From Qipengyuania qiaonensis (GTDB taxonomy: Bacteria; Pseudomonadota; Alphaproteobacteria; Sphingomonadales; Sphingomonadaceae): a DNA stretch of 64,000 nt. Shown here piece by piece: positions 1 to 64,000 of the stretch; position 1 is the first letter of the stretch; each line of letters starts with the position of its first letter. The position numbers and the translations under genes were made by a program. The stretch lies in the NCBI RefSeq assembly GCF_019711515.1, contig NZ_JAIGNO010000002.1, forward strand, positions 248,001-312,000. Reading direction: 5' to 3'. Under the pieces are notes generated by a model. That model was given only the letters and a program-made list of their open reading frames with translations. It did no database searches and had not been told where the DNA came from.

Positions 1-225
1 GACTTCGGCGCGGTGGCGACCGAAACCGGCTACGCCAACCGCTGGCTGCTGGTGAAGACCTACATGGACCGGGTCGCGGACGCCTGTACCACGACGATGC
101 TGGAACGCTGGGCCGGACGGCTCGGCGGCGCGGCGGTCTCTACGCCTGGCCACTGCTGGATCATGCAGGAACACCTCAACATCAACGGCCTGCCAGCGAG
201 CGCCGCAGGCCAGACACAGGAGTAA
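1..225 (+). CDS. C-terminal part of an unrecognised protein (5' end outside window)
   Basis: The frame is open from the first base and stops at 223-225, so 74 C-terminal residues are visible. The tail is rich in aromatic residues and has a GHCW motif about 25 residues before the end. I do not recognise the family with confidence. The next gene starts 5 bases after the stop, and its ribosome binding site (AGGAG) overlaps this gene's last codons, so the two are probably cotranscribed. An internal GTG at 13 is not a credible start because the frame continues upstream out of the window. Confidence 0.6.
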   Translation, partial: DFGAVATETGYANRWLLVKTYMDRVADACTTTMLERWAGRLGGAAVSTPGHCWIMQEHLNINGLPASAAGQTQE

Positions 226-230
226 TCGAC

Positions 231-887
231 ATGCCCACTGCCACAGCCACGCCGGGAAAGCTGCTGCTGTCACCCGACGATCACGTGCTGATCATGATCG
301 ACCATCAGTCGCAGATGGCATTCGCCACCAAGTCGATCGACGCGGTGATGTTGCGGAACAACGCCGCGCTCACCGCCAAGGCAGCGCGCATCTTCGGCGC
401 CGACACCATCCTTACGACGGTGGCGGAGAAGACCTTCTCCGGGCCGCTGTTCGACGAGATCAAGGGGGAGTTCCCCGGTGCCGAAGTCATCGACCGCACG
501 ACGATGAACACCTGGGAGGATCCGCGCATTGCCGAGCGGATCAACGCACTCGGCAAGGGGCGGATCGTGCTTGCCGGGCTGTGGACCAGCGTCTGCATCG
601 TTGGCCCGGCGCTTTCCGCGCTCGACCAAGGGTTCGAGGTCTACGTTATTGCCGATGCCTGCGGAGACGTCTCGGACGAAGCTCACGAGCGCGCGATGGC
701 GCGAATGGTGCAGGCAGGTGCGCGCCCGCTCACCGCGCTCCAGTACCTGCTCGAACTCCAGCGCGACTGGGCGCGCGGCGAGACTTACGACCCCGTGGTG
801 CACGCCGCAATCGAGAATGGCGGCGCCTACGGGCTGGGCCTCATCTACGCCAAGGCGGTGTTCGGTGCCGACGCGCGCGAAGGATAA
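231..887 (+). CDS. Isochorismatase-family (YcaC-like) cysteine hydrolase
   Basis: This 218-residue protein has the isochorismatase/nicotinamidase fold. The nucleophilic-site aspartate is in IMIDHQ (Asp24) and the catalytic cysteine in WTSVC (Cys122), followed by the usual GPALSALDQGFEV segment. The long C-terminal tail, and the match around GPLFDEIK and the TMNTWED segment, fit the YcaC branch better than true nicotinamidases. Such enzymes hydrolyse amides or related bonds in small molecules; the substrate cannot be read from the sequence. The ATG has a good AGGAG. It lies directly upstream of a PQQ-type sugar dehydrogenase and close to the amidohydrolase operon, which suggests a shared catabolic role. 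Confidence 0.85.
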   Translation: MPTATATPGKLLLSPDDHVLIMIDHQSQMAFATKSIDAVMLRNNAALTAKAARIFGADTILTTVAEKTFSGPLFDEIKGEFPGAEVIDRTTMNTWEDPRIAERINALGKGRIVLAGLWTSVCIVGPALSALDQGFEVYVIADACGDVSDEAHERAMARMVQAGARPLTALQYLLELQRDWARGETYDPVVHAAIENGGAYGLGLIYAKAVFGADAREG

Positions 888-922
888 ACAGGTCGATGGA
901 GCGTAATTCAGGAGGAATCGGG

Positions 923-2116
923 ATGAGAAAGGCACGACTGTTCGCACTGCTAATGGCAGGCATTGCCAGCACTGCCTGGGCGGCGAGCGATGAGCAACCG
1001 CCTGCCTCCGGCGTGACCATCGCCTCGCGCGCGACCCCGATCGCGGCGACCGAACTCACCGCGCTCGAGCACCCCTGGGGCATCGAGCGGCTGCCCGATG
1101 ACGGCTTTCTGATCACTGAAAAGCCGGGCCGTCTGCGGATCTGGCGAGAGGGTGCGCTCTCTGCCCCAATCACGGGCGTTCCAGCGGTCGACTTCGCCGG
1201 ACAAGGCGGACTGCTTGATGTTGCGCTCGACCCGGATTTTGCAGCCAATGGCATCATCTATCTCGCCTATAGCGAGGCCGCCGAACAGCAGCCCGGCGGG
1301 CGCGACGTCGCCGATCCGCGCCTCGGTGTGTTCCAGGACCTCGACGACGGGGTGGTCAAGGGCCTCGCGGTCGCGCGGGCCCGCCTCGACGGCGCTCGCC
1401 TTGCGGAGGTACGGGTCATCTGGCGCGCCGAGAAGACGGTCGGGCGCGGCCATTTCGGCGGTCGGCTCGCCTTCGCCCCCGACGGAGCGCTGCTGATCGC
1501 CTCCGGCGACCGCCAGCGCTTCGAACCGGCGCAGGACCTCGCCAGCGATCTTGGCAAGATCCTGCGGATCGATCCTGCGACAGGTGCGCCGATGCCGGGC
1601 AATCCCTTTTCGCGCGAGCGGGCCAGCGCCGATGTGTGGTCCTATGGCCATCGTAATCCGCTCGGGATTACGCGGCGACCCGGAACCGAGGAAATCTGGG
1701 TGGCTGAGATGGGCCCGCAGAACGGCGACGAGCTCAATCTCATCCGGGGCGGCGGCAATTTCGGCTGGCCACTCGAAAGCGCGGGCGACAATTACAACCA
1801 GACGCCGTTGCCTCGCAAGGCGGTGGCTGACACCATCGCCCCTCAGCAGAGCTTCCCGCTTGCCATCTCGCCAGCGACGATCCTGTTCTACGATGGCGAA
1901 CTGTTCGCGCCGTGGCGCGGCAACGTGCTGGTCGGTGCGCTTAATCGCCCCGGCATACTGCGCGGGGTCCCGGCAGCAGATGGGGTGCACGATCTTGAAC
2001 ATATCGAGACAGGCTTCCGGGTCCGCGATATCGCGATCGACAGCGATGGCTCGCTCCTCGCCCTGAAGGACGGGGCTGACGGGGCGCTCATACGGCTGGT
2101 GCCGGCCGGTCGATGA
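923..2116 (+). CDS. PQQ-dependent sugar (aldose) dehydrogenase, exported
   Basis: The ATG at 923 follows a strong GGAGGAAT ribosome binding site and opens a classical signal peptide ending near AWA-AS; the open frame upstream is not coding. The 397-residue protein belongs to the glucose/sorbosone dehydrogenase beta-propeller family (YliI/Asd type). Visible family blocks in order are HPWGIERLPDDGFLITEKPGRL, GQGGLLDVALDPDF, a GRGHFGGRLAF-type blade with the GDR motif, GKILRIDPATG, SYGHRNPLGI and the terminal EMGPQNGDELN...GGNFGWP blocks. These enzymes oxidise aldoses or other alcohols in the periplasm with PQQ. No pqq biosynthesis genes are visible here. A perfect 12-bp inverted repeat lies about 100 bases downstream. 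Confidence 0.9.
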   Translation: MRKARLFALLMAGIASTAWAASDEQPPASGVTIASRATPIAATELTALEHPWGIERLPDDGFLITEKPGRLRIWREGALSAPITGVPAVDFAGQGGLLDVALDPDFAANGIIYLAYSEAAEQQPGGRDVADPRLGVFQDLDDGVVKGLAVARARLDGARLAEVRVIWRAEKTVGRGHFGGRLAFAPDGALLIASGDRQRFEPAQDLASDLGKILRIDPATGAPMPGNPFSRERASADVWSYGHRNPLGITRRPGTEEIWVAEMGPQNGDELNLIRGGGNFGWPLESAGDNYNQTPLPRKAVADTIAPQQSFPLAISPATILFYDGELFAPWRGNVLVGALNRPGILRGVPAADGVHDLEHIETGFRVRDIAIDSDGSLLALKDGADGALIRLVPAGR

Positions 2117-2213
2117 TCGTGCGTTCCGCCTCCCTCGGTCTGGAAACAGGTGTTTGCATCCGCCCCGATGCAGCCTGCGCTGCGCCCCTGTCCCTCCCCC
2201 CGACGCGCAGCGC

Positions 2214-2249
2214 CCGGGCCGGTCGCCCCACTCTCCGCGACCGGCCCGG
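2214..2249. terminator. Perfect 12-bp inverted repeat before the XapX operon
   Basis: CCGGGCCGGTCG at 2214-2225 is matched exactly by its reverse complement at 2238-2249, leaving a 12-base loop. A T-rich stretch (2255-2263) follows on the plus strand. It can end transcription of the sugar dehydrogenase gene, act as an attenuator for the operon whose first codon is 30 bases downstream, or be an operator. The stem is visible; the role is inferred. Confidence 0.55.
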
Positions 2250-2279
2250 CACCGTTCCTTCTTCTCGAGGAGTGCAGCG

Positions 2280-2558
2280 TTGAAAATGTACCTGCTCTCG
2301 CTTGGTGCCGGGTTGCTCGTCGGCATCGTCTACAGCCTGCTCGGTGTCCGATCTCCCGCTCCTCCCATAGTCGCACTTGTCGGCCTTCTTGGCATTCTAC
2401 TCGGCGAACAGCTCGCTCCGCTTGGCAAGCGCCTCCTGAGCGGTGAGACGCTCACCGTCGCTGCATTGCAGGACGAATGCGCTGAGCATGTGCTGGGCTC
2501 GCTTCCGACGCGGAACGACGCTGAGCGCAGGCGCGACCAGAAAGGCTGCGCGTCGTGA
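2280..2558 (+). CDS. XapX-domain (DUF1427) small membrane protein
   Basis: A 92-residue protein opening MKMYLLSLGAGLLVG, followed by a VRSPAPP motif and a second hydrophobic stretch, the hallmark of the XapX domain. I place the start at the TTG at 2280 because it gives the typical N-terminus and lies 7 bases after GAGGAG; the ATG at 2286 is the alternative. XapX proteins have two membrane segments and no established biochemical function; they recur beside hydrolase and amidohydrolase genes. The C-terminal 40 residues are charged and cytoplasmic in character. The stop overlaps the GTG of the amidohydrolase gene, which implies translational coupling. Confidence 0.85.
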   Translation: MKMYLLSLGAGLLVGIVYSLLGVRSPAPPIVALVGLLGILLGEQLAPLGKRLLSGETLTVAALQDECAEHVLGSLPTRNDAERRRDQKGCAS

Positions 2559-4519
2559 TCGACCGCCGCTCCGTCAATGCCGGGTTGTCGGTGCTCGGCT
2601 TCTCCTCACTCATCGGAGTACCTGCAATGGCATCGTCCGGCCCTGCCGCACATGCGGACCTCATCCTTCTGAACGGCAAAATCACGACACTCGACCGCGC
2701 CAATCCAGCGCCCGAAGCCATCGCAATCAGGGATGGCCGCTTTCTCGCCGTCGGCGACGAAAGCGATGTGCGCACCTACGCTGGACCCGATACCAAGTTC
2801 GTCGATCTTAGCGGACGCCGGGTCATACCCGGACTGATCGACAATCACATCCACGTCATCCGCGGCGGGCTCAACTACAACCTCGAGCTGCGCTGGGACG
2901 GTGTGCCGAGCCTGGCCGATGCGATGCGCATGCTGCGCGAGCAAGTCGCCCGCACGCCCGCGCCGCAATGGGTCCGGGTGGTCGGCGGCTTTTCCGAGCA
3001 GCAGTTCGCTGAAAGGAGGCTGCCCACGATCGAGGAAATCAACGCCGTTGCGCCAGACACCCCCGTCTTCATCCTGCACCTTTACGACCGCGCTCTTCTC
3101 AACGGTGCCGCGCTGCGGGCGGTAGGCTATACCAAGGACACGCCCGATCCGCCCGGCGGCGAGATCCAGCGTGATACGTCGGGCAATCCGACCGGACTGC
3201 TGCTTGCCGCGCCCAACGCCAACATCCTCTACGCGACGCTCGCGAAGGGGCCCAGGCTGCCGTTCGACTACCAGCTTAACTCGACCCGCCATTTCATGCG
3301 CGACCTCAACCGTCTGGGGGTGACCAGCGTCATCGATGCCGGCGGCGGATTCCAGAACTATCCCGACGACTATGCGGTCATCGAGCGCCTGCACGAAGAT
3401 GGCGAGCTGACGCTGCGCATCGCCTACAATCTCTTCACCCAGAAGCCCGGCGAGGAGAAGGACGATTTCCTGCGCTGGACCAGCCAGAACCGCTATCATC
3501 AGGGCGACGACTACTTCCGCCTCAACGGCGCGGGCGAGATGCTGGTTTTCTCCGCCGCCGATTTCGAGGATTTCCGCATGCCGCGCCCCGACATGCCGGC
3601 GAATATGGAGGGCGACCTCGAGGGCGTCGTGCGTATCCTTGCCGAGAACCGCTGGCCCTGGCGGCTCCATGCCACCTATGACGAGACGATCACCCGCGCG
3701 CTCGACGTGTTCGAGACGGTCGCGCGCGACATCCCGTTCGAGGGCATCCACTGGATGTTCGACCACGCCGAGACGATCAGCGCGCGCTCGATCGATCGGG
3801 TTGCCGCGCTCGGCGGCGGGATCGCGTTCCAGCACCGCATGGCCTATCAGGGTGAGTATTTCGTCGAGCGCTACGGGGCGCGAGCCGCAGAGGCGACTCC
3901 CCCGTTCAAGCGCGTGCTCGAGGCGGGCGTGAAGACGTCGGTTGGAACCGACGCGACCCGGGTCGCCTCCTACGATCCGTGGGTATCGATCAGCTGGCTT
4001 GTCACCGGGCGGACGCTCGGCGGCCTCAAGCTCTATCCGCAGCGCAATCTGCTCGACCGCGAAACGGCGCTCAGGATGTGGACCGACTATTCGACCTGGT
4101 TCTCGAACGAGGAAGGCCGCAAGGGCCAGATCAAGGCGGGACAGCTGGCCGATCTGGCGGTGCTGAGCGCGGACTATTTCAGCGTGCCTGCGGGGGCGAT
4201 CCGGCAATTGCAGTCGGTGTTGACCTTGCTGGGCGGCAAGCCGGTCTACGCTGCCGGGGAGTTTGCGGGGCTCGCTCCGCCTCCGCCGCCCGCCATGCCC
4301 GACTGGTCGCCGGTCAACCACCATGGCGGCTATTTCAAAGAGAACACGGGCGGTGAGGCGCCCGGCAGCGACACCGCCATGCTAGCGAGCAGCGGCGGCT
4401 GTGCGATGTCATGTGCAGTGCATGGGCACGATCATGCTCGCGCCTGGGCCGGCAGCGTTCCGGCGTATGATCTGAAGAGCTTCTGGGGCGCGCTCGGTTG
4501 CGCCTGCTGGGCGGTGTAG
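2555..4519 (+). CDS. YtcJ-like amidohydrolase family 3, Tat-type N-terminus, Cys-rich tail
   Basis: A 654-residue metal-dependent hydrolase of the amidohydrolase superfamily. The N-terminus has a twin arginine (IDRRS) followed by a hydrophobic stretch ending at AMAS, consistent with Tat export. Metal ligands are visible as the HIH of PGLIDNHIHV, histidines in RLHATYDE and FDHAETI, and an aspartate in VGTDATR. The C-terminal 45 residues form an unusual Cys/His-rich tail that ends in FWGALGCACWAV. Family members cleave amide or related C-N bonds; the substrate is unknown. The GTG start overlaps the XapX stop and DUF1275 starts one base after the stop, so it is the core enzyme of a packed operon. 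Confidence 0.88.
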   Translation: MIDRRSVNAGLSVLGFSSLIGVPAMASSGPAAHADLILLNGKITTLDRANPAPEAIAIRDGRFLAVGDESDVRTYAGPDTKFVDLSGRRVIPGLIDNHIHVIRGGLNYNLELRWDGVPSLADAMRMLREQVARTPAPQWVRVVGGFSEQQFAERRLPTIEEINAVAPDTPVFILHLYDRALLNGAALRAVGYTKDTPDPPGGEIQRDTSGNPTGLLLAAPNANILYATLAKGPRLPFDYQLNSTRHFMRDLNRLGVTSVIDAGGGFQNYPDDYAVIERLHEDGELTLRIAYNLFTQKPGEEKDDFLRWTSQNRYHQGDDYFRLNGAGEMLVFSAADFEDFRMPRPDMPANMEGDLEGVVRILAENRWPWRLHATYDETITRALDVFETVARDIPFEGIHWMFDHAETISARSIDRVAALGGGIAFQHRMAYQGEYFVERYGARAAEATPPFKRVLEAGVKTSVGTDATRVASYDPWVSISWLVTGRTLGGLKLYPQRNLLDRETALRMWTDYSTWFSNEEGRKGQIKAGQLADLAVLSADYFSVPAGAIRQLQSVLTLLGGKPVYAAGEFAGLAPPPPPAMPDWSPVNHHGGYFKENTGGEAPGSDTAMLASSGGCAMSCAVHGHDHARAWAGSVPAYDLKSFWGALGCACWAV

Positions 4520-4520
4520 C

Positions 4521-5177
4521 ATGTCCCGGCCCGCCTCTCCTTCTCCCTCGCCGCTGCTGGCCTTCGTCTCCGGCTATGTCGACACCGCCGTCTTCGTGCT
4601 GATGGGCGGCCTGTTCGTCGCGCATGTAACCGGCAACTTCGTGCTGATCGGGGCGACGCTGACCGGGTCCCCGGTAAGCGGGCATGGCGGCTCGACCAGG
4701 CTGCAGCTGATCGCGTTCCCTGTTTTCTTTGTAGCGGCGATGCTCGCAGCGGCAATTGCCCCCGGGATTGCCCAGGCAGCCCGGACGCGGATGCTGCTGT
4801 GGCTGGTAACAACCATCGTCATTGCGAGCGGGGTGGCCGGAGTGCTGGCGGACAAGGCGGACGCTGCCCTTGCGCTTGCGCTCGTCGCCGCGATGGGGCT
4901 GCTCAATGCGGCGCAGCGGCTCGATCCGGGGATGGGTCCGCCGTTCACCGTTATGACCGGGAATGTAACTGGTCTTGCGATCGCTGCGGCGCGGGGCCTT
5001 CGCCTCACACCGCGGAACGGCGAGCAGGCGACGGCCGTCGCCATCCACCCGATGGGCGTGCTCGTCGCGATGTTCGCGCTTGGCTGCGCGCTCGGCGCGC
5101 TGGTGCAGGCCTTCGCCGGCTTCGGCGCGATGCTCCTGCCAGGAGCACTGCTTGCGATCTGGCTGCTCGTACGATGA
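4521..5177 (+). CDS. DUF1275 (YoaK-like) membrane protein
   Basis: A 218-residue, very hydrophobic protein with about six membrane-spanning stretches. The block SGYVDTAVFVLMGGLFVAHVTGN near residue 15 and the later PPFTVMTGNVTGL repeat are diagnostic of the DUF1275/YoaK family, whose function is unknown but is probably transport. It starts right after the amidohydrolase stop and its own stop overlaps the next start in an ATGA, so it belongs to the same operon. It is a candidate inner-membrane carrier for the operon's substrate or product. Confidence 0.85.
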   Translation: MSRPASPSPSPLLAFVSGYVDTAVFVLMGGLFVAHVTGNFVLIGATLTGSPVSGHGGSTRLQLIAFPVFFVAAMLAAAIAPGIAQAARTRMLLWLVTTIVIASGVAGVLADKADAALALALVAAMGLLNAAQRLDPGMGPPFTVMTGNVTGLAIAAARGLRLTPRNGEQATAVAIHPMGVLVAMFALGCALGALVQAFAGFGAMLLPGALLAIWLLVR

Positions 5178-6556
5178 AGTCGCGGCTCCTTTCGCTCGCC
5201 GCCTGCCTGCTGGCCGCATCGCCCGCCCTGGCACAGGAAGCGCCGCCGGCGCCCGACTATCGCCTGCTGCGCTATGACGAGGACTGGCGCTCCTATTGCG
5301 CCGCGCGCGATGCGGATGGCGGGGCCAGTCCGGACACCTTCGATCTCAAATGCGTCGATTTAGGCGAGAACAATCTGCTCACTTTCGGTGGCGACCTGCG
5401 CGAACGGATCGAGATCGTCGATGATCCGCGCTTCGGACTGACGCAAAAAAGCGACCGCGCCTTCCTCCACCGCGCGATGGTTCACGCCGACCTCAGGGCT
5501 GGCGAAGGCTTCCGTGCCTTCGTCCAGCTGGGCTTTCACGAGAGCTCGGGGCGGCGCGGGCCGGTTCCGCCGACCGATGTCGACCGGCTCGACCTGCAGC
5601 AGGGCTTCGTCGATCTGAACTTCCGGGTCGCGGGCGGCACCTTCACGCTGCGCCCGGGCCGGCAGGAGATCAATCTCGGCTCCGCGCGCATTGTCACCAT
5701 CCGCGGCGGGCCCAATGTGCGGCAATCCTTTGACGGGGTGCGTGGCTTCTGGAGCGATGGCGATCTGCGTGTTGATGGCTTCTATCTGCGGCCCGTGGAT
5801 ACCCGGCGGGGAACGTTCGATGACCCGACCAGCGACGACGTCGCGCTGTGGGGCGCCTATGCGACAGGGCCGGTCGCGGGGCCGGTCGGGATGGACGTCT
5901 ACTATCTCGGTTATCGCAACGATACGGCGCGCTATGCGCTCGCCAGCGGGCGCGAGGAACGCCACAGCCTCGGCCTGCGCGTCTTCGGGCGGTCGGACGG
6001 GTGGGACTGGAATACCGAGGCGCTCTACCAGTTCGGCACGATCGGCGCGCAGGATATCCGCGCCTGGACGATCGCCAGCGATACCGGCTACACCTTCGAT
6101 CTGCCGCTGCGGCCGCGGCTCGGGCTCAAGGCCAATATCGCGAGCGGCGACGGCGATCCGGCCGATGGCAAACTCGGCACCTTCAACGCGCTGTTCCCGC
6201 GCTTCCCGTATTTCTCCGAGGCGGTGCTGTTCGCGCCCGCCAACTTCTACGACGTGCATCCGGCCCTGACCGTCCGGCCAACGGCGGCATTGACGCTGTC
6301 GGCGGAATGGAACCGGCTGTGGCGGCACCGGCGCGAGGATGCGGTCTATCTTGCACCGCTGGTTCCGGTGGCCGGCACCGCGGGCCAGCCCGGTCGCCGC
6401 ATCGGCGAGCAATGGGTCGCAACCCTCGACTGGCGCATCAGTTCGCAGCTCGGCTTCGAAGCGCAATATGTCCACTTCACGCCTGGTCCGGCGCTGCGCG
6501 CGGTGGGCGGAGAGAGCGGCGACTTTCTCATGACCGCGCTCAGCTGGCGCTTCTAG
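5174..6556 (+). CDS. Alginate-export-family outer-membrane porin
   Basis: A 460-residue protein with a clear signal peptide (cleavage after ALA, residues 18-20) and a mature part made of alternating amphipathic strands rich in aromatic residues and arginine, ending in SWRF with a terminal phenylalanine typical of outer-membrane barrels. Family-typical blocks are GGDLRERIE, LRPGRQEINLGSARIV and the FDGVRGFW segment, which place it in the alginate export (AlgE-like) barrel family. In this setting it more likely carries a small organic substrate than alginate, since no alginate genes are present. Its ATG overlaps the DUF1275 stop. Confidence 0.87.
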   Translation: MKSRLLSLAACLLAASPALAQEAPPAPDYRLLRYDEDWRSYCAARDADGGASPDTFDLKCVDLGENNLLTFGGDLRERIEIVDDPRFGLTQKSDRAFLHRAMVHADLRAGEGFRAFVQLGFHESSGRRGPVPPTDVDRLDLQQGFVDLNFRVAGGTFTLRPGRQEINLGSARIVTIRGGPNVRQSFDGVRGFWSDGDLRVDGFYLRPVDTRRGTFDDPTSDDVALWGAYATGPVAGPVGMDVYYLGYRNDTARYALASGREERHSLGLRVFGRSDGWDWNTEALYQFGTIGAQDIRAWTIASDTGYTFDLPLRPRLGLKANIASGDGDPADGKLGTFNALFPRFPYFSEAVLFAPANFYDVHPALTVRPTAALTLSAEWNRLWRHRREDAVYLAPLVPVAGTAGQPGRRIGEQWVATLDWRISSQLGFEAQYVHFTPGPALRAVGGESGDFLMTALSWRF

Positions 6557-6573
6557 GGAACGGGAGAGCAGGC

Positions 6574-7545
6574 ATGGGACAACTCGTCGACGGGCGCTGG
6601 CAACCGGACCGTCTCGTCAGCACCGACAGCTCTGGCCGCTTCCATCGCGCGCCCTCGCCGCTGCGCAACTGGATCACCGCCGACGGGCGAGCCGGTCCGA
6701 CCGGAGAGGGCGGGTTTGCGGCGCAGGCCGGGCGCTACCACCTTTACGTCTCCTACGCCTGCCCGTTCGCGCACCGCGCGCTCATTGTTCGCAGCCTGAT
6801 GGGGCTCGAGGAGACGATCGGGGTGTCCTTCACGCACTGGCTGATGGGAGAGGACGGCTGGAGCTTTGCCCCTGCCAGCGACAGCATTCCCGGCGACCGG
6901 CTGTTCGGGGCCCGACACCTTTATGAGATCTACCAGCGCTCCGACCCGCAGTTCACCGGGCGGGTGACCGTCCCGGTGCTCTACGACCGCGAGCGCGACC
7001 GCATCGTCAGCAACGATTCAGGCGATATCATGCGCATGCTCGCCGGCGTGTTTGCGAAGCCGGACGAAACGCCCGAGTTCATTCCTGCCGGGCGCGAAGC
7101 AAGGGCAGACGAACTCGGCGCCTGGCTGCAGGAGCGCGTCAATGGCGGCGTCTACCGCGCCGGCTTCGCCACGACGCAGGAGGCCTACGAAGAGGCTGTC
7201 ACGGCACTGTTCGAAGCGCTCGATGCGCTCGAACAGCGCCTTTCGCAGCATGATTTCCTGTTCGGGAACGAACCGAGCGAGCCGGACTGGCGGCTGTTGC
7301 CCACGCTGCTGCGGCTCGACCTCGTCTACCACGGCCACTTCAAATGCAATCTCAGGCGCCTGGCTGACTATCCGGCGCTCTCGGCCTATGCCCGCACGCT
7401 TTATCGCTGGCCCGGAATCGCGGCGACCTGCAATTTCGAGCACGCCAAGCGGCATTATTTTGCAAGCCATCGGCACCTCAACCCGGCCGGGATCGTCCCG
7501 CTCGGTCCCGATGAGCACAGCCTGCCATGGGCGGATCCGCGATGA
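6574..7545 (+). CDS. Glutathionyl-hydroquinone reductase-like GST
   Basis: A 323-residue protein of the Xi-class/YqjG glutathione transferase family. The active-site cysteine is Cys63 in YACPFAHR, where the family has CPWAHR. Other family blocks include VPVLYDRERDRIVSNDSGDIMRML and the helical-domain FKCNLRRLADYP. These enzymes remove glutathione from glutathionyl-hydroquinones, which arise when quinones react with glutathione, so their presence suggests that the operon handles quinone- or phenol-forming aromatics. It follows the porin gene by 17 bases with a GGGAGAG ribosome binding site and its stop overlaps the next start (ATGA). Confidence 0.88.
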   Translation: MGQLVDGRWQPDRLVSTDSSGRFHRAPSPLRNWITADGRAGPTGEGGFAAQAGRYHLYVSYACPFAHRALIVRSLMGLEETIGVSFTHWLMGEDGWSFAPASDSIPGDRLFGARHLYEIYQRSDPQFTGRVTVPVLYDRERDRIVSNDSGDIMRMLAGVFAKPDETPEFIPAGREARADELGAWLQERVNGGVYRAGFATTQEAYEEAVTALFEALDALEQRLSQHDFLFGNEPSEPDWRLLPTLLRLDLVYHGHFKCNLRRLADYPALSAYARTLYRWPGIAATCNFEHAKRHYFASHRHLNPAGIVPLGPDEHSLPWADPR

Positions 7546-8492
7546 ACGATCCGGTGCAGGCGCGCACACGCGAAGACGGGCTGCTGGTCCCACTGCTTCT
7601 GCTGCTGGCGACGGGCGCGCTGCTCGGGCTCTCAACCATTCTCGCCAAGCTCGCGCCCGATGCGGGGCTCGCGCCGTCCGCCTTTCTTTGCTGGGCGGTC
7701 GCGGGGGCGGCGGTGCTCCTTGCAGGCGAGCGCATCGCCTCGGGCCATGCGCTTCCGGCGACGCGCCAGACGCTCGAATATTATGCCATTGCCGCGCTGG
7801 TGAGCCTTGCTGCCCCCAACTTCATCTTCTTCGCCGCGGTTCCGCGCATCGGAGCGAGCTTCGTCGCGCTGGCGATCGCCTTTCCTCCCCTGCTTACCTA
7901 TGCGGCGGCGGTCGCGCTCAGGATGGAGCGCTTCGATGGCCGGCGCGCGGCAGGGGTCGCGCTGGCGCTGGCTGGCGCCGGGCTGATCGCCTGGCTCAAG
8001 CTGGTGGTTCCCGATGCCGGGACGGGCTGGATCCTTGCAACGCTCGCCGGGCCAGTCCTGCTGGCGATCGGCAACATCTATCGCAGTCTGCGCTGGCCGG
8101 CCGGTGCGCGCCCGGAGGAACTCGCTCCGGGCATGCTGCTCGCGGCAGCGGCGATGCTTCTCCTCGCCGGACTGCTCATTCCCGGCCTTACGCTCGGCGT
8201 GCCGCAGAATGCCAGCGCGCTCGGCCTCGTTGCAGCGCAGGCGTTCGCCTTCGCAATCCAGTATCGCCTGTTCTTCATCCTCCAGAAGCGCGGCGGACCC
8301 GTGCTGCTGAGTCTGCTCGGCTCGGTCGGCGCGATCGTCGCGGTGCCGGTCGCGGTGCTTGCGCTCGGTGAAGACGTTCCCCAGGGGTTTGCGACTGGAG
8401 CGCTTCTGATCGCGCTGGGCATCGGGCTGGTGGCCGGACGCTCGAAGCGCGGCGCAGCGATCCACTTCAAGTCCGATCAGGCGACGCGATGA
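7542..8492 (+). CDS. EamA/DMT-family transporter
   Basis: A 316-residue membrane protein with about ten hydrophobic helices in two EamA repeats, starting at the ATG that overlaps the GST stop. The final helices carry the usual pattern LLSLLGSVGAIVAVPVAVL followed by a small charged C-terminus. DMT transporters of this type export metabolites or amino acids. As the last gene of the operon that begins at 2280, it probably exports a product or a toxic intermediate. It is followed, 4 bases beyond its stop, by the convergent HD-domain gene. Confidence 0.87.
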   Translation: MNDPVQARTREDGLLVPLLLLLATGALLGLSTILAKLAPDAGLAPSAFLCWAVAGAAVLLAGERIASGHALPATRQTLEYYAIAALVSLAAPNFIFFAAVPRIGASFVALAIAFPPLLTYAAAVALRMERFDGRRAAGVALALAGAGLIAWLKLVVPDAGTGWILATLAGPVLLAIGNIYRSLRWPAGARPEELAPGMLLAAAAMLLLAGLLIPGLTLGVPQNASALGLVAAQAFAFAIQYRLFFILQKRGGPVLLSLLGSVGAIVAVPVAVLALGEDVPQGFATGALLIALGIGLVAGRSKRGAAIHFKSDQATR

Positions 8493-8496
8493 TGCG

Positions 8497-9114
8497 TCAT
8501 GCGCAAGGCTGACCCTTGTCCGGCGTCTGCAGCTCCGCAATCCGGGCGCGCGTTTCGGTATCGAGCATTGCCCGCAGTTCGCGGGTCAGGGGGTGGCGGT
8601 CGGTGTAGCGGCGCCCGTATCCGAGATTGAACTGATAGTCGAAGCCTGGCGGATTGCGCCCAAGCAGATGCTGGTACATCGTCTCGAGCTTGTCGAATGC
8701 CTTGGCAAGCACAGCCTCGCCCGTTTCGCCGGCAGCATATTCATCCCACAGCTTCATCATCCGCTCCTGGAGGTCTCCGGGCAGGACATTGCACAGTTCG
8801 CTCATGTCGCGCCGCTCGCGCGCGGCGCGGTCCGGATCCGCCTGCTGCTCGGTTGCCGGGACGTCGCCCGAAAGTGCTTCGCCCAGATCATGAATGAGGC
8901 AAAGCTTGAGCAGATGCGCGAGGTCAATCTCGCCAAGCGCATCCTCGAACAGCATCACCATCAGCGCCAGACGCCAGCTATGCTCGGCGGTGCTTTCCTG
9001 CCTGCCCTGGCTGGTAATCCCGCTGCGCAGCGTGTCCTTCAGCCGCTCCGTCGCCTGCACGAAGGCGATTACCGATTGCAGTCTTGCGCGGGGGAGTTCG
9101 GTTTGATCAACCAT
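8497..9114 (-). CDS. HD-domain phosphohydrolase (YfbR-like)
   Basis: A 205-residue protein with an HD domain: His45 in STAEHSWRLA, the HD pair His75-Asp76 in CLIHDLGEALSGD and a distal aspartate in AFDKLETM. This arrangement is that of the YfbR/5'-deoxynucleotidase-like HD hydrolases, which use a divalent metal to dephosphorylate nucleotides. The exact substrate is not determined. It converges on the EamA gene with only 4 bases between stop codons and stands alone on its strand, downstream of the XRE regulator. Confidence 0.85.
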   Translation of the reverse strand: MVDQTELPRARLQSVIAFVQATERLKDTLRSGITSQGRQESTAEHSWRLALMVMLFEDALGEIDLAHLLKLCLIHDLGEALSGDVPATEQQADPDRAARERRDMSELCNVLPGDLQERMMKLWDEYAAGETGEAVLAKAFDKLETMYQHLLGRNPPGFDYQFNLGYGRRYTDRHPLTRELRAMLDTETRARIAELQTPDKGQPCA

Positions 9115-9166
9115 AGCGTAGCGGTAAAACCTTCGCGCAGGCCCCGAAACCCACAGAATATCTTAT

Positions 9167-9733
9167 TCAGTGCGGCGCCATCTGCTCGACCAGCCTGGCG
9201 TGACCGCCCGTGGCAAGGGTGATGCGCGTCCAGCGCACCTTGCCTTGCGGGATGGAAAGCTCCGGGCAGCTGAATGCGTCGGTCTGAAACTCGATTTGCG
9301 AGGTGCTTTCTTCAAACCATCCGAGTGATGGCAAGTCCGCTTCAGCGTTGATGATCGAAGGCGAGGCGAAGGGCCACAAGGAACGGCCTTCGAGCTCGGC
9401 GAGCGATGAACGCCACTGAGCGAGGCGCGCGGGCGAGGCAGCGAGAAGGCGGTGCGAGAGGTCGCAGATCAGATGGACAGGGTTTTGCGAGCCTGCCACG
9501 AGACGGCACAGGGCCCTGTCGGCGACCGATGCCGGTCTTGCGCTCAACAGATCGATCACGAGCGATTGTGCACGCGGATCGAGTTCGGTGGCACCTGCTT
9601 CGAACCGCGACAGGGCGGGCTGCGAGATCCCGAGCCGTTCAGCAAGATCGATCTGCTTGATCCAGTTGAGCCGGCGCCAGCGGCACAGCGCCTTGCCGAG
9701 GCTGCGAGAGTTTCGGTGCGGCAGAGGTGGCAT
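9167..9733 (-). CDS. XRE-type transcriptional regulator with a C-terminal sensing-like region
   Basis: A 188-residue protein whose first 75 residues form a Cro/C1 helix-turn-helix (RRLNWIKQIDLAERLGISQPALSRFEAG). The remaining part (LAGSQNPVHLICDLSHRLLAAS onward) resembles a small ligand-binding or PAS-like region, but I cannot name it. Its target is unknown; by position it could act on the flanking HD hydrolase or on the isonitrile-hydratase-like gene, which lies upstream on the same strand. Confidence 0.75.
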   Translation of the reverse strand: MPPLPHRNSRSLGKALCRWRRLNWIKQIDLAERLGISQPALSRFEAGATELDPRAQSLVIDLLSARPASVADRALCRLVAGSQNPVHLICDLSHRLLAASPARLAQWRSSLAELEGRSLWPFASPSIINAEADLPSLGWFEESTSQIEFQTDAFSCPELSIPQGKVRWTRITLATGGHARLVEQMAPH

Positions 9734-9795
9734 GGGCAGACCCTCATCCCGTTGACGACTATCGTCAAGACCGGCGAAGTCGCACTCGGCCGCTC

Positions 9796-10437
9796 CTATT
9801 GCTGAAACACAGCCTCGGTCATCGTTCTTGCCGTGCGAAGCGTTTTTTCGTCGGCAAGTTCGGGACGCCCGGTACCGAACGGCGGCTGCGGCGCATATTC
9901 CAGCACCAGCTCGAACAGGCGTCCGGTGTCATCGCCAAACCAGTGCGCCGCGGTCGCCAGGCCGAAGTCGATCCCGGCCGTGATCCCGCCGCCGCTGATG
10001 CGGTTGCGATCGATACACACGCGCTCTTCGGAGACATCGATTCCATAACCTGCGAGCATCTCGCGAGCACCCCAGTAGGTCGCGGCGCGATAGCCATCGT
10101 AGAGACCGGCCGCCGCCATGATCAGCGACCCGGTGCAAACGGAGGTGATCCAGGACGCCCGTTCGCCGCGCGAGCGAAGGAAGTCCTGGATGCGGGGATC
10201 GGCGGCGGCGTCGAGTGCGGGCTTGCCGCCGCCGCCAACGAACAGCACATCGGGGGCTTCCCATGCATCGCCAAAGCTGTGGGTTGCCGTCACCGGCAAC
10301 CCACAGTCAGTTGCGACCCGAAGGTCTTGAGGAGCGACGTACTGGATCTGCACGTCGGGGAGGAAGCTCCACACCTGGGTCGGCCCGACAAGGTCGAGCA
10401 GAGTCATGCCTTCATAGCAAAGTGCGACAATTTTCAT
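9796..10437 (-). CDS. DJ-1/PfpI-family protein, isonitrile-hydratase-like
   Basis: A 213-residue protein of the DJ-1/PfpI superfamily. The nucleophile elbow is SVCTGS with Cys101 and Thr102, and an acidic residue (Asp15) occurs in GMTLLDLVGP. This arrangement matches isonitrile hydratase and the GlxA-like group rather than PfpI proteases. Isonitrile hydratases turn isonitriles into N-substituted formamides; the true substrate here is unproven. It lies divergent from a TetR-type gene, with a palindrome in the shared promoter, so it is the probable regulated target. Confidence 0.82.
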   Translation of the reverse strand: MKIVALCYEGMTLLDLVGPTQVWSFLPDVQIQYVAPQDLRVATDCGLPVTATHSFGDAWEAPDVLFVGGGGKPALDAAADPRIQDFLRSRGERASWITSVCTGSLIMAAAGLYDGYRAATYWGAREMLAGYGIDVSEERVCIDRNRISGGGITAGIDFGLATAAHWFGDDTGRLFELVLEYAPQPPFGTGRPELADEKTLRTARTMTEAVFQQ

Positions 10438-10462
10438 CCGAAGGACTCGAACCCTCCCTTTG

Positions 10463-10478
10463 TGGACTATATAGTACA
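10463..10478. promoter_or_regulatory. Palindromic operator between the isonitrile-hydratase-like and TetR genes
   Basis: TGGACTAT at 10463-10470 faces ATAGTACA at 10471-10478; seven of eight base pairs are symmetric (consensus half TGkACTAT). The site lies 25 bases before the start of the minus-strand DJ-1-like gene and 39 bases before the TetR start, the expected place for a TetR-type repressor to control both. Confidence 0.65.
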
Positions 10479-10517
10479 GAAATGGTGCGCACAGTCCAGA
10501 TGGTATATGGCCAGGTG

Positions 10518-11123
10518 ATGAATCCTTCGCACTCCGAAGCGCGCGGGCGCCCGCGCTCGTTTGACACAGAGGCGGTCCGCGCCCGGATGGCCGACACGTT
10601 CTGGGTCGGTGGCTATGAGGGGACGTCGCTCGACCGGGTCAGCGAGGCGACGGGATTGTCGAAATCAAGCCTCTACGCCGCCTTCGGCAACAAGGAGGCG
10701 ATGTACGTCGACGCGATGCGACATTTTGCCGAAGAAATGCGCAAGCTGGTCGAACCAGCGCTGCGCCAGGCCGGCACATTGCGCGAACGGCTCCTGCATG
10801 CCCACGAACTGTCGATCGCGCACTACCTCTCCGAAGGCCCCGGGCGCGGCTGCCTTATCCTGTGCACCGGCCCCGCGGCGGCGGCGGGCAATCCTGTCAT
10901 TGCGGCCGAATTGCGCGCCATCTTCGGCAGCGTCGAGGCGTTGATGATCGAGGTGTTTTCAGCCGATCGCGCACAGCTGCGCAAAGGCGTTGCACCACAG
11001 GACGCCGCGCTGCTTGCGATTGCGCTGCAACATGCGCTGGCTGACCGCGCTCGCGCAGGCGCTCCGGCCCCCGAACTGCTCGATTTCTCGCGGCGCTCTG
11101 TCGCTGCTATGCCCTGGGCCTGA
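10518..11123 (+). CDS. TetR/AcrR-family transcriptional regulator
   Basis: A 201-residue regulator with an N-terminal TetR helix-turn-helix (residues about 15-60; YEGTSLDRVSEATGLSKSSLYAAFGNKEAMY) and an all-helical ligand-binding part. I chose the ATG at 10518 because it gives a normal N-terminus (MNPSHSEARGRPRSFD) and leaves the operator outside the gene; an ATG at 10482 in the same frame is possible but has a poor ribosome binding site. Divergent from the isonitrile-hydratase-like gene, which it probably represses together with itself. Confidence 0.87.
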   Translation: MNPSHSEARGRPRSFDTEAVRARMADTFWVGGYEGTSLDRVSEATGLSKSSLYAAFGNKEAMYVDAMRHFAEEMRKLVEPALRQAGTLRERLLHAHELSIAHYLSEGPGRGCLILCTGPAAAAGNPVIAAELRAIFGSVEALMIEVFSADRAQLRKGVAPQDAALLAIALQHALADRARAGAPAPELLDFSRRSVAAMPWA

Positions 11124-11212
11124 CTTAGGGTCTGTTCGTCTACGATGTTCAAGCGATGCTGCGGTACATTGCGCATGGGGGCATGTTCTCGTCCCGCCGA
11201 CACCATCATGCC

Positions 11213-11234
11213 GGAGAATGTTATGACATTCGGC
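11213..11234. terminator. Hairpin at the 3' end of the integrase gene
   Basis: GAATGT (11216-11221) and ACATTC (11226-11231) form a stem with a TATG loop that includes part of the integrase stop codon, with additional GCC/GGC pairing outside after a short bulge. It lacks a clear T-tract, so terminator function is tentative. The remaining 90 bases between the TetR gene and this hairpin hold nothing I can identify. Confidence 0.3.
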
Positions 11235-12549
11235 GGGGATCCTGGTCCGATAGGAATTCACCCATCGCCTTGCGCCGACTGGCGCGATCGAGGGCGCGTG
11301 CAGCCTGCTGGAAGCGGGCTCCGTCGAGCATGGCTCCGACGTAGCTCGAGATCATGTCCGCGGCCGTGATCAGTGTCGCGTCGAGAACGTGTATATATCG
11401 ACTAGTGATCGATCCCTTGGCGTGGCCGAGCAGCGCCGCGATAGTCACTTCAGTATATCCCAGATCATTACCGATACTGGCGAAGCTGTGACGCAGGACA
11501 TGGGCGGTGACGCCTTCCAGCGGCGTGCCGTCCAGCATGGTCTTCCACTGCCGCGGAAAGCCCCCGAAGGCGGTATCGTCTTTGTATCCGGGGAACACAT
11601 AGCTCCCTATCGCCAATTCTCGCTGCGCCTCGAGCAGTTCGACCACGGGCAAGCCGATCGGGCGGATTGATCGACCTTCCTTACTCTCCGACAGGCGCAG
11701 GCAGCTTCCCTCGAAATCGACGTCGCACCATTTGAGGTTGATGATCTCGCTGCGGCGGCAGCCGGTGAGCGCGATGATCCGTATGATCTCGGTCGTTGGC
11801 CAGAATTGCCCGTTCTCCTTCGCTTCTTCAAGCAGCCTCCCAAAGATACCGTATTCGACCTCGCTCAGGCGCCGCTCGCGTACCTTGTACTTGGGCTTCT
11901 TGATTCCGTGCGCCGGGTTCCGTTCGATCACACCCAAATCGATGGCATAAGTTAGTATCCCGCCAATGAGCCCAAGCGTCCGGGTTGCTGTACCCGGGCC
12001 GCCTTTCACGATGGACTTGCCTCGCAGCTTCTTGGTCTTGACGATGATCCGGGAGCGTCCGGCCATGATGTCGCGCATGATCTTGACCATGTCGGCGCGG
12101 GTGAGATCCTTCACGCGGCGTGAACCGATCAGAGGGATAACGTGCCGCCTGATCCTGCCGATGTCTGTATCGATGGTGGACTGCTTCTTCGGTCTACCGC
12201 CCTTGCCAAGGATCAGACCGTCCTCAAGATCCCTGATGTAGCGCTCGCACAGTTGCCTGACGGTCATTGCCTGATGATCTTCGATTCTTTCCTCGGCGGG
12301 ATCGTTGCCGGTCGCTACGCGCCCGAGTTGCGCCTTCGCCTCTCGCCGTGCGGTCTCTGCGGTCCATACGCCGTGTGAACCGATCGTCAGGCGCCGCGAT
12401 CGTCCGCGCTGCCGATACTGAACAAGATAGCTTCGTCTGCCTGATGGGAATACACGCAAGCCGAAACACGGTAGCTCTTCGTCCCAAAGTATGTAATCTG
12501 TCGTTCTCGTGGTCGCTGCTTCGACAACGCGCTTGGTAAGTTTAACCAT
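11221..12549 (-). CDS. Tyrosine recombinase (phage/island integrase, DUF4102 type)
   Basis: A 442-residue integrase. The N-terminal DUF4102 arm-binding domain (MVKLTKRVVEAATT...FGLRVFPSGRRSYLVQYRQRG) is followed by the SAM-like core-binding domain and a catalytic domain with the arginine in LTGCRRSEI, the HxxR in HVLRHSF, the second histidine in LLGHA and the tyrosine nucleophile in SRYIHV. I start it at the ATG at 12549, which has GGAG six bases upstream; the longer open frame to 12600 lacks a site. Its 5' end lies about 170 bases from a tRNA-Arg 3' fragment, the probable attachment site of the element it mobilises. Confidence 0.92.
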   Translation of the reverse strand: MVKLTKRVVEAATTRTTDYILWDEELPCFGLRVFPSGRRSYLVQYRQRGRSRRLTIGSHGVWTAETARREAKAQLGRVATGNDPAEERIEDHQAMTVRQLCERYIRDLEDGLILGKGGRPKKQSTIDTDIGRIRRHVIPLIGSRRVKDLTRADMVKIMRDIMAGRSRIIVKTKKLRGKSIVKGGPGTATRTLGLIGGILTYAIDLGVIERNPAHGIKKPKYKVRERRLSEVEYGIFGRLLEEAKENGQFWPTTEIIRIIALTGCRRSEIINLKWCDVDFEGSCLRLSESKEGRSIRPIGLPVVELLEAQRELAIGSYVFPGYKDDTAFGGFPRQWKTMLDGTPLEGVTAHVLRHSFASIGNDLGYTEVTIAALLGHAKGSITSRYIHVLDATLITAADMISSYVGAMLDGARFQQAARALDRASRRKAMGEFLSDQDPRRMS

Positions 12550-12919
12550 GGCGAACTCCGTCTCGGAGCCCCTGATTTCTCGTAAGCGTGACGGCATCAC
12601 GCGGTGGAAAGTCGGGGCGTAAACGCGGATACGCCAGCGAAAATCGAATCGTAACTAAATTGCTTTGAAACAGTAGCTTAGAGTAGAATTTCGTAGTCTG
12701 GCGTACTCCTTTTGTACCCCCTCCGAAGGCAGAGGCCACAGGTTCGAATCCTGTCGGGTGCGCCAACTTTCTAGCCGGACCCGTTCAGCATTGCGCCAGC
12801 CAGCGCGATACACCGATGTTTAATCGGCCGCGAGCCGCAAGAATGCTATGCGGCACCATTACAATTTGAAGAAAATATCCTACGTAGCGTTCCCAGGCGG
12901 CGATTGAGGCAACAGGTTA
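12550..12919. other. Gene-free junction between island and chromosome
   Basis: Between the integrase start and the lipid-kinase gene there is no convincing coding sequence. The stretch holds the integrase leader, the AT-richer approach to the attachment site, the tRNA-Arg fragment and about 150 bases of chromosomal upstream sequence for the kinase gene. The reverse-strand reading of the tRNA fragment gives a spurious peptide and is not a gene. Confidence 0.6.
12719..12765 (+). repeat. tRNA-Arg(CCG) 3' fragment, probable attR
   Basis: The fragment contains the anticodon loop CTCCGAA with anticodon CCG, the 3' strand of the anticodon stem (GGCAG), the T arm (ACAGG-TTCGAAT-CCTGT) and the acceptor 3' strand CGGGTGC-G with an encoded CCA. 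No matching 5' half (expected acceptor strand GCACCCG and D arm) exists upstream. Such a duplicate 3' half is what remains at the far end of an element that integrated into the tRNA gene; the core orientation places the element to the left. Confidence 0.8.
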
Positions 12920-13960
12920 ATGGATCGAGTAATCTACAATTTCGAAAGCCTGCCCGTCCGGCAAGCCGCGATACGGGTCCCCAAGCGCCGTTCGGTATAC
13001 CGCGCCCGCCATGCCGCTTCCGGCCCGCGGATCGGGATCATCTACAATCCGCGCAGCCATCGCAACAAGGGACAGGACCTCGCCTGCACCGGGGCCGACA
13101 GCATTGCCGTCGCCCAGCCGCGCAGCCGGGACGAAATCGCGCATGCACTGGCCGGCTTTGCCCGCGACGGGATCGATTTTCTCATCATCAATGGCGGCGA
13201 CGGCACGGTGCGCGACGTATTGACCATGGGGCAATCGGTCTTCGCCGATCGCTGGCCTGCCATCGCCGTTCTGCCCAAGGGCAAGACCAATGCGCTGAAT
13301 GTCGATCTGGGTGCGCCTGCCGACTGGACGCTGGAAGGGGCGATAGCGGCCTATGCGTCGGGCCGTCGCGTCGTGCGTCGGCCGCTTGCGGTGAGCCGCG
13401 ATGGGCACGATGAACCGGCCATGCTCGGGTTCATTTTCGGGGCGGGCGCGTTCACCCTTGGTATCGATGCGGGGCAGGATGCGCACTCGCTTGGCTTCTT
13501 CAACAGTCTCGCCGTGGGTGCCGCAAGTGTCTGGGGCGTTCTCCAGGCCTTGTTCGGAACCGATCGGAACAAGTGGCGTCGCGGCACGGAGATGCGTCTC
13601 CACCACCTGCCGTCGGGCGACGCGGTTGAGCATTCCGGCCATGGCGATACTGCGCGGCGCAGCGTCATGCTGACGTCCACGCTCGAAACCATGCCGATGG
13701 GGATCCAGCTGTTCGGCGAGCCCCGCCACGGCCTCAAGCTGGCCTTGCTGGACCGTCCGCGCAGGCGGCTTCTTGCCTTGCTGCCCGTAATTCTGATGGG
13801 ATGGCGGCCGCAATGGCTGGCCGAGGCCGGTCTCCACCAGCTCGATGCCGAGGGTCTTGCGGTCGACGTGGCCGAGCCGGTGATTCTCGACGGCGAGGCC
13901 TTCCCGCCCGGCCGCTACAGGATCGAGCAGGGACCGGAACTCACTTTCATCAGCGCGTGA
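12920..13960 (+). CDS. Diacylglycerol kinase-family lipid kinase
   Basis: A 346-residue protein with the DAGK catalytic domain: the IIYNPRSHRNKG start of the nucleotide-binding fold at about residue 40, and the signature NGGDGTVRDVL at about residue 92, followed by AVLPKGKTNALN, a variant of the GTxN segment. These kinases phosphorylate diacylglycerol, sphingosine-like bases or related lipids. There is an extra basic 35-residue N-terminal segment. The stop overlaps the GTG of the next gene (GTGA), so the two proteins are translationally coupled and probably act in the same lipid pathway. Confidence 0.87.
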   Translation: MDRVIYNFESLPVRQAAIRVPKRRSVYRARHAASGPRIGIIYNPRSHRNKGQDLACTGADSIAVAQPRSRDEIAHALAGFARDGIDFLIINGGDGTVRDVLTMGQSVFADRWPAIAVLPKGKTNALNVDLGAPADWTLEGAIAAYASGRRVVRRPLAVSRDGHDEPAMLGFIFGAGAFTLGIDAGQDAHSLGFFNSLAVGAASVWGVLQALFGTDRNKWRRGTEMRLHHLPSGDAVEHSGHGDTARRSVMLTSTLETMPMGIQLFGEPRHGLKLALLDRPRRRLLALLPVILMGWRPQWLAEAGLHQLDAEGLAVDVAEPVILDGEAFPPGRYRIEQGPELTFISA

Positions 13961-14853
13961 GCGACGCCCTCGCGCAGCGGATCGGCGCGGCGCTCGACCG
14001 TCCGGTGCGCGACGAAGTCGTGGCCTATGCGAAGCTGCTGGGCGAAGAGGCCGGCGCGCTCGCCGTGCTGTTCTACGGTTCGAACCTGCGCACCGGATCG
14101 CTCGACGGCGTGCTCGACTTTTACGTCCTGCTGCCGGGACCCCAGCAAGAGCGAATCTGGCCGCGCGTCAGCTATCGTGAGTGGGACCATGCGGGCACGC
14201 GGCTGCGCGCCAAGATCGCCACCATGTCGCTTGCGCAATTCGCCCGCGCTGCCAGCGGCAAGTCGCGCGATACGACGATCTGGGCGCGGTTCGTCCAGCC
14301 ATCGGCGCTCGTCTGGGAGGCAGGCGAAAGATCCCGCGCGCAAGTGTCGGAAGCCCTTGGCGCGGCGGCGATCACGGCGAGTCGCCTCGCGGCTGCGGCC
14401 GGTCCGAACAGTGGCACGCCCGAAGACTATTGGAGCGCGCTGTTCCGCGCGACCTACAAGGCCGAATTTCGGGTCGAGAAGCCAGGACGCGAGAACGCGA
14501 TCCTCGACGTCAACGCGGACCATTTCGATGGGCTTCTGCCCCTTGCCTGGCAGGCTGCCGGTATCAGCTTCGAACGCCGGGACGATCTACTCCGGCCCAC
14601 ACTGAGCGAAGTCGATCGGGCGCGTATTCTGAGCTGGTGGAAGAGGCGCGCACGGCTGGGCAAACCGCTCAACCTGCTGCGCCTCGCCAAGGCAACGACA
14701 ACCTTCGACGGCGCGGCCGACTATGCCGCGTGGAAACTCCAACGCCACACCGGAATTGCGTTGGAGGTCACGCCGTTCCGGGCGAAGCATCCCCTGCTCG
14801 CAGCGCCGGGAGCCTTGATCGAACTGTGGCGCAGGCGGCGCGTTCAGCGGTAG
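13957..14853 (+). CDS. Tam41-like nucleotidyltransferase candidate (putative CDP-DAG synthase)
   Basis: A 298-residue protein starting at a GTG that overlaps the lipid-kinase stop. Residues 38-57 show a nucleotidyltransferase-like motif, YGSNLRTGS followed by LDFYVLL, that closely resembles the YGSG...LDF.F.V core of the mitochondrial CDP-diacylglycerol synthase Tam41. A later SALFRATYKAEF block resembles the Tam41 LRAAL region and the length fits. I infer a Tam41-type enzyme that could convert phosphatidate, the product of a diacylglycerol kinase, to CDP-diacylglycerol. This rests on motif reading only; a generic nucleotidyltransferase-fold protein is the alternative. Its 3' end overlaps the convergent DUF2141 gene by 10 bases. 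Confidence 0.55.
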   Translation: MSDALAQRIGAALDRPVRDEVVAYAKLLGEEAGALAVLFYGSNLRTGSLDGVLDFYVLLPGPQQERIWPRVSYREWDHAGTRLRAKIATMSLAQFARAASGKSRDTTIWARFVQPSALVWEAGERSRAQVSEALGAAAITASRLAAAAGPNSGTPEDYWSALFRATYKAEFRVEKPGRENAILDVNADHFDGLLPLAWQAAGISFERRDDLLRPTLSEVDRARILSWWKRRARLGKPLNLLRLAKATTTFDGAADYAAWKLQRHTGIALEVTPFRAKHPLLAAPGALIELWRRRRVQR

Positions 14854-15341
14854 CGCATGCGGATCGAGATTGCCTCGACGCCCGGGCCGACGTTGAAGGC
14901 AACCTTCTTGTAGCTCGGCTTGCCGAGATTGAAGATGTTGATGCTGGGGTTGTTCGACATTGCGCCGCCATCGGCGAAAATGTCCGTATCGCCATTGCCG
15001 TTGACGTCGTGGCGCGCGGCTATGCCGTAGGTGCCGGGTTTCGGTACCGGCATGCAGAAGGTCATCGAGCCCGCCCTGGCCGGGGCCTCCATCCGATAGA
15101 TCCACTTGCCCTTTTCAAGCCAGTCATCCTTGGTACCGCGATAGCTCTGCACGCGCATCGTGCCGCTGCTTTCCTTGATGCCGGTAATCGTCACGCGCAC
15201 GGCGGGGCCGTTGCCTGCCGCGCATTTGGAGGCATCGTTGGTGATTTTCTGGCGATACTGCGCTTCTGCCGGTGCTGGCGCCGCGAGTGCCGTCAGGGCA
15301 AGCGCAGCGATGCCGGTGACGGCAACGAAAGTGCGATTCAT
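14844..15341 (-). CDS. DUF2141 secreted protein
   Basis: A 165-residue protein with a signal peptide (cleavage after AEA, about residue 27) and a mature domain with VRVTITGIKESSGTMRVQSY, PKPGTYGIAARHDVNGNGDTDI and a GGAMSNNPS motif, which are the DUF2141 signatures. The aspartate/asparagine run DVNGNGDTD looks like a calcium-binding loop. Function is unknown; such proteins are periplasmic or extracellular. Confidence 0.85.
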   Translation of the reverse strand: MNRTFVAVTGIAALALTALAAPAPAEAQYRQKITNDASKCAAGNGPAVRVTITGIKESSGTMRVQSYRGTKDDWLEKGKWIYRMEAPARAGSMTFCMPVPKPGTYGIAARHDVNGNGDTDIFADGGAMSNNPSINIFNLGKPSYKKVAFNVGPGVEAISIRMRYR

Positions 15342-15617
15342 ATTGAGTGATCCGTCTTCAACTGCATGCGATCCGGCGCCGTGGCAACCGGGCGTATGGG
15401 ATCTTTCATCCCCGTTATGCCGACCGTTTTAACAGATTGCGGTGAATTGCGGCTGAATTTTCGACGCAACCATCATTCAGGCTGACCGATTTCCAAGGAG
15501 CGAGCGTTCGACGTGCGCGGTCAATGTGGAAAAGGCCCTTCGCCTCGCTTGTTAACTCTCCTTTCGCGCGCGTAGGGCTGACCGAGGCTCACACGCGACC
15601 AAGGCAAAAGCGCCCGC
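15342..15617. other. 276-bp divergent spacer upstream of rpe
   Basis: This gap separates the divergent DUF2141 and rpe genes and must hold both promoters. I see no RNA gene, riboswitch or convincing repeat in it. TTAAC-containing stretches near 15428 and 15550 could be CtrA half-sites, which is not enough to call. Confidence 0.35.
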
Positions 15618-16280
15618 ATGACGACCCCGCTGATTTCTCCTTCGATTCTATCCGCCGATTTCGCTGCGCTGGGCGAGGAAGTGCGCGCCATTGATGCGGC
15701 CGGTGCGGACTGGATCCACGTCGATGTGATGGACGGGCATTACGTGCCGAATATCACCATCGGTCCGGCCGTGGTGAAGGCGCTGCGTCCGCATACGGCA
15801 AAGCCCTTCGACGTTCATCTGATGATCGCCCCGATCGACGCCTATCTGGAGGAATTTGCCGAAGCCGGGGCCGATATCATCACCGTGCATCCCGAAGCGG
15901 GGCCGCACATCCATCGCACGCTGCAGGCGATTTCCGCTCTTGGCAAGAAAGCGGGCGTGGTCCTCAATCCCGGCACGCCGGTGGAGACGCTCGACTATAT
16001 TCTCGAAGACGCCGATCTCGTGCTGGTGATGAGCGTGAACCCGGGTTTCGGCGGGCAGAGCTTTATCCATTCGCAGCTCAGGAAGGTCGAAGCGATCCGC
16101 AAGCGCATCGATGCGCTGGGCAAGCCGATCCATCTCGAGGTCGATGGCGGCGTCAATGCCGAAACCGCGAGGTTGTGCGTCGATGCGGGGGCTGACGTAC
16201 TGGTCGCCGGGTCGGCGACGTTCAGGGGCGGGCCCGCGCGGTACGCAGCGAACATCGCCGCGCTGAAGGGACAATCGTGA
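15618..16280 (+). CDS. rpe: Ribulose-phosphate 3-epimerase
   Basis: A 220-residue TIM-barrel enzyme that interconverts ribulose 5-phosphate and xylulose 5-phosphate in the pentose phosphate pathway. Family blocks are all present: [35 protein letters not shown] with the catalytic aspartate, [20 protein letters not shown] and the EVDGGVN phosphate-binding end. Its stop overlaps the start of the heparinase-like gene, forming the rpe-heparinase-purH arrangement common in sphingomonads. Confidence 0.96.
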
Positions 16281-18139
16281 CGAAGGGCGCGCACACCCTC
16301 CTGCGTGACGGTGCATCCCGCCCGGAAGCATCCGACGCGCCCGCGCTGCCCCTTTCAGGCACGGACGAACCGCTCGTCGAGAAGGCTGTGCGCAATATGT
16401 CCGAAACCGTCCCGCTCGAACCGGCGCGAACACTGGTCCTCGCCGATTTCCAGCCTCCCCGGACCGGACCGGTCGATGGCATGGTGCGGTTGGCCTACCG
16501 GCTCGGTGTGCCCGGATCGATGCTTGCGGCACCGCTGCGCAAGCCGGCCGCGCCGCGCCTGCTGGCGACCGTAGTCAGTCCCCTGGCGGGCGAGCGCGCT
16601 GCCGGTGTGGCGCTTCGGGCCGGGCAGTTTCTGATTCACGGGCTCAAGGTCCCGATCGGGAAAGTCGATTTCGCCAGCAACGCCCCGCTGACCCCGCCCG
16701 TCCAGCGCGCGGTGCAGGGGTTCACCTGGCTGCGCGATCTTGGAGCCTGCGCCCCGCGAGAGGATTGCGCCGGGATCGGGCAGGAACTGGTCGCGCGGTG
16801 GCTCCGCGCCAATCCCGGTCCCGCCAGAGGGCCGGCCTGGACGGTCGAACATGCCGGGCTGCGCCTGCTCGCCTGGCTGGTGAACGCGCCGCTGGTCCTG
16901 TCGGGCGATGCGAGGGCGCGTGCCCGGACTCTGGAGGCGATGGAGGCGGCGGCGCGTTATCTCGATCGACAGGTCGCCCGCGCCGAGGACCGGCTGGGGC
17001 AGGTGGCCGGCTGGTGCGCCATCGTTGCCGCCGGTCTGCTGCTGCCCGATGGCCGTCCGCGCCGCCTCTTCGGCGAAGCGGGCCTGTTGCGCGCGCTGGG
17101 CGAACTGGTCAGCGAGGATGGCGGAGTGCTGTCGCGCAGCCCGCTCGCGCAGATGGAAGCGATTGCGCTGCTGATCGACCTGCGCGCCTGTTACGAGGCA
17201 GTCGATCGCGATCCGCCGCCCGCGCTCGAAACCATGCTCGGCCTGCTGGTGCCGCCCCTGCTTGCCGTGCGCATGAGCGATCGTGCACTGGGCAGTTGGC
17301 AGGGCGCCGGCGCGACCTCGGCGGAGCGCGTCGACGCCTTGGTCGAGGCGAGCGGCATCCGGACGCGTCCGGGCAAAGAAAGCAGGCACTGGGGCTATCA
17401 GCGGGCCGATGCGGGCAAGGCCGTGCTGGTGCTCGATGGCGCGCCGCCACCGCGTGCAAGGCATGCGCGTCATGGCTGCGCTTCCACGCTGGCCTTCGAA
17501 TTCTCGCATGGCGAGCAGCGGATCGTCGTGAATTGCGGCGGGGCGGAACTGGCGGGTGGTCAAGTCCCCGTGCGGATCGAGCAGGGCCTGCGCGGCACGG
17601 CGGCGCATTCCACGCTGGTGCTCGACGATGCCAATTCGACCGCCGTCCTGATCAAGGGGCAGATCGGCAAGGGGGTCGAGGAAGTCGACATTGCGCGTAC
17701 CTTGGTGCGGCAGAAGGGCTGCGATGCCGTGCGGCTCGAAGCCTCGCATAACGGCTATGCCGCACGCTATGGCCTGATCCACCGGCGAACCCTGCTGCTC
17801 GGCGCGGACGGCACCGGCCTGTCGGGTGAGGATGTGCTCGAACCCTCCGGTCGGCAGGGCAAGCGCGGCAAGATCGGTTTTGCGATCCGGTTTCATCTCG
17901 GGCACGGTATCGAAGCGGGCCTGGCAGATGACTTGCGCGGCGCGGGATTGGCTTTGCCCGATGGAAGCTACTGGCAATTCCGGCTCGGAGGCGATAGCGG
18001 CGAGGCGCAAATCGCGATCGACGACAGCCTCTGGGTCGACGGGCAGGGCCGCCCGCGGGCAACCCAACAGCTGGTCGTCGAAGGACTGACATCGCGCAGC
18101 GGGGGACGCTTTCCCTGGCTGCTCAAACGCATGGGATAA
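16277..18139 (+). CDS. Heparinase II/III-like protein
   Basis: A 620-residue protein with the alpha-helical N-terminal part (TWLRDLGA, W...[17 protein letters not shown], residues about 130-220) and the C-terminal beta-sandwich of the heparinase II/III family ([40 protein letters not shown]). Members are polysaccharide lyases or cell-envelope glycan enzymes; no signal peptide is apparent at the GTG start (16277), which overlaps the rpe stop, although a later start such as the ATG at 16397 cannot be excluded. The substrate is unknown. Conserved placement between rpe and purH suggests a housekeeping envelope role. Confidence 0.83.
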
Positions 18140-18146
18140 CCGATAC

Positions 18147-19733
18147 GTGACGGATGTAACGATCAAGCGGGCACTGCTTTCAGTGTCCGACAAGACCGGC
18201 TTGGTGGAACTAGGCAAGGCGCTCGCGGCGGGAGGCGTCGAACTGGTTTCGACCGGGGGCACGGCGAAGGCGCTGCGCGACGCCGGGCTCGATGTCCGCG
18301 ATGTGTCCGACCTGACCGGCTTTCCCGAAATGATGGACGGGCGCGTGAAAACGCTCCACCCGATGGTCCATGGGGGTCTGCTCGCCGTGCGCGACAATCC
18401 CGACCATGCCGCCGCGATGGACGAACACGCTATCGGTGCGATCGATCTCGTCGTCGTCAATCTATATCCCTTCGAAGCGACCGTGATGCGCGGCGCCGGT
18501 CGCGCCGAAATCATCGAGAACATCGATATCGGCGGGCCTTCGATGGTGCGCAGCGCCGCCAAGAACCACCAGTTCGTCACTATCGTGACCGACCCTGCGG
18601 ATTATGAAACCCTGCTGGGCGAGCTGGCGACAAGCGGCGCGACATCGCTCGACTTCCGCCGCAAAGGCGCGGCCAAGGCTTTCGCTGCCACCGCGGCTTA
18701 CGACAGCATGATCAGCCAGTGGTTCGCCTTCGCCGACCAGCAGCAGCTCTTCCCCGATTTTCTGGCGGTCAACGGCAAGGCCCCGGTCGAACTGCGTTAC
18801 GGCGAAAACCCGCACCAGAAGGCGGCACTTTACAAGCCGGCCGGCCCGCACGGCCGCGGTATCGCCCAGGCCGAGCAATTGCAGGGCAAGGAACTCAGCT
18901 ACAACAATTACAACGATGCCGATGCCGCGCTGGAGCTGTGCGCCGAATTCGCTGGTGGCGATCCGGCGGTCGTGATCGTCAAACACGCCAATCCCTGCGG
19001 TGTTGCGCAGGCGTCGACGCTGCTCGGGGCATGGAATGAGGCGCTTCATTGCGACAGCGTATCGGCCTTTGGCGGGATCGTTGCGGTCAATACCGAACTC
19101 GACGGGCCGACTGCCGAGGCGATCTGCGAAATCTTCACCGAGGTCGTCATCGCGCCATCGGTTAGCGCAGAGGCCAGGGCGGCCTTCGCGAAGAAGAAGA
19201 ACCTGCGGCTCCTCGTTACCGGCGACTTGCCCGATCCGCGTCGCGCCGGGCTGCTGGTCAAGCCGATCACCGGCGGCCTGCTGGTGCAGACGCGCGACAA
19301 TGGCGCGATCACCGGGGCCGATCTCAAGATCGTGACCCAGCGCGAACCGACGGACCGGGAACTCAAGGACTGCCTGTTCGCCTGGACCGTGGCACGCCAC
19401 GTCAAATCGAACGCCATTGTCTATGCCAAAGACGGTGCGACGGCCGGCATCGGCGCGGGCCAGATGAATCGCCGCGATTCCAGCCGCATCGCTGCGATGA
19501 AGGCAGTCGAAGCGGCCGAGACATATGGCTGGGATCAACCCCGCACGGTCGGCAGCGCCGTCGCCTCGGATGCATTCTTTCCCTTTGCCGACGGGCTTCT
19601 TGCCGCGGCGGGAGCGGGCGCGACCGCAATCATTCAGCCCGGCGGGTCGATCCGCGACGACGAGGTAATCGCCGCGGCGAACGAGAAAGGCCTCGCCATG
19701 GTGTTCACGGGGATGCGTCACTTCCGCCATTGA
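18147..19733 (+). CDS. purH: Bifunctional AICAR formyltransferase/IMP cyclohydrolase
   Basis: A 528-residue enzyme that carries out the last two steps of IMP synthesis. The N-terminal cyclohydrolase domain ([48 protein letters not shown]) is followed by the formyltransferase domain ([43 protein letters not shown], and the C-terminal [10 protein letters not shown]). Length and motifs are normal. The GTG start at 18147 lies 7 bases after the heparinase-like stop. Confidence 0.97.
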
Positions 19734-19748
19734 GAACGCGGTTCAGGG

Positions 19749-20564
19749 TTATTCCATGCGGGCGAGATCGATCTCGCGAGCTCCTTCTAGAATTGCCCGG
19801 TCGTCGCCGATCAGCCGATAGCCGGTTACCGAAGCAAGGGCGCCGAACAGATTGCCTTCGGCCTGCATCAAGGTTTGCTCGCATCGCATCTGCGTTGCGG
19901 TAATGGTGCCGATCGAAAGCTTGCCCGGCGCGGGTGACGACCAGGTCGCGCCGCCGCCATTGCAGCCCGCGCTGGCACCGAACCAGTTATAGCCGACCGA
20001 AATGCTGGCGGGTTGCGGCCCGGTCCATGCCTGACCGTCGATCAATACCACCCGCCATTCGCCTTCCAGTGCCGGCACCGGGCCGACCGGCCGCCGAAGA
20101 TATGCGGTGCTGCCATTGCTCGCCGTCAGTTCGAGCCTGTTATTGGCGGGTTTGGACCAACCTCTTGCCGAATCGATAAAATCGGCGAGTGCCCGTTCGA
20201 GTGCCGGCGCTTCTGGCGACGAATATTTACCGATCCGCACCGCTTCGCGCCGCCAGGTGCGCAGCGAACCGTCCGCTCCGGCCTCGTAAAAGGCGGGGTG
20301 CCCGCCCCCGCAGCCGGCCTCGTGGCTAAAGAACTGGCCGCTCTGGAAATTCACGATGCCCAGCTTCGCCGGGAAGGCGAGATCGTCGATCCGGACGACT
20401 TCCCATTGGCCGTTCAATGCGTTCTCGGGATCGATCTTATCCATCGTCGACCCCGGTGCGCCATCAGGGACGGTAGCGCGCTGGGTTGGCGGCGGGGTGG
20501 GAGCCTCCGCCTGATTGCAGGCAAACAGGAGCAGACCCGGCAAGAGAATTGGGAATACGCGCAT
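19749..20564 (-). CDS. META-domain lipoprotein
   Basis: A 271-residue predicted lipoprotein: the signal peptide ends in LLLFAC (lipobox cysteine at residue 16). Two related beta-rich segments follow, and the second (LEGEWRVVLIDGQAW, SVGYNWFGASAGCNGGGATW, ITATQMRCEQTLMQAE) is a META/HslJ domain. HslJ-type proteins are associated with heat shock and antibiotic tolerance; this one's role is unknown. It is convergent with purH, with 15 bases between the stop codons. Confidence 0.8.
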   Translation of the reverse strand: MRVFPILLPGLLLFACNQAEAPTPPPTQRATVPDGAPGSTMDKIDPENALNGQWEVVRIDDLAFPAKLGIVNFQSGQFFSHEAGCGGGHPAFYEAGADGSLRTWRREAVRIGKYSSPEAPALERALADFIDSARGWSKPANNRLELTASNGSTAYLRRPVGPVPALEGEWRVVLIDGQAWTGPQPASISVGYNWFGASAGCNGGGATWSSPAPGKLSIGTITATQMRCEQTLMQAEGNLFGALASVTGYRLIGDDRAILEGAREIDLARME

Positions 20565-20706
20565 CTCGGTCTCCGGTGGAGAACGCCCGGCAAGCGGGTT
20601 CGGCTCCTGCCTTCGTTACCTGAACGCAAGGCAACTTGCATATTAAGCACGTTGCAAGAGGCGCGGTTGTAACCATTTGGGCAAGGATAACGAAAGACTT
20701 TCCATC

Positions 20707-20838
20707 ATGACCCTCTTTACCCCCGACCTTTATCGCAATTTTGGCATCGGTTTCGGTGTCGGCGCCGTCGCCGTAGTTCTGTTCAATAGCGGCGACATCC
20801 TGTCCGCCGTGCCGCAAATGATCGCCGCGATCCTGTGA
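20707..20838 (+). CDS. 43-residue single-span membrane peptide upstream of msrA
   Basis: A short open frame encoding 43 residues that opens MTLFTPDLYRNFGIGF, followed by a glycine/valine-rich transmembrane helix and ending IAAIL. Its stop overlaps the msrA GTG start (GTGA at 20835-20838), which argues for real translation and coupling. The upstream sequence contains AAGGA-like bases. I do not recognise a family; an FGIGFGVGAV type small inner-membrane protein is the best description. Confidence 0.65.
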   Translation: MTLFTPDLYRNFGIGFGVGAVAVVLFNSGDILSAVPQMIAAIL

Positions 20839-21515
20839 CACGGCTGAGCGCGACACTTGCCGGTGCCGTGCTCTTGCTGGCGGTGTCCGGCTGCCAGCAA
20901 CCCGCGATCGCTGCCGAATCGGTTGTGAACGCCCCTCAGGCAAAGCGCATCGCCAGGGAAAGCGGGTTGAAGACCGCGATCTTCGCAGGCGGCTGTTTCT
21001 GGGGCGTCGAGGCCGTATTCAGCCACGTGAAGGGCGTGAAGAGCGCCGTTTCGGGCTATCACGGCGGGACGGAACGCCAGGCGGACTACAAGCTGGTTTC
21101 CAGCGGTGTTACGGATCACGCCGAAGTGGTGAAGATCACCTACGATCCCAAGGTCATCCGCTACGACCAGTTGCTGCGCATCTTGTTTTCCGTGGTAGCC
21201 GATCCGACTCAGCTGAATCGCCAGGGTCCGGATACCGGCGCGCAATATCGCATGGCCATCGTGCCGATGTCCGCGGAACAGAATACGGTCGCCAAGGCGT
21301 ATATTGCGCAATTGAAGGCGGCGAAGCTGTGGTCCAAGCCCATCGTCACGCGGATCGAACGGGCGCAGGCGTTCTATCCTGCCGAAACCTACCATCAGGA
21401 CTTCATGCTCAAGAACCCCCGGCACGGCTACATCGTCCGGTGGGACGCCCCCAAGGTGAAGGCTCTGAAGGCAATGTATCCGGGCGTCTATTCGGCCAGC
21501 TTCCAGCGCGACTAG
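20835..21515 (+). CDS. msrA: Peptide-methionine (S)-S-oxide reductase, lipoprotein form
   Basis: A 226-residue MsrA with the active-site GGCFWG (Cys54) and the downstream blocks SGYHGG, YDQLLRILFSVVADPTQLNRQGPDTGAQYR and YHQDF. It repairs oxidised methionine (S form). The N-terminus is a lipoprotein signal (LLLAVSGC, Cys20), so the enzyme should be anchored in the periplasm instead of cytosolic like most MsrA. The MsrB in this window has a Tat signal, so both stereoisomers appear to be repaired outside the cytoplasm. The GTG overlaps the 43-aa gene's stop. Confidence 0.95.
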   Translation: MTRLSATLAGAVLLLAVSGCQQPAIAAESVVNAPQAKRIARESGLKTAIFAGGCFWGVEAVFSHVKGVKSAVSGYHGGTERQADYKLVSSGVTDHAEVVKITYDPKVIRYDQLLRILFSVVADPTQLNRQGPDTGAQYRMAIVPMSAEQNTVAKAYIAQLKAAKLWSKPIVTRIERAQAFYPAETYHQDFMLKNPRHGYIVRWDAPKVKALKAMYPGVYSASFQRD

Positions 21516-21552
21516 CTTGCGCCAGGACGCCCTGCGTCCTACCTCTTGCGGC

Positions 21553-22020
21553 ATGGCCGGACATGCACATGCTCACAAGGAACACGAAGGCGACGACCTG
21601 ATCAGGGCCGCCCGTAACACGCTTACGGACAGCGGCGAGCAATGGACGGGCATGCGCCAGTCGGTGTTCGAGGAGCTTGCCCGACACGAAAAGCCGGCCA
21701 GTGCCTACGATATCGCGGACAATCTGTCGCAATCGCGCGGCAAGCGTGTCGCTCCGAACAGCGTCTATCGCATTCTCGACCTGTTCGTGCGTACCAATCT
21801 CGCCAACCGTATCGAGAGCGCGAACGCCTATCTCGTCAACACGCATCCGGGCTGCCGTCACGATTGCATTTTTCTGATCTGCGACGATTGCGGCAAGGCC
21901 ACGCATATCGACGACGACCGTGTGACCGGCGCCTTGCGTGCCGCGGGCAAGGATGCCGGCTTTACCGATGTGCGTCCGGTCGTCGAACTGCGCGGTTTGT
22001 GCGACGATTGCGCCAGTTGA
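21553..22020 (+). CDS. zur: Fur-family regulator, Zur type
   Basis: A 155-residue Fur-superfamily repressor. The helix-turn-helix ([31 protein letters not shown]) is followed by metal-site residues in [18 protein letters not shown] and a C-terminal CDDC pair, the Zn-structural cysteines. The histidine-rich N-terminus ([12 protein letters not shown]) and overall pattern favour zinc-sensing Zur over iron-sensing Fur. I start at the ATG at 21553; a TTG at 21517 is in frame but less likely. No Zur box was identified nearby. Confidence 0.82.
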
Positions 22021-22099
22021 ATTCCAGCGCCGAACTGTTCCCCGCCATCGTCCAGGCGTTTATCGACAGTTTCGTTCTGCCGGTGTAGAGCGGTACGCT

Positions 22100-24022
22100 A
22101 TGACAAGTCGCCCCAAGACGCCGTTGCTCGATACGGTCAATACTCCCGACGACCTTCGCAAGCTGAAGAAAGACCAGCTTCGCCAACTTTCCGACGAATT
22201 GCGCGCCGAAATGATCGACGCTGTCGGCACTACGGGCGGACATCTGGGATCGGGTCTCGGCGTGGTCGAACTGACCACCGCGATCCACTATGTCTTCGAT
22301 ACGCCGACCGACAAGCTGGTGTGGGACGTCGGCCACCAGTGCTATCCGCACAAGATCCTGACCGGGCGGCGCGATCGTATCCGGACCTTGCGACAGGGTG
22401 GAGGGCTGAGCGGTTTCACCAAGCGCGCAGAGAGCGAATACGACCCCTTCGGCGCGGCACATAGCTCGACCTCGATTTCGGCAGCGCTGGGCTTCGCCCT
22501 GGCCAAGAAGATGCAGCAGCTCCCCGGACGCGGCATCGCGGTCATCGGCGATGGCGCGATGAGCGCGGGCATGGCCTATGAAGCGATGAACAATGCCGAA
22601 CAGGCGGGGAACCGGCTGGTCGTCATCCTCAACGACAACGACATGTCGATTGCGCCGCCGGTCGGCGGTCTCAGCGCCTATCTGGCCCGCATGGTATCGA
22701 GCAGCGAATATCTCGGCCTGCGCTCGATGGCGTCGAAGATCGCCAGGAAAATGGGCCGCCGCGTCTGGGGCGGGCTGGAGAAGGCCGAGGAATACGCCCG
22801 CGGCATGGCCACCGGCGGGACGTTGTTCGAGGAATTGGGCTTCTATTATGTCGGTCCGATCGACGGACATAATCTCGACCACCTCATTCCGGTTCTCGAG
22901 AATGTGCGCGATGGCGAACAGGGCCCGGTGCTGATCCATGTCGTCACCAAGAAGGGCAAAGGCTACGCACCGGCCGAAAACAGCGCCGACAAATATCACG
23001 GCGTCGCCAAGTTCGACGTCGTCACAGGCGAACAGAAGAAGTCGAGCGGGGGCCCGCCCGCCTATCAGAACGTCTTCGGCGAAACCCTCGCGAAGATTGC
23101 CGACAGCGATCCGCGGATCTGCGCCATCACTGCCGCGATGCCCAGCGGCACGGGGGTCGACAAATTTGCCAAGGCGCACCCCGACAAGGCGTTCGACGTC
23201 GGCATCGCCGAACAGCATGGCGTGACCTTTGCCGCCGGTCTTGCGGCAGAAGGCATGCGACCCTTCGCCGCAATCTATTCCACCTTCCTCCAGCGTGCCT
23301 ACGACCAGGTGGTGCACGATGTGGCGATTCAGAACCTGCCGGTGCGCTTCGCGATCGACCGCGCGGGGCTGGTCGGCGCGGACGGCTGCACGCATGCCGG
23401 CTCGTTCGACATCACCTACCTCGCCACACTGCCCAACTTCGTGGTGATGGCCGCCGCCGACGAGGCGGAGCTGGCCCATATGACCTATACCGCCGCCGAA
23501 TATGACGACGGCCCCATCGCCTTCCGTTATCCGCGCGGCTCGGGCACCGGTGTGGCGATCCCGGACCGGCTCGAGAAGCTGGAAATCGGCAAAGGGCGGA
23601 TCGTGCGCGAAGGCTCGAAAGTGGCGATCCTGTCGCTCGGCGCGCGGCTGGAAGAGGCCAAGAAGGCGGCGGACCAGCTGGAGGCCAAGGGGCTGTCGGC
23701 GACGGTCGCCGATCTGCGCTTCGCCAAACCGCTCGATACCGCCCTGATCGAGCGTCTGATGCGCAGCCACGAAGTGGTTGTGACGGTCGAGGAAGGTGCC
23801 GTCGGCGGCCTCGGTGCGCATGTCCTGACCTTCGCTTCGGACCAAGGGCTGACCGATGCCGGGCTCAAGGTGCGCACTATGCGCTTGCCCGACATGTTTC
23901 AGGATCAGGACGATCCGGCGAAACAGTATGACGAAGCCGGTCTCAATGCGCCGCATATCGTCGATACGGTCTTGTCGGCGCTGCGCCACAACAGTGCGGG
24001 CGTGGAAGAGGCGCGGGCTTGA
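22100..24022 (+). CDS. dxs: 1-deoxy-D-xylulose-5-phosphate synthase
   Basis: A 640-residue thiamine-diphosphate enzyme of the MEP isoprenoid pathway, condensing pyruvate and glyceraldehyde 3-phosphate. Key blocks are [16 protein letters not shown], the [13 protein letters not shown] segment, the TPP-binding [16 protein letters not shown], and the transketolase-like central ([16 protein letters not shown], with the catalytic glutamate) and C-terminal domains. The ATG at 22100 gives the canonical N-terminus; the longer upstream open frame is not coding. Its stop overlaps the next gene's TTG. Confidence 0.97.
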
Positions 24023-24837
24023 GCCGACCGATCCGCGTCGGCATGTGGATTCTCGTCTTCTTCGCAACAGCTTATCTGGCTGTCCTTGCGATCCTCTGGA
24101 GCCAGCAAGAGCGTTTCATTTATCCCGCCCCTCGCGCAATCGGCCCTACTACCGGCGGCTTCGAAGAGATCGCCTACCGGACCGACGACGGCCTGTTGCT
24201 GAATGCCGGCTATCGACCGAGCCGGGCTGGGTCGCCGACGATACTCTATTTCCATGGGAATGGTGCCGACTGGGTGTCGAGCGTCGTGGCGACAGACCGT
24301 CTCGTTCCCGAAGGTTATGGCGTGCTGGCAGCGGAGTATCGCGGCTATCGCGGAAATCCGGGCAATCCAAGCGAGGAGGGCCTCTACCGCGATGGTCGTG
24401 CGGCGATCGACTATCTGAAGCAAAACGGCCTTGCCGAGCAGGATATCGTGATAATCGGCAATTCCATCGGTTCGGGTGTGGCCGTTCAGATGGCACGCGA
24501 GATCGAGCCGATGGCCCTTGTTCTTGTTTCTCCATTCTCGAGCCTTGCTGGCCTTGTCGCGGAGAAATTTCGCTGGCTTCCGACCAGCCTGCTCCTGCGT
24601 GATCGTTACGACAACGCCGCCAAGCTTGCCGATATTCGCAGCGATATCCTTATCCTGCACGGTGATGCGGACAGCCTGATCCCATACGATCACGCGCAAC
24701 GCCTTGCGGCGGCCAACCCACGTGCAAAAGTAAAGATTTTCCGCGGTGCGGGACATGATCTGGCGTGGCACGACGTCGCCGAGGAGGCGGTCCTTAACTT
24801 CCTCGGAGAGCGGACCTATTCGGAGGGAACTCAATGA
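24019..24837 (+). CDS. Membrane-anchored alpha/beta hydrolase (BEM46/S33-like)
   Basis: A 272-residue protein with an N-terminal transmembrane segment (residues 8-27) and an alpha/beta-hydrolase fold: oxyanion region [10 protein letters not shown], nucleophile elbow IIGNSIGSG (Ser near 154), an aspartate in [11 protein letters not shown] and the histidine in GAGHDLAWH. Substrate is unknown. The TTG start overlaps the dxs stop and its own stop overlaps the enoyl-CoA hydratase start, so three genes are coupled. Confidence 0.83.
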
Positions 24838-25631
24838 GCCTGCTGACCATCGACACCGCCGACCACGTCACTACACTCACCCTCAACCGGCCCGAGACGA
24901 TGAACCCGCTCGGCGCAAAGGGCGACGGAGACGAGTTTGCCGCCGCCTGCGATGCCATCAATACCGATATGAATGTGCGCTGCGTGATCCTCACAGGTGC
25001 TGGGCGGGCGTTCAGCGCCGGCGGCGATATCAAGGCGATGAAGGAGCGGACCGGGACCTTCGGTGGGACTGCGCCCGAGATTTCCGACGGCTATCGCAAC
25101 AACATCCACAAGGTGCTGCGCGCGCTTTACGGCCTGCGCGTCCCGCTGATCGCGGCGATCAACGGACCGGCGATCGGGCTGGGCTGCGACCTCGCCTGCC
25201 TTGCCGACATGCGGATCGCCAGCGATCGGGCGAAATTCGGCGTCACCTTCCTCAAGCTGGGCATCATTCCCGGCGATGGGGGCACCTGGATCCTCCCGCG
25301 CATCATCGGCGAGGCGCGCGCGGCCGAGCTGTTCTACACCGGCGACGTGATCGACGCACCGACCGCGATCGATTGGGGGCTCGTCAGCCGGGTGGTCGCG
25401 GGCGATGCGCTGATGGACGAAGCGCGGGCGCTTGCCGAAAAGGTCGCGGCCATGCCGCCGCATGCCCTGCGCCATGCCAAGAATCTGATGCGGCAGGGGC
25501 GCTCGGTCACCTACGATGCGGCGCTCGAGATGGCGGCCAACACCCAAGCGCTGATGCATCTGACCGATGATCATAGGGAAGGGATCGACGCCCTGCTCGA
25601 AAAACGCGCGCCGACCTTCGGCGGGCGGTAG
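24834..25631 (+). CDS. Enoyl-CoA hydratase/isomerase-family protein
   Basis: A 265-residue crotonase-superfamily enzyme. The oxyanion-hole motif is in GAGRAFSAGGDIKAM, and the second glycine-rich block in AINGPAIGLGCDLACLADMRIAS, followed by FGVTFLKLGIIPGDGGTW with an acidic residue typical of hydratases. It probably acts on an acyl-CoA in fatty-acid or branched-chain degradation; specificity is not visible. The ATG overlaps the hydrolase stop, and the stop abuts the convergent NnrU gene with no gap. Confidence 0.9.
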   Translation: MSLLTIDTADHVTTLTLNRPETMNPLGAKGDGDEFAAACDAINTDMNVRCVILTGAGRAFSAGGDIKAMKERTGTFGGTAPEISDGYRNNIHKVLRALYGLRVPLIAAINGPAIGLGCDLACLADMRIASDRAKFGVTFLKLGIIPGDGGTWILPRIIGEARAAELFYTGDVIDAPTAIDWGLVSRVVAGDALMDEARALAEKVAAMPPHALRHAKNLMRQGRSVTYDAALEMAANTQALMHLTDDHREGIDALLEKRAPTFGGR

Positions 25632-26306
25632 TCAGAGCCACCGCAACACGCCTGCAGGTATGCCTGCCGCACTCATGTGCCAGTAGCTGATGCCGAGCCA
25701 GGCGGCGATGGCGATGGCCCACAGGATAACGCCTGCGCCCGGCAGTCTGCCCCAGCGCGGCCAGTAGCTCGTCTTCGCTTCCCATTCGGTCCAGGCCGGC
25801 CCCATCAGCGCTTCTTTCTTGCGGTCCTGCATCCGCGCCCCGACCAGGGCGAGCGAGAGTATCGCTCCGGCGACGAACATCGTCCGCCAGCTCCAGAACA
25901 GGACGATATGGGAGATCGCCCACAGCGCGAAGCCCCACATCATCGGGTGCCGGGTCACCGCGAAGACGCCGGCCGGTTCGCGCGCCGCGAGTTTCTCGGC
26001 ACCCGGCGCCGGCAGGGCAGGGTTGCCTATCAGCGATCCGACGAACAGCACCAGCGCGGGCAAGGTGAGGACGGTGGCGGCGATCCAGCCGATATCGCCG
26101 CTCCCGCCCAGATCCGCTGTCGGGGCGGCGGCGAAGGCGAAATACATCCATGCCATGCAGGCGGCGGCGACCAGACTGTATGCGAACATGAAGCCGGTCT
26201 CTCCCAGCATCCCGACAAGCGGCCGGCGCAAGGGATGCGACAACGCGAAATGGGTGCCGACGAAGGCCAGCGAAGCGGCAAGCAGCGAAATCAGGGCCTG
26301 ATCCAT
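25632..26306 (-). CDS. NnrU-family membrane protein
   Basis: A 224-residue protein with about six membrane segments and the NnrU/isoprenylcysteine-methyltransferase-like blocks THFALSHPLRRPL and VTRHPMMWGFALWAISH. NnrU was named in denitrifiers, but most members are not in denitrification loci and none is visible here. A strong 21-bp palindrome lies between its ribosome binding site and upstream region, so it is tightly regulated, probably by a TetR-type repressor encoded elsewhere. Confidence 0.83.
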   Translation of the reverse strand: MDQALISLLAASLAFVGTHFALSHPLRRPLVGMLGETGFMFAYSLVAAACMAWMYFAFAAAPTADLGGSGDIGWIAATVLTLPALVLFVGSLIGNPALPAPGAEKLAAREPAGVFAVTRHPMMWGFALWAISHIVLFWSWRTMFVAGAILSLALVGARMQDRKKEALMGPAWTEWEAKTSYWPRWGRLPGAGVILWAIAIAAWLGISYWHMSAAGIPAGVLRWL

Positions 26307-26316
26307 GACGCACTCC

Positions 26317-26337
26317 TATGTTTACAATGTCAACATA
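26317..26337. promoter_or_regulatory. 21-bp operator palindrome in front of the NnrU gene
   Basis: The left half TATGTTTACA and right half TGTCAACATA are symmetric at nine of ten pairs around a single central base. The minus-strand half contains TTGACA. It ends about 11 bases before the NnrU start codon and overlaps the expected promoter, the classic arrangement for a repressor of the TetR type. Confidence 0.65.
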
Positions 26338-26384
26338 CGTATCACATTGCCGCCGCTTTGCAAGCGCGAGCGCCTGCCGCCTGC

Positions 26385-26888
26385 CTATTCGGCGGTTTCG
26401 ATGCCTAGAAGCTTGACCTTGAACAGCAGCGTCGCACCGCCGGGAATGGGCCCCTTGCCGGTGGCACCATAGGCCAGGTCGGCGGGGGCGGCGATCTCGA
26501 TCGTGTCGCCTACACCCATCTCTGGTATCGCCATCTGCCATGCCTTGACCAGCCGGCCGAGCGGAAAGGTGGCGGGTTCGCCCCGGTCGAACGAGCTGTC
26601 GAAGGTCTCCCCATCGATGAAGGTGCCGGCGTAATGCACGGTTACCGTATCCTCGACGCTGGGCTTTTCATCGCTGCCGGCGAATTCGACATAGCGCCAG
26701 CGCAGCCCGCCTGACATGACGCGCCATCCGCCCGCGGCATCGAGCTTGGTGAGATAGGCCTGCTGGGCGCTCATCCAGGCGATGTCCTGCGAACGGTCGG
26801 GCGGCGTATCCTGCGCCGACAGCGTGTGGAACCCCACCGCCGCTGCCGCCGCGCCAAGAGCGAGCAAAGTCGTGCGCATGTCTTTCAT
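26385..26888 (-). CDS. FKBP-type peptidyl-prolyl isomerase, exported
   Basis: A protein of about 167 residues: an N-terminal hydrophobic signal segment (MRTTLLALGAAAAAVG), a spacer with the DIAWMSAQQ segment and an FKBP domain (TVHYAGTFIDGETFDSSFDRGEPATFPLG, with the conserved VKAWQMAIPEMGVGD and PADLAYG). It assists periplasmic protein folding. The exact start is uncertain: ATGs at 26921, 26888 and 26879 are in frame; 26888 avoids overlapping the upstream gene's stop. It is the last gene of the minus-strand group with the two amidohydrolases. Confidence 0.85.
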   Translation of the reverse strand: MKDMRTTLLALGAAAAAVGFHTLSAQDTPPDRSQDIAWMSAQQAYLTKLDAAGGWRVMSGGLRWRYVEFAGSDEKPSVEDTVTVHYAGTFIDGETFDSSFDRGEPATFPLGRLVKAWQMAIPEMGVGDTIEIAAPADLAYGATGKGPIPGGATLLFKVKLLGIETAE

Positions 26889-26910
26889 GTCCTTATCCGT
26901 GCCCGATACC

Positions 26911-28284
26911 CTACCAGTCATAGGCCTTGGGCAGGTCGCTGAGGTCGAGATCGCGATAACGCTCCCGCAAGCGGCTCTGGTGGCTGTCGAGCGGCTGCTC
27001 GATCCCGTCGATGAAGACCTTCACCGGCACCGAGCCGACCTCGAGCGGGTCGCCGTCCCAGATCACCAGATCACCCGTCGCGCCCGGCGCCAATACGCCC
27101 GCCTTACCGCCCATCCCGCTGATCGCGGCAGGCACCGAACTGATCGCGGCAAAGGCCTGTCCCCAGCTGAGCCCGTCGGCCCCCGGGATGCGGGTCAGCG
27201 CAACGAGATTGCCGGCATACTGGTTGAGATTGCGTGGATTCTCCATCGCCGCGGCGTTGATCGCCACGCGTACCCCGGCCTTGACCATGCGCCCGATATT
27301 GCTCTGCGTCGAACCCAATTCCTCGAAATTCTGTGGCAGGTCGTCGAGCCCGTCGGCGATCACCGGAACATTGGCTGCGGCGATCTCGCTCGCCACCAGC
27401 CAGCCCTCGCTCGCGCCGACCAGCACAAGGTCGAGATTCGGGAATTCTCGTGTCAGCGCCAGCGTGCTGCGGATGTCCGAAGCGCGTTCCACATAAACGT
27501 AGAGCGGCTGTTCTCCGCGCAGGACGGGCACCAGCGCCGCCGCATCGAAACGGGTCAGCAGCACGTCGTCGGCGCGGTCGGTATCGCGACCGGTCATGCG
27601 CGGGTCGATCGGCATATCGTCGCCGGTGCGGATCTCGCCGCGTGTACTGCGCCCGGGGATTCGCGCGTCGTCGCCATAGCTGCCCGCTTCGCGCAGGGCG
27701 TTGCGCAGCAGCGTATGCGTGGCTGCGCGGCTGCCCCCCGCCAGGCGTCCGCCATATTCGCCCAATGCCACCACCTGGAACGCGCGGGGGCGGGTGACGG
27801 CGTTCGGATCGGCGCCGAGATCGATCATCGCGCCTTGCCCGCCGAAGATCGAACTAGCCGGCAAGGTCACGGTCGCGGCGCGAGTGATGCCCGCCGAACG
27901 ATGCACCAGAATATGTTGCGAAGACGGGTTCACCACCGGGGCCACGTCGAGCGCAGCGCTGAATGGCGAATCGCCGGCGCGCGTATCGTTCGATTCGCTG
28001 ACCGCGCCGACATCCCACAGGCCAAGCGAGGTAACGGTCGCAAAGATGCCGGGCGTGACCCAGGTGTCACTGCCGTCCAGCACCTGCATTCCGGCGGGAA
28101 CGGCAATGCCGGTTCCGGCAGCGACAATCTTGCCGCCGCGCACGATCACGGTCGCGCCCTCGACCGGTTCGGAGCCGTCGCCCGTAGCGACGGTCGCATT
28201 GGTGATGGCCACATCCTGCGCCGTGGCGGGCGCGGCCGAGGCGAGCGCGAGAAGGCTCGCGGCAATCGTCAGGGCGCGCCTCAT
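26911..28284 (-). CDS. Amidohydrolase-fold protein lacking the metal ligands (pseudoenzyme candidate)
   Basis: A 457-residue exported protein (signal peptide ends at TAQ). The fold is clearly amidohydrolase-like: a start ITNATVATGDG, a C-terminal sheet with VLAPGATGDLVIWDGDPLEVGSVPVKVFIDG. Where active members have HxH in PGxxDxHSH, this protein reads TPGIFATVTSLG. The later histidine and aspartate sites are also changed: VYVERAS, VLVGASEGW and VAINAAAMENP against VHNHC, AFHHAVEA and VIHSDDVN in the neighbouring active copy. The ATG overlaps the stop of that neighbour (ATGA). It was probably produced by duplication and retained as a non-catalytic partner. Confidence 0.8.
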   Translation of the reverse strand: MRRALTIAASLLALASAAPATAQDVAITNATVATGDGSEPVEGATVIVRGGKIVAAGTGIAVPAGMQVLDGSDTWVTPGIFATVTSLGLWDVGAVSESNDTRAGDSPFSAALDVAPVVNPSSQHILVHRSAGITRAATVTLPASSIFGGQGAMIDLGADPNAVTRPRAFQVVALGEYGGRLAGGSRAATHTLLRNALREAGSYGDDARIPGRSTRGEIRTGDDMPIDPRMTGRDTDRADDVLLTRFDAAALVPVLRGEQPLYVYVERASDIRSTLALTREFPNLDLVLVGASEGWLVASEIAAANVPVIADGLDDLPQNFEELGSTQSNIGRMVKAGVRVAINAAAMENPRNLNQYAGNLVALTRIPGADGLSWGQAFAAISSVPAAISGMGGKAGVLAPGATGDLVIWDGDPLEVGSVPVKVFIDGIEQPLDSHQSRLRERYRDLDLSDLPKAYDW

Positions 28285-29663
28285 TTCACGTCTCCTTCGC
28301 CGGGCTGGCCGAGCTCGAAATCGCTCACCGGACGCCGTTTGCGGTCCGTCGCATCGAACATCAATGCACCATCGACCCAGACCTTTTCAGGCCGGGAATA
28401 GACGGACAGCGGATCGCCGTTCCACAGCACGACATCGGCCATTTTCCCCGGCTCGAGGCTGCCGGTCATCTCGCCAATGCCCATCGCCTTCGCGGCGTTG
28501 TAGGTGAACCAGCCGACCACTTCCGCGTCGGGAATGTCGACTCCCACGCGTCGGCCCGCGGCCTGCGCCTTGGCAGCTTCCTGATTGAGGCGCTGGATGC
28601 CGTTGACATCGTCGGAATGGATGACTACGCAGGCGCCCTCGCGCTGAAGGAAGGCCGCGTTTTCGAGGATACCGTCATAGGCTTCCATCTTGAAGCCGTA
28701 CCAGTCTGCCCAGATCGCGCTGCACACGTCGTTCTCGCGCAGCAGGTCGCCGATCTTGTAGGCTTCTACGGCGTGATGGAAGGCGGTGACCTTGTAGCCC
28801 ATCTCCTTGGCCATATCCATGACCAGCGCCATCTCGTCCGCGCGGTAGCAGTGGTTGTGGACCAGGATTTCGCCATCGAGCACGCCCTTCAGCGTCTCCT
28901 TGCCGAGATCGCGTTTCTTGCCGTCATAGGCCTGCGCATCGAGCCACATCTGCCGGTTGACCGCGAAATTGCCCATGCGGGTCGACGGCATGCGGCCCTT
29001 GCCGCCGTAGACGCGCTTGGGGTTTTCCCCGCAGGCCATCTTCATGCCGTAGGGCGCGCCGGGAAATTTCATCCCCTGCACCGTGCGGGCGGACACGTTC
29101 TTGAGCGTGACCGAGCGCCCACCGGTCAGGTTGGCCGAACCCGGCAGGATCTGCAGGCTGGTCACCCCGCCATTGGCCAGCGCGCGGGTGAAGCCGGGAT
29201 CCTGCGGCCAGACCGAATGTTCGGCCCAGACTTCGGGCGTCATCGGGCTGGTCGCCTCGTTACCGTCGGAATGCGCTTCGACGCTCGGCGTGGGGTAATC
29301 GCCGAGATGCGAATGGATGTCGATCACGCCGGGCGTCACGAACTTGCCGCCGCCGTCGACGACATCGTAGCCTTCGGTCGAAAGCGATGCGTCGCCGATC
29401 GCGGCTACCTTGCCGTCGCGGAAAAGCACGGTGCCATTGTCGATTCGCTTGCCGCGTCCGTCATAGACGGTGGCGCCGACCAGTGCAGTTGGCCGGCCGG
29501 GATAGGGGCGATAGGTGGACGGGAAGGGGGCATTGCCGTCCGCGCCGACGGGAGCGTCCCAGTCTTTCGACGAAACCGAAGCCGTGTCGCCATCGTCACC
29601 GGTGGTCGTGCACCCGGCCATCGCGAATGCGGCGGCACAGGCAAGCAAGGCGTATTTTGTCAT
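28281..29663 (-). CDS. Lipoprotein amidohydrolase (imidazolonepropionase-like), metal ligands intact
   Basis: A 460-residue predicted lipoprotein (signal ending FAMAGC). The metal-site HxH is in TPGVIDIHSHLG, with further ligands in ILVHNHCYRADE, TAFHHAVEAY and CVVIHSDDVNG, and the C-terminal GKMADVVLWNGDPLS block. The start ATG at 29663 has GGGGG upstream; a longer open frame is not needed. Family members hydrolyse cyclic amides, dipeptides or related compounds. It lies between a POT peptide transporter gene upstream and a paralogous pseudoenzyme gene, which argues for a peptide- or amide-processing role in the periplasm. Confidence 0.87.
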   Translation of the reverse strand: MTKYALLACAAAFAMAGCTTTGDDGDTASVSSKDWDAPVGADGNAPFPSTYRPYPGRPTALVGATVYDGRGKRIDNGTVLFRDGKVAAIGDASLSTEGYDVVDGGGKFVTPGVIDIHSHLGDYPTPSVEAHSDGNEATSPMTPEVWAEHSVWPQDPGFTRALANGGVTSLQILPGSANLTGGRSVTLKNVSARTVQGMKFPGAPYGMKMACGENPKRVYGGKGRMPSTRMGNFAVNRQMWLDAQAYDGKKRDLGKETLKGVLDGEILVHNHCYRADEMALVMDMAKEMGYKVTAFHHAVEAYKIGDLLRENDVCSAIWADWYGFKMEAYDGILENAAFLQREGACVVIHSDDVNGIQRLNQEAAKAQAAGRRVGVDIPDAEVVGWFTYNAAKAMGIGEMTGSLEPGKMADVVLWNGDPLSVYSRPEKVWVDGALMFDATDRKRRPVSDFELGQPGEGDVK

Positions 29664-29768
29664 GAATCCCCCAAAGCAGTCGGGCCGGAGCATTGCTGCC
29701 CCGGCCCGCCCGGTCAATCGTGTTTATCGGTGCCCGTCGGCGATTTGCCGATTGGCACGGAGCCAGGC

Positions 29769-31352
29769 TCAGCCGGCGGGACGAGTTTCGGGATGGATCC
29801 CGGCCCCCTGCGGCTCGCCCGGTCCTTCGCTCTGGCCAAGCAGGTCGTCGCCGACGGTATCGTCCTTGAGCGTGTCGAGATGCATCAGCTTCTTGATCAG
29901 CGGGCTGATGACCATGACGCCGACACCGATCGCCACGGCGTACCAGCCAACGGTCGAATAGACGCCGAGCACCACCTCCTTGCCCGATTCCTCACCGACG
30001 CCTTCGGCGCCCGTCGCGGCTGCAATCAGGCCGGCGGCAAAGTTACCGGTGGCCGAGGCGAAGAACCACGTACCCATGATCAGCGACGCCATATGCGAGG
30101 GGGCGAGCCGGTTCATCGCCGACAGGCCGACGGGCGAAAGGCACAGTTCGCCGGTCGTATGCAGGAGATAGATGAGGAAGATGAAAAGGACGGGAACCGC
30201 CGCGTTCATGCCAACCGACTGCGCGCCCCAGACCAGGACGAGGAAGCCAAGGCCGACCTGCACCACGCCTAGGCCGAACTTGAGCGGAGCGCTCGGTTCC
30301 ATGCCTTTGCGCCCCAGCGTCTGCCAGACCACCGCAAAGATCGGAGCCAGCAGGATGATGTAGATCGCGTTGATCGACTGGAAGACCGATGCGGGCACGC
30401 CGCCGCGATCGACATGGCGATCGGTAAACAGGTTGAGCGAAGAACCCGCCTGTTCGAACAATGCCCAGAAGACGATCGAAGTTAGGATCAGGAACATCGC
30501 GGCAAAGATACGGTCGCGCTCTTCGCTGGGCAGCTTCACTACCGCAGTGAAGAGAACATAAAGCACCAGTGCGCCGCCAAAAACACCAAGAACGTAGCCG
30601 ACCATATCCTGATACTGAATTGCCAGCCAGCAAACCCCGACCATGGCGATGCCGACGCCGTACATCGAGAATTCGGTGTTCTTGGCAAGTGGCTTGGGAG
30701 GTTCCCCGCGGCCGAGCAGAAGCGGTTTGCCCCACATGAACACGATAAGTCCGGCAAGCATGCCGATACCGGCAAGGCCGAAACCGTAGGCCCAGCCATA
30801 GGTTTCGCCGATATAGCCGCACAGCAGCGAACCGATCGCTGCGCCCAGATTGATGCCCATATAAAAGATCGTGTAGGCGGCGTCTCGGCGCGTATCGGTG
30901 CGCGGATAGAGCTGGCCGACGATGACCGAGATGTTCGCCTTGAGGAAGCCCGACCCGACGATGATGAGCGCCAGCGCCAGCCAGAACACATAAACGATCG
31001 GATTGTTTTCCGTGCCCGCGGCCGGTTGACCCTCGAACGCCATGAAGAAGTGCCCGAGCGTCAACAGGACGGCCCCGAACAGGACCGCCTTCCTTTGCCC
31101 CAGATACTTGTCCGCAAGATAGCCGCCGACCACGGGCGTGATGTAGACCAGCGCGGTGTAGGCGCCGTAGATGATCCCTGCATCGCTATCCGAAAACAAC
31201 CAGTGCTTGGTCAGGTAGAAGATGAGCAGGGCGCGCATCCCGTAATAGGAAAAACGCTCCCACATCTCGGCGAAGAACAGAACGAAAAGTCCCTTGGGAT
31301 GGCCCAGAAACGTTCCTGCAGAATCCCCGTCAACCGGTTGTGTCGTGGCCAT
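29769..31352 (-). CDS. POT/PTR-family oligopeptide:H+ symporter
   Basis: A 527-residue transporter with about 14 hydrophobic helices. The family signature EMWERFSYYGMRALLIFYLT (ExxERFxYY) is at about residue 30, and FYMGINLGAAIGSLLCGYIGE gives the second signature. It takes up di- and tripeptides with protons. I start it at the ATG at 31352 with AGAGG ten bases upstream. It is the first gene of a probable operon with the two amidohydrolases and the FKBP isomerase, at a 105-bp distance from the next. Confidence 0.92.
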   Translation of the reverse strand: MATTQPVDGDSAGTFLGHPKGLFVLFFAEMWERFSYYGMRALLIFYLTKHWLFSDSDAGIIYGAYTALVYITPVVGGYLADKYLGQRKAVLFGAVLLTLGHFFMAFEGQPAAGTENNPIVYVFWLALALIIVGSGFLKANISVIVGQLYPRTDTRRDAAYTIFYMGINLGAAIGSLLCGYIGETYGWAYGFGLAGIGMLAGLIVFMWGKPLLLGRGEPPKPLAKNTEFSMYGVGIAMVGVCWLAIQYQDMVGYVLGVFGGALVLYVLFTAVVKLPSEERDRIFAAMFLILTSIVFWALFEQAGSSLNLFTDRHVDRGGVPASVFQSINAIYIILLAPIFAVVWQTLGRKGMEPSAPLKFGLGVVQVGLGFLVLVWGAQSVGMNAAVPVLFIFLIYLLHTTGELCLSPVGLSAMNRLAPSHMASLIMGTWFFASATGNFAAGLIAAATGAEGVGEESGKEVVLGVYSTVGWYAVAIGVGVMVISPLIKKLMHLDTLKDDTVGDDLLGQSEGPGEPQGAGIHPETRPAG

Positions 31353-31558
31353 GCGTGGCAAACCTCTTTAATGTAGTCTTGCGGAGACCGCGGAGGCCTC
31401 CTCCCCGAAGAAGCGCGCACCCTAGCGGCTTGCACGCCTATGTGAAGCATTAGTTACACAGGTGACCGCCTTGCGTCGGGATGAACGGCCCGCGCTCGGG
31501 AACCTTGCGCGCCACGCTGTATTATGGCACTGAAGCAGTCTGCCGCGGGGAATGCACG

Positions 31559-31900
31559 ATGAGCAACCAGTCCAAGCCGGTCTATCTCAAGCTGAGAGAC
31601 ATGATCGCCGCCGCCATCATCGATGGCCGTTATGCCGAAGGCGACATGTTGCCTTCGGTCCGCGCGCTCGCTGCCGAACAGGGTGCCAACCCGCTGACCG
31701 TGGCGAAGGCCTACCAGCAGTTCCAGAACGATGGCCTGGTCGAGGTGCAGCGCGGGGTGGGAATGTATGTCGTCCCCGGCGCCGCAGAGCGTCTGCGCCG
31801 TAGCGAGCGCGAGGTTTTCCTGCGCGAGGAATGGCCCGAGATCAGGGCGCGCATGGATCGGCTCGGCGTATCGGCGCAGGAACTGCTGGCCGAAGTCTGA
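31559..31900 (+). CDS. GntR-family regulator, YtrA subfamily
   Basis: A 113-residue protein made of a GntR winged helix (LKLRDMIAAAIIDGRYAEGDMLPSVRALAAEQGANPLTVAKAYQQF) followed by a very short helical tail, the architecture of the YtrA subfamily. The ATG has GGGGAA upstream. YtrA-type regulators usually control adjacent ABC transporter genes; none is adjacent here, and an ABC-2 exporter lies about 9 kb away, so the target is unclear. Confidence 0.85.
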   Translation: MSNQSKPVYLKLRDMIAAAIIDGRYAEGDMLPSVRALAAEQGANPLTVAKAYQQFQNDGLVEVQRGVGMYVVPGAAERLRRSEREVFLREEWPEIRARMDRLGVSAQELLAEV

Positions 31901-32050
31901 GGGCGATGGCGAGAATCTCTCATCGCCAACTTGCAGGCCGGCCCTGCTTCTGCCACATTCACAGGGTTGGAATCGCGCGCAAAAGTGCGGTCCGGCTTGG
32001 GGCGCACGGAAAACCGAACTGATGCGGCCGGATGGGCCGGGAGGCACGAC

Positions 32051-32332
32051 ATGATCCGATCCGAACTGCTCGCCGCTCTTGCGCAGGACAATCCCGAATT
32101 GCGGGCCGAAGAGGTCGAGCAGGTCGTGGATATCTTTTTCGAAGAGATTTCGCACCGCCTGACCGAAGGCGGGCGGGTGGAACTGCGCGGCTTCGGTGCC
32201 TTCTCGACGCGTGAACGCGAAGCGCGCAAGGGCCGCAACCCGCGTACCGGCGAAACGGTCGATGTGCCGGCCAAGCGCGTTCCGTATTTCAAGCCGGGCA
32301 AGGATATGCGCCGGCGCCTCAACGAGAATTGA
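32051..32332 (+). CDS. ihfB: Integration host factor beta subunit
   Basis: A 93-residue DNA-bending protein of the HU/IHF family. The C-terminal beta-arm region ARKGRNPRTGETVDVPAKRVPYFKPGK and the N-terminal IRSELLAALAQDNPEL mark it as the IHF beta subunit. It pairs with IHF alpha in transcription, replication and site-specific recombination. The ATG at 32051 gives the normal N-terminus; the longer open frame upstream is not coding. tRNA-Leu follows 66 bases downstream. Confidence 0.95.
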   Translation: MIRSELLAALAQDNPELRAEEVEQVVDIFFEEISHRLTEGGRVELRGFGAFSTREREARKGRNPRTGETVDVPAKRVPYFKPGKDMRRRLNEN

Positions 32333-32398
32333 ACCCGCCTTCCAGCACGAACCGCGATTGCCCACCCGTCGGGTAGCGACTAGGGCGATCCGGCATAG

Positions 32399-32483
32399 GC
32401 GGGTGTGGCGGAATGGTAGACGCCGGGGACTTAAAATCCCCTGAGCTTTGCTCGTGCGGGTTCGAGTCCCGCCACCCGCACCA
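32399..32483 (+). tRNA. tRNA-Leu(UAA)
   Basis: An 85-base type II tRNA. The acceptor arms are GCGGGTG and CACCCGC with A and an encoded CCA, the anticodon loop is CTTAAAA within a GGGGA/TCCCC stem (anticodon TAA), a long variable arm follows and the T arm is CGGG-TTCGAGT-CCCG. It reads leucine UUA/UUG codons. The glycan cassette begins less than 200 bases downstream. Confidence 0.96.
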
Positions 32484-32669
32484 GCACTTCGCAGAATGCG
32501 CCGGAGCATGGGAGATTGAGGTCATCCTTCCACGCGTCCAAATCCATTTTGCCGTGCCGGCCTATGTGATGACCGGTGTGGCCGACGCCACGATCCAGAG
32601 CGGCAAACCCAGTTCTTATACGTTGGCCGCTGGAGCTCAAAGGAGGTCACGATTTTCGGCCGAGTATCG

Positions 32670-33278
32670 TCACGCCTTTGAAGCGGAGACAATCACATTG
32701 GCAAATGGTATGCGCAGAAGATCGTGTCTGACCGCGATGTCGATATCCAGATGTCCGAAAAGGTCGGAAACCGCTCCAGCCGTTCGGACATACTTTCCGC
32801 GATCCGCTGAAACGATAAAGCGGGAAATGGCGCCTTGCTTTTCCGTTAAAGTGGGGTCGATTGTGACCAGCCTTCCGCCTTGTTTGAGCCGCCGCATTGC
32901 GCCGTTAATGAGCGATATTGCGAGATCGTCCGGCAAATGGTGCAGCACCCCGAAGGCATAGGCCAGATCGAATCCCTCGCCGATGTCGGCGTCCAGATCG
33001 GATGCATCGGCCAAGCGAAAATCCGCGCGGTGGCCGAAGCGGCGCTGCGCCGCGCTTATGTATGGCTGGCTCACATCGACTCCGACGATTTCGGTGTCGG
33101 TAGGCAGGAATGGAACGACCGCGCCGGTTCCGCACCCGATGTCGAGCAACCGCATGCCCGATTGCGGCCGCACGCATTCGTCGACAAAGATCGTTTTTGC
33201 GCGGTTGGCGCCGACCGCTGCCTGATAGGTGTCGAACAGGATCGGCACAGCGAGAGCGTTACGAAGGCCGGCAATCAT
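32670..33278 (-). CDS. Class I SAM-dependent methyltransferase
   Basis: A 202-residue methyltransferase with motif I LLDIGCGTGAVVPFL, the acidic EIVGVDVS, DASDLD, and YAFGVLHHLPDD, followed by GGRLVTIDPTL. The ATG overlaps the stop of the SMR-like gene in an ATGA. Its substrate is unknown, but position in the glycan cassette suggests a sugar or lipid-carrier methylation. The upstream part of the long open frame belongs to the two preceding genes in other frames. Confidence 0.85.
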   Translation of the reverse strand: MIAGLRNALAVPILFDTYQAAVGANRAKTIFVDECVRPQSGMRLLDIGCGTGAVVPFLPTDTEIVGVDVSQPYISAAQRRFGHRADFRLADASDLDADIGEGFDLAYAFGVLHHLPDDLAISLINGAMRRLKQGGRLVTIDPTLTEKQGAISRFIVSADRGKYVRTAGAVSDLFGHLDIDIAVRHDLLRIPFANVIVSASKA

Positions 33279-33667
33279 CGTGTGGCACCCACTGCAATCC
33301 AGCCGATCCCCAGAAATATGAGTGCCGACCCGCCATAGACGCCCGGCGTGGCTTTCTCGCCAAGCAGGACTTGGCCGGCCAGCATTACAAGTACGAAGGT
33401 GAGTGCCGTGAAAGGATATACTAGGCTGAGTTGCGCACGCGACATGGCAAAGATCCACAAGACTGCGCCGAGTAGATAAAGGGTCAGGCCGGAAATGAGG
33501 CGTGGATTGAGAAAGTCCATCAAAGACTGCCCGCCCGCTGCACCCAAACGCAGGAGAACGGTGCCCGAAGCGGCACAGAGCGATCCCAGCACCAGGGCAA
33601 GCAGAACCGTGTAGCCAACTGCTCCCGCAGAGGCCGCAGTACTCGAGCCTAGGGGCAAACCAGTCAT
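33275..33667 (-). CDS. SMR/ArnE-like four-helix membrane protein, flippase candidate
   Basis: A 130-residue protein with four hydrophobic helices and the EamA/SMR-type pattern (VYPFTALTFVLVMLAGQVLLGEKAT, then a glycine-rich last helix). In sugar-modification loci such half-size proteins (ArnE/ArnF, and GtrA-like proteins by role) move a polyprenyl-linked sugar across the inner membrane. Start and stop overlap both neighbours (ATGA at each end), so it is tightly bound to the two methyltransferase genes. Confidence 0.75.
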   Translation of the reverse strand: MTGLPLGSSTAASAGAVGYTVLLALVLGSLCAASGTVLLRLGAAGGQSLMDFLNPRLISGLTLYLLGAVLWIFAMSRAQLSLVYPFTALTFVLVMLAGQVLLGEKATPGVYGGSALIFLGIGWIAVGATR

Positions 33668-34419
33668 ATGCCGGCTTCCCGGTAAGCACTGGCCTTACGA
33701 TGAGCGAGGATCGTGGCTACGCGCGTGACAAAAGGGGTAGGCATGGCCCGGACCAATGCGCGACGTAGGCGCCAGGCAAAAGACCCTGCATGAGGAACGG
33801 CGCGTCGGTCGGAAACTCGCGCCTCCAGCACTTCCGGTGCCAGTCGATCCTGCCCGGATGCGTTCGCGTATATAATCGTGTTGTAACGATACCAGGGTTG
33901 CACGAGCTTTTCGTCGCGGATCAGCGGGCGCAGCCAGTCGAATGCCGCGTAACCTCGGGTTTGAAATTTTTTCCGCCAGAACTCGAGCGGACGCTCATTG
34001 ACGTGATGCTCGCCGCCCTGGCCGGGGACTGCTGCTGAAAACAGGACGATATCACCGTGTCGCACTAGGGTGTCGATGAACGTGTCGGCGCTCTTGTGTG
34101 GGATGTGCTCCGCTACTTCGAGTGACTGCACCAGGGCGAACTTGCGGCCAAGGTCCAGCGGGGTCTGCAGATCGTGTTTTACGAACTGTTCGTCGGGTAC
34201 GAGGAAGGAGGTGTTGTCGGTGTAGGGCCCATCTACCGCGACCACATCCGATGCACCGGCGCGCATCCATTCCGCCGCCCATGCACCGACTCCCGCGCCC
34301 ACATCCAGTACGCTATCGATCGGGGTCACGCTGCGCATCAACGGAGCGATGTGGCGCGCTGAATTGGTCGAGCCGCTGTTTATGTAGTCATAGAATTCGG
34401 AAGAATAGACATGCATCAT
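33664..34419 (-). CDS. SAM-dependent methyltransferase of the glycan cassette
   Basis: A 251-residue protein with motif I SVLDVGAGVGAWAAEWM, the acidic VVAVDGPYT, an EVAEHIPHKSADTFIDTLVRHGDIV stretch and HHVNERPLEFW, typical of methyltransferases in polysaccharide loci. I start at the first of two adjacent ATGs (34419), with GAGAGG upstream. It is the first gene of a three-gene minus-strand operon and is divergent from the GtrB-like glycosyltransferase gene. Confidence 0.85.
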   Translation of the reverse strand: MMHVYSSEFYDYINSGSTNSARHIAPLMRSVTPIDSVLDVGAGVGAWAAEWMRAGASDVVAVDGPYTDNTSFLVPDEQFVKHDLQTPLDLGRKFALVQSLEVAEHIPHKSADTFIDTLVRHGDIVLFSAAVPGQGGEHHVNERPLEFWRKKFQTRGYAAFDWLRPLIRDEKLVQPWYRYNTIIYANASGQDRLAPEVLEARVSDRRAVPHAGSFAWRLRRALVRAMPTPFVTRVATILAHRKASAYREAGI

Positions 34420-34561
34420 GAGTATCCGCCTCTCTTGGACTGAAGCCCATGTCTGAACCAATAAGGTAAACAAAGCATTGCGGCTGCTATGGCACGAGGA
34501 AATTGTTAACCATCTTCCACTACTCCTCCCAATCGAACCGGCCAATTGGGAGCTGCCGACC

Positions 34562-35656
34562 ATGAACATGATGCCGTGGACCGAAAGTGCCGGCTTCACT
34601 GAATCGCGCGTTGACGGATCGCACCGATCGACAGCGGGTGCGCCGGTTACTCGGGCCCTCTCGATCGTCGTGCCGTGTTACAACGAGGAGGAATGTCTCC
34701 GCCAGTTGCACGCCCGCGTCACGGCAGCTGCCCGCAAAGCAGTTGACGAAAACTATGAGCTGGTTCTGGTCGACGATGGATCGAAAGACGCCACGTGGCC
34801 CATGATTGCCGAACTCGCGCGTACCGATCCTCGGGTCGTCGCCGTTCGCCTATCGCGCAATCACGGGCATCAAATCGCGCTTTCCGCCGGCCTCGATATC
34901 TGCCGCGGCGACCTCGTCTTCGTGGTCGACGCCGATCTTCAGGATCCGCCCGAATTGCTTGGTCCCATGATAGAGACCTTGCGTGCCAACCAGGCCGATG
35001 TGGTCTATGGCAAGCGCTCTGTACGCAAGGGCGAGACGAAAATGAAGCGGGCCACCGCCAAACTGTTCTACCGCCTGCTGGCGAGCATTTCGGATGGCGT
35101 GGATATTCCGTTGGACAGCGGTGATTTTCGTCTGCTTACGCGCCGCGCTCTGGACGTTCTCCGATCGATGCCTGAAAGCTCCCGCTTCATCCGCGGAATG
35201 GTAGCTTGGGTGGGTTTCAAACAGGTTCCTTTCGAGTACGAACGCGAGGAGAGATGGGCTGGAAACACCAAGTATCCGATTGCGAAGATGCTTCGTCTTG
35301 CGGCCGATGCCCTGACCGGTTTTTCCATCGCGCCGCTGCGCTTGGCAAGCTACGCGGGCATCGCCCTCTCGCTCGTCGCGATCCTGCTTGTGGTTTACGC
35401 GTTGGTCGGCTGGCTGGCGGGTGAGGCCGTGGAGGGCTGGACCTCCTTGATGATCGTCGTCCTGGTCATGGGATCGGTGCAGATGTTCGTTCTGGGCGTT
35501 ATCGGCGAATATGTCGGGCGGCTTTACAACCAGGCCAAGCAGCGCCCGCTCTACATCGTCAGCGAGATAGCCGGGAGCGTCGCCGGAACCGAAGAATTCG
35601 ATCCTATCCGGCGGCGGAATCTCGGCATCGTGGCACACACCCTCCCGACCCGCTGA
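34562..35656 (+). CDS. GtrB-like polyprenyl-phosphate glycosyltransferase (GT2)
   Basis: A 364-residue GT2 enzyme. The Rossmann-like start LSIVVPCYNEEECL, the donor-site VDDGSKDATW and VVDADLQDPPE (DXD-type), and two C-terminal transmembrane segments match the GtrB/dolichol-phosphate mannosyltransferase group. These enzymes put a sugar on undecaprenyl phosphate at the cytoplasmic face. The ATG at 34562 follows GGGAG. It is followed 4 bases later by a large multi-pass protein, the expected partner that uses the carrier-linked sugar. Confidence 0.9.
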   Translation: MNMMPWTESAGFTESRVDGSHRSTAGAPVTRALSIVVPCYNEEECLRQLHARVTAAARKAVDENYELVLVDDGSKDATWPMIAELARTDPRVVAVRLSRNHGHQIALSAGLDICRGDLVFVVDADLQDPPELLGPMIETLRANQADVVYGKRSVRKGETKMKRATAKLFYRLLASISDGVDIPLDSGDFRLLTRRALDVLRSMPESSRFIRGMVAWVGFKQVPFEYEREERWAGNTKYPIAKMLRLAADALTGFSIAPLRLASYAGIALSLVAILLVVYALVGWLAGEAVEGWTSLMIVVLVMGSVQMFVLGVIGEYVGRLYNQAKQRPLYIVSEIAGSVAGTEEFDPIRRRNLGIVAHTLPTR

Positions 35657-35660
35657 GTCG

Positions 35661-37427
35661 ATGAGCAGTCTACGCAATGGAGGCGGTCCTTCCGCTCTCG
35701 ATATCGTGTTCGTGCTGACCGCGGGCGGACTTATCCTAAGCATTGTCGTCGGCATTCTGGTGCCGGTCTACACGGACGAGACCGGCTGGCGGTTTCTTCA
35801 GCGGGCAGGGATCGATGGCGTAGATGGCCTCTTCAGCGATATTTGCGGACCCACGAGCATTGCCGTTCCACCGATCCATATCTGGCCGGTAAGGTTGTTC
35901 AGTGCGGCCGCGAACGGCGCCTTTCCCGAGCCGATTTTCGTTCGCTTGGCCGGGGTAGCGTGCGCGCTGGCCTGGCTGGCTCTCGTCTGGTTGCTCCTCC
36001 GCCGCGTCGAAGGCGATTCTGTACGACGCAAACTGCTCGGCATCTTGGCCTTCGCCATACTGGGGATCGGTACACTGCCGTTCGCCATGGTACTGAGCCG
36101 CCCCGAGCAACCGATCATCCTCACCACGCTGCTTATAGTGCTCGTCGCTCTGTGGGATCCCACCAATCGCGCCGAACCGCGGCTCATCTGGATCAAAGTC
36201 GCGACGATCCTGATGCTCAGCATCGTCGCGCAAAGCTATCATATGAAGGGCGTGCTCTACGGAGCGGTCGCGCTGGTTGCGATGTGGGCCTGCGGGCAGG
36301 GGCGAACCACGCTCGTCCCCCGTTTCATGGGAATGCTCGCGCTAGTTACGACGATGGCAGCATCGGCGCACTACTGGAGCTCGCGCATGAGCTGCCCCGG
36401 TGATGCGAAACTTGCCGGAATGTTCGCACAGGAAAACGTGGCGTCCGCATTGGCCGCAGGAGCCGGTGTCTCCGATTTTGCCCGAGTTCTGGCTAATGGC
36501 ATCGATCCGTTCGGTTATGTCATGCTGATCCTCCCACGCGCCGACCCGATGTCCAACTGGCTGCCGCCTGACCAATTCACCATTATGCAGTCGCTGATCG
36601 TCTACTGGCTGCTGTGGGCGGCTTGGAGTTTTGCGCTCGCCGCCATGGCGTACTTCACGATTCTGTTCGTTTGGAAATCCCGGTTTGCAGCCTTGCAAGA
36701 GCCGCGCCTCCTTCTGGCAACCGCATTGATCGGCGCATGCGCAGTTTGGGCCATCAGCCAGTTGAACCGCAACGACTACGAGGCGGGGCATATTCTGCCG
36801 TCTCTCGTCGTCGCGCTGCTTCTCATTCTGACCTTGCCGGGCGGCTCGAGGCGGCGGGACACGAGGGTCCTGCGGGTTTCTGCGGCGGCGCTGTTTGCCG
36901 CTGCACTGGCCAGCCAGGTCATTGTCTTCTCCAACACGCTCCCCACGCTCTGGACGTCGGCTCAAACGCCAGGTTACGCCCCTCAGCAACCCTTCTCGGT
37001 GTCGATCGCCGATTACACGCCCATTCGCGAAGCGGTGACCATGGCCATGGATTCTGCGGGCATACAGGCGGGAGTCACCTACAAAAGACTGCTGGTCGAC
37101 GAACTGACCTATCCAGCGCTGAGCCACCATCATCGGCCAATCCATCAGTTGGGCGTGCTGCGCGTATGGAACGGCAGCGTCACGGACCCGATCGCATATC
37201 TGGTGAGCCGCAATTCGGACGGTGTAGTCACCGCGTGCCGTACGCTCGACGGTCGCCTTCTCGCCGCAGCAAGTCGCGCCGAAGGTATCTGCGCAATCTC
37301 GGCGACCACTTTGCGCGAATTGAACGTGCGGGCGTCAACCATGGACAATCCTTCGCAGCTCGAACGACTGCCTGTGTCTCAGACGAACCTACGCACCCGC
37401 TCGCCTCTCCCTTTATCTCCGCATTAA
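35661..37427 (+). CDS. Large multi-pass membrane protein, candidate GT-C glycosyltransferase
   Basis: A 588-residue protein with around ten to eleven membrane helices in its first 420 residues and a soluble C-terminal third. Early features are an acidic pair after the first helix (VPVYTDETGWRF, residues about 34-45), the kind of loop that carries the catalytic acid in GT-C enzymes such as GtrC, ArnT and PMT. I do not recognise a named family. Given the GtrB-like gene 4 bases upstream and the flippase candidate across the divergent promoter, a transferase moving a polyprenyl-linked sugar onto a surface glycan is the best inference. Confidence 0.6.
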   Translation: MSSLRNGGGPSALDIVFVLTAGGLILSIVVGILVPVYTDETGWRFLQRAGIDGVDGLFSDICGPTSIAVPPIHIWPVRLFSAAANGAFPEPIFVRLAGVACALAWLALVWLLLRRVEGDSVRRKLLGILAFAILGIGTLPFAMVLSRPEQPIILTTLLIVLVALWDPTNRAEPRLIWIKVATILMLSIVAQSYHMKGVLYGAVALVAMWACGQGRTTLVPRFMGMLALVTTMAASAHYWSSRMSCPGDAKLAGMFAQENVASALAAGAGVSDFARVLANGIDPFGYVMLILPRADPMSNWLPPDQFTIMQSLIVYWLLWAAWSFALAAMAYFTILFVWKSRFAALQEPRLLLATALIGACAVWAISQLNRNDYEAGHILPSLVVALLLILTLPGGSRRRDTRVLRVSAAALFAAALASQVIVFSNTLPTLWTSAQTPGYAPQQPFSVSIADYTPIREAVTMAMDSAGIQAGVTYKRLLVDELTYPALSHHHRPIHQLGVLRVWNGSVTDPIAYLVSRNSDGVVTACRTLDGRLLAAASRAEGICAISATTLRELNVRASTMDNPSQLERLPVSQTNLRTRSPLPLSPH

Positions 37428-37523
37428 CCCCTATCTGCCTATTAGCGGGGTTCGAAGTGATACTGGTCCAAGGTAGCGCAGGCAGCCGGGCCGGGCTGTT
37501 TGCACCCCGAGGATGAAGGGACG

Positions 37524-38156
37524 ATGGATTACACCACCGGACTGCATATGGATAACAACGCTTCGGCAAGTGCGACCGACCAACGCGGTGCGCCCCGCTT
37601 CACCTCGCTCATCCGCGCGGCCAAGCTCGTCTGCGGCCAGGGCGAGTTCGTTTGCGTCATCCGCGATGTGTCGGCTACCGGCGTGTCGCTGCGGACCTTC
37701 CATGCGCTGCCGACCGACAAGGCCATCGCGCTCGAACTGCAGAACGGCGAGACCTACGAACTGGAAATGGTCCGCAGCGAAGGCTTCGATGCCAGTTACC
37801 GTTTTGCCGCGCCGATCTCGGTCGACCGGCTGATCTACGAAGACTGGAGCTTCCCCAAACGGGCGCTGCGTCTCAACGTGATGTTGCCGCTGACCGTGTC
37901 CACCCTGTCCGGCCGGAGCGAGGCATTTACGCTGAACATCTCGCAGCAGGGTTCGCGGATCGAATGCGACCAGGTCTTCGCCATCGATCAGCGCGTGACG
38001 ATCGGTTGCGAACATCTGCCCGACATCCGGTGCAAGGTTCGCTGGCGCAGGGATGCCAATTACGGGCTGGTGTTCGAGGACACCTTTTCCCTGCGCGAAT
38101 TCGCGATGTTCGCGGTCAAGATCCAGTGCCCGGTGCTGTTGCAGGACAATAGCTGA
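37524..38156 (+). CDS. Tandem PilZ-domain protein (cyclic-di-GMP receptor candidate)
   Basis: A 210-residue soluble protein with two PilZ-like halves. The first has the RGAPR arginine motif near residue 24 and DVSATG (D/NxSxxG); the second has the basic KRALRLN stretch with NISQQGSRIE. PilZ domains bind cyclic-di-GMP and adjust motility, polysaccharide or cell-cycle outputs. The second half's arginine motif is less canonical, so it may not bind. The ATG at 37524 has AAGGG upstream. A shared hairpin separates it from the convergent msrB. Confidence 0.85.
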   Translation: MDYTTGLHMDNNASASATDQRGAPRFTSLIRAAKLVCGQGEFVCVIRDVSATGVSLRTFHALPTDKAIALELQNGETYELEMVRSEGFDASYRFAAPISVDRLIYEDWSFPKRALRLNVMLPLTVSTLSGRSEAFTLNISQQGSRIECDQVFAIDQRVTIGCEHLPDIRCKVRWRRDANYGLVFEDTFSLREFAMFAVKIQCPVLLQDNS

Positions 38157-38166
38157 AACCTGCGGG

Positions 38167-38204
38167 CCGGGACGTCGGTCGGGATGTCGACCTAACCGTC
38201 CCGG
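38167..38204. terminator. Two-step hairpin between convergent pilZ and msrB genes
   Basis: CCGGGACG (38167-38174) pairs with CGTCCCGG (38197-38204), and inside it GGTC (38177-38180) pairs with GACC (38189-38192). It sits between converging stop codons, so a bidirectional terminator is the natural reading, although the T-tract is poor. Confidence 0.5.
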
Positions 38205-38219
38205 TTCCGGTGCGCGCGC

Positions 38220-38717
38220 TCAGGCGGGTCGAAAGTCCATCGCAGCGCCGTTGATGCAATGGCGTTTCCCGGTCGGCCGGGGCCCATCGTCGAAAATGTG
38301 CCCCAGATGCCCGCCGCAATCGGCGCAATGCACTTCCGTGCGGGGATAGCCGATCTTGAAATCGGTGCTGGTCCCGACTGCCCCCCTGTCGATGGCCTGC
38401 CAGAAACTCGGCCATCCGGTTTTCGAATCGTATTTGGTCTTCGAACTGTACAGCGCGTTGCCGCAGGCGGCGCAGACGAACGTGCCGCTGCGCTTCTCGT
38501 CGTTCAGCGGCGATGAATAGGGCCGCTCTGTTCCCGCTTCGCGCAGGATATGGAATTCGCTCTTGGTCAGCCGCTTGCGCCATTCGGCGTCGCTACGTCC
38601 CTTGGGAAAATCCTTCGCTTCCGCCCGGCCCGAACCGCAGGCGGACAGCACGACGAAGCTGGCGGAAGCACCGATCCAGCCGAGCATGCGGCGGCGGTCG
38701 AAGGGGTTGTCGGTCAT
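38220..38717 (-). CDS. msrB: Peptide-methionine (R)-S-oxide reductase, Tat-exported form
   Basis: A protein of about 165 residues with the full MsrB core: zinc-site CAACG and CADCGGHLGHIF, the KTGWPSFW block and the catalytic cysteine in RHCINGAAM. The N-terminus carries a twin-arginine signal (DRRRMLGWIG with a cysteine-ending hydrophobic run, LSAC), so it should work in the periplasm, possibly as a lipoprotein. ATGs at 38732, 38723 and 38717 are in frame; the exact start is uncertain. It complements the lipoprotein MsrA at 20835. Confidence 0.93.
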   Translation of the reverse strand: MTDNPFDRRRMLGWIGASASFVVLSACGSGRAEAKDFPKGRSDAEWRKRLTKSEFHILREAGTERPYSSPLNDEKRSGTFVCAACGNALYSSKTKYDSKTGWPSFWQAIDRGAVGTSTDFKIGYPRTEVHCADCGGHLGHIFDDGPRPTGKRHCINGAAMDFRPA

Positions 38718-38798
38718 ATGCATTCGGCCCATCGAGCAGGGGCTTAGTCCCCTGCTCCTGAACCTACGCTTGAGATGGGCGCAAGGTTACGCCGCGGC

Positions 38799-40139
38799 TC
38801 AGAATTCGGTGATCTCGACTTCGAGCTTGCGGAAACCATGGACGAAATTCGCCCGCACCCGTTCGATATCGCCCGCCAGGTGCACGCGGATGCGGCGCTT
38901 GTGCATTTCCTCCAGCAATACGCGCAATTGCAGTTCGGCAAGGCGCGCGCCGACGCAGCGGTGGATGCCGTAACCGAAGGCGATATGCCGTCGTGCATTC
39001 TCGCGCGCGAGATCGAGCTTGTCGGGGTTCTCGAAGATCTCCTCGTCGCGATTGGCGGAAAGATACCACAGCACGACCTTGTCGCCCGCCTTGATCTGCT
39101 GGCCGAAAACCTCGGTATCCTCCACGCAGGTACGGCGCATATGCGCCAGCGGGGTCTGCATGCGCAGCATTTCCTGCACGGCGTTGGGAATGATGTCCGG
39201 GTTCTGCTCGAACAGCTTGCGCTGGTCGGGATTCTTGTCGAGCTGGTAGACGAAGCCGCTCATCGAATTGCGGGTCGTGTCGTTGCCGCCCACGATCAGC
39301 AGGATGAGATTGCCCATGAACTCCTGCGGGCTCATCTGGTTCATGGCTTCGGAGTGGATCATCATCGAGATGAGATCGTCGCCCGGCTCCTTGTCATGCG
39401 TGCGCTCGATCCACAGCGACTGGAAATAGGCTGCCATTTCGCGCAGGAAGCCCCAGCGCATATCGTCGAGCTCGCGCACGGTGGCGAGTTCGGTATCGCC
39501 CGACCAGTCGGACCAGAAAGTCAGCAGGCGGCGGTCTTCCCACGGGAAGCCGAACAGGATCGCCAGCATGCCGGTGGTCAGTTCGATCGAGACCGTGTCG
39601 ACCCAGTCGAACACTTCGCCGCGCGGCAGCGTATCGAGCAGTTCGCCGGTCCGCTGGCGGATTTCGCCTTCCATTTCGGCCATGCCGCTGGGGGTGAACT
39701 TGGGCGCGACGGTGCGGCGCTGGCCGGTATGCTGCGGCCGGTCCATCGCGATGAACATCGGCAATTCGCGCTTTTCCTCGATTCCGGCCTCGGCCAGCTC
39801 TTCCTCGCTCAGCCGGTTGAGGATGGTGATCCCGCCATGCTCCCAGCTGCTGGAGAAAATGTCCGGCAGCGCTTCGATATGCTGGATCGCCTTGTGGCCG
39901 ACCACTGCCCAATAGGGGCCGAACGGGCTTTCGGGAATATAGTGCAATGGCCCCGCTTCGCGCATTTCGCGAAAGATGGGATGCCAGGTGTTCTCGGCAT
40001 AGATATCGCTGCGGCTGACGTCCCATTTATGCGGATGGCTGGGCCGCTCTTCGGGATGTTCCTCGAAATGCTGCTTCAGCGCTTGATAGGCCGTGGGCGA
40101 AGTGCGGCATTGGGGACGTTCGATTGCAGCGGTTGCCAT
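38799..40139 (-). CDS. Cytochrome P450, CYP153-like alkane hydroxylase
   Basis: A 446-residue P450. The I-helix oxygen-activation motif is GGNDTTRNSMSGF, typical of the CYP153 family, the ExxR is in EMLRM, and the haem-binding loop is FGYGIHRCVG with the axial cysteine. CYP153 enzymes put a hydroxyl group on the end of medium-chain alkanes and need a ferredoxin and a ferredoxin reductase. No ferredoxin gene is in the window, but a BphA4-type FAD reductase lies about 3.5 kb downstream on the plus coordinate axis (43588-44814). Substrate range is inferred from the family. Confidence 0.88.
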   Translation of the reverse strand: MATAAIERPQCRTSPTAYQALKQHFEEHPEERPSHPHKWDVSRSDIYAENTWHPIFREMREAGPLHYIPESPFGPYWAVVGHKAIQHIEALPDIFSSSWEHGGITILNRLSEEELAEAGIEEKRELPMFIAMDRPQHTGQRRTVAPKFTPSGMAEMEGEIRQRTGELLDTLPRGEVFDWVDTVSIELTTGMLAILFGFPWEDRRLLTFWSDWSGDTELATVRELDDMRWGFLREMAAYFQSLWIERTHDKEPGDDLISMMIHSEAMNQMSPQEFMGNLILLIVGGNDTTRNSMSGFVYQLDKNPDQRKLFEQNPDIIPNAVQEMLRMQTPLAHMRRTCVEDTEVFGQQIKAGDKVVLWYLSANRDEEIFENPDKLDLARENARRHIAFGYGIHRCVGARLAELQLRVLLEEMHKRRIRVHLAGDIERVRANFVHGFRKLEVEITEF

Positions 40140-40287
40140 GTGTCTCTCCTCACAGGGACGCGACTCCTTCGGGCCGCTTTCCCATATCCGGCCATCCTGC
40201 CCTAACTGACAGGTGTGTCAATAGTGCGTTGCAAATCGCCACCGACCTGGCGGGCGCTTCGCCGCGGCATGATACCGGCGCGATGCG

Positions 40288-41499
40288 TCAGGCGGGCTTC
40301 GTCCCGCCGACACGATTTTTCACCGCACGCCCGCCCTTGCCGGATTTCATCACGCGCCTGCGGAAGATCATCGCGCCCACACGGACGAACAGGATCACGC
40401 ACAAGGCTTGCCAGCCGATCGCCAGCGCATGTGGCCACAAGGCTTCGGATTGCGCCGCGCGGGCCAGCATCGCGAAGGGCGAGGATAGCGGGAATACGGC
40501 GGCGAACACCTCCATGGGCGAACCGGGGCTGGTGATCGCCGAGGCGGCGAGGAAGAACACCAGCAATTGTGCCATCGTGACCGGCATGGACATGGTCTGA
40601 ACTTCCCGCACGGTGGCCGCCATGCCGCCGATGGTCAGGAAGAGCGAGCCGAGCAGGAGGTAGCCCATGGCGAAATAGACGATCCCCAGGGCCATGAAGA
40701 GCGGCCAGCCCAGTGCGGGCTCGGGCAATTGCGGCAGCGCGCTTCCGGCGACGAGCGCGATCGCCCCGCCCGCTGCGGCCCAGACCGCGATCCCGACGAA
40801 GCTGACGCCGAGCATGGCAACGAGTTTGCCGAGGAACACCGCGTCCATCGGGATAGCCGCGGCGAGCACCTCGATCACCTTGTTGGCCTTTTCCTCGACG
40901 AGGTTCGACAGCACCATTCCGGCAAGCAGCATCATCAGCAGGAACAGAAGCAACTGGCCTGCCTGCGCGGTACGGATGCGGTCGGTGCGCTGGGCCGCGA
41001 CACTCGTCGCCACGGGATCGGCCCCGACGGACGGGTAGGCAGCGACCTTCGATGCGCTCGCTTCCGCAGCGATCATCGCCACGGGTCCGCGCCAGAAGTC
41101 GATCGCATCCTGAGTGCCGGTGACGACGGGCGCTGCAAGCGTTCCGCTCACGACGGCGCTAAAGTTCTTGCCGGGCTGGCGCAGGATGTCTCCGGGCGAC
41201 ATGTCGCCGGAAGTCGCCTGAAGTTCCGGGAGCGCCGAGCCGATCTGCGGGGCCAGCCGCTGGCGTGCGCCGATCATGGCCTCCGTATCGTCTGCCGCCA
41301 TGGCCACTGCCACCAGGCGGGTCGTCGCTTCGCGCTGGACCTGGCCGCCGATGCCTCCGGCCATGGCGCCGATGATGATCGGGAACAGCGGGCCGAGCAG
41401 GAAGAAGAAGAACGCACGGCTGAACAGGATCGCGTGGAAATCTCGTCGGGCGACGACGCGCGCGGCCTCGAACAGCGAAAGGCGGGTGGTATCGCTCAT
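40288..41499 (-). CDS. ABC-2 type transporter permease (NatB-like)
   Basis: A 403-residue membrane protein: an N-terminal helix (LFSRAFFFFLLGPLFPIIIGAMAG), a long extracytoplasmic region of about 150 residues, and five or six C-terminal helices including VLSNLVEEKANKVIEVLAAAIPMD, a block characteristic of ABC-2/NatB exporters. The ATG at 41499 overlaps the ATPase stop (ATGA); the longer open frame is spurious. Export substrate is unknown (sodium, lipid or drug). Confidence 0.88.
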   Translation of the reverse strand: MSDTTRLSLFEAARVVARRDFHAILFSRAFFFFLLGPLFPIIIGAMAGGIGGQVQREATTRLVAVAMAADDTEAMIGARQRLAPQIGSALPELQATSGDMSPGDILRQPGKNFSAVVSGTLAAPVVTGTQDAIDFWRGPVAMIAAEASASKVAAYPSVGADPVATSVAAQRTDRIRTAQAGQLLLFLLMMLLAGMVLSNLVEEKANKVIEVLAAAIPMDAVFLGKLVAMLGVSFVGIAVWAAAGGAIALVAGSALPQLPEPALGWPLFMALGIVYFAMGYLLLGSLFLTIGGMAATVREVQTMSMPVTMAQLLVFFLAASAITSPGSPMEVFAAVFPLSSPFAMLARAAQSEALWPHALAIGWQALCVILFVRVGAMIFRRRVMKSGKGGRAVKNRVGGTKPA

Positions 41500-42488
41500 C
41501 GCGCAGCTCCTTCGGCAGTGTCCTCGTCGAGTGCACGCGCCGCGGCCTCGCCGGCGATCTCCACGAAGGCGTCGTGCAGGCCGGCGCGCTCGATCGAGAG
41601 CGACAGGATGCCCGCTTCGCCATCGATCAACCGCTTCAGCAACTCCTCGATGCCGCTGTCGGGGACGGGAAAGTACCAGAAGTGGCTGCCCTCGCCCCCT
41701 TGGGACAGGCGGGCGTCGTGGCGTGCATCCGCCGGCAGCGCCCTGCGCCATTCGCCCTCGCCGGTCCGCGTTTCCAGCCGCACCTGGGCCGGAATCCGGT
41801 CGCGCGCGACGTCGACCGATCCGGCATAGGGCACCTTGCCCCCGGCAATGATCGCGACCTCGTCGCACAGGCGTTCGGCGTGGTGGATGACGTGGGTTGA
41901 GAAGATCACCGTGGTGCCGCTCTGCGCCAGCTCGCGGATCATCACCTCCAGCTTGCCCTGATTGATCGCATCCAGACCGCTGAACGGTTCGTCGAACACC
42001 ACAAGTTTCGGCCGATGGACCAGCGTGCCAAGCAGCTGCACCGTTTGCGCCATCCCCTTGGATAGCTGACGGATCTGGCGGTCGACCGCATGGCCGAGCC
42101 CGTGGCGTTCGAGCAGTTCGCGTCCCCGTGCCTTGCCCTCGGCAGTCGGCAGGCCGCGCAACGCGCCCATGAAGGCAATCGCCTCGTCGCATTTCATCGC
42201 CGGGTAGAGGCCGCGTTCCTCGGGCAGATAGGCGATCAGCTTGGCCACTTCGTGCGGGCGATCATTGCCGAACACGCGGCGCACGCCCTGGTCGGGATCG
42301 ATGATGCCCAGCAGCATGCGCAGCGTCGTCGTCTTGCCCGCGCCATTGGGGCCGAGAATGCCGTAGATCGCGCCTTCGGGGACGGCAATGTCCACCCCGT
42401 CGACCGCCAGCGTATCGTCGAAGCGCTTGATCAGTCCGTGTGCCTCGATAGCGAGCGGGCGATAGTCGCCGGCCGGGGGTCGCGTCAT
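41496..42488 (-). CDS. ABC transporter ATP-binding protein (NatA-like)
   Basis: A 330-residue ATPase with Walker A GPNGAGKTT, the ABC signature LSKGMAQTVQLLG, Walker B LVVFDEPFSGLD and the switch histidine in STHVIHH. A C-terminal extension of about 95 residues follows, as in the DUF4162-bearing members of the NatA-like group. I start at the ATG at 42488, which has AGG-CACC before it; the ATG at 42509 is possible. It drives the ABC-2 permease whose start overlaps its stop. Confidence 0.9.
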   Translation of the reverse strand: MTRPPAGDYRPLAIEAHGLIKRFDDTLAVDGVDIAVPEGAIYGILGPNGAGKTTTLRMLLGIIDPDQGVRRVFGNDRPHEVAKLIAYLPEERGLYPAMKCDEAIAFMGALRGLPTAEGKARGRELLERHGLGHAVDRQIRQLSKGMAQTVQLLGTLVHRPKLVVFDEPFSGLDAINQGKLEVMIRELAQSGTTVIFSTHVIHHAERLCDEVAIIAGGKVPYAGSVDVARDRIPAQVRLETRTGEGEWRRALPADARHDARLSQGGEGSHFWYFPVPDSGIEELLKRLIDGEAGILSLSIERAGLHDAFVEIAGEAAARALDEDTAEGAAR

Positions 42489-42554
42489 GGTGCCTGTCTC
42501 TGTAAGCATGGGCGCATGACTAGCGGCTGGCAGTGAACGGGAGCACACGCAAGC

Positions 42555-43604
42555 ATGGTTAATGCGGAATTGCAGGCGAAATTGCGCGCGGAGGCGGCGC
42601 GGTTGGGTTTCGTCGCCTGCGGCTTCGCCTCGGCGGCGCCCGATCCGCAGCGCGCCGCGCGGCTGGAGGAATTCCTGGGGCAGGGCCGTCACGGTTCGAT
42701 GGAATGGATGGAGGCGCGCAAAGGTCAGCGTGCCTCGCCGCAGGGTCTGTGGCCGGATGCGCGAAGCGTCATCGCGCTCGGCATGGGCTATGCGCCCGAT
42801 GGCGATCCGTTGGCGCTGGCCGATATGCCCGAAAAGGCGCGGATATCGGTCTATGCGCAGGGGCGCGACTATCACGATGTCGTGAAAAAGGCGCTCAAGG
42901 CGCTGGCGCGCTGGCTGATCGAGCGCGAGCCGGAGAGCGAGCTCAAGGTCTTCGTCGATACCGCGCCGGTAATGGAAAAGCCGCTCGGCCAGGCGGCGGG
43001 GATCGGCTGGCAGGGCAAGCACACCAATCTCGTCAGTCGCGACCATGGCAGCTGGCTGTTTCTCGGGGCGATCTATTCGACGCTGGACTTCGTGCCCGAT
43101 GCGCCGGGAACCGATCGGTGCGGGTCGTGCCGGGCCTGTCAGGACGCCTGCCCGACCGATGCCTTCCCCAGCCCCTACGTGTTGGATGCGCGCCGCTGCA
43201 TTTCCTACCTGACCATCGAGCATAAGGGCGAGATTGACGAAGACATGCGTCCCCTGCTCGGCAACCGCATCTACGGCTGCGACGATTGCCTTGCCGTGTG
43301 TCCGTGGAACAAGTTCGCCGACGCGGCGCATGCGCATACAAAGCTGTTGCCGCGCGAGGAACTGATCGCGCCCGATCTCGCGACCTTCCTCGCTTTCGAC
43401 GATGCGGGGTTCCGGCAATTCTTCTCGGGATCGCCGATCAAGCGTGTGGGACGCGACCGTTTCGTTCGAAACTGCCTTTACGCGACCGGCAATAGCGGCT
43501 CCAAGGCGTTGGCGCCCGTTGTACGTCACCTGTGCTCCGATAACGACCCCGTCGTTGCCGAAGCTGCCCAATGGGCGTTTGCGCGGCTCAGCGCATCTCC
43601 TTGA
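42555..43604 (+). CDS. queG: Epoxyqueuosine reductase
   Basis: A 349-residue cobalamin-dependent iron-sulfur enzyme, the last step of queuosine tRNA modification. Two 4Fe-4S cluster motifs are visible ([16 protein letters not shown] and [12 protein letters not shown]), together with the N-terminal [15 protein letters not shown] and the [12 protein letters not shown] block of the family and a short C-terminal HEAT-like repeat. It is convergent with the FAD-reductase gene, and the two overlap by 17 bases at their 3' ends. Confidence 0.96.
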
Positions 43605-44814
43605 GCGGGACGGACGCGTCGGCGAGCAGATCGGGATCGATCTCCGCACGGTCCATAACCAGCTTGCGCCCCTGAACATAGTCCTTGGTGTTGTTGACGC
43701 AGTCGAGCGCGATGACTTTGCCTTCGCGCAGGTAGATGACACTGAACTTCTTCTCCGCCGGATCGCCGCGCAAGACCGTTTGGTCGTGGGCGATCGAGAT
43801 GCCGACGGTCTGCAGGCGCAGATCGTACTGGTTCGACCAGAACCATGGCACGGCGTCGTAGTCCTGCTTGTCTCCCATGATCGCCTTCGCCGCGACGCTG
43901 GCCATGTCATTGGCGTTCTGCACCGATTCGAGGCGGATGACCTTGTTGTCGGCATAGGGGTTGGCATGGGCTGCGCAGTCCCCGATCGCGTAGATATCGT
44001 CCAGCGTAGTGCGACCGAAGGTGTCGACATCGACTCCGCTGGATCCCGCTGCCCCGGCGGCGATCAGCGGGCCGACAGACGGCACGATGCCGATGCCTGC
44101 AACGATCACATCGCAGGCGATGGTTTCGCCACTGTCGGTAACGACGGCCCTGACGCGTCCGTCCTCGCCCTGGATGGTGTCCACGCCGGTCGACAGACGT
44201 AAATCGACGCCCTGCTCGCGATGATAGGCGGCATAGAATTCGGACAGCTCCGGACCGGCGACGCGCGCCAGCACGCGGTCGAGCATTTCAACCACGGTGA
44301 CTTCGCAGTCCAGCTTGCGTAGCACCGCCGCCGCTTCGAGCCCGATATAGCCCGCGCCCACGATGACGGCGCGCTTGCCGCCGGTGCCGAGCTCTTCCTT
44401 GAGCGTATCGACGTCGCGGCGCGTTCGGATGTAGTGGATCCCGGCAAGGTCGCTGCCGGGACAGGAAAGCCGTCGCGCATCGCCGCCGGCGGCCCAGATC
44501 AGCTTGCGATAGGCGATCCGCGTTTCGTCGGACAAAACCAGTTCGCGCGCGACGGGGTCGACTTCGTTGACATTTCTTCCCAGCCGCAGCTCGACGTGCT
44601 TGTCGGACCAGAATTTCTCGGGGCGGATCTGGATTCGCTCGAAAGGCTTTTCACCGGCGAGGTACTCTTTCGACAGCGGGGGGCGCTCGTAAGGCGGGTT
44701 GCGGTCGCGGCTGACCATGAGGATCGAATCCTCATGGCCGTTCTGGCGCAGGGCAATGGCCGCCTGCGCGGCGCCGTGTCCCGATCCCACTATGACGACG
44801 TCGTAATGTTCCAT
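43588..44814 (-). CDS. FAD-dependent ferredoxin reductase-like oxidoreductase (BphA4/ThcD type)
   Basis: A 408-residue flavoprotein: FAD-binding [10 protein letters not shown] at the N-terminus, RPPLSKEYL (the FAD-loop of this family), the NAD-binding [17 protein letters not shown], and [11 protein letters not shown] before the C-terminal interface domain with [15 protein letters not shown]. It transfers electrons from NAD(P)H to a [2Fe-2S] ferredoxin in Rieske dioxygenase or P450 systems. The CYP153 gene at 38.8-40.1 kb is a plausible client; no ferredoxin gene is seen between them. Confidence 0.88.
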
Positions 44815-44859
44815 CGTCGCGCTGGCTGGCGTGAAAATGTCAGCCGGTCAAGCGCAGTC

Positions 44860-47800
44860 CTATCGGGCGAGCAGGTTGCGCGCCATGCTGGCAACCTGCG
44901 CCAGCGTTGCCGGAGCCACTTCACCCTGCGACTGCGCGCGGCCGACCATCGTGCGGAACTGGCGGATCGCCGCAGAGTGTTCCTGCGCCCAGACAGCCAC
45001 GGTTCCAAGCGGATCTTTTTTCGCGCCCTTGCGCCGCGACAGCCTGCGCAGGAACTCCAGGCGCATTTGCTGAAAATCGCGCGACAGGCCCGCCACCAGC
45101 AGGCGTTCCCACACGTCCGACGGGTTCATCATCGCCGATGTGCTCTGCGCCCAGTCGAGCCCGATGCGCGCGCCCAGATCGGTGAAAGCGGCCGTCAATG
45201 CGCGCACGTCGATTTCGGCCGTACGAGCGAGAGATGCGAGGCCGACCGCACCGTCCATGTCGTAGAGGTGGGTTACGCGTGCCGCGAGCCTTTCCGGCGC
45301 TCCCATCTCGACGAATTCTGTTCGGAGTTTGCCCGACTGCCTGAGCGAGGCTTCGGTAAGCAGTTCTTCCGAGCCCGTCATGAGTTTGTTCACACGATCT
45401 TGCAGACTGGCAATGAGTTCGCTTGGTGGCGTGGTGCCGGCGCCGACGCGGATCAGGTCCGCCATCTGGCTGCGTAACGCGCCGGCCGTATGGCGGAAAA
45501 GGTAGATCCGCACGTCTTCCGGCATGTCCGCCGTCTCCAGTTCGGACCACAGGCCGCCGACGTCGAACAGCCTGCCCGCCACGATGAAGGAGGCGGTGAC
45601 ATCCGCCAGGCCCACGCCTTCCTCTTCGGAGAGTTCGAAGGGATGAACAAAGCCCATGCGGTTTACGATGCGGTTGGCCAATGCCGTCGCAATGATTTCT
45701 CGGCGCAGTTGGTGACCGTCGATTTCGCGCTTGAACTTCTTGCGCATCGCCGACGGGAAATAGTCGGTCAGCAGATCGGCCGCGCTCGTATCGTCGGGGA
45801 GGCCGCTTTGTTCGATGGCATCCTGCAGGACCAGTTTCGTCGAGGACAGCAACACGGCCAGTTCGGGGCGCGTCAGGCCAAGTCCGTCGGTAGTCCTGCG
45901 GCCGAGCGCCTCGCCGGAGGCCAGCCCCTCGGTCTGTCGATCCAGCGCCCCGCGATCCTCCAGCGTTTCGATCAGGCGCAGTTGCGGCGGCACGGCGCCG
46001 GCACCGCCCTGTTCGGCGATGGACAGGGCCAGCGCCTGCAAACGGTTGTCCTCGAGAACGATTTCGGCGACCTCGTCGGTCATCGATTCGAGCAGCGCCA
46101 CGCGCTTGGGTTCGGACAGCCTGCCCGAGCGCTTGGCGGCGGCCAGCGCGATCTTGATGTTGACCTCGTTGTCCGAGCAATCGACGCCGGCCGAATTGTC
46201 GATGAAGTCGGTGTTGCAGCGCCCGCCGTGGAGCGAGAATTCGATGCGTGCAGCCTGGGTTATGCCGAGATTGGCGCCCTCGCCGATGACCTTTGCCTGA
46301 ACCTCCAGCGCATCGACGCGCAAGGCATCGTTTGCCGGATCGCCGACCTGCACATTGTTCTCGTGACTTGCCTTGACGTAGGTGCCGATGCCGCCAAACC
46401 AGACAAGATCGACCGGTGCCCGCAGGATTGCCGAGATCAGAGCTTCGGGCTCTATCTGGGATTGGTCGATGCCAAGTCTGGCCTGCGCAACTTTGGACAG
46501 CTTGATGCTTTTGGCGTCGCGCGGGAAGACACCGCCGCCTTTCGAAATGAGCTTGTCGTCGTAATCCTGCCAGCTCGACCGGGGCAGATCGAACAGGCGC
46601 TTTCGCTCGGCCCAGCTTTTGGCCGGATCCGGGTTCGGATCCAGGAAAATGTGCCGATGGTCGAACGCGGCGACCAGCTTGATCGCTTTCGACAACAACA
46701 TGCCGTTGCCGAACACGTCGCCGGACATATCGCCGCAGCCGACCACCTCGATGCTTTCGCTCTGCACATCGATGCCCATTTCGAGCAAGTGGCGCTGGAC
46801 GCTGACCCAGGCGCCCCGAGCGGTAATGCCCATCGCCTTGTGGTCGTACCCCTTGGAGCCGCCGCTGGCGAAGGCATCGTCGAGCCAGAAATCTTTCGCC
46901 TCCGCGATGGCGTTGGCAATGTCGGAGAAGGTGGCGGTGCCCTTGTCGGCGGCAACCACGAAATAGGGGTCTTCGCCATCCGTGATGACAACGCTCTCGG
47001 GATGCACGACCTTCTCGTCGACGATGTTGTCGGTAACCGACAGCAGCGTGCGAATGAATGCCTCGTAGCTGCCGCGTCCTTCGGCGGCCCAGCCCTCGCG
47101 GTCGATGGCGGGATTGGGCAATTGCTTGGGATAGAAACCGCCCTTCGCGCCAGTTGGCACGATCACCGCATTCTTGACCCTTTGCGCCTTCATCAGACCG
47201 AGGATTTCGGTACGGAAATCGTCGCGTCTGTCCGACCAGCGCAGACCGCCGCGCGCAACCGGGCCGCTGCGCAGATGGATGCCTTCCACGCGCCGCGAAT
47301 AGACGAAGATTTCGCGATACGGCACCGGCTTGGGCAGATTTGGAACCTTGGCCGAATCGATCTTGAAGGCCAGCGCTTCGCTTGCGGCGGGGGCAAAGGC
47401 GTTGGTGCGCAGGATCGCATCTATCAGCGCATTGTATAGTCTGAGAAGGCGGTCGTCGTTAATCGCCTTGACCTTTGCGAGACCGCGCCTGATCGCGGCG
47501 CGCGCGTCTTCGATTGCGGTATCGCGCCCGTCCCCGAATTCCGGATCGTGGCGCGCCGTGAACAGGGCGACCAGCGCACGCGTCACGTCCGGCGCGGCAG
47601 CCAGGGCATCGACGACGGTGTAGATCGTGAAGCCCATCCCGACCTGACGCAGGTAGCGATAATAGGCGCGCAACCAATTGGCTTCGCGAGCGGACAGGCC
47701 CGCCTCGGGCACCAACCGGTTGAACGGGTCGTTCTCCGCTTCGCCGTTGAGCACGGCAGCGATCGCTTCTTCGATCGCTTCGGACCTATCGGTCAGCGTT

Positions 47801-49554
47801 TTGGGATCGGTTCCCGGCTTCAGATCGAGCAGGAAGTCGTGGATCGTTCCCAGCCGCCCGTCGTCGAGTACGGTCGGCAATTCGGATCGCACATAGAACC
47901 CGAAATTCTCGAGCGCGGGCACACCCTCGGAGAGGGGCAGACTACCTTCGGACTGATAGAGTTTGAGTCGCAGGCAACCGGCGATCTCGACCTCGCGCTC
48001 GGAAAAGCACAAACGGGCGCCGCGCACCACGTCCTCGCTTTCGACGCTGGCGCCGAGCTTGTGCAGCCGAGCGATATCGAGCGCCGCTTCGTGTGGGCCA
48101 AAGCGACCGCGAAAGCCGGTCGGGAAATGTTCGGCGAAACGCAGGGCAAGGCCGGCTGCCCGGTTCGCTTCTTCGATCGTGGCCAGTTCGGCCTCTACCG
48201 CTTCGGTCCAGCCGCGCAGCAGCGTTTGCATTTGTTCTTCGAGCTTGGCTTCGTCGGGTGCCTGGTCGCCGTCGCGGATGTCGAAGACGAAGCGGATCGT
48301 GGCGAGATTGCCGCCCTCCACTTCGAGGCTCCAGTCGAGCAGGCGTCCGGCTGCCGCTCCTTCGAGCAGCGCCTGAATTTCGATCCGGACCTGCGTCGCA
48401 ACCATGTCGCGCGGCAACCAGACGAAAGCGAACAGGTGCCGCGCCAGCGGAGCTTCGACCAGAGAAAGGCGTGGACGCGGCCGGTCGACCAGGCTCATCA
48501 TCGTGGTCGCCACACGTTCGACGTCCTTTTCGGAGAAGCCGATGAGCAGGTCGTGCGGAAGCGTGGTCAGCGCATGCACCAATGCTTTGCCCGCATGGCC
48601 CGTATCGTCGAAGCCGTGGCGCTCTCGCAAACTGTCGAGCTGGCCGCGCAAGCGCGGAACGCTGCGTGGCGGCGCGGCCAAGGCGGCACTCGTCCACACA
48701 CCGGCATGGACGGAAAGCCCAACCGTTCTTCCGCCTTCTTCGACAGGCACGATAAACAGATCGAGCGGAACGCGACGATGGACGTTGCTGAGATGGTTGG
48801 CCTTGATGATCAGCGGACGACGCTTGTCCTGACCGTTGTCGAACCATTCGAAGGCGCGGTCATAGGAGGCTGCGGCGAGCAGTTCGCTCGCGCTTTTGCG
48901 GCAAATGCCCAAGGTATCGGTCTGACTGCCGTCGCGTAGGCGAGTGACATGTCCAAGCTGCGTCAGCATGCCCGAATTGAGCCAGTCGAGCAGGGCTGCG
49001 CCTTCCTCGTCGGCTTGGCGAATACGTTCGGCATCCTTTGCCATGTGCGCCTGGATCTTAGACCAGTCGCTGACTGCCGCGCGCACGTCGGCCAGAGTTT
49101 CCTTCAGGCTTTCCCGCAACAGACGGCGTGTCTTCGCGTCGACGCGGGCGGCCTCGATATAGATCATCGATTCCCAATAGGCGTCCTCGGGGTCGCCATC
49201 GGGAATGCCGGTCAGTGCGCCGTTGTCGTCCCGCTCGACGGGGATGACCGGATGGACGAGCCGGTCGATCGACAAACCCAGCGAGGCGATCGCGGCGGCA
49301 ACCGAATCGACGAGGAAGGGCATGTCGTCATTGATGATGGCGATGCGGGTAAGGCGGCGTTCGTCGCTTACGCTTTCGATGGCCATGGAGGAGCGGCCTA
49401 TGGTGCGTTCCGCGGCGAGGGCGCCGACAAACTCTGCGGCATCGGCGAGACGCGCCTTGTCGAACGGCGTATCGCCGCTCAGCAGCGATAGCCGCATCCG
49501 TTCGGTTATGGCGTTCCGGAGTTTCCTGGGAAGTGCAGCAGTCATCGAACCCAT
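44860..49554 (-). CDS. gdhB: NAD-specific glutamate dehydrogenase, 180-kDa class
   Basis: A 1564-residue protein. N-terminal ACT-like regulatory modules (MTAALPRKLRN, the INDDMPFLVDSVA region) are followed by the catalytic core VARGGLRWSDRRDDFRTEILGLMKAQRVKNAVIVPTGAKGGFYPKQL, with the NAD-binding GGGVFPRDAKS region, and a long helical C-terminus. It oxidises glutamate to 2-oxoglutarate plus ammonia, feeding carbon into the TCA cycle. The first ATG at 49554 has AGAGG six bases upstream. It occupies almost 5 kb alone on its strand; no partner gene is needed. Confidence 0.96.
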   Translation of the reverse strand: MGSMTAALPRKLRNAITERMRLSLLSGDTPFDKARLADAAEFVGALAAERTIGRSSMAIESVSDERRLTRIAIINDDMPFLVDSVAAAIASLGLSIDRLVHPVIPVERDDNGALTGIPDGDPEDAYWESMIYIEAARVDAKTRRLLRESLKETLADVRAAVSDWSKIQAHMAKDAERIRQADEEGAALLDWLNSGMLTQLGHVTRLRDGSQTDTLGICRKSASELLAAASYDRAFEWFDNGQDKRRPLIIKANHLSNVHRRVPLDLFIVPVEEGGRTVGLSVHAGVWTSAALAAPPRSVPRLRGQLDSLRERHGFDDTGHAGKALVHALTTLPHDLLIGFSEKDVERVATTMMSLVDRPRPRLSLVEAPLARHLFAFVWLPRDMVATQVRIEIQALLEGAAAGRLLDWSLEVEGGNLATIRFVFDIRDGDQAPDEAKLEEQMQTLLRGWTEAVEAELATIEEANRAAGLALRFAEHFPTGFRGRFGPHEAALDIARLHKLGASVESEDVVRGARLCFSEREVEIAGCLRLKLYQSEGSLPLSEGVPALENFGFYVRSELPTVLDDGRLGTIHDFLLDLKPGTDPKTLTDRSEAIEEAIAAVLNGEAENDPFNRLVPEAGLSAREANWLRAYYRYLRQVGMGFTIYTVVDALAAAPDVTRALVALFTARHDPEFGDGRDTAIEDARAAIRRGLAKVKAINDDRLLRLYNALIDAILRTNAFAPAASEALAFKIDSAKVPNLPKPVPYREIFVYSRRVEGIHLRSGPVARGGLRWSDRRDDFRTEILGLMKAQRVKNAVIVPTGAKGGFYPKQLPNPAIDREGWAAEGRGSYEAFIRTLLSVTDNIVDEKVVHPESVVITDGEDPYFVVAADKGTATFSDIANAIAEAKDFWLDDAFASGGSKGYDHKAMGITARGAWVSVQRHLLEMGIDVQSESIEVVGCGDMSGDVFGNGMLLSKAIKLVAAFDHRHIFLDPNPDPAKSWAERKRLFDLPRSSWQDYDDKLISKGGGVFPRDAKSIKLSKVAQARLGIDQSQIEPEALISAILRAPVDLVWFGGIGTYVKASHENNVQVGDPANDALRVDALEVQAKVIGEGANLGITQAARIEFSLHGGRCNTDFIDNSAGVDCSDNEVNIKIALAAAKRSGRLSEPKRVALLESMTDEVAEIVLEDNRLQALALSIAEQGGAGAVPPQLRLIETLEDRGALDRQTEGLASGEALGRRTTDGLGLTRPELAVLLSSTKLVLQDAIEQSGLPDDTSAADLLTDYFPSAMRKKFKREIDGHQLRREIIATALANRIVNRMGFVHPFELSEEEGVGLADVTASFIVAGRLFDVGGLWSELETADMPEDVRIYLFRHTAGALRSQMADLIRVGAGTTPPSELIASLQDRVNKLMTGSEELLTEASLRQSGKLRTEFVEMGAPERLAARVTHLYDMDGAVGLASLARTAEIDVRALTAAFTDLGARIGLDWAQSTSAMMNPSDVWERLLVAGLSRDFQQMRLEFLRRLSRRKGAKKDPLGTVAVWAQEHSAAIRQFRTMVGRAQSQGEVAPATLAQVASMARNLLAR

Positions 49555-49733
49555 GCGGGGCCTCTCTCCTTGCGGCGCATGATCGTTTCCGCGCCGCGAA
49601 ATATCCGAGTCGTGTGCGCCACGACCTGCGCGCCGCGCCTAGGCCTGTTGACAGCGCGCCGCAAGGTTCTGCCGCAGAGATTTTGCAATCGTATTCTGCC
49701 CGCGCATCAAAACGCCCTGCCGCTACGGCGAGC

Positions 49734-50711
49734 CTAGTTTGCCAGCGCGTCCATGGCGAGTTCGAGCGAGCGGCAGCGCGCCTCGGCGTCGAACATGCTG
49801 CCGCCGAAAACGATCTCGTCTGCCATTGTCCGCGCCGCGAAAGCGCGGACCGCTTCGGCCGCCTGTCGCGGTGTACCGATCGCGCTCGCCTGGCCGATAT
49901 GCGCCAACATCGCCTGCGCCTGCGACGGCAGCTGTTCGCGATATCCGCGCACGGGCGGCGGCAACTTCCCGGGCGTGCCGGTGCGCAGGGCAACGAAGGC
50001 CTGCAATTGGGAGGTCGCGAGATATTCCGCTTCCTCCGCGGTGTCGGCAACGAACAGGTTCATCGCCGCCATCACATGGGGTTTGTCCCATGTGTCCGAC
50101 GGCTGAAAGTCACGGCGGTACAGCTCCAGCGCCGCATCGAGATGATCGGGCGCGAAGTGGCTCGCAAAGGCATAGGGAAGGCCAAGCCTCGCCGCGAGCT
50201 GTGCGCCGAACAGGCTCGACCCAAGCATCCAGAATTGGGGCTTCGCGCCGATGCCCGGCGTGGGGTGGATGGCGGTCTCCCCCGCCATGAGCGCCATCAG
50301 TTCGACCACGTCCTGCGGAAACATTTCCGCCGCACGATGAAGGTCCTTGCGCAGCGCCCGTTGGAGTTCGGGGCCTGCTCCCGGCGCGCGTCCGAGGCCG
50401 AGATCTATCCGGTTGGGAAACAGCGCATCGAGCGTTCCGAACTGTTCGGCGATCTGAAAAGGCGTATGATTGGGCAGCATTATGCCGCCCGATCCGATAC
50501 GAATGGTCGAAGTCGCATTGCCGATATGGGCGAGTACGACCGTGGTCGCGCCGCCGGCAATGCCTGCCATGGCATGATGCTCGGCAACCCAGAAGCGCTT
50601 GCAACCCGCCTTCTCGGCAGTCCGGGCCAGCGCAGTCGCGGCGGCGAATGCCTCCTCCAGAGTTCCGCCTTCGCGGACAGGGACAAGGTCGAGGACCGAG
50701 AAATCGGTCAC
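49734..50711 (-). CDS. LLM-class flavin-dependent oxidoreductase (luciferase-like)
   Basis: A 325-residue monooxygenase-family protein starting MTDFSVLDLVPVREGGT, with FWVAEHHAMAGIAGGATTVVLAHIG, IRIGSGGIMLPNHTPFQIAEQFGTLDALFPNRIDLGLGRAPG and a C-terminal SAIGTPRQAAEAVRAFA. It matches the alkanal-monooxygenase-like group with FMN or F420 use, without a known substrate. The ATG overlaps the TPR gene's stop (ATGA). Last of a five-gene minus-strand run. Confidence 0.9.
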   Translation of the reverse strand: MTDFSVLDLVPVREGGTLEEAFAAATALARTAEKAGCKRFWVAEHHAMAGIAGGATTVVLAHIGNATSTIRIGSGGIMLPNHTPFQIAEQFGTLDALFPNRIDLGLGRAPGAGPELQRALRKDLHRAAEMFPQDVVELMALMAGETAIHPTPGIGAKPQFWMLGSSLFGAQLAARLGLPYAFASHFAPDHLDAALELYRRDFQPSDTWDKPHVMAAMNLFVADTAEEAEYLATSQLQAFVALRTGTPGKLPPPVRGYREQLPSQAQAMLAHIGQASAIGTPRQAAEAVRAFAARTMADEIVFGGSMFDAEARCRSLELAMDALAN

Positions 50712-51547
50712 GATTGAAGCTGCTCGAGATAGCCGCGCGCCCGATTGGCCTCGTCGCTGTCCGGGGCCACCAGCAGCACCGATTCGAAACTGCGCCGCGC
50801 CTCTTCTTCACGACCGGAAAGTGCGGCGATCACCCCCGCCTCCAGCCCTACGGCCGGGTCCTGCGGTGCCAGGAGCGCAGCTTGCGCGACCTGTTCGCGC
50901 GCCTCGCCAAGTCGTTCCAGGCGGCGTGACAGCGTGGCCGAAAGCAGCCAGGCGCGTGCATTTGCCGGATCGCTTCCACGCGCGTCTGCCAGCGCCTTCG
51001 CCGCTTCTTCGTTGCGTCCCAGGGCGACCAGCGCGCGGGCGCGATCGACCGAAACGCTCGCGGAAAGCGCGGTATCGCCGGCGGTCGTGGCGTAGCTTAC
51101 CGCGCGTCCGAAGGCGATCTCTGCTATGGCCGGCTTGCCCTGCGCCATGGCGGCATTGCCGGACATGGCCGAGAGCCTCGCCTGATAGGCGGGCGCGCCT
51201 TCCGGGACTTCGCCGGCGGCGAGATCGAAGGCGCGTTGCGCTCCTTCGAAATCGTCCAGCCTGACGAGCGCAAGGCCGAGGCAATGGGCCGATTGCGCCA
51301 GTTCGAGCTGGCTATCTGCAGTTTCACGCCAGTTCTGCGCCATGTCGCTCGCCGCTTCGGCGTCGCTGGCCGCCAGCGTCACGCATTCGGCCAGCTTGCC
51401 GCCCGAAGTGCCTGCCGTGCCGGGCGCTGCTTCACCGCTCGATTGCTTCGCGCGCTCGCGAAGTTCCTCCGGGAGTTCGGGAAACGGGGTCGTGGATGGA
51501 GCGGGGCCGACCTGCATCACGAACAGGGCGAGGGCGGAGGCAATCAT
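50708..51547 (-). CDS. TPR-repeat periplasmic protein
   Basis: A 279-residue protein with a signal segment (MIASALALFVMQVG), a proline-rich linker and several tetratricopeptide repeats (residues about 85-270; helices such as AIAEIAFGRAVSYATTAGDT and EEARRSFESVLLVAPDSDEA). Function unknown; TPR proteins act as protein-interaction scaffolds. Start overlaps the upstream hydrolase stop and stop overlaps the downstream LLM start. Confidence 0.8.
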   Translation of the reverse strand: MIASALALFVMQVGPAPSTTPFPELPEELRERAKQSSGEAAPGTAGTSGGKLAECVTLAASDAEAASDMAQNWRETADSQLELAQSAHCLGLALVRLDDFEGAQRAFDLAAGEVPEGAPAYQARLSAMSGNAAMAQGKPAIAEIAFGRAVSYATTAGDTALSASVSVDRARALVALGRNEEAAKALADARGSDPANARAWLLSATLSRRLERLGEAREQVAQAALLAPQDPAVGLEAGVIAALSGREEEARRSFESVLLVAPDSDEANRARGYLEQLQS

Positions 51548-52287
51548 GCGGAACCTTTCGAAAGCGCGCCCACCGTGCGCAACAGCAGGGCAATATCCTG
51601 TTCGCGCGACAGCCGGTGGTCGCCGTCCTTTATCAACGTGACCTGTATGTCGTCCGAACGAAGCGCATCGGCAAGGCGCATGCTGACATCCCACGGCACA
51701 TCGGTATCGCGCTGGCCGTGAATCAGGCGTACCGGCGCATCGATCGGGATTTCGCCGTTCAGCAGCAATTGTGCCTGCCCGTCGGCGAAGAAGCCGGGAA
51801 ACATGGGCGTCGGTTCGGGGCCATACGGGTTGTCGTCGTAAATCGTGTTTCCCGCTGCGAGACGCTCCTTGTCCGTCTCCGAACGGCCCCAGTCCGTGAA
51901 ATCGGGGGCGGCGGCGATACCGACGATACCGGTCAGCCTGCTACCCAATGCCGTCCCCACGAGCAGCATCAGCCAGCCGCCCATCGACGATCCGATGACG
52001 ACGGCCTGTCCATCCAGCTTGGCATCGATCAGCGCCAGCACTTCCTCGCGCCACTTCGACAGCGTTCCGTCGGCAAAATCGCCAGCGCTTTCACCGCATC
52101 CCGAATAGTCGAGCAGCAGGCAGGCCTGCCCACGCGCTTTCGCCCATTCGAACAGCGCGGTCGCCTTGCCGCCTGCCATATCGGACATATAGCCGGGCAG
52201 GAAAACCAGCGCCGGGCCGGTGCTGGGCGAAAAGCGAAACGCGATGCGTCGCCCGCCGGGCATGGTGTGAAACTCGGTGTCGCTCAT
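51544..52287 (-). CDS. Alpha/beta hydrolase
   Basis: A 247-residue alpha/beta-hydrolase: FLPGYMSDMAGGKA for the oxyanion region, LLLDYSGCGESAG, the nucleophile elbow VIGSSMGGWL, an aspartate in HGQRDTDVPW and a histidine in KDGDHRLS. Palmitoyl-protein thioesterase-ABHD10-like members have this pattern. Substrate unknown. I start at the ATG at 52287; the longer open frame is not needed. Confidence 0.82.
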   Translation of the reverse strand: MSDTEFHTMPGGRRIAFRFSPSTGPALVFLPGYMSDMAGGKATALFEWAKARGQACLLLDYSGCGESAGDFADGTLSKWREEVLALIDAKLDGQAVVIGSSMGGWLMLLVGTALGSRLTGIVGIAAAPDFTDWGRSETDKERLAAGNTIYDDNPYGPEPTPMFPGFFADGQAQLLLNGEIPIDAPVRLIHGQRDTDVPWDVSMRLADALRSDDIQVTLIKDGDHRLSREQDIALLLRTVGALSKGSA

Positions 52288-52327
52288 GCGCTCGCGCTGT
52301 TCACGTGGCGGCGGTCGATTGCAAGGG

Positions 52328-53404
52328 TCAGAAGAAATCGAACTCCTCGACATCGGGGTCTTCCCGGCACATCGATTTGAGCGCTTCGAACTCCTGCGCG
52401 GTCAGGACCGGTGGATAGTTCGCGCCTTTCCTTACCGCATCGCGATAGGCCTTGGCCCGCTCGCCCGAGGACGGGTGGCTCGCGAGCCAGCCGACCAGCG
52501 CGGGCGAATTCTCGGTGTCGCCATGTTCCTTGGCCATCCGTTCGAAGAACCCTGCCGCGCCCAGCGGCGAGATTTCGCTTTGGGCCATGCGCGCCCGCGC
52601 ATATTCGTCCGCTTCGCGTTCGGCGTCGCGTGAATAGCCCATCGATGCGAGCCCGAAAACGCTGTTGCTGACGCCCGAATCCGCCCCGGCCAGCAGGATC
52701 GACAGGCCGAACTGCCGCAGCAGCGCGGTCATGACATGCCGTTCGCGAACATGGCCGACTTCGTGACCGAGTACGCCCGCCAGCTCCTCCGGACTCTCGG
52801 CCTGCTGCACCAGCCCGTCGAACAGCAAGACCTGTCCCCCCGGCAGGGCGACCGCGTTGACCATGTCCATATTGGCCACGCCCGCGCGCACTTTTTCCTC
52901 GGCCGGATCGACTTTCGCGAGCAGCTTGGCGAGCGCCGCATCGCCTGCAGGCGTATGGCAGATGCGCCCACCGAAATCGCCGACCATGGCCTCGCCGATA
53001 TTGCGCTCCCAGCTCGTTGGAATGCGCGGGCCGAGCCAGTCCGGCGCGGTCATGAACAATGCGACGGCGGCGGCGCTGACGACCGCGAAAATCCCCGCGG
53101 CCTTGCCGAGCCCCATTCTGTCGACCCACGCGCCGTAATCGCTTTTGGCCGGAAGCTGCGCGGCCAGGCCCGGCGGAATATCGTCTGGCAGGATCAGGCG
53201 AAAGTCAGGCACGCTTTTGCGCCGATAGACGGTCTTGCCGGGCCGGGTTTCGCCGAAACGCAGATCGGCCGCTTCGAATTCCATTTGCGATGCCGGTGCC
53301 ACCAGCGAAAAACGTCCGCTACCGTCCCAGCTCAGATTACCGGAATGACGCACGGCGTTCGTGCCGTCGTACCATTCGGCTGCAACTCGAAACGCCTCGT
53401 CCAT
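52328..53404 (-). CDS. M48-family zinc metallopeptidase with N-terminal DUF7092-like domain
   Basis: A 358-residue membrane peptidase. The first 80 residues form a small beta-rich domain (VAAEWYDGTNAVRH, RLILPDDIPP) typical of the N-terminal domain of such M48 proteins, then a hydrophobic segment and a catalytic domain with HEVGHVRERH (HExxH) and the glutamate ligand in EREADEYA. It cleaves membrane or periplasmic proteins. The ATG at 53404 lies 4 bases after the DUF898 stop. Confidence 0.88.
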   Translation of the reverse strand: MDEAFRVAAEWYDGTNAVRHSGNLSWDGSGRFSLVAPASQMEFEAADLRFGETRPGKTVYRRKSVPDFRLILPDDIPPGLAAQLPAKSDYGAWVDRMGLGKAAGIFAVVSAAAVALFMTAPDWLGPRIPTSWERNIGEAMVGDFGGRICHTPAGDAALAKLLAKVDPAEEKVRAGVANMDMVNAVALPGGQVLLFDGLVQQAESPEELAGVLGHEVGHVRERHVMTALLRQFGLSILLAGADSGVSNSVFGLASMGYSRDAEREADEYARARMAQSEISPLGAAGFFERMAKEHGDTENSPALVGWLASHPSSGERAKAYRDAVRKGANYPPVLTAQEFEALKSMCREDPDVEEFDFF

Positions 53405-53408
53405 CGCG

Positions 53409-54500
53409 TCAGATCGCGCCCATGTCGAAGGCGTCGAGCAGGCCTTCGCCATGCTTGGCGGTCGCCGTTTGCGACTGGGTGAGTTCGTCGAGTAGGATTT
53501 CCCCACCCGCTTCCAGATGCGTCATGAAGAACTTCCAGTGGCGATAGGACAGGAAGATGAAGCCGATCCCGAAGGTGAAGACCACCAGCAGCGCATCGAC
53601 GATCAGCAACTTGACCCAGTCCATGGTCGATGCCTCGAAGCTGAAATGCAGGTCGTGCCAGCGGGTCGAGCCGACCGCTTCACGATAGAATTTCGCGTAG
53701 AATGCAACCGCGATAAGCCCAAGCCCGAGATAGAAGAACAGCACGATACCGATCAGACCGACAAGCCCGCCAATGGCCATGCCGTCCTCCCCGCCGAACC
53801 CATAGCCGGCGAGCATCCCCATCCCGCCCATGATCAGCATGCCGACGAACATCACGACGGGCGCCAGATAGAACAGCAGGAAGCGGGCGAAGACGTTTCC
53901 GGAATGGGCATCGGCTTCGAACTGGTAGGGGCCGAAGCTCATCTTGTTCCACCGCTCGTTCCACAGGCTGGTCATCGACCAGGGGACCAGCAGGCCGAGC
54001 GGGATCCAGCCGACGACGGTCTTCCACATATAGGACAGGCCGAAAACGAAGCCGCCATCATTGCTCCCTCCCCGGATACCGCGCCACCGGCTGCGTGACA
54101 GCCGGTATCGCAGGGCCCGGAAGCGGGCGACGCCGCCGAGATAGAAGATCGACAGGATCGCGAGAAATCCGAGACCCGCGCCAACGGCTTCGTAGCCGCG
54201 GACGATCAGCGATTGGGCGATAAACGTCAAACCGAAATAAGGAACGCCGAACAGAACCAGGACGATGATGAAACCCAGGAACAGTTCCATTCCCGTGCCC
54301 GCCCATTCGAGATGCTCGTCGACGAATTTGGTGCGCGACCAGAGGTAGCGCCGCTCGCGCGCAGTTGCCCAGAACCGGTATATGCCCAGCGTGACGATCG
54401 TCAGCAGCAGGTTCGGGAAGGCGATCTTCGCGAACTCGCGCCAGTTTCCTTCGAAGACGAAAGCGCTGTCCGTCTCGTCCACATCGTGCGACCCATGCAT
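53409..54500 (-). CDS. DUF898/YjgN-family membrane protein
   Basis: A 363-residue protein with six or more membrane segments and the family blocks FAKIAFPNLLLTIVTLGIYRFWATARERRYLWSRT and RYRLSRSRWRGIRGG and the C-terminal GFIFLSYRHWKFF. YjgN-type proteins have no known reaction, but they are often paired with M48 peptidases, as here. It heads the five-gene run DUF898 - M48 - hydrolase - TPR - LLM. Confidence 0.87.
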   Translation of the reverse strand: MHGSHDVDETDSAFVFEGNWREFAKIAFPNLLLTIVTLGIYRFWATARERRYLWSRTKFVDEHLEWAGTGMELFLGFIIVLVLFGVPYFGLTFIAQSLIVRGYEAVGAGLGFLAILSIFYLGGVARFRALRYRLSRSRWRGIRGGSNDGGFVFGLSYMWKTVVGWIPLGLLVPWSMTSLWNERWNKMSFGPYQFEADAHSGNVFARFLLFYLAPVVMFVGMLIMGGMGMLAGYGFGGEDGMAIGGLVGLIGIVLFFYLGLGLIAVAFYAKFYREAVGSTRWHDLHFSFEASTMDWVKLLIVDALLVVFTFGIGFIFLSYRHWKFFMTHLEAGGEILLDELTQSQTATAKHGEGLLDAFDMGAI

Positions 54501-54571
54501 TCCTGTAAAACCCCTTCCGATCCAGCGCGCTTGGTCGGGGATCGCACGCGCAGTGTCAATCGGAGAGCCCC

Positions 54572-54766
54572 TTATTCTTCGCGCAGGAAAATCTCTTCGA
54601 TGGCAAGGCCGAAGACATCGGCGATCCGGAAGGCCAGCGGAAGCGAGGGGTCGTAGCGTCCGGTTTCGATGGCGTTGACGCTCTGGCGCGAAACCTCGAG
54701 CCGCGTAGCCAGATCCTGCTGGCTCCAGTCACGCTCGGCCCGCAGGACCTTGAGGCGGTTCTTCAC
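54572..54766 (-). CDS. Small XRE-family regulator
   Basis: A 64-residue stand-alone helix-turn-helix (KNRLKVLRAERDWSQQDLATRLEVSRQSVNAIETGRYDPSLPLAFRIADVFG). It starts at a GTG that overlaps the stop of the upstream membrane-protein gene (GTGA); the much longer open frame around it is spurious. It probably controls its own three-gene operon through the promoter region near 55381-55421. Confidence 0.87.
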   Translation of the reverse strand: MKNRLKVLRAERDWSQQDLATRLEVSRQSVNAIETGRYDPSLPLAFRIADVFGLAIEEIFLREE

Positions 54767-55185
54767 GTCCAGGTTCCCGCCGTGCCCATGGTCAGCTTGT
54801 TGTAGATCGCGCCTATGCCCAGACCTATGAACCAGAAGAACGCCGCGCCGAAGCCGCCATTGCCCGCCGGAACGAGTTCGAAATTCTGGAGGAACTCCCA
54901 AACTGTCATGATGGTCAGGCAGAAGCCGGTGGCGAACAGGCACTGCCGCACTATGAGCAGGCGGATGAATTCGTCCTTCTCCTCGACAATGAAGCGCATG
55001 ACCGCCCAGAACACCCCGATGATGGGGATGGCCGGGGCTATGGCCAGCGGCCAGGCCAGTGAAGCGCTGACCTTGTCGAGACGGAACAGCGATACAGCCG
55101 TGAAGAGTGTGACGATATAGAGCGCCATCAGCACCGCGAGGCGGCGCGTATAGCGCTTGGCTGCGGGGGTCCAACGGATTGCCAT
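54763..55185 (-). CDS. Four-helix membrane protein of the XRE-linked operon
   Basis: A 140-residue protein with four hydrophobic segments, a charged linker (VEEKDEFIRLLIVRQ) between the second and third, and no recognised motif. It lies 3 bases after the 57-aa gene and overlaps the regulator gene. The small-membrane-protein plus XRE arrangement recurs in alphaproteobacteria; role unknown. Confidence 0.7.
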   Translation of the reverse strand: MAIRWTPAAKRYTRRLAVLMALYIVTLFTAVSLFRLDKVSASLAWPLAIAPAIPIIGVFWAVMRFIVEEKDEFIRLLIVRQCLFATGFCLTIMTVWEFLQNFELVPAGNGGFGAAFFWFIGLGIGAIYNKLTMGTAGTWT

Positions 55186-55188
55186 GGT

Positions 55189-55362
55189 TCAGGCCCCCTG
55201 CGTCCGGCAGCAATTGCGACCAATCCAGGCACCGGGAAGAAGCGCGAACAGTGCGACGGGAGCGAACTGCGCGATCTGTTCGGGAATAACATCGAACACG
55301 GCGAGGATGGCGACTGCGATCATTGCGGTAACCGGCACAAGGACCTTCCGGGTCTGGGTCAT
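55189..55362 (-). CDS. 57-residue membrane peptide, first gene of the XRE operon
   Basis: A short gene with a clear GGAG seven bases before its ATG. It encodes MTQTRKVLVPVTAMIAVAIL, then VFDVIPEQ and a second hydrophobic stretch (FAPVALFALLPGAW), ending CCRTQGA, i.e. two membrane helices. No family recognised. The stop is 3 bases before the next gene's start. Too short for usual thresholds, but position, ribosome binding site and codon character support it. Confidence 0.7.
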   Translation of the reverse strand: MTQTRKVLVPVTAMIAVAILAVFDVIPEQIAQFAPVALFALLPGAWIGRNCCRTQGA

Positions 55363-55380
55363 GACAAATCTCCTTTTCTA

Positions 55381-55421
55381 TATGTAAAGTATCATTGTCA
55401 TAGGAGTCGGATTTTGTCAAG
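55381..55421 (-). promoter_or_regulatory. Promoter region of the small-membrane-protein/XRE operon
   Basis: On the minus strand a consensus -35 (TTGACA) lies at 55415-55420. Downstream is an AT-rich stretch with a TGACAA repeat and ATGATACTTTACATATAG, which could hold the -10 and an operator for the operon's own XRE regulator. The -10 cannot be fixed with confidence. Confidence 0.4.
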
Positions 55422-55519
55422 CACCCTTTCCTTTTTGACGTGGGTGCTTTCCTATTTTCGTTCTTGCTTGTCACCGCATGGTCACAGGATGCAGGCAGAG
55501 GGCAAGTAAGGAGAACGTC

Positions 55520-57181
55520 ATGATCGCAACCGAACCGCCCGCCGCCGCCCGTACGCCTGCACTCGATCGCCGTACCCTGCTTAAGGGAGGCTTGCTCGGA
55601 CTGGGCGCCGCAGGCGCGCCGTTGGCAGCGCAGGACCCGGCAGCCGGCTTCACGCATGGCGTCGCGAGTGGCGAGCCCGGGTCGGGGCGGGTGCTGGTGT
55701 GGACGCGCTATGTCGGCAACGGGGATACCTCGCTCGAATTCGAACTGAGCGAATCGCCCGACTTCGCGCGTGCGGCTTCGGGCGGTCAGGTCACCGCCAG
55801 CGCGGATAACGACTGGTGCTGCAAGGCTTGGGCCGAAGGGCTCCAACCCGGGCATTGGTATTATTTCCGTTTCACCGCACCCGATGGCTCGCAATCCGAT
55901 GTCGGGCGGACCAAGACGCTGCCGGACGGCCCGACCGAGAAGTTTCGCATGGCGGTCTTCTCATGCTCGAATCTCGGCTTCGGCTGGTTCAACGCCTATG
56001 CCCATGCTGCGGTCGACGGCAATTTCGACTGCGCGCTGCATCTGGGCGACTATTTCTACGAATACGGGCCGGGTACCTATCCGTCGAGCGACGAGGCCCA
56101 GCCTGGCCGTACACTGTTTCCGGCGAGCGAGGTCGTTAGCCTCGCCGACTATCGGCTGCGCTATGCCACCTATCGCCGCGATCCGGATCTGCGCCGCCTG
56201 CACCAACTCTATCCGATGATCGCGGGTTGGGACGACCACGAAAGTGCCAACGACTCGTGGAAGGACGGTGCGCAGAACCATCAGCCGGAGACCGAAGGCG
56301 AGTGGTCCGTGCGCAAGGCGACGGCGGTCAAGGCCTATCGCGAATGGATGCCGGTATCGGACGAGCCCTGGGCCGCTTACGAGGTCGGCAATCTGGCAAC
56401 GCTGTTCAGGCTCGAGACCCGGCTGACGGCGCGCGCCGAACAGTTTTCCTATGGCAGCATCCTTGCGGGCAAGACCTCTCCAGACGATGCGATGGCCGCG
56501 CTGATCGCCTTTCGCGAAGGCGCGTATCGCGATCCCGGGCGCGAGATGCTCGGCATGCAGCAGCAGGCATGGCTGGCCGATGGGCTCAAACGGTCGGCCG
56601 GTGCGGGCAAGCCGTGGCAGGTACTGGTCCAGCAGGTGCTGATGGGAAATCTCGCCACGGCACCCGTTCTTGCCGAAGGACTGCCGGCAGACCTGCCGGA
56701 CTATGTGCGCCAACGGATCCTGGCGGGCACGATGGCCGGCCGCGCCGAACTGCCGCTCAACATGGACGCGTGGGACGGCTATCCGGCGGCGCGCGATCGC
56801 CTGTTCGAATCGGCGCTCGAGGCCGATGCGAATATCGTCAGCCTGGCGGGCGATACGCACAATGCCTGGGCTTTCGATCTGGATCGGGCGGGCGCCAAGG
56901 TGGGCGTGGAATTCGGGGTGCAGGGCGTCACTTCGCCAGGCCTCGAAAGCTATGCGTCCTATCTCCCGACATCCGATCTCGAACGCGCCACCATTGCCCA
57001 TAACCGGCAGCTCAAATGGATGGACGGTTCCCGCCGCGGTTACATGGCGGTCGAACTCACGCCGGGGAGCGCTTCGTGCGAATTCCGGTTCCTTTCGAGT
57101 GTGCGCGAGAAGGGGGCAGGCGTCACTGCGACCAAGCGCGTCACGACCTTGGCGGGAAGCCGGATGCTCGACGTGGGTTGA
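55520..57181 (+). CDS. phoD: Alkaline phosphatase D (PhoD), Tat-exported
   Basis: A 553-residue phosphatase/phosphodiesterase. The Tat signal (DRRTLLKGGLLGLG) is followed by the N-terminal beta domain FTHGVASGEPGSGRVLVWTRY and the metallophosphoesterase domain: ALHLGDYFYEYG, GWDDHESANDSW and LAGDTHNAW carry metal ligands. It hydrolyses phosphate esters outside the cytoplasm. The ATG at 55520 has AAGGAG. thrS with its leader follows, but separate transcription is expected. Confidence 0.93.
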   Translation: MIATEPPAAARTPALDRRTLLKGGLLGLGAAGAPLAAQDPAAGFTHGVASGEPGSGRVLVWTRYVGNGDTSLEFELSESPDFARAASGGQVTASADNDWCCKAWAEGLQPGHWYYFRFTAPDGSQSDVGRTKTLPDGPTEKFRMAVFSCSNLGFGWFNAYAHAAVDGNFDCALHLGDYFYEYGPGTYPSSDEAQPGRTLFPASEVVSLADYRLRYATYRRDPDLRRLHQLYPMIAGWDDHESANDSWKDGAQNHQPETEGEWSVRKATAVKAYREWMPVSDEPWAAYEVGNLATLFRLETRLTARAEQFSYGSILAGKTSPDDAMAALIAFREGAYRDPGREMLGMQQQAWLADGLKRSAGAGKPWQVLVQQVLMGNLATAPVLAEGLPADLPDYVRQRILAGTMAGRAELPLNMDAWDGYPAARDRLFESALEADANIVSLAGDTHNAWAFDLDRAGAKVGVEFGVQGVTSPGLESYASYLPTSDLERATIAHNRQLKWMDGSRRGYMAVELTPGSASCEFRFLSSVREKGAGVTATKRVTTLAGSRMLDVG

Positions 57182-57213
57182 GAATTGGGCGCGCCGGGGT
57201 TATCTCGACCGAC

Positions 57214-57285
57214 ATGACGCATCTGCGGATCACGACCACGACTACCACTACCCCGGGCGTCCGGGGGCGGTCGGTCGCGGCTTGA
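57214..57285 (+). CDS. Threonine leader peptide for thrS attenuation
   Basis: A 23-residue open frame reading MTHLRI, then seven consecutive threonine codons (ACG ACC ACG ACT ACC ACT ACC), then PGVRGRSVAA and a stop. It ends 127 bases before the thrS start and is followed 6 bases later by a GC-rich hairpin with a short T-run. This is the layout of a transcription-attenuation leader peptide: low charged tRNA-Thr stalls the ribosome on the threonine run and prevents the terminator. The peptide is visible; its regulatory use is inferred from the pattern. Confidence 0.8.
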   Translation: MTHLRITTTTTTTPGVRGRSVAA

Positions 57286-57290
57286 GCGAT

Positions 57291-57326
57291 CCACCGCCGC
57301 CCGGTTTCGGGCGGTGGGCGTTTCCT
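57291..57326 (+). terminator. Attenuator hairpin between the leader peptide and thrS
   Basis: CCGCCCG (57297-57303) pairs with CGGGCGG (57308-57314) across a GTTT loop, with additional CCACC/GGTGG pairing possible outside, followed by GCGTTTCCT. With the threonine leader immediately before it, this is the candidate terminator of a thrS attenuator. The T-tract is short. Confidence 0.55.
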
Positions 57327-57411
57327 CCCGAAATCGCAAGTTTCTCGCAAACGCCGCTTCAAGGCCGCGCGCGCCTGTGCCATGGGCGCGACAATTGATA
57401 CGGATGAGACG

Positions 57412-59421
57412 ATGACGGAACTGCTCAAGATCAGCCTGCCCGACGGTTCGGTGCGCGAAATGGAAGCCGGGTCCACGCCCGCCGACGTGGCGGCGGCAAT
57501 CGGCCCCGGTCTCGCCAAGGCGGCGATCGCCGCACGCGTCGATGGCGAGCTGCGCGATATCAACCGCCCCTTCGATGGCGATGCCGAGCTGGCCCTGGTC
57601 ACCTCGCGCGACGAACAGGACGCGCTCGAACTGGCTCGTCACGATTTCGCGCATGTCCTGGCCGAAGCGGTGCAGGCGCTGTGGCCCGGTACGCAGATCA
57701 CTTTCGGCCCGGCGACCGATGACGGCTTCTATTACGACGTGAAGGCGCCCGAAAGCCGCGACCCGTTCAGCATGGACGATCTTCCCGCGATCGAGGAAAA
57801 AATGCGCGAGATCATCCGCGCGGACAAGCCGCTCCGACGCGAAGTCTGGAGCCGCCAGCAGCTGATCGACAAGTGGGAAGCCGAGGGCGAGGTCTTCAAG
57901 GCGGAATGGGCGCGCGAATTGCCCGAAAACGAGGAACTGACCGTCTACTGGTCGGGTGGCGACTGGCTCGACATGTGCCGCGGGCCGCATCTCGCCAGCA
58001 CGGGCAAGCTCGACCCGCAGGCCTTCAAGCTGACGCGCGTGGCGGGTGCCTATTGGCGCGGCGATCAGAACAATCCGCAGCTGACGCGCATCTACGGCAC
58101 GGGCTGGCTCAACAAGAAGCAGCTCGACGCGCATCTGATGCGGCTGGAAGAGGCGGCGAAGCGCGACCATCGCAAGCTGGGCCGCGAGATGGACCTGTTC
58201 CACCTGCAGGAAGAGGCGCATGGCAGCGTTTTCTGGCACCCGAATGGCTATCGCATCTGGCGCGAACTCGAAGCCTATATGCGCCGCAAGATGGACGGCG
58301 CGGGCTATCGCGAGATCAAGACGCCGCAGCTGATGGATGTGCGCCAGTGGGAACAGTCCGGGCACTGGGGCAAATATGCCGAGAACATGTTCGCCGTGCC
58401 CGACATGGTACCCGAAGTGGACGATAGCGGTGCTGGCGCGGAGCCGAAGGTGGCGGCGGACGCCGACTGGATGGCCATCAAGCCGATGAATTGCCCGGCG
58501 CATGTGCTCGTCTTCAAGCAGGGCATCACCTCCTATCGCGACCTGCCGATCCGGCTGGGCGAAATGGGCTGCTGCCACCGCAACGAACCGCATGGCGCGC
58601 TCCACGGGCTGATGCGCGTGCGCCAGTTCACGCAGGACGACGCGCATATCTTCTGCACCGAGAAGCAGGTGGTCGAGGAAGTACGCGCATTCTGCAAGCT
58701 CGCCGAGGGCGTCTACAAGGATTTCGGGTTCGACTTCGCGATCAAGCTGGCGCTGCGCCCCGAAAAGCGGCTCGGCTCCGACGCCGATTGGGACAAGGCC
58801 GAACAGGAACTGCGTGACGCCGTCGAAGAAGCCGGCATGATGAGCGATGAGTTCGGCTGGGAAGAACTGCCGGGCGAAGGCGCCTTTTACGCGCCGAAGC
58901 TCGAATGGCACCTCACCGATGCCATCGGCCGCACCTGGCAGGTCGGCACGATCCAGGGCGACCGCGTGCTGCCCGATCGTCTCGATGCGAATTATATTGG
59001 CGAGGATGGCGAAAAACACCGTCCGGTCATGCTGCACCGCGCGATCTTCGGCAGTTACGAGCGCTTCATCGGCATCCTGATAGAGCATTTCGCCGGCCGC
59101 CTGCCGACGTGGCTGGCCCCGGTGCAGGCGGTGGTGGCAACGATCACCTCCGATGCGGACGGCTATGCCACGGATGTGTTTGATCAACTAGCGGCGGCCG
59201 GTATCCGCGTCGAAAGCGACCTGCGCAACGAGAAGATCAACTACAAGGTCCGCGAGCACTCACTCGCCAAGGTCCCGCACCTGCTGGTTGTCGGCAATCG
59301 CGAAGCGGAGGAAGGTACCGTTGCCGTCCGCACGCTCGGCCAGCAGCACCAGAAGGTGATGCCGCTCGCTGAGGCTATAGCGATGCTGAAGGACGAGGCG
59401 ACCCCGCCCGACCTGCGCTAA
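57412..59421 (+). CDS. thrS: Threonyl-tRNA synthetase
   Basis: A 669-residue class II synthetase. It has the N-terminal TGS domain ([17 protein letters not shown]), the editing/SAD region ([20 protein letters not shown] with the HxxxH motif), the catalytic core ([18 protein letters not shown] motif 1 region, motif 2 [29 protein letters not shown]) and the anticodon-binding C-terminus. I start it at the ATG at 57412 rather than 57382, which has no ribosome binding site. It charges tRNA-Thr and is preceded by a threonine-rich leader. Confidence 0.97.
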
Positions 59422-59490
59422 AGCGAGGCTCTGCGCATGGACCCGCTGGCCCGTTACGAGGCCTGGCAACCGGGCGCTGCGCTCGCTGCC

Positions 59491-59513
59491 CGCCTGCTCT
59501 AGCCGAGCAGGCG
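59491..59513. terminator. Perfect 9-bp hairpin between convergent thrS and DUF1223 genes
   Basis: CGCCTGCTC (59491-59499) and GAGCAGGCG (59505-59513) form a perfect 9-bp stem with a TAGCC loop that contains most of the DUF1223 stop codon. A bidirectional terminator between convergent genes is the simplest reading. Confidence 0.5.
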
Positions 59514-60245
59514 TGCGGCGAGCACTTCGCCGGCATCCTTTTCGCGCAAGACGAGAGCGAAGCGATCGGCCTGCGGAACCGCCATGTCGCTTGCGGCGAT
59601 ACGGACGCCCGCCTTGCCTCCGGCCCAATCGATCACACGCTGTTCGTCTACCAATACATTGGTATAGCCGATCGCGCGTCTGCCGTTCTCGCCGGATAGG
59701 ATACGGACGGTGACATGCGAGCGCAGGGCGACAAGGACCAGCTCTGCCCCGTTGGGCGCAGCGCCTGCTAGCCCGACGACCAGCGACCCATCATCCTGCC
59801 TGCGGATTGCAATGGCTGCTTTTGCGGCGCGTTCGTAACCGATCATCTGGCGCACCTGCGTCTCGTTCGATCCGACCGTGCCGCGCCTGCCGTCGACCAC
59901 AATCTGCGGGGTATAGACACCGTTGTTCCCGGCAAGTCCGCGAAGCGCGTAGGCACGCTGCAACTGCGTGTTGTCTTCGCGCGCCAGCGTGTCCTTCCAG
60001 CCGAGCCGGTCCCAATAGGTCACAGGGCGGGAGATCACGACCACGCCCTTTTCGCGCGCCAGCCGCTTGGCCAGCGCGTCGGCAGGCGGGCAACTGCTGC
60101 AGCCCTGGCTGGTGAAAAGTTCGACGAGCACCGGAGCATCGGGATCCGGCGCCGGTACAGTGCGCGCGGAAGACGCTTCGCCTTTCAGCGCGACGGCTGC
60201 AATTGCCACGGCGGGAATGGCTAGCAGCAGGGCGAGGTTCTTCAT
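59499..60245 (-). CDS. DUF1223 secreted thioredoxin-like protein
   Basis: A 248-residue protein with a signal segment (MKNLALLLAIPAVAIAA) and a DUF1223 domain: ELFTSQGCSSCPPADALAKRL has a CxxC motif like thioredoxins, followed by VTYWDRLGWKDTLA and YTPQIVVDGRRGTVGSN. Predicted periplasmic redox role, not demonstrated. The ATG at 60245 has AGGAG; a longer open frame upstream is not needed. Confidence 0.9.
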   Translation of the reverse strand: MKNLALLLAIPAVAIAAVALKGEASSARTVPAPDPDAPVLVELFTSQGCSSCPPADALAKRLAREKGVVVISRPVTYWDRLGWKDTLAREDNTQLQRAYALRGLAGNNGVYTPQIVVDGRRGTVGSNETQVRQMIGYERAAKAAIAIRRQDDGSLVVGLAGAAPNGAELVLVALRSHVTVRILSGENGRRAIGYTNVLVDEQRVIDWAGGKAGVRIAASDMAVPQADRFALVLREKDAGEVLAARLLG

Positions 60246-60301
60246 GCGCGCAATCTCCTTGCACGGCATTCGAACGGACTGGGGAACGGGTTACATGCCG
60301 A

Positions 60302-60430
60302 TCAGAACGGCAGGACGGGCCCTGCCAACATCAGCGCAAGACCACAGCCGCTCACGATCATTGCGCGCGCAATTGCCGCCACCGGGAGTGGAGCGATATG
60401 CAGGCGGGTGAGAGCGATAGCTTTGGCCAT
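60302..60430 (-). CDS. Possible 42-residue membrane peptide
   Basis: A short frame with an N-terminal MAKAIALTRLHIAPLP and a hydrophobic C-terminal half (ARAMIVSGCGLALMLAGPVLPF) between the agmatine-deiminase gene and the DUF1223 gene. The ribosome binding site is weak and I recognise no family, so it may not be a gene. It is included because it would be the only content of the gap. Confidence 0.35.
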   Translation of the reverse strand: MAKAIALTRLHIAPLPVAAIARAMIVSGCGLALMLAGPVLPF

Positions 60431-60464
60431 GCGGCCATTCTCGGCTGCAATCCCTAACGAAAGG

Positions 60465-61457
60465 TTAAGATCGCCATCCGGTCGATGGCATTTGCTGGCT
60501 GGCGCAGTGAAAGCCGCCGCCTCCTGCCAGCACGGCGTCGGCCGGCAAACCGACGGTCGCCCGGTCGGGGAAGAGTTCGGATATGGCGGCAACCCCCTCT
60601 TCGTCATGGGGGCTGCCGAAGGTGGGCACCACCACGAGATGGCTGGTGATTGCGAAATTGGCATAGCTCGCCGGTTCGATTCGGTCGCCGCCGGTTATTA
60701 GGCCGGGTGACGGAATTTCTGTTACCGCAACGCCGGCGTCCTCGGCGCGTCGTCTGGCATCGGCATAGATCGCCGCGTTCGGATCGCCTTTGCCCGTAGC
60801 GCGTGGCAGGCATAGCGTGTTGGCCGCAACGAACCGGCCGAGATTGTCGACATGGCCATCGGTATGGTCGTTGATGAGCCCCTCGCCCAGCCACAGAACG
60901 CGGGCGAAGCCGAGGTGGCGCCTTAGCCGTTCTTCGATTTGCGCGCGCGAAAGGCGCGGGTTGCGATTGGGGTTGAGCAGGCATTGCTCCGTTGTCACGA
61001 CCAGGCCGGCTCCATCGCCATCGATAGCCCCGCCCTCTAGGATCCAGTCGGCGATTTGGAGGGGCAGGCCGGCGTCATGGGCTAGTTCGGCACCGATCGT
61101 CTGATCGCCATCCATCAGATATTTGCCGCCCCAGCCATTGAAACCGAAGCGCCGCGCCGCGCGGTTGCCCTCGCTGTCGCACAGCACCAACGGCCCCGTG
61201 TCGCGCAACCAGACGTCGCCATAGCTGCGGCGCTCCAGCTTGACGCCGCCAGTCACGAGCTGGCGCGCTCGTGCCTCGTTGACGTCGTCTCGCACCAGCA
61301 GGCGAACTTCCTGCCCGCTTTCGGCAACCGCATTCGCGAAAGCGGCGATCTGCTCCTGCGCGCGCGGGAGTACTTCGGGCCATTCCTCCGCGTCATGCGG
61401 GAAACCGATCCACAGCCAGTCCTGCGGCGCCCATTCGGGCGGCATACCAAAGCTCAC
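60465..61457 (-). CDS. Agmatine deiminase/peptidylarginine deiminase-family enzyme
   Basis: A 330-residue guanidine-group-modifying enzyme. Visible are MPPEWAPQDWLWIGFPHDAEEW, the substrate-site YGDVWLRDTGP with aspartate, the catalytic-histidine block INDHTDGHVDNLGRF and the catalytic cysteine in GGGGFHCASQQMP. It converts agmatine to N-carbamoylputrescine and ammonia, or acts on related guanidines. I start at the GTG at 61457 because AAGGG lies ten bases upstream; the ATG at 61445 is an alternative. It follows the M28 peptidase gene by 25 bases and could be cotranscribed. Confidence 0.9.
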   Translation of the reverse strand: MSFGMPPEWAPQDWLWIGFPHDAEEWPEVLPRAQEQIAAFANAVAESGQEVRLLVRDDVNEARARQLVTGGVKLERRSYGDVWLRDTGPLVLCDSEGNRAARRFGFNGWGGKYLMDGDQTIGAELAHDAGLPLQIADWILEGGAIDGDGAGLVVTTEQCLLNPNRNPRLSRAQIEERLRRHLGFARVLWLGEGLINDHTDGHVDNLGRFVAANTLCLPRATGKGDPNAAIYADARRRAEDAGVAVTEIPSPGLITGGDRIEPASYANFAITSHLVVVPTFGSPHDEEGVAAISELFPDRATVGLPADAVLAGGGGFHCASQQMPSTGWRS

Positions 61458-61482
61458 GGATCGGTTTCCCTTGTGAGGCAGG

Positions 61483-63183
61483 TCAGACGCTGCAGCCCGC
61501 ACCTTCGGTGGCGCAGTCCTCGTCGCGCGTAGCCTTGAATTCATCGCCCTCGTTCCAGTTGGGCCAACTGGTGCTGTCGGCGAGCATCCGCCCGATGCGA
61601 TAGAACAGCGCCAGATCGCTCATGACGCCCGACCAGTCCCAGTTCGGATCGTATTCGTCCTTGGGCCCATGGTAGCGGTTTTCGCGATAGTCGGCGGCAA
61701 TTGCGGCGCCTGCCTCCGTGCCTCCCTCGATCAGGTCTTCGCCGCCATCGAGATAGAGCATCGGCACGCCGCGCTTGGCGAAGGCGAAATGGTCCGAACG
61801 ATAGTAATAGCCCGCCTCAGGGTTGGGGTTCGGGGTGGTCACGCGGTCATCGTTCATCAGCGCCTTGTCGAGGAAAAGGTCGAGCTGCGACTTGCCGGGG
61901 CCGACGACGGTTACATCCTTCGCCGCGCCTGCCATGAGGAAGGCGTCCATGTTGATCCCGCCAACGGTCTTGTTGAGCGGGAAAACCGGGTTTGCGGCAT
62001 AATAGTCCGCACCGAGAAGGCCCGATTCTTCTGCGGTTACTGCGAGGAAGACGAGGCTGCGCTTGGCAGGTCCGGCCTTTGCATGCGCTTCGGCCAGCGC
62101 GACCAGTGCCGCGGTGCCGGTCGCGTTGTCGACAGCGCCATTGCAGATGTCGTCGCCATCTGGCGCGGGCGTGCAGCGGCCGAGATGGTCCCAATGCGCA
62201 GTGTGCATCACATATTCGTCGGCTCGCTCGCTGCCCGGCAGCATGCCGATCACGTTCTTGGAAGCGAAGGTACGGATGTCGTTGCGGAAATTCGTGGATG
62301 CGGTGAGGCCGAGCGGTACGGCCTTGAAGTCTTTTTCACGCGCGGCAGCCATCAACTTGTCCAGATCCTGCCCCGCTGCAGCCATGATTTCGCCCGCCTT
62401 TTCCTTCTGCACCCAGCCGTTCAGCTTGGTCATCGGGGGCGGGTTGTCCCCGCGCGCGGCATATGCTTGCGGGCCCGACCAGCTGCTTTCGACGACATTC
62501 CAACCGTAACTCGCCGGGTCGGTATCGTGGATGATGATCGCGCCTGCCGCACCTTGGCGGCCGGCCTCCTCATATTTGTAGGTCCAGCGGCCGTAATAGG
62601 TCATGGCCTTGCCGTTGAACGGGCCCTCCAGCGACTCGGTGCCGAAATCGGGGTCGTTGACGAGGATGACCGCGGTCTTGCCCGTCATGTCCAGACCTTC
62701 GTAATCGTTCCAGCCTTTCTCCGGCGCATTGATGCCGTAGCCGACGAAAACCAGTTCGCTGTCTTCCAGGTTGGTCTCGACATCTTCGCGATAGCTGACG
62801 CCCACCCAGTCCGTCGCATAAGTGAGCCGCATGTCTCCGCTCTCCCCGCCGGAGATCGTCAACGGGGCAAAGTCCTTGCCGGTAATCTCGACCAGCGGGA
62901 CGTCCTGCACCCAGCTACCGTTATTGCCGGGTTCCAGACCTGCTTTCTCGAATTCCTCGATCAGGTAGGCGACAGTCTTTTCCTCGCCCGGCGTGCCCGG
63001 CGCACGGCCTTCGAACTCGTCCGAGGCCAAGCGCTCGGTAACGCGCTTCATCGTCTCTTTGGACAATGTTCCGTCGGCCACGTCGGGCAGATCGAGCGCA
63101 GCATCGGCACTCTCGGCATCCTGCCCCATCGAGCAGGCGGACAGCAGCAATGCCGCACCGGCGGCGATCGTAAAGCGTTTCAT
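61483..63183 (-). CDS. M28-family aminopeptidase, lipoprotein
   Basis: A 566-residue exported peptidase with a lipobox signal (AALLLSAC). The zinc ligands follow the M28 plan: MHTAHWDHLG, NGAVDNATGTAALV, VTAEESGLLGADYY with the catalytic glutamate, NMDAFL and RSDHFAFAKRGVPMLYLDG. A PA-like insertion lies in the middle (residues about 130-280). It removes N-terminal residues from peptides in the periplasm. The ATG at 63183 is the natural start; the divergent glnE begins 105 bases away. Confidence 0.92.
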   Translation of the reverse strand: MKRFTIAAGAALLLSACSMGQDAESADAALDLPDVADGTLSKETMKRVTERLASDEFEGRAPGTPGEEKTVAYLIEEFEKAGLEPGNNGSWVQDVPLVEITGKDFAPLTISGGESGDMRLTYATDWVGVSYREDVETNLEDSELVFVGYGINAPEKGWNDYEGLDMTGKTAVILVNDPDFGTESLEGPFNGKAMTYYGRWTYKYEEAGRQGAAGAIIIHDTDPASYGWNVVESSWSGPQAYAARGDNPPPMTKLNGWVQKEKAGEIMAAAGQDLDKLMAAAREKDFKAVPLGLTASTNFRNDIRTFASKNVIGMLPGSERADEYVMHTAHWDHLGRCTPAPDGDDICNGAVDNATGTAALVALAEAHAKAGPAKRSLVFLAVTAEESGLLGADYYAANPVFPLNKTVGGINMDAFLMAGAAKDVTVVGPGKSQLDLFLDKALMNDDRVTTPNPNPEAGYYYRSDHFAFAKRGVPMLYLDGGEDLIEGGTEAGAAIAADYRENRYHGPKDEYDPNWDWSGVMSDLALFYRIGRMLADSTSWPNWNEGDEFKATRDEDCATEGAGCSV

Positions 63184-63288
63184 AAGGGAGGTCCCTCTTT
63201 TCTCGTCTGGCATCGGCGGGCTTCTTGTCAGCATGGCGGCGCGAGGGCAAGCTTGCGCGCCGGAACGCCACGCGGCAGGGAGCGGGCG

Positions 63289-64000
63289 ATGGCTGTCGAC
63301 TGGACCTCTGCCCTGCAGCGCGCGCGGGCGCACGCACCTTTTCTGGCACGCGCCCTGGAGCGACGACCGGGATTGGCTGAGATGTTGGATGCCGGGGACG
63401 GCGAAGCGGCGCTACTTAGGGCCAAGCGCGCGGAAGGCGATGACGTCGCTACGGCACTGCGGCGCCAACGCCTTGGCCTCGCATTGGTGCTGGCGATCGG
63501 CGATCTGGCCCAGGCGTTCGACCTTGAAAAGGTTATGCGCGAACTGTCGACCTTTGCCGATCGGTCCTTGCATGCGGCGATCGAGGCGGCGATCGCCAGG
63601 CGTGCGCCGGATGTCCACCCAGCGGGAATGATCGGGCTGGCGCTGGGCAAGCATGGCGCGGGCGAACTGAACTATTCGTCGGATATCGACCCGATCCTGC
63701 TCTACGATCCCGTGGCACTACCGCGTCGCGATCGCGACGAACCGGGCGAGGCAGCGCAACGCTATGCGCGCGAGGTTGTAAGGTTGCTGTCGGAAGTTAC
63801 GAGCGAAGGCTACGTCTTTCGGGTCGACTTGCGCCTGCGCCCGGCCTCGGAAGTCAGTCCGCTGGCCATCCCGCTCGACGCGGCGATTACGCATTACGAA
63901 AGTTCTGCTCTGGCGTGGGAGCGTGCGGCCTTTATTCGCGCCCGCGCCTGTGCAGGCGACATTGCGGCGGGCGAGGCGTTTCTCGACCATATCCGTCCCT
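63289..64000 (+). CDS. glnE: Glutamine synthetase adenylyltransferase/deadenylase, 5' part
   Basis: The frame runs from the ATG at 63289 to the window edge without a stop (237 codons visible). The nucleotidyltransferase core is plain: LGKHGAGELNYSSDIDPILLYD (GxxELNYxSDxD metal-binding motif, residues about 120-140) and VFRVDLRLRPASEVSPLAIPL, followed by YESSALAWERAAFIRARACAG. GlnE attaches and removes AMP on glutamine synthetase under PII control. Only the start of the protein can be seen, so completeness cannot be judged. It is divergent from the M28 peptidase gene. Confidence 0.95.
   Translation, partial: MAVDWTSALQRARAHAPFLARALERRPGLAEMLDAGDGEAALLRAKRAEGDDVATALRRQRLGLALVLAIGDLAQAFDLEKVMRELSTFADRSLHAAIEAAIARRAPDVHPAGMIGLALGKHGAGELNYSSDIDPILLYDPVALPRRDRDEPGEAAQRYAREVVRLLSEVTSEGYVFRVDLRLRPASEVSPLAIPLDAAITHYESSALAWERAAFIRARACAGDIAAGEAFLDHIRP

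Follow-up and report, generated by a model that had tools for sequence, protein, structure and literature searches.

In this study, we examined a 64-kb window (the whole stretch of 64,000 nucleotides that was analysed) from Qipengyuania qiaonensis, and describe upstream of thrS, the gene for threonyl-tRNA synthetase, a threonine-rich leader peptide followed by a chain of alternating RNA pairings. Comparison among relatives and in silico folding lead us to propose, with a probability of about 0.78, that this element is a ribosome-mediated transcription attenuator by which thrS would respond to charged tRNA-Thr. Transcription would start at the leader AUG, and ribosomes would load as on a leaderless message. 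When threonyl-tRNA is scarce, a ribosome would stall on the threonine codons and segment 2 of the RNA would pair with segment 3; segment 4 would then be free for 5 and segment 6 for 7, hairpin 3:4 would be blocked, and the polymerase would continue into thrS. When threonyl-tRNA is plentiful, the ribosome would reach the stop codon and cover segment 2, upon which 3:4 and 5a:6 would form and transcription would stop before thrS. A translation-sensing attenuator had been suspected in a preliminary description of this DNA, and the reading is now supported by threonine conservation, by the alternating pairings and by folding as a function of ribosome position. What this marine bacterium carries is thus very probably a known kind of control, of which the unexpected parts are thrS as the target gene and the unusual length of the switch.

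The leader peptide and its putative promoter

The target gene lies at 57412..59421 on the forward strand, as do all features below; it is present in the open reading frame list and was identified by TIGR00418 (630.8 bits, cut-off 383.65). The gene upstream is phoD-like (219 bits, under the 1000-bit cut-off). An alternative thrS start at 57382 was dropped, as its frame, read by eye, is not kept in relatives. Between the two genes lies a leader frame of 23 codons (57214..57285; MTHLRITTTTTTTPGVRGRSVAA), found in the open reading frame list and in homologues, which starts with ATG at 57214 and stops with TGA at 57283-57285. Its putative sensor is a run of seven consecutive threonine codons at 57232..57252; the frame, the run and the stop had all been described correctly beforehand. 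The window contains the pattern (ACN)7 a single time, and none of 100 dinucleotide shuffles contains it. The whole 3.39-Mb genome holds two copies, against one of the reversed pattern used as a control, and the second of the two lies on the strand opposite a long coding frame, which looks GGDEF-like when read without a family search.

The preliminary description had named conservation of the threonine codons among relatives as a test, and they are conserved. Threonine occupies four aligned columns in 73, 72, 74 and 71 of 74 distinct leader coding sequences, and the third codon base is variable in the first three of these columns. Because threonine is kept while the third base varies, selection acts on the peptide as threonine and not on a nucleotide repeat. 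Typical forms, as a summary of the homologues, are MTHxRITTTTTTTPGxRGRxVAA and MAKLLTTTRTTTTRTTIRGRRRAG.

Upstream of the leader we find a -35-like TTGAGA (57178..57183), which overlaps the phoD stop codon, and a -10-like TATCTC (57201..57206), separated by a spacer of 17 nt. A strict consensus promoter scan reported no promoter at the leader, so the case for one rests on conservation of position. Among 74 distinct promoters, TTG stands at -36 from the leader ATG in 42% (0-8% at the other 19 offsets), and TA[T/A/G] stands at either -13 (62%) or -12 (26%), 88% together. With this geometry, transcription would begin on the leader ATG or right beside it, so that the leader mRNA is probably leaderless.

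Distribution among relatives

We compared two sets of thrS loci, both biased to close kin: the best 30 loci, own locus included, from a genus set of 61 searched genomes (own plus 60 relatives), and the 80 most similar of 588 relatives in a named genome collection, giving 110 loci when combined. A strict scan found a threonine-rich frame near thrS in 79 of the 110 on the forward strand and in none on the reverse. A loose leader scan returned 82 of 110, from which L030 and L092 were removed as false; the working set of 78 leaders (75 distinct, as some loci are identical across sets) further omits L016, which is degenerate, and L075, both of which match the leader covariance model. In L075, a metagenome bin, the peptide is retained and segments 3-7 are missing. 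The leader stands directly before thrS in 28 of the 30 genus-set loci and in 52 of the 80 named loci, and in three further named loci it lies farther upstream, before an inserted gene. Counting against our explanation, the element is absent within the fetched flank in 25 of the 80 named loci, and absent in two genus-set loci (L030 and L031).

The phoD-like gene ends at most 323 nt from thrS in 28 of the 30 genus-set loci. Among the 52 named loci whose leader adjoins thrS, 31 show no phoD-like match in the 1.5 kb fetched. By this comparison, the element appears to travel with thrS, also away from the phoD-like gene. In L030, L085 and L103, which are without the leader, phoD ends just 31-67 nt before thrS.

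Of 246 genomes sampled from the order, 75 matched a covariance model of 43 leaders that was applied with strict filters, seven of these matches being weak (best E 0.0003 to 0.0044). All 75 belong to the family group of the window (f1), and they cover 22 of 71 genera; thrS lies downstream in 30 of 30 best-scoring hits, which are those that were fetched. When presence is mapped on a tree of the thrS proteins from the 80 named loci, made by a quick method with no bootstrap, it requires 13 changes against 21.5 with shuffled labels, a pattern that fits an old element lost several times; gains may also have occurred. Outside f1, a threonine-rich frame near thrS was found in 3 of 87 loci (L163, L167 and L194; none on the reverse strand), that of L194 being doubtful. 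In L167, from another alphaproteobacterial family, the threonine leader MFKRPTIETTATTTLLEGP precedes thrS together with a hairpin and a run of six T, the classical form with a U-tract terminator. It is probable that L163 and L167 carry separate threonine leaders before thrS in other alphaproteobacterial families.

Alternating RNA pairings

Folded singly, the whole window leader is only slightly better than its shuffles (z -1.85). As this is not decisive, the case for an attenuator rests on comparison and not on one fold. From 56 non-redundant leaders, three were kept out of the alignment, named A2: L078, and L014 and L027 with their insertion of about 100 nt. Among the 53 leaders for A2, L096 was untrimmed, and 43 remain after nine were dropped whose trim register was wrong by eye (L022, L037, L042, L065, L066, L077, L087, L093 and L097). 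An earlier alignment, A1, misplaced segment 6 between subtypes and was replaced by A2, made on trimmed leaders.

The core of hairpin 1:2 (57251..57266; 57251-57256 with 57261-57266) overlaps the last threonine codon, and is paired in 93.8% of cells for the outer three pairs and 77.5% for the inner three. Segment 2 (57261..57271) is the candidate antiterminator partner of segment 3 (57293..57304), to which it is complementary in 90.1% of cells over the 43 leaders, against 38-63% when slid. Thus the antiterminator fold for which the preliminary description had asked exists in 2:3, and is kept among relatives. This pairing varies little (14 double-change cells versus 9.3), which counts against our explanation, and its support in the alignment is kept complementarity more than covariation. 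The predicted OFF hairpin 3:4 occupies 57294..57317 (57294-57303 with 57308-57317); its 6-pair core is paired in 97.3% of cells and shows GC to AU exchange in 12 sequences. It ends 94 bases 5' of the thrS ATG at 57412, in agreement with the GC-rich hairpin, followed some 95 bases on by thrS, that had been noted before.

Segment 4, as used in 4:5, spans 57303..57311, and its C-rich partner when 2 holds 3, segment 5, spans 57327..57335; over the 43 leaders 4:5 is paired in 91.2% of cells with 20 double-change cells. Segment 5a (GGCGTTT, 57317..57323) pairs with segment 6 (AAACGCC, 57349..57355) in 92.3% of cells, with 41 double-change cells. Taken jointly, 1:2, 3:4 and 5a:6 reach 91.1% paired cells and 57 double-change cells (22 in shuffles), and 4:5 together with 5a:6 reaches 91.7% and 61 (21 in shuffles); sliding the partners by 1-3 columns lowers both joint structures to at most 61.2%. 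As judged from the alignment, 3:4, 4:5 and 5a:6 covary. The order of 4:5 and 5a:6 is that of an H-type pseudoknot, and the two might form jointly. For the stretch that begins at segment 6 and runs into thrS, RNAalifold returned no consensus structure.

A swap test that uses no column pairing set each segment with its own partner against partners from leaders less than 75% identical. For all six neighbour pairings (1:2, 2:3, 3:4, 4:5, 5a:6 and 6:7) the own partner beats the swaps on average, with p of 4e-8 for 4:5, 1.5e-6 for 5a:6, 0.0016 for 2:3 and 0.014 to 0.018 for 1:2, 3:4 and 6:7 (0.014 for 6:7), values that serve as a ranking only, since eleven pairings were compared and the rows share ancestry. 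In the five non-neighbour pairings the own partner is no better than a swapped one (p 0.23 to 0.83). For the median leader, swaps equal the own partner in 19-25% of cases for 4:5 and 5a:6 and in 37-44% for the other pairings; the effect is small for 1:2, 3:4 and 6:7, which counts against our explanation, and segment 7 (57356..57376) is placed by this small effect as the weaker partner of segment 6. Taken together, the own-partner results indicate that segment 3 can pair with 2 or 4, segment 4 with 3 or 5, and segment 6 with 5a or 7. In four loci (L014, L027, L029 and L044), segments 5 and 6 are set apart by an inserted palindrome of about 100 nt, which by eye leaves 5a and 6 in place; the insert has the look of a small palindrome that is mobile or repeated.

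Ribosome position and the choice of structure

Each computed fold began at the downstream edge of a hypothetical ribosome and ran to one of several transcript ends. For the window transcript reaching segment 5, edges at nt 40-49 give a probability of 3:4, P(3:4), of 0.00-0.01, with 2:3 at 0.59-0.93 and 4:5 at 0.46-1.0, and edges at 55-82, or no ribosome, give a P(3:4) of 1.0. Over the 43 leaders, P(3:4) for the same transcript averages 0.05-0.09 when the edge lies between -8 and +1 relative to segment 2; the mean climbs to 0.63 at +7 and to 0.80-0.86 from +10 onward, and shuffling segment 2 brings it back to 0.67-0.68. Transcripts reaching segment 6 give means of 0.14-0.18 versus 0.84-0.89 in these leaders.

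Four results count against this picture. Transcripts reaching only segment 4 show a weaker contrast (mean P(3:4) of 0.28-0.57 versus 0.91-0.92); window edges at nt 22-37, as for a stall on the first threonine codons, give 0.22-0.67; the mean with no ribosome is only 0.52 over the 43 leaders, versus 1.0 in the window; and for the window transcript that reaches thrS (198 nt) equilibrium favours 3:4 at most stall positions. From the last of these it follows that the switch must be kinetic, and would be decided as the polymerase passes through segments 5 and 6. In silico, the position of the ribosome on the threonine codons is predicted to decide which structure forms.

Termination and the level of control

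We infer that the OFF step is termination. The terminator hairpin plus U-tract of a classical attenuator was not found: no U-tract follows 3:4 in any of the 43 aligned leaders, the 8 nt after stem 4 hold 2.0 T on average, and the longest T run in the 14 nt after it is 1-3 in 43 of 43. In the window itself, the short T-run previously reported comes to no more than GUUUCC after the stem. A terminator scan of 57000-57500 found no terminator-like site, and in the final 20 kb of the window the same scan counted 13 against 14.5 in shuffles, hence no excess. The ilvB-like, trpE-like and homoserine dehydrogenase genes of this genome have no cognate leader in the stretch scanned, and therefore offer no internal yardstick for U-tracts; the 20-kb scan offers none either. 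Just before the ilvB start of this genome (L231), or overlapping it, a promoter-like pair TTGACC and TATCTG stands ahead of an inverted repeat that is strong and GC-rich, with no obvious branched-chain leader peptide.

The stretch of 42 nt that starts 33 nt past the leader stop has a median C/G ratio of 1.88, and the ratio is at least 2 in 47% of leaders versus 3% of background windows from the 64 kb, as measured on the 72 of 78 leaders that are without long insertions. Such a C-rich, G-poor composition after 3:4 fits that of a Rho-type rut site, and lends weight to the earlier suspicion of Rho dependence. The OFF fold would leave segment 5 in a loop, and the ON fold would have segments 5 and 7 paired, an arrangement that would suit loading of Rho in the OFF state. 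Given the missing U-tract at 3:4 and the C-rich stretch that comes next, factor-assisted termination, most likely by Rho, seems somewhat more probable to us than simple intrinsic termination. The rival for this last step, which overlaps our explanation in keeping the same sensor, would make 3:4 an intrinsic terminator that tolerates a poor U-tract and needs no Rho. The strong 3:4 stem with its near-complete core pairing and the GUUU that lies a few bases past it, in the window and in many genus relatives, speak for it, and the T counts and C/G ratios above speak against it; we consider it possible and on balance doubtful. Tentatively, and at well under even odds, we would go beyond factor-assisted termination and suggest a new class of attenuator: a chain of about 150 nt, triggered by stalling at threonine, would alternate between 2:3, 4:5, 6:7 and 1:2, 3:4, 5a:6, with 4:5 and 5a:6 as a possible H-type pseudoknot, and would hide a C-rich Rho loading site in the ON fold and expose it in the OFF fold, so that the peptide would control the access of Rho and not an intrinsic terminator.

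The level at which the leader acts was weighed against loci in which it is far from thrS. In L041 (Aurantiacibacter), L046 (Citromicrobium) and L090 (Alteriqipengyuania) the element is followed by an exonuclease-like gene and then by thrS, which starts 557-589 nt past the end of the element. The inserted gene lies at L041:955-1458 and L090:924-1427 (168 codons in both) and at the corresponding position in L046; RNase AS is matched weakly by the L041 protein (25.6 bits, cut-off 200), and Pfam gave no match for the L041 and L090 proteins. Apparently, the exonuclease-like gene has been put under the same control as thrS. By eye, segments 5a and 6 in these three loci are of new yet complementary sequence. 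L139 likewise has about 570 nt between the element and thrS.

Because the element lies so far from thrS in L041, L046 and L090, it would act on transcription and not on the thrS ribosome-binding site, unless thrS has a promoter of its own; such loci may have an internal thrS promoter, which counts against the argument. Control of thrS translation by the leader, with the alternating hairpins relaying the signal to the thrS start region, is in our view unlikely: the chain does extend to segment 7, 36-56 nt before the thrS start, with a further hairpin at about -40, but the RNAalifold run gave no conserved pairing with the start region, and the three loci have another gene in between with 5a:6 kept. 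That thrS-proximal hairpin (57370..57390, loop GUGCCAU) bears on another possibility, namely that threonyl-tRNA synthetase binds its own leader there, the loop often containing UGU, and that the peptide is secondary. Its loop motif, a pattern drawn by eye with the variants UGUG[C/G/U]CA or UUG[C/U]C[C/U]UAA, occurs in 53 of 63 loci with the leader versus 4 of 25 without it, and UGUG[C/G/U]CA stands near -37 in many leader-bearing loci. However, a Porphyrobacter-type clade has the loop UUGCC[C/U]UAA, without GU, and the conservation of the threonine codons would be left unexplained, which makes synthetase binding more improbable still than translational control. That the threonine run is a functionless chance or simple-sequence ACN run would agree with the unremarkable single-sequence fold, but is hardly credible in view of the conservation, the synonymous variation, the covariation, the dependence on ribosome position and the empty reverse strand in all 110 loci.

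Relation to known systems

Leader-peptide attenuators are classically known from the thr, his, trp, leu and ilv operons and from pheST of E. coli. The thrS element shares with them a short open reading frame with cognate codons, the alternatives 1:2, 2:3 and 3:4, and ribosome position as the deciding factor, and differs in having thrS as target, no U-tract, and the extra alternatives 4:5, 5a:6 and 6:7. We would class it as a variant of the leader-peptide attenuator, to be set apart from the classical intrinsic-terminator kind because the U-tract is missing. In Firmicutes, thrS is usually controlled by a T-box riboswitch, which like the leader here senses tRNA charging, and no T-box match was found here at gathering score or at E 10. 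Rfam 15, whose families presumably include the threonine operon leader and the T-box, matched only a tRNA in a gathering scan of the window, and in an E 10 scan of 57100-57500 gave only an irrelevant sub-threshold match. In E. coli, threonyl-tRNA synthetase binds the leader of its own thrS, the operator being a mimic of the anticodon arm before the start codon; of such an operator we find here only the loop motif near thrS, which is not uniform among loci. Lopatovskaya 2010 is said, by its title, to concern synthetase operons.

The preliminary remark that it is not standard for a threonine leader to stand directly upstream of a synthetase gene has to be qualified, as the published accounts, as far as the parts concerned go, include two relevant cases. 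The cysteine leader uORFC-8-2 before cysS in Rhodobacterales likewise places an alphaproteobacterial synthetase gene behind a cognate-codon leader; it differs in having two cysteine codons and, in all cases, a U run fitting an intrinsic terminator, and the relevant portion of the account describes no extended pairing chain (PMC8632094). In Streptomyces lividans, thrL, known from RNA-seq, is a leaderless threonine leader before thrS for which, in the section concerned, no U-rich sequence was found; it differs in its length of 18 aa with two threonines and in belonging to Actinobacteria, and comparative structure is not given in that section (PMC8079986). The trpL attenuator rnTrpL/peTrpL of Sinorhizobium meliloti is, according to the passages concerned, also a leaderless leader-peptide attenuator of an alphaproteobacterium, and differs in sensing tryptophan, in targeting trpE, and in being a dual-function sRNA with a functional peptide (PMC10117765). 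A small CDS before trpS is mentioned in part of a report on Caulobacter (PMC4117421). In the part of the literature searched, we found no report of the element in Sphingomonadales, and an earlier prediction is possible.

Conclusion

If the proposed attenuator is real, threonyl-tRNA synthetase would join the leader-peptide-controlled genes of Alphaproteobacteria. The relatives of Q. qiaonensis, with their insertions, deletions and operon rearrangements, would form a natural set for the study of attenuation that lacks a U-tract in GC-rich bacteria, and a multi-step alternating RNA switch that gates Rho would become directly testable.
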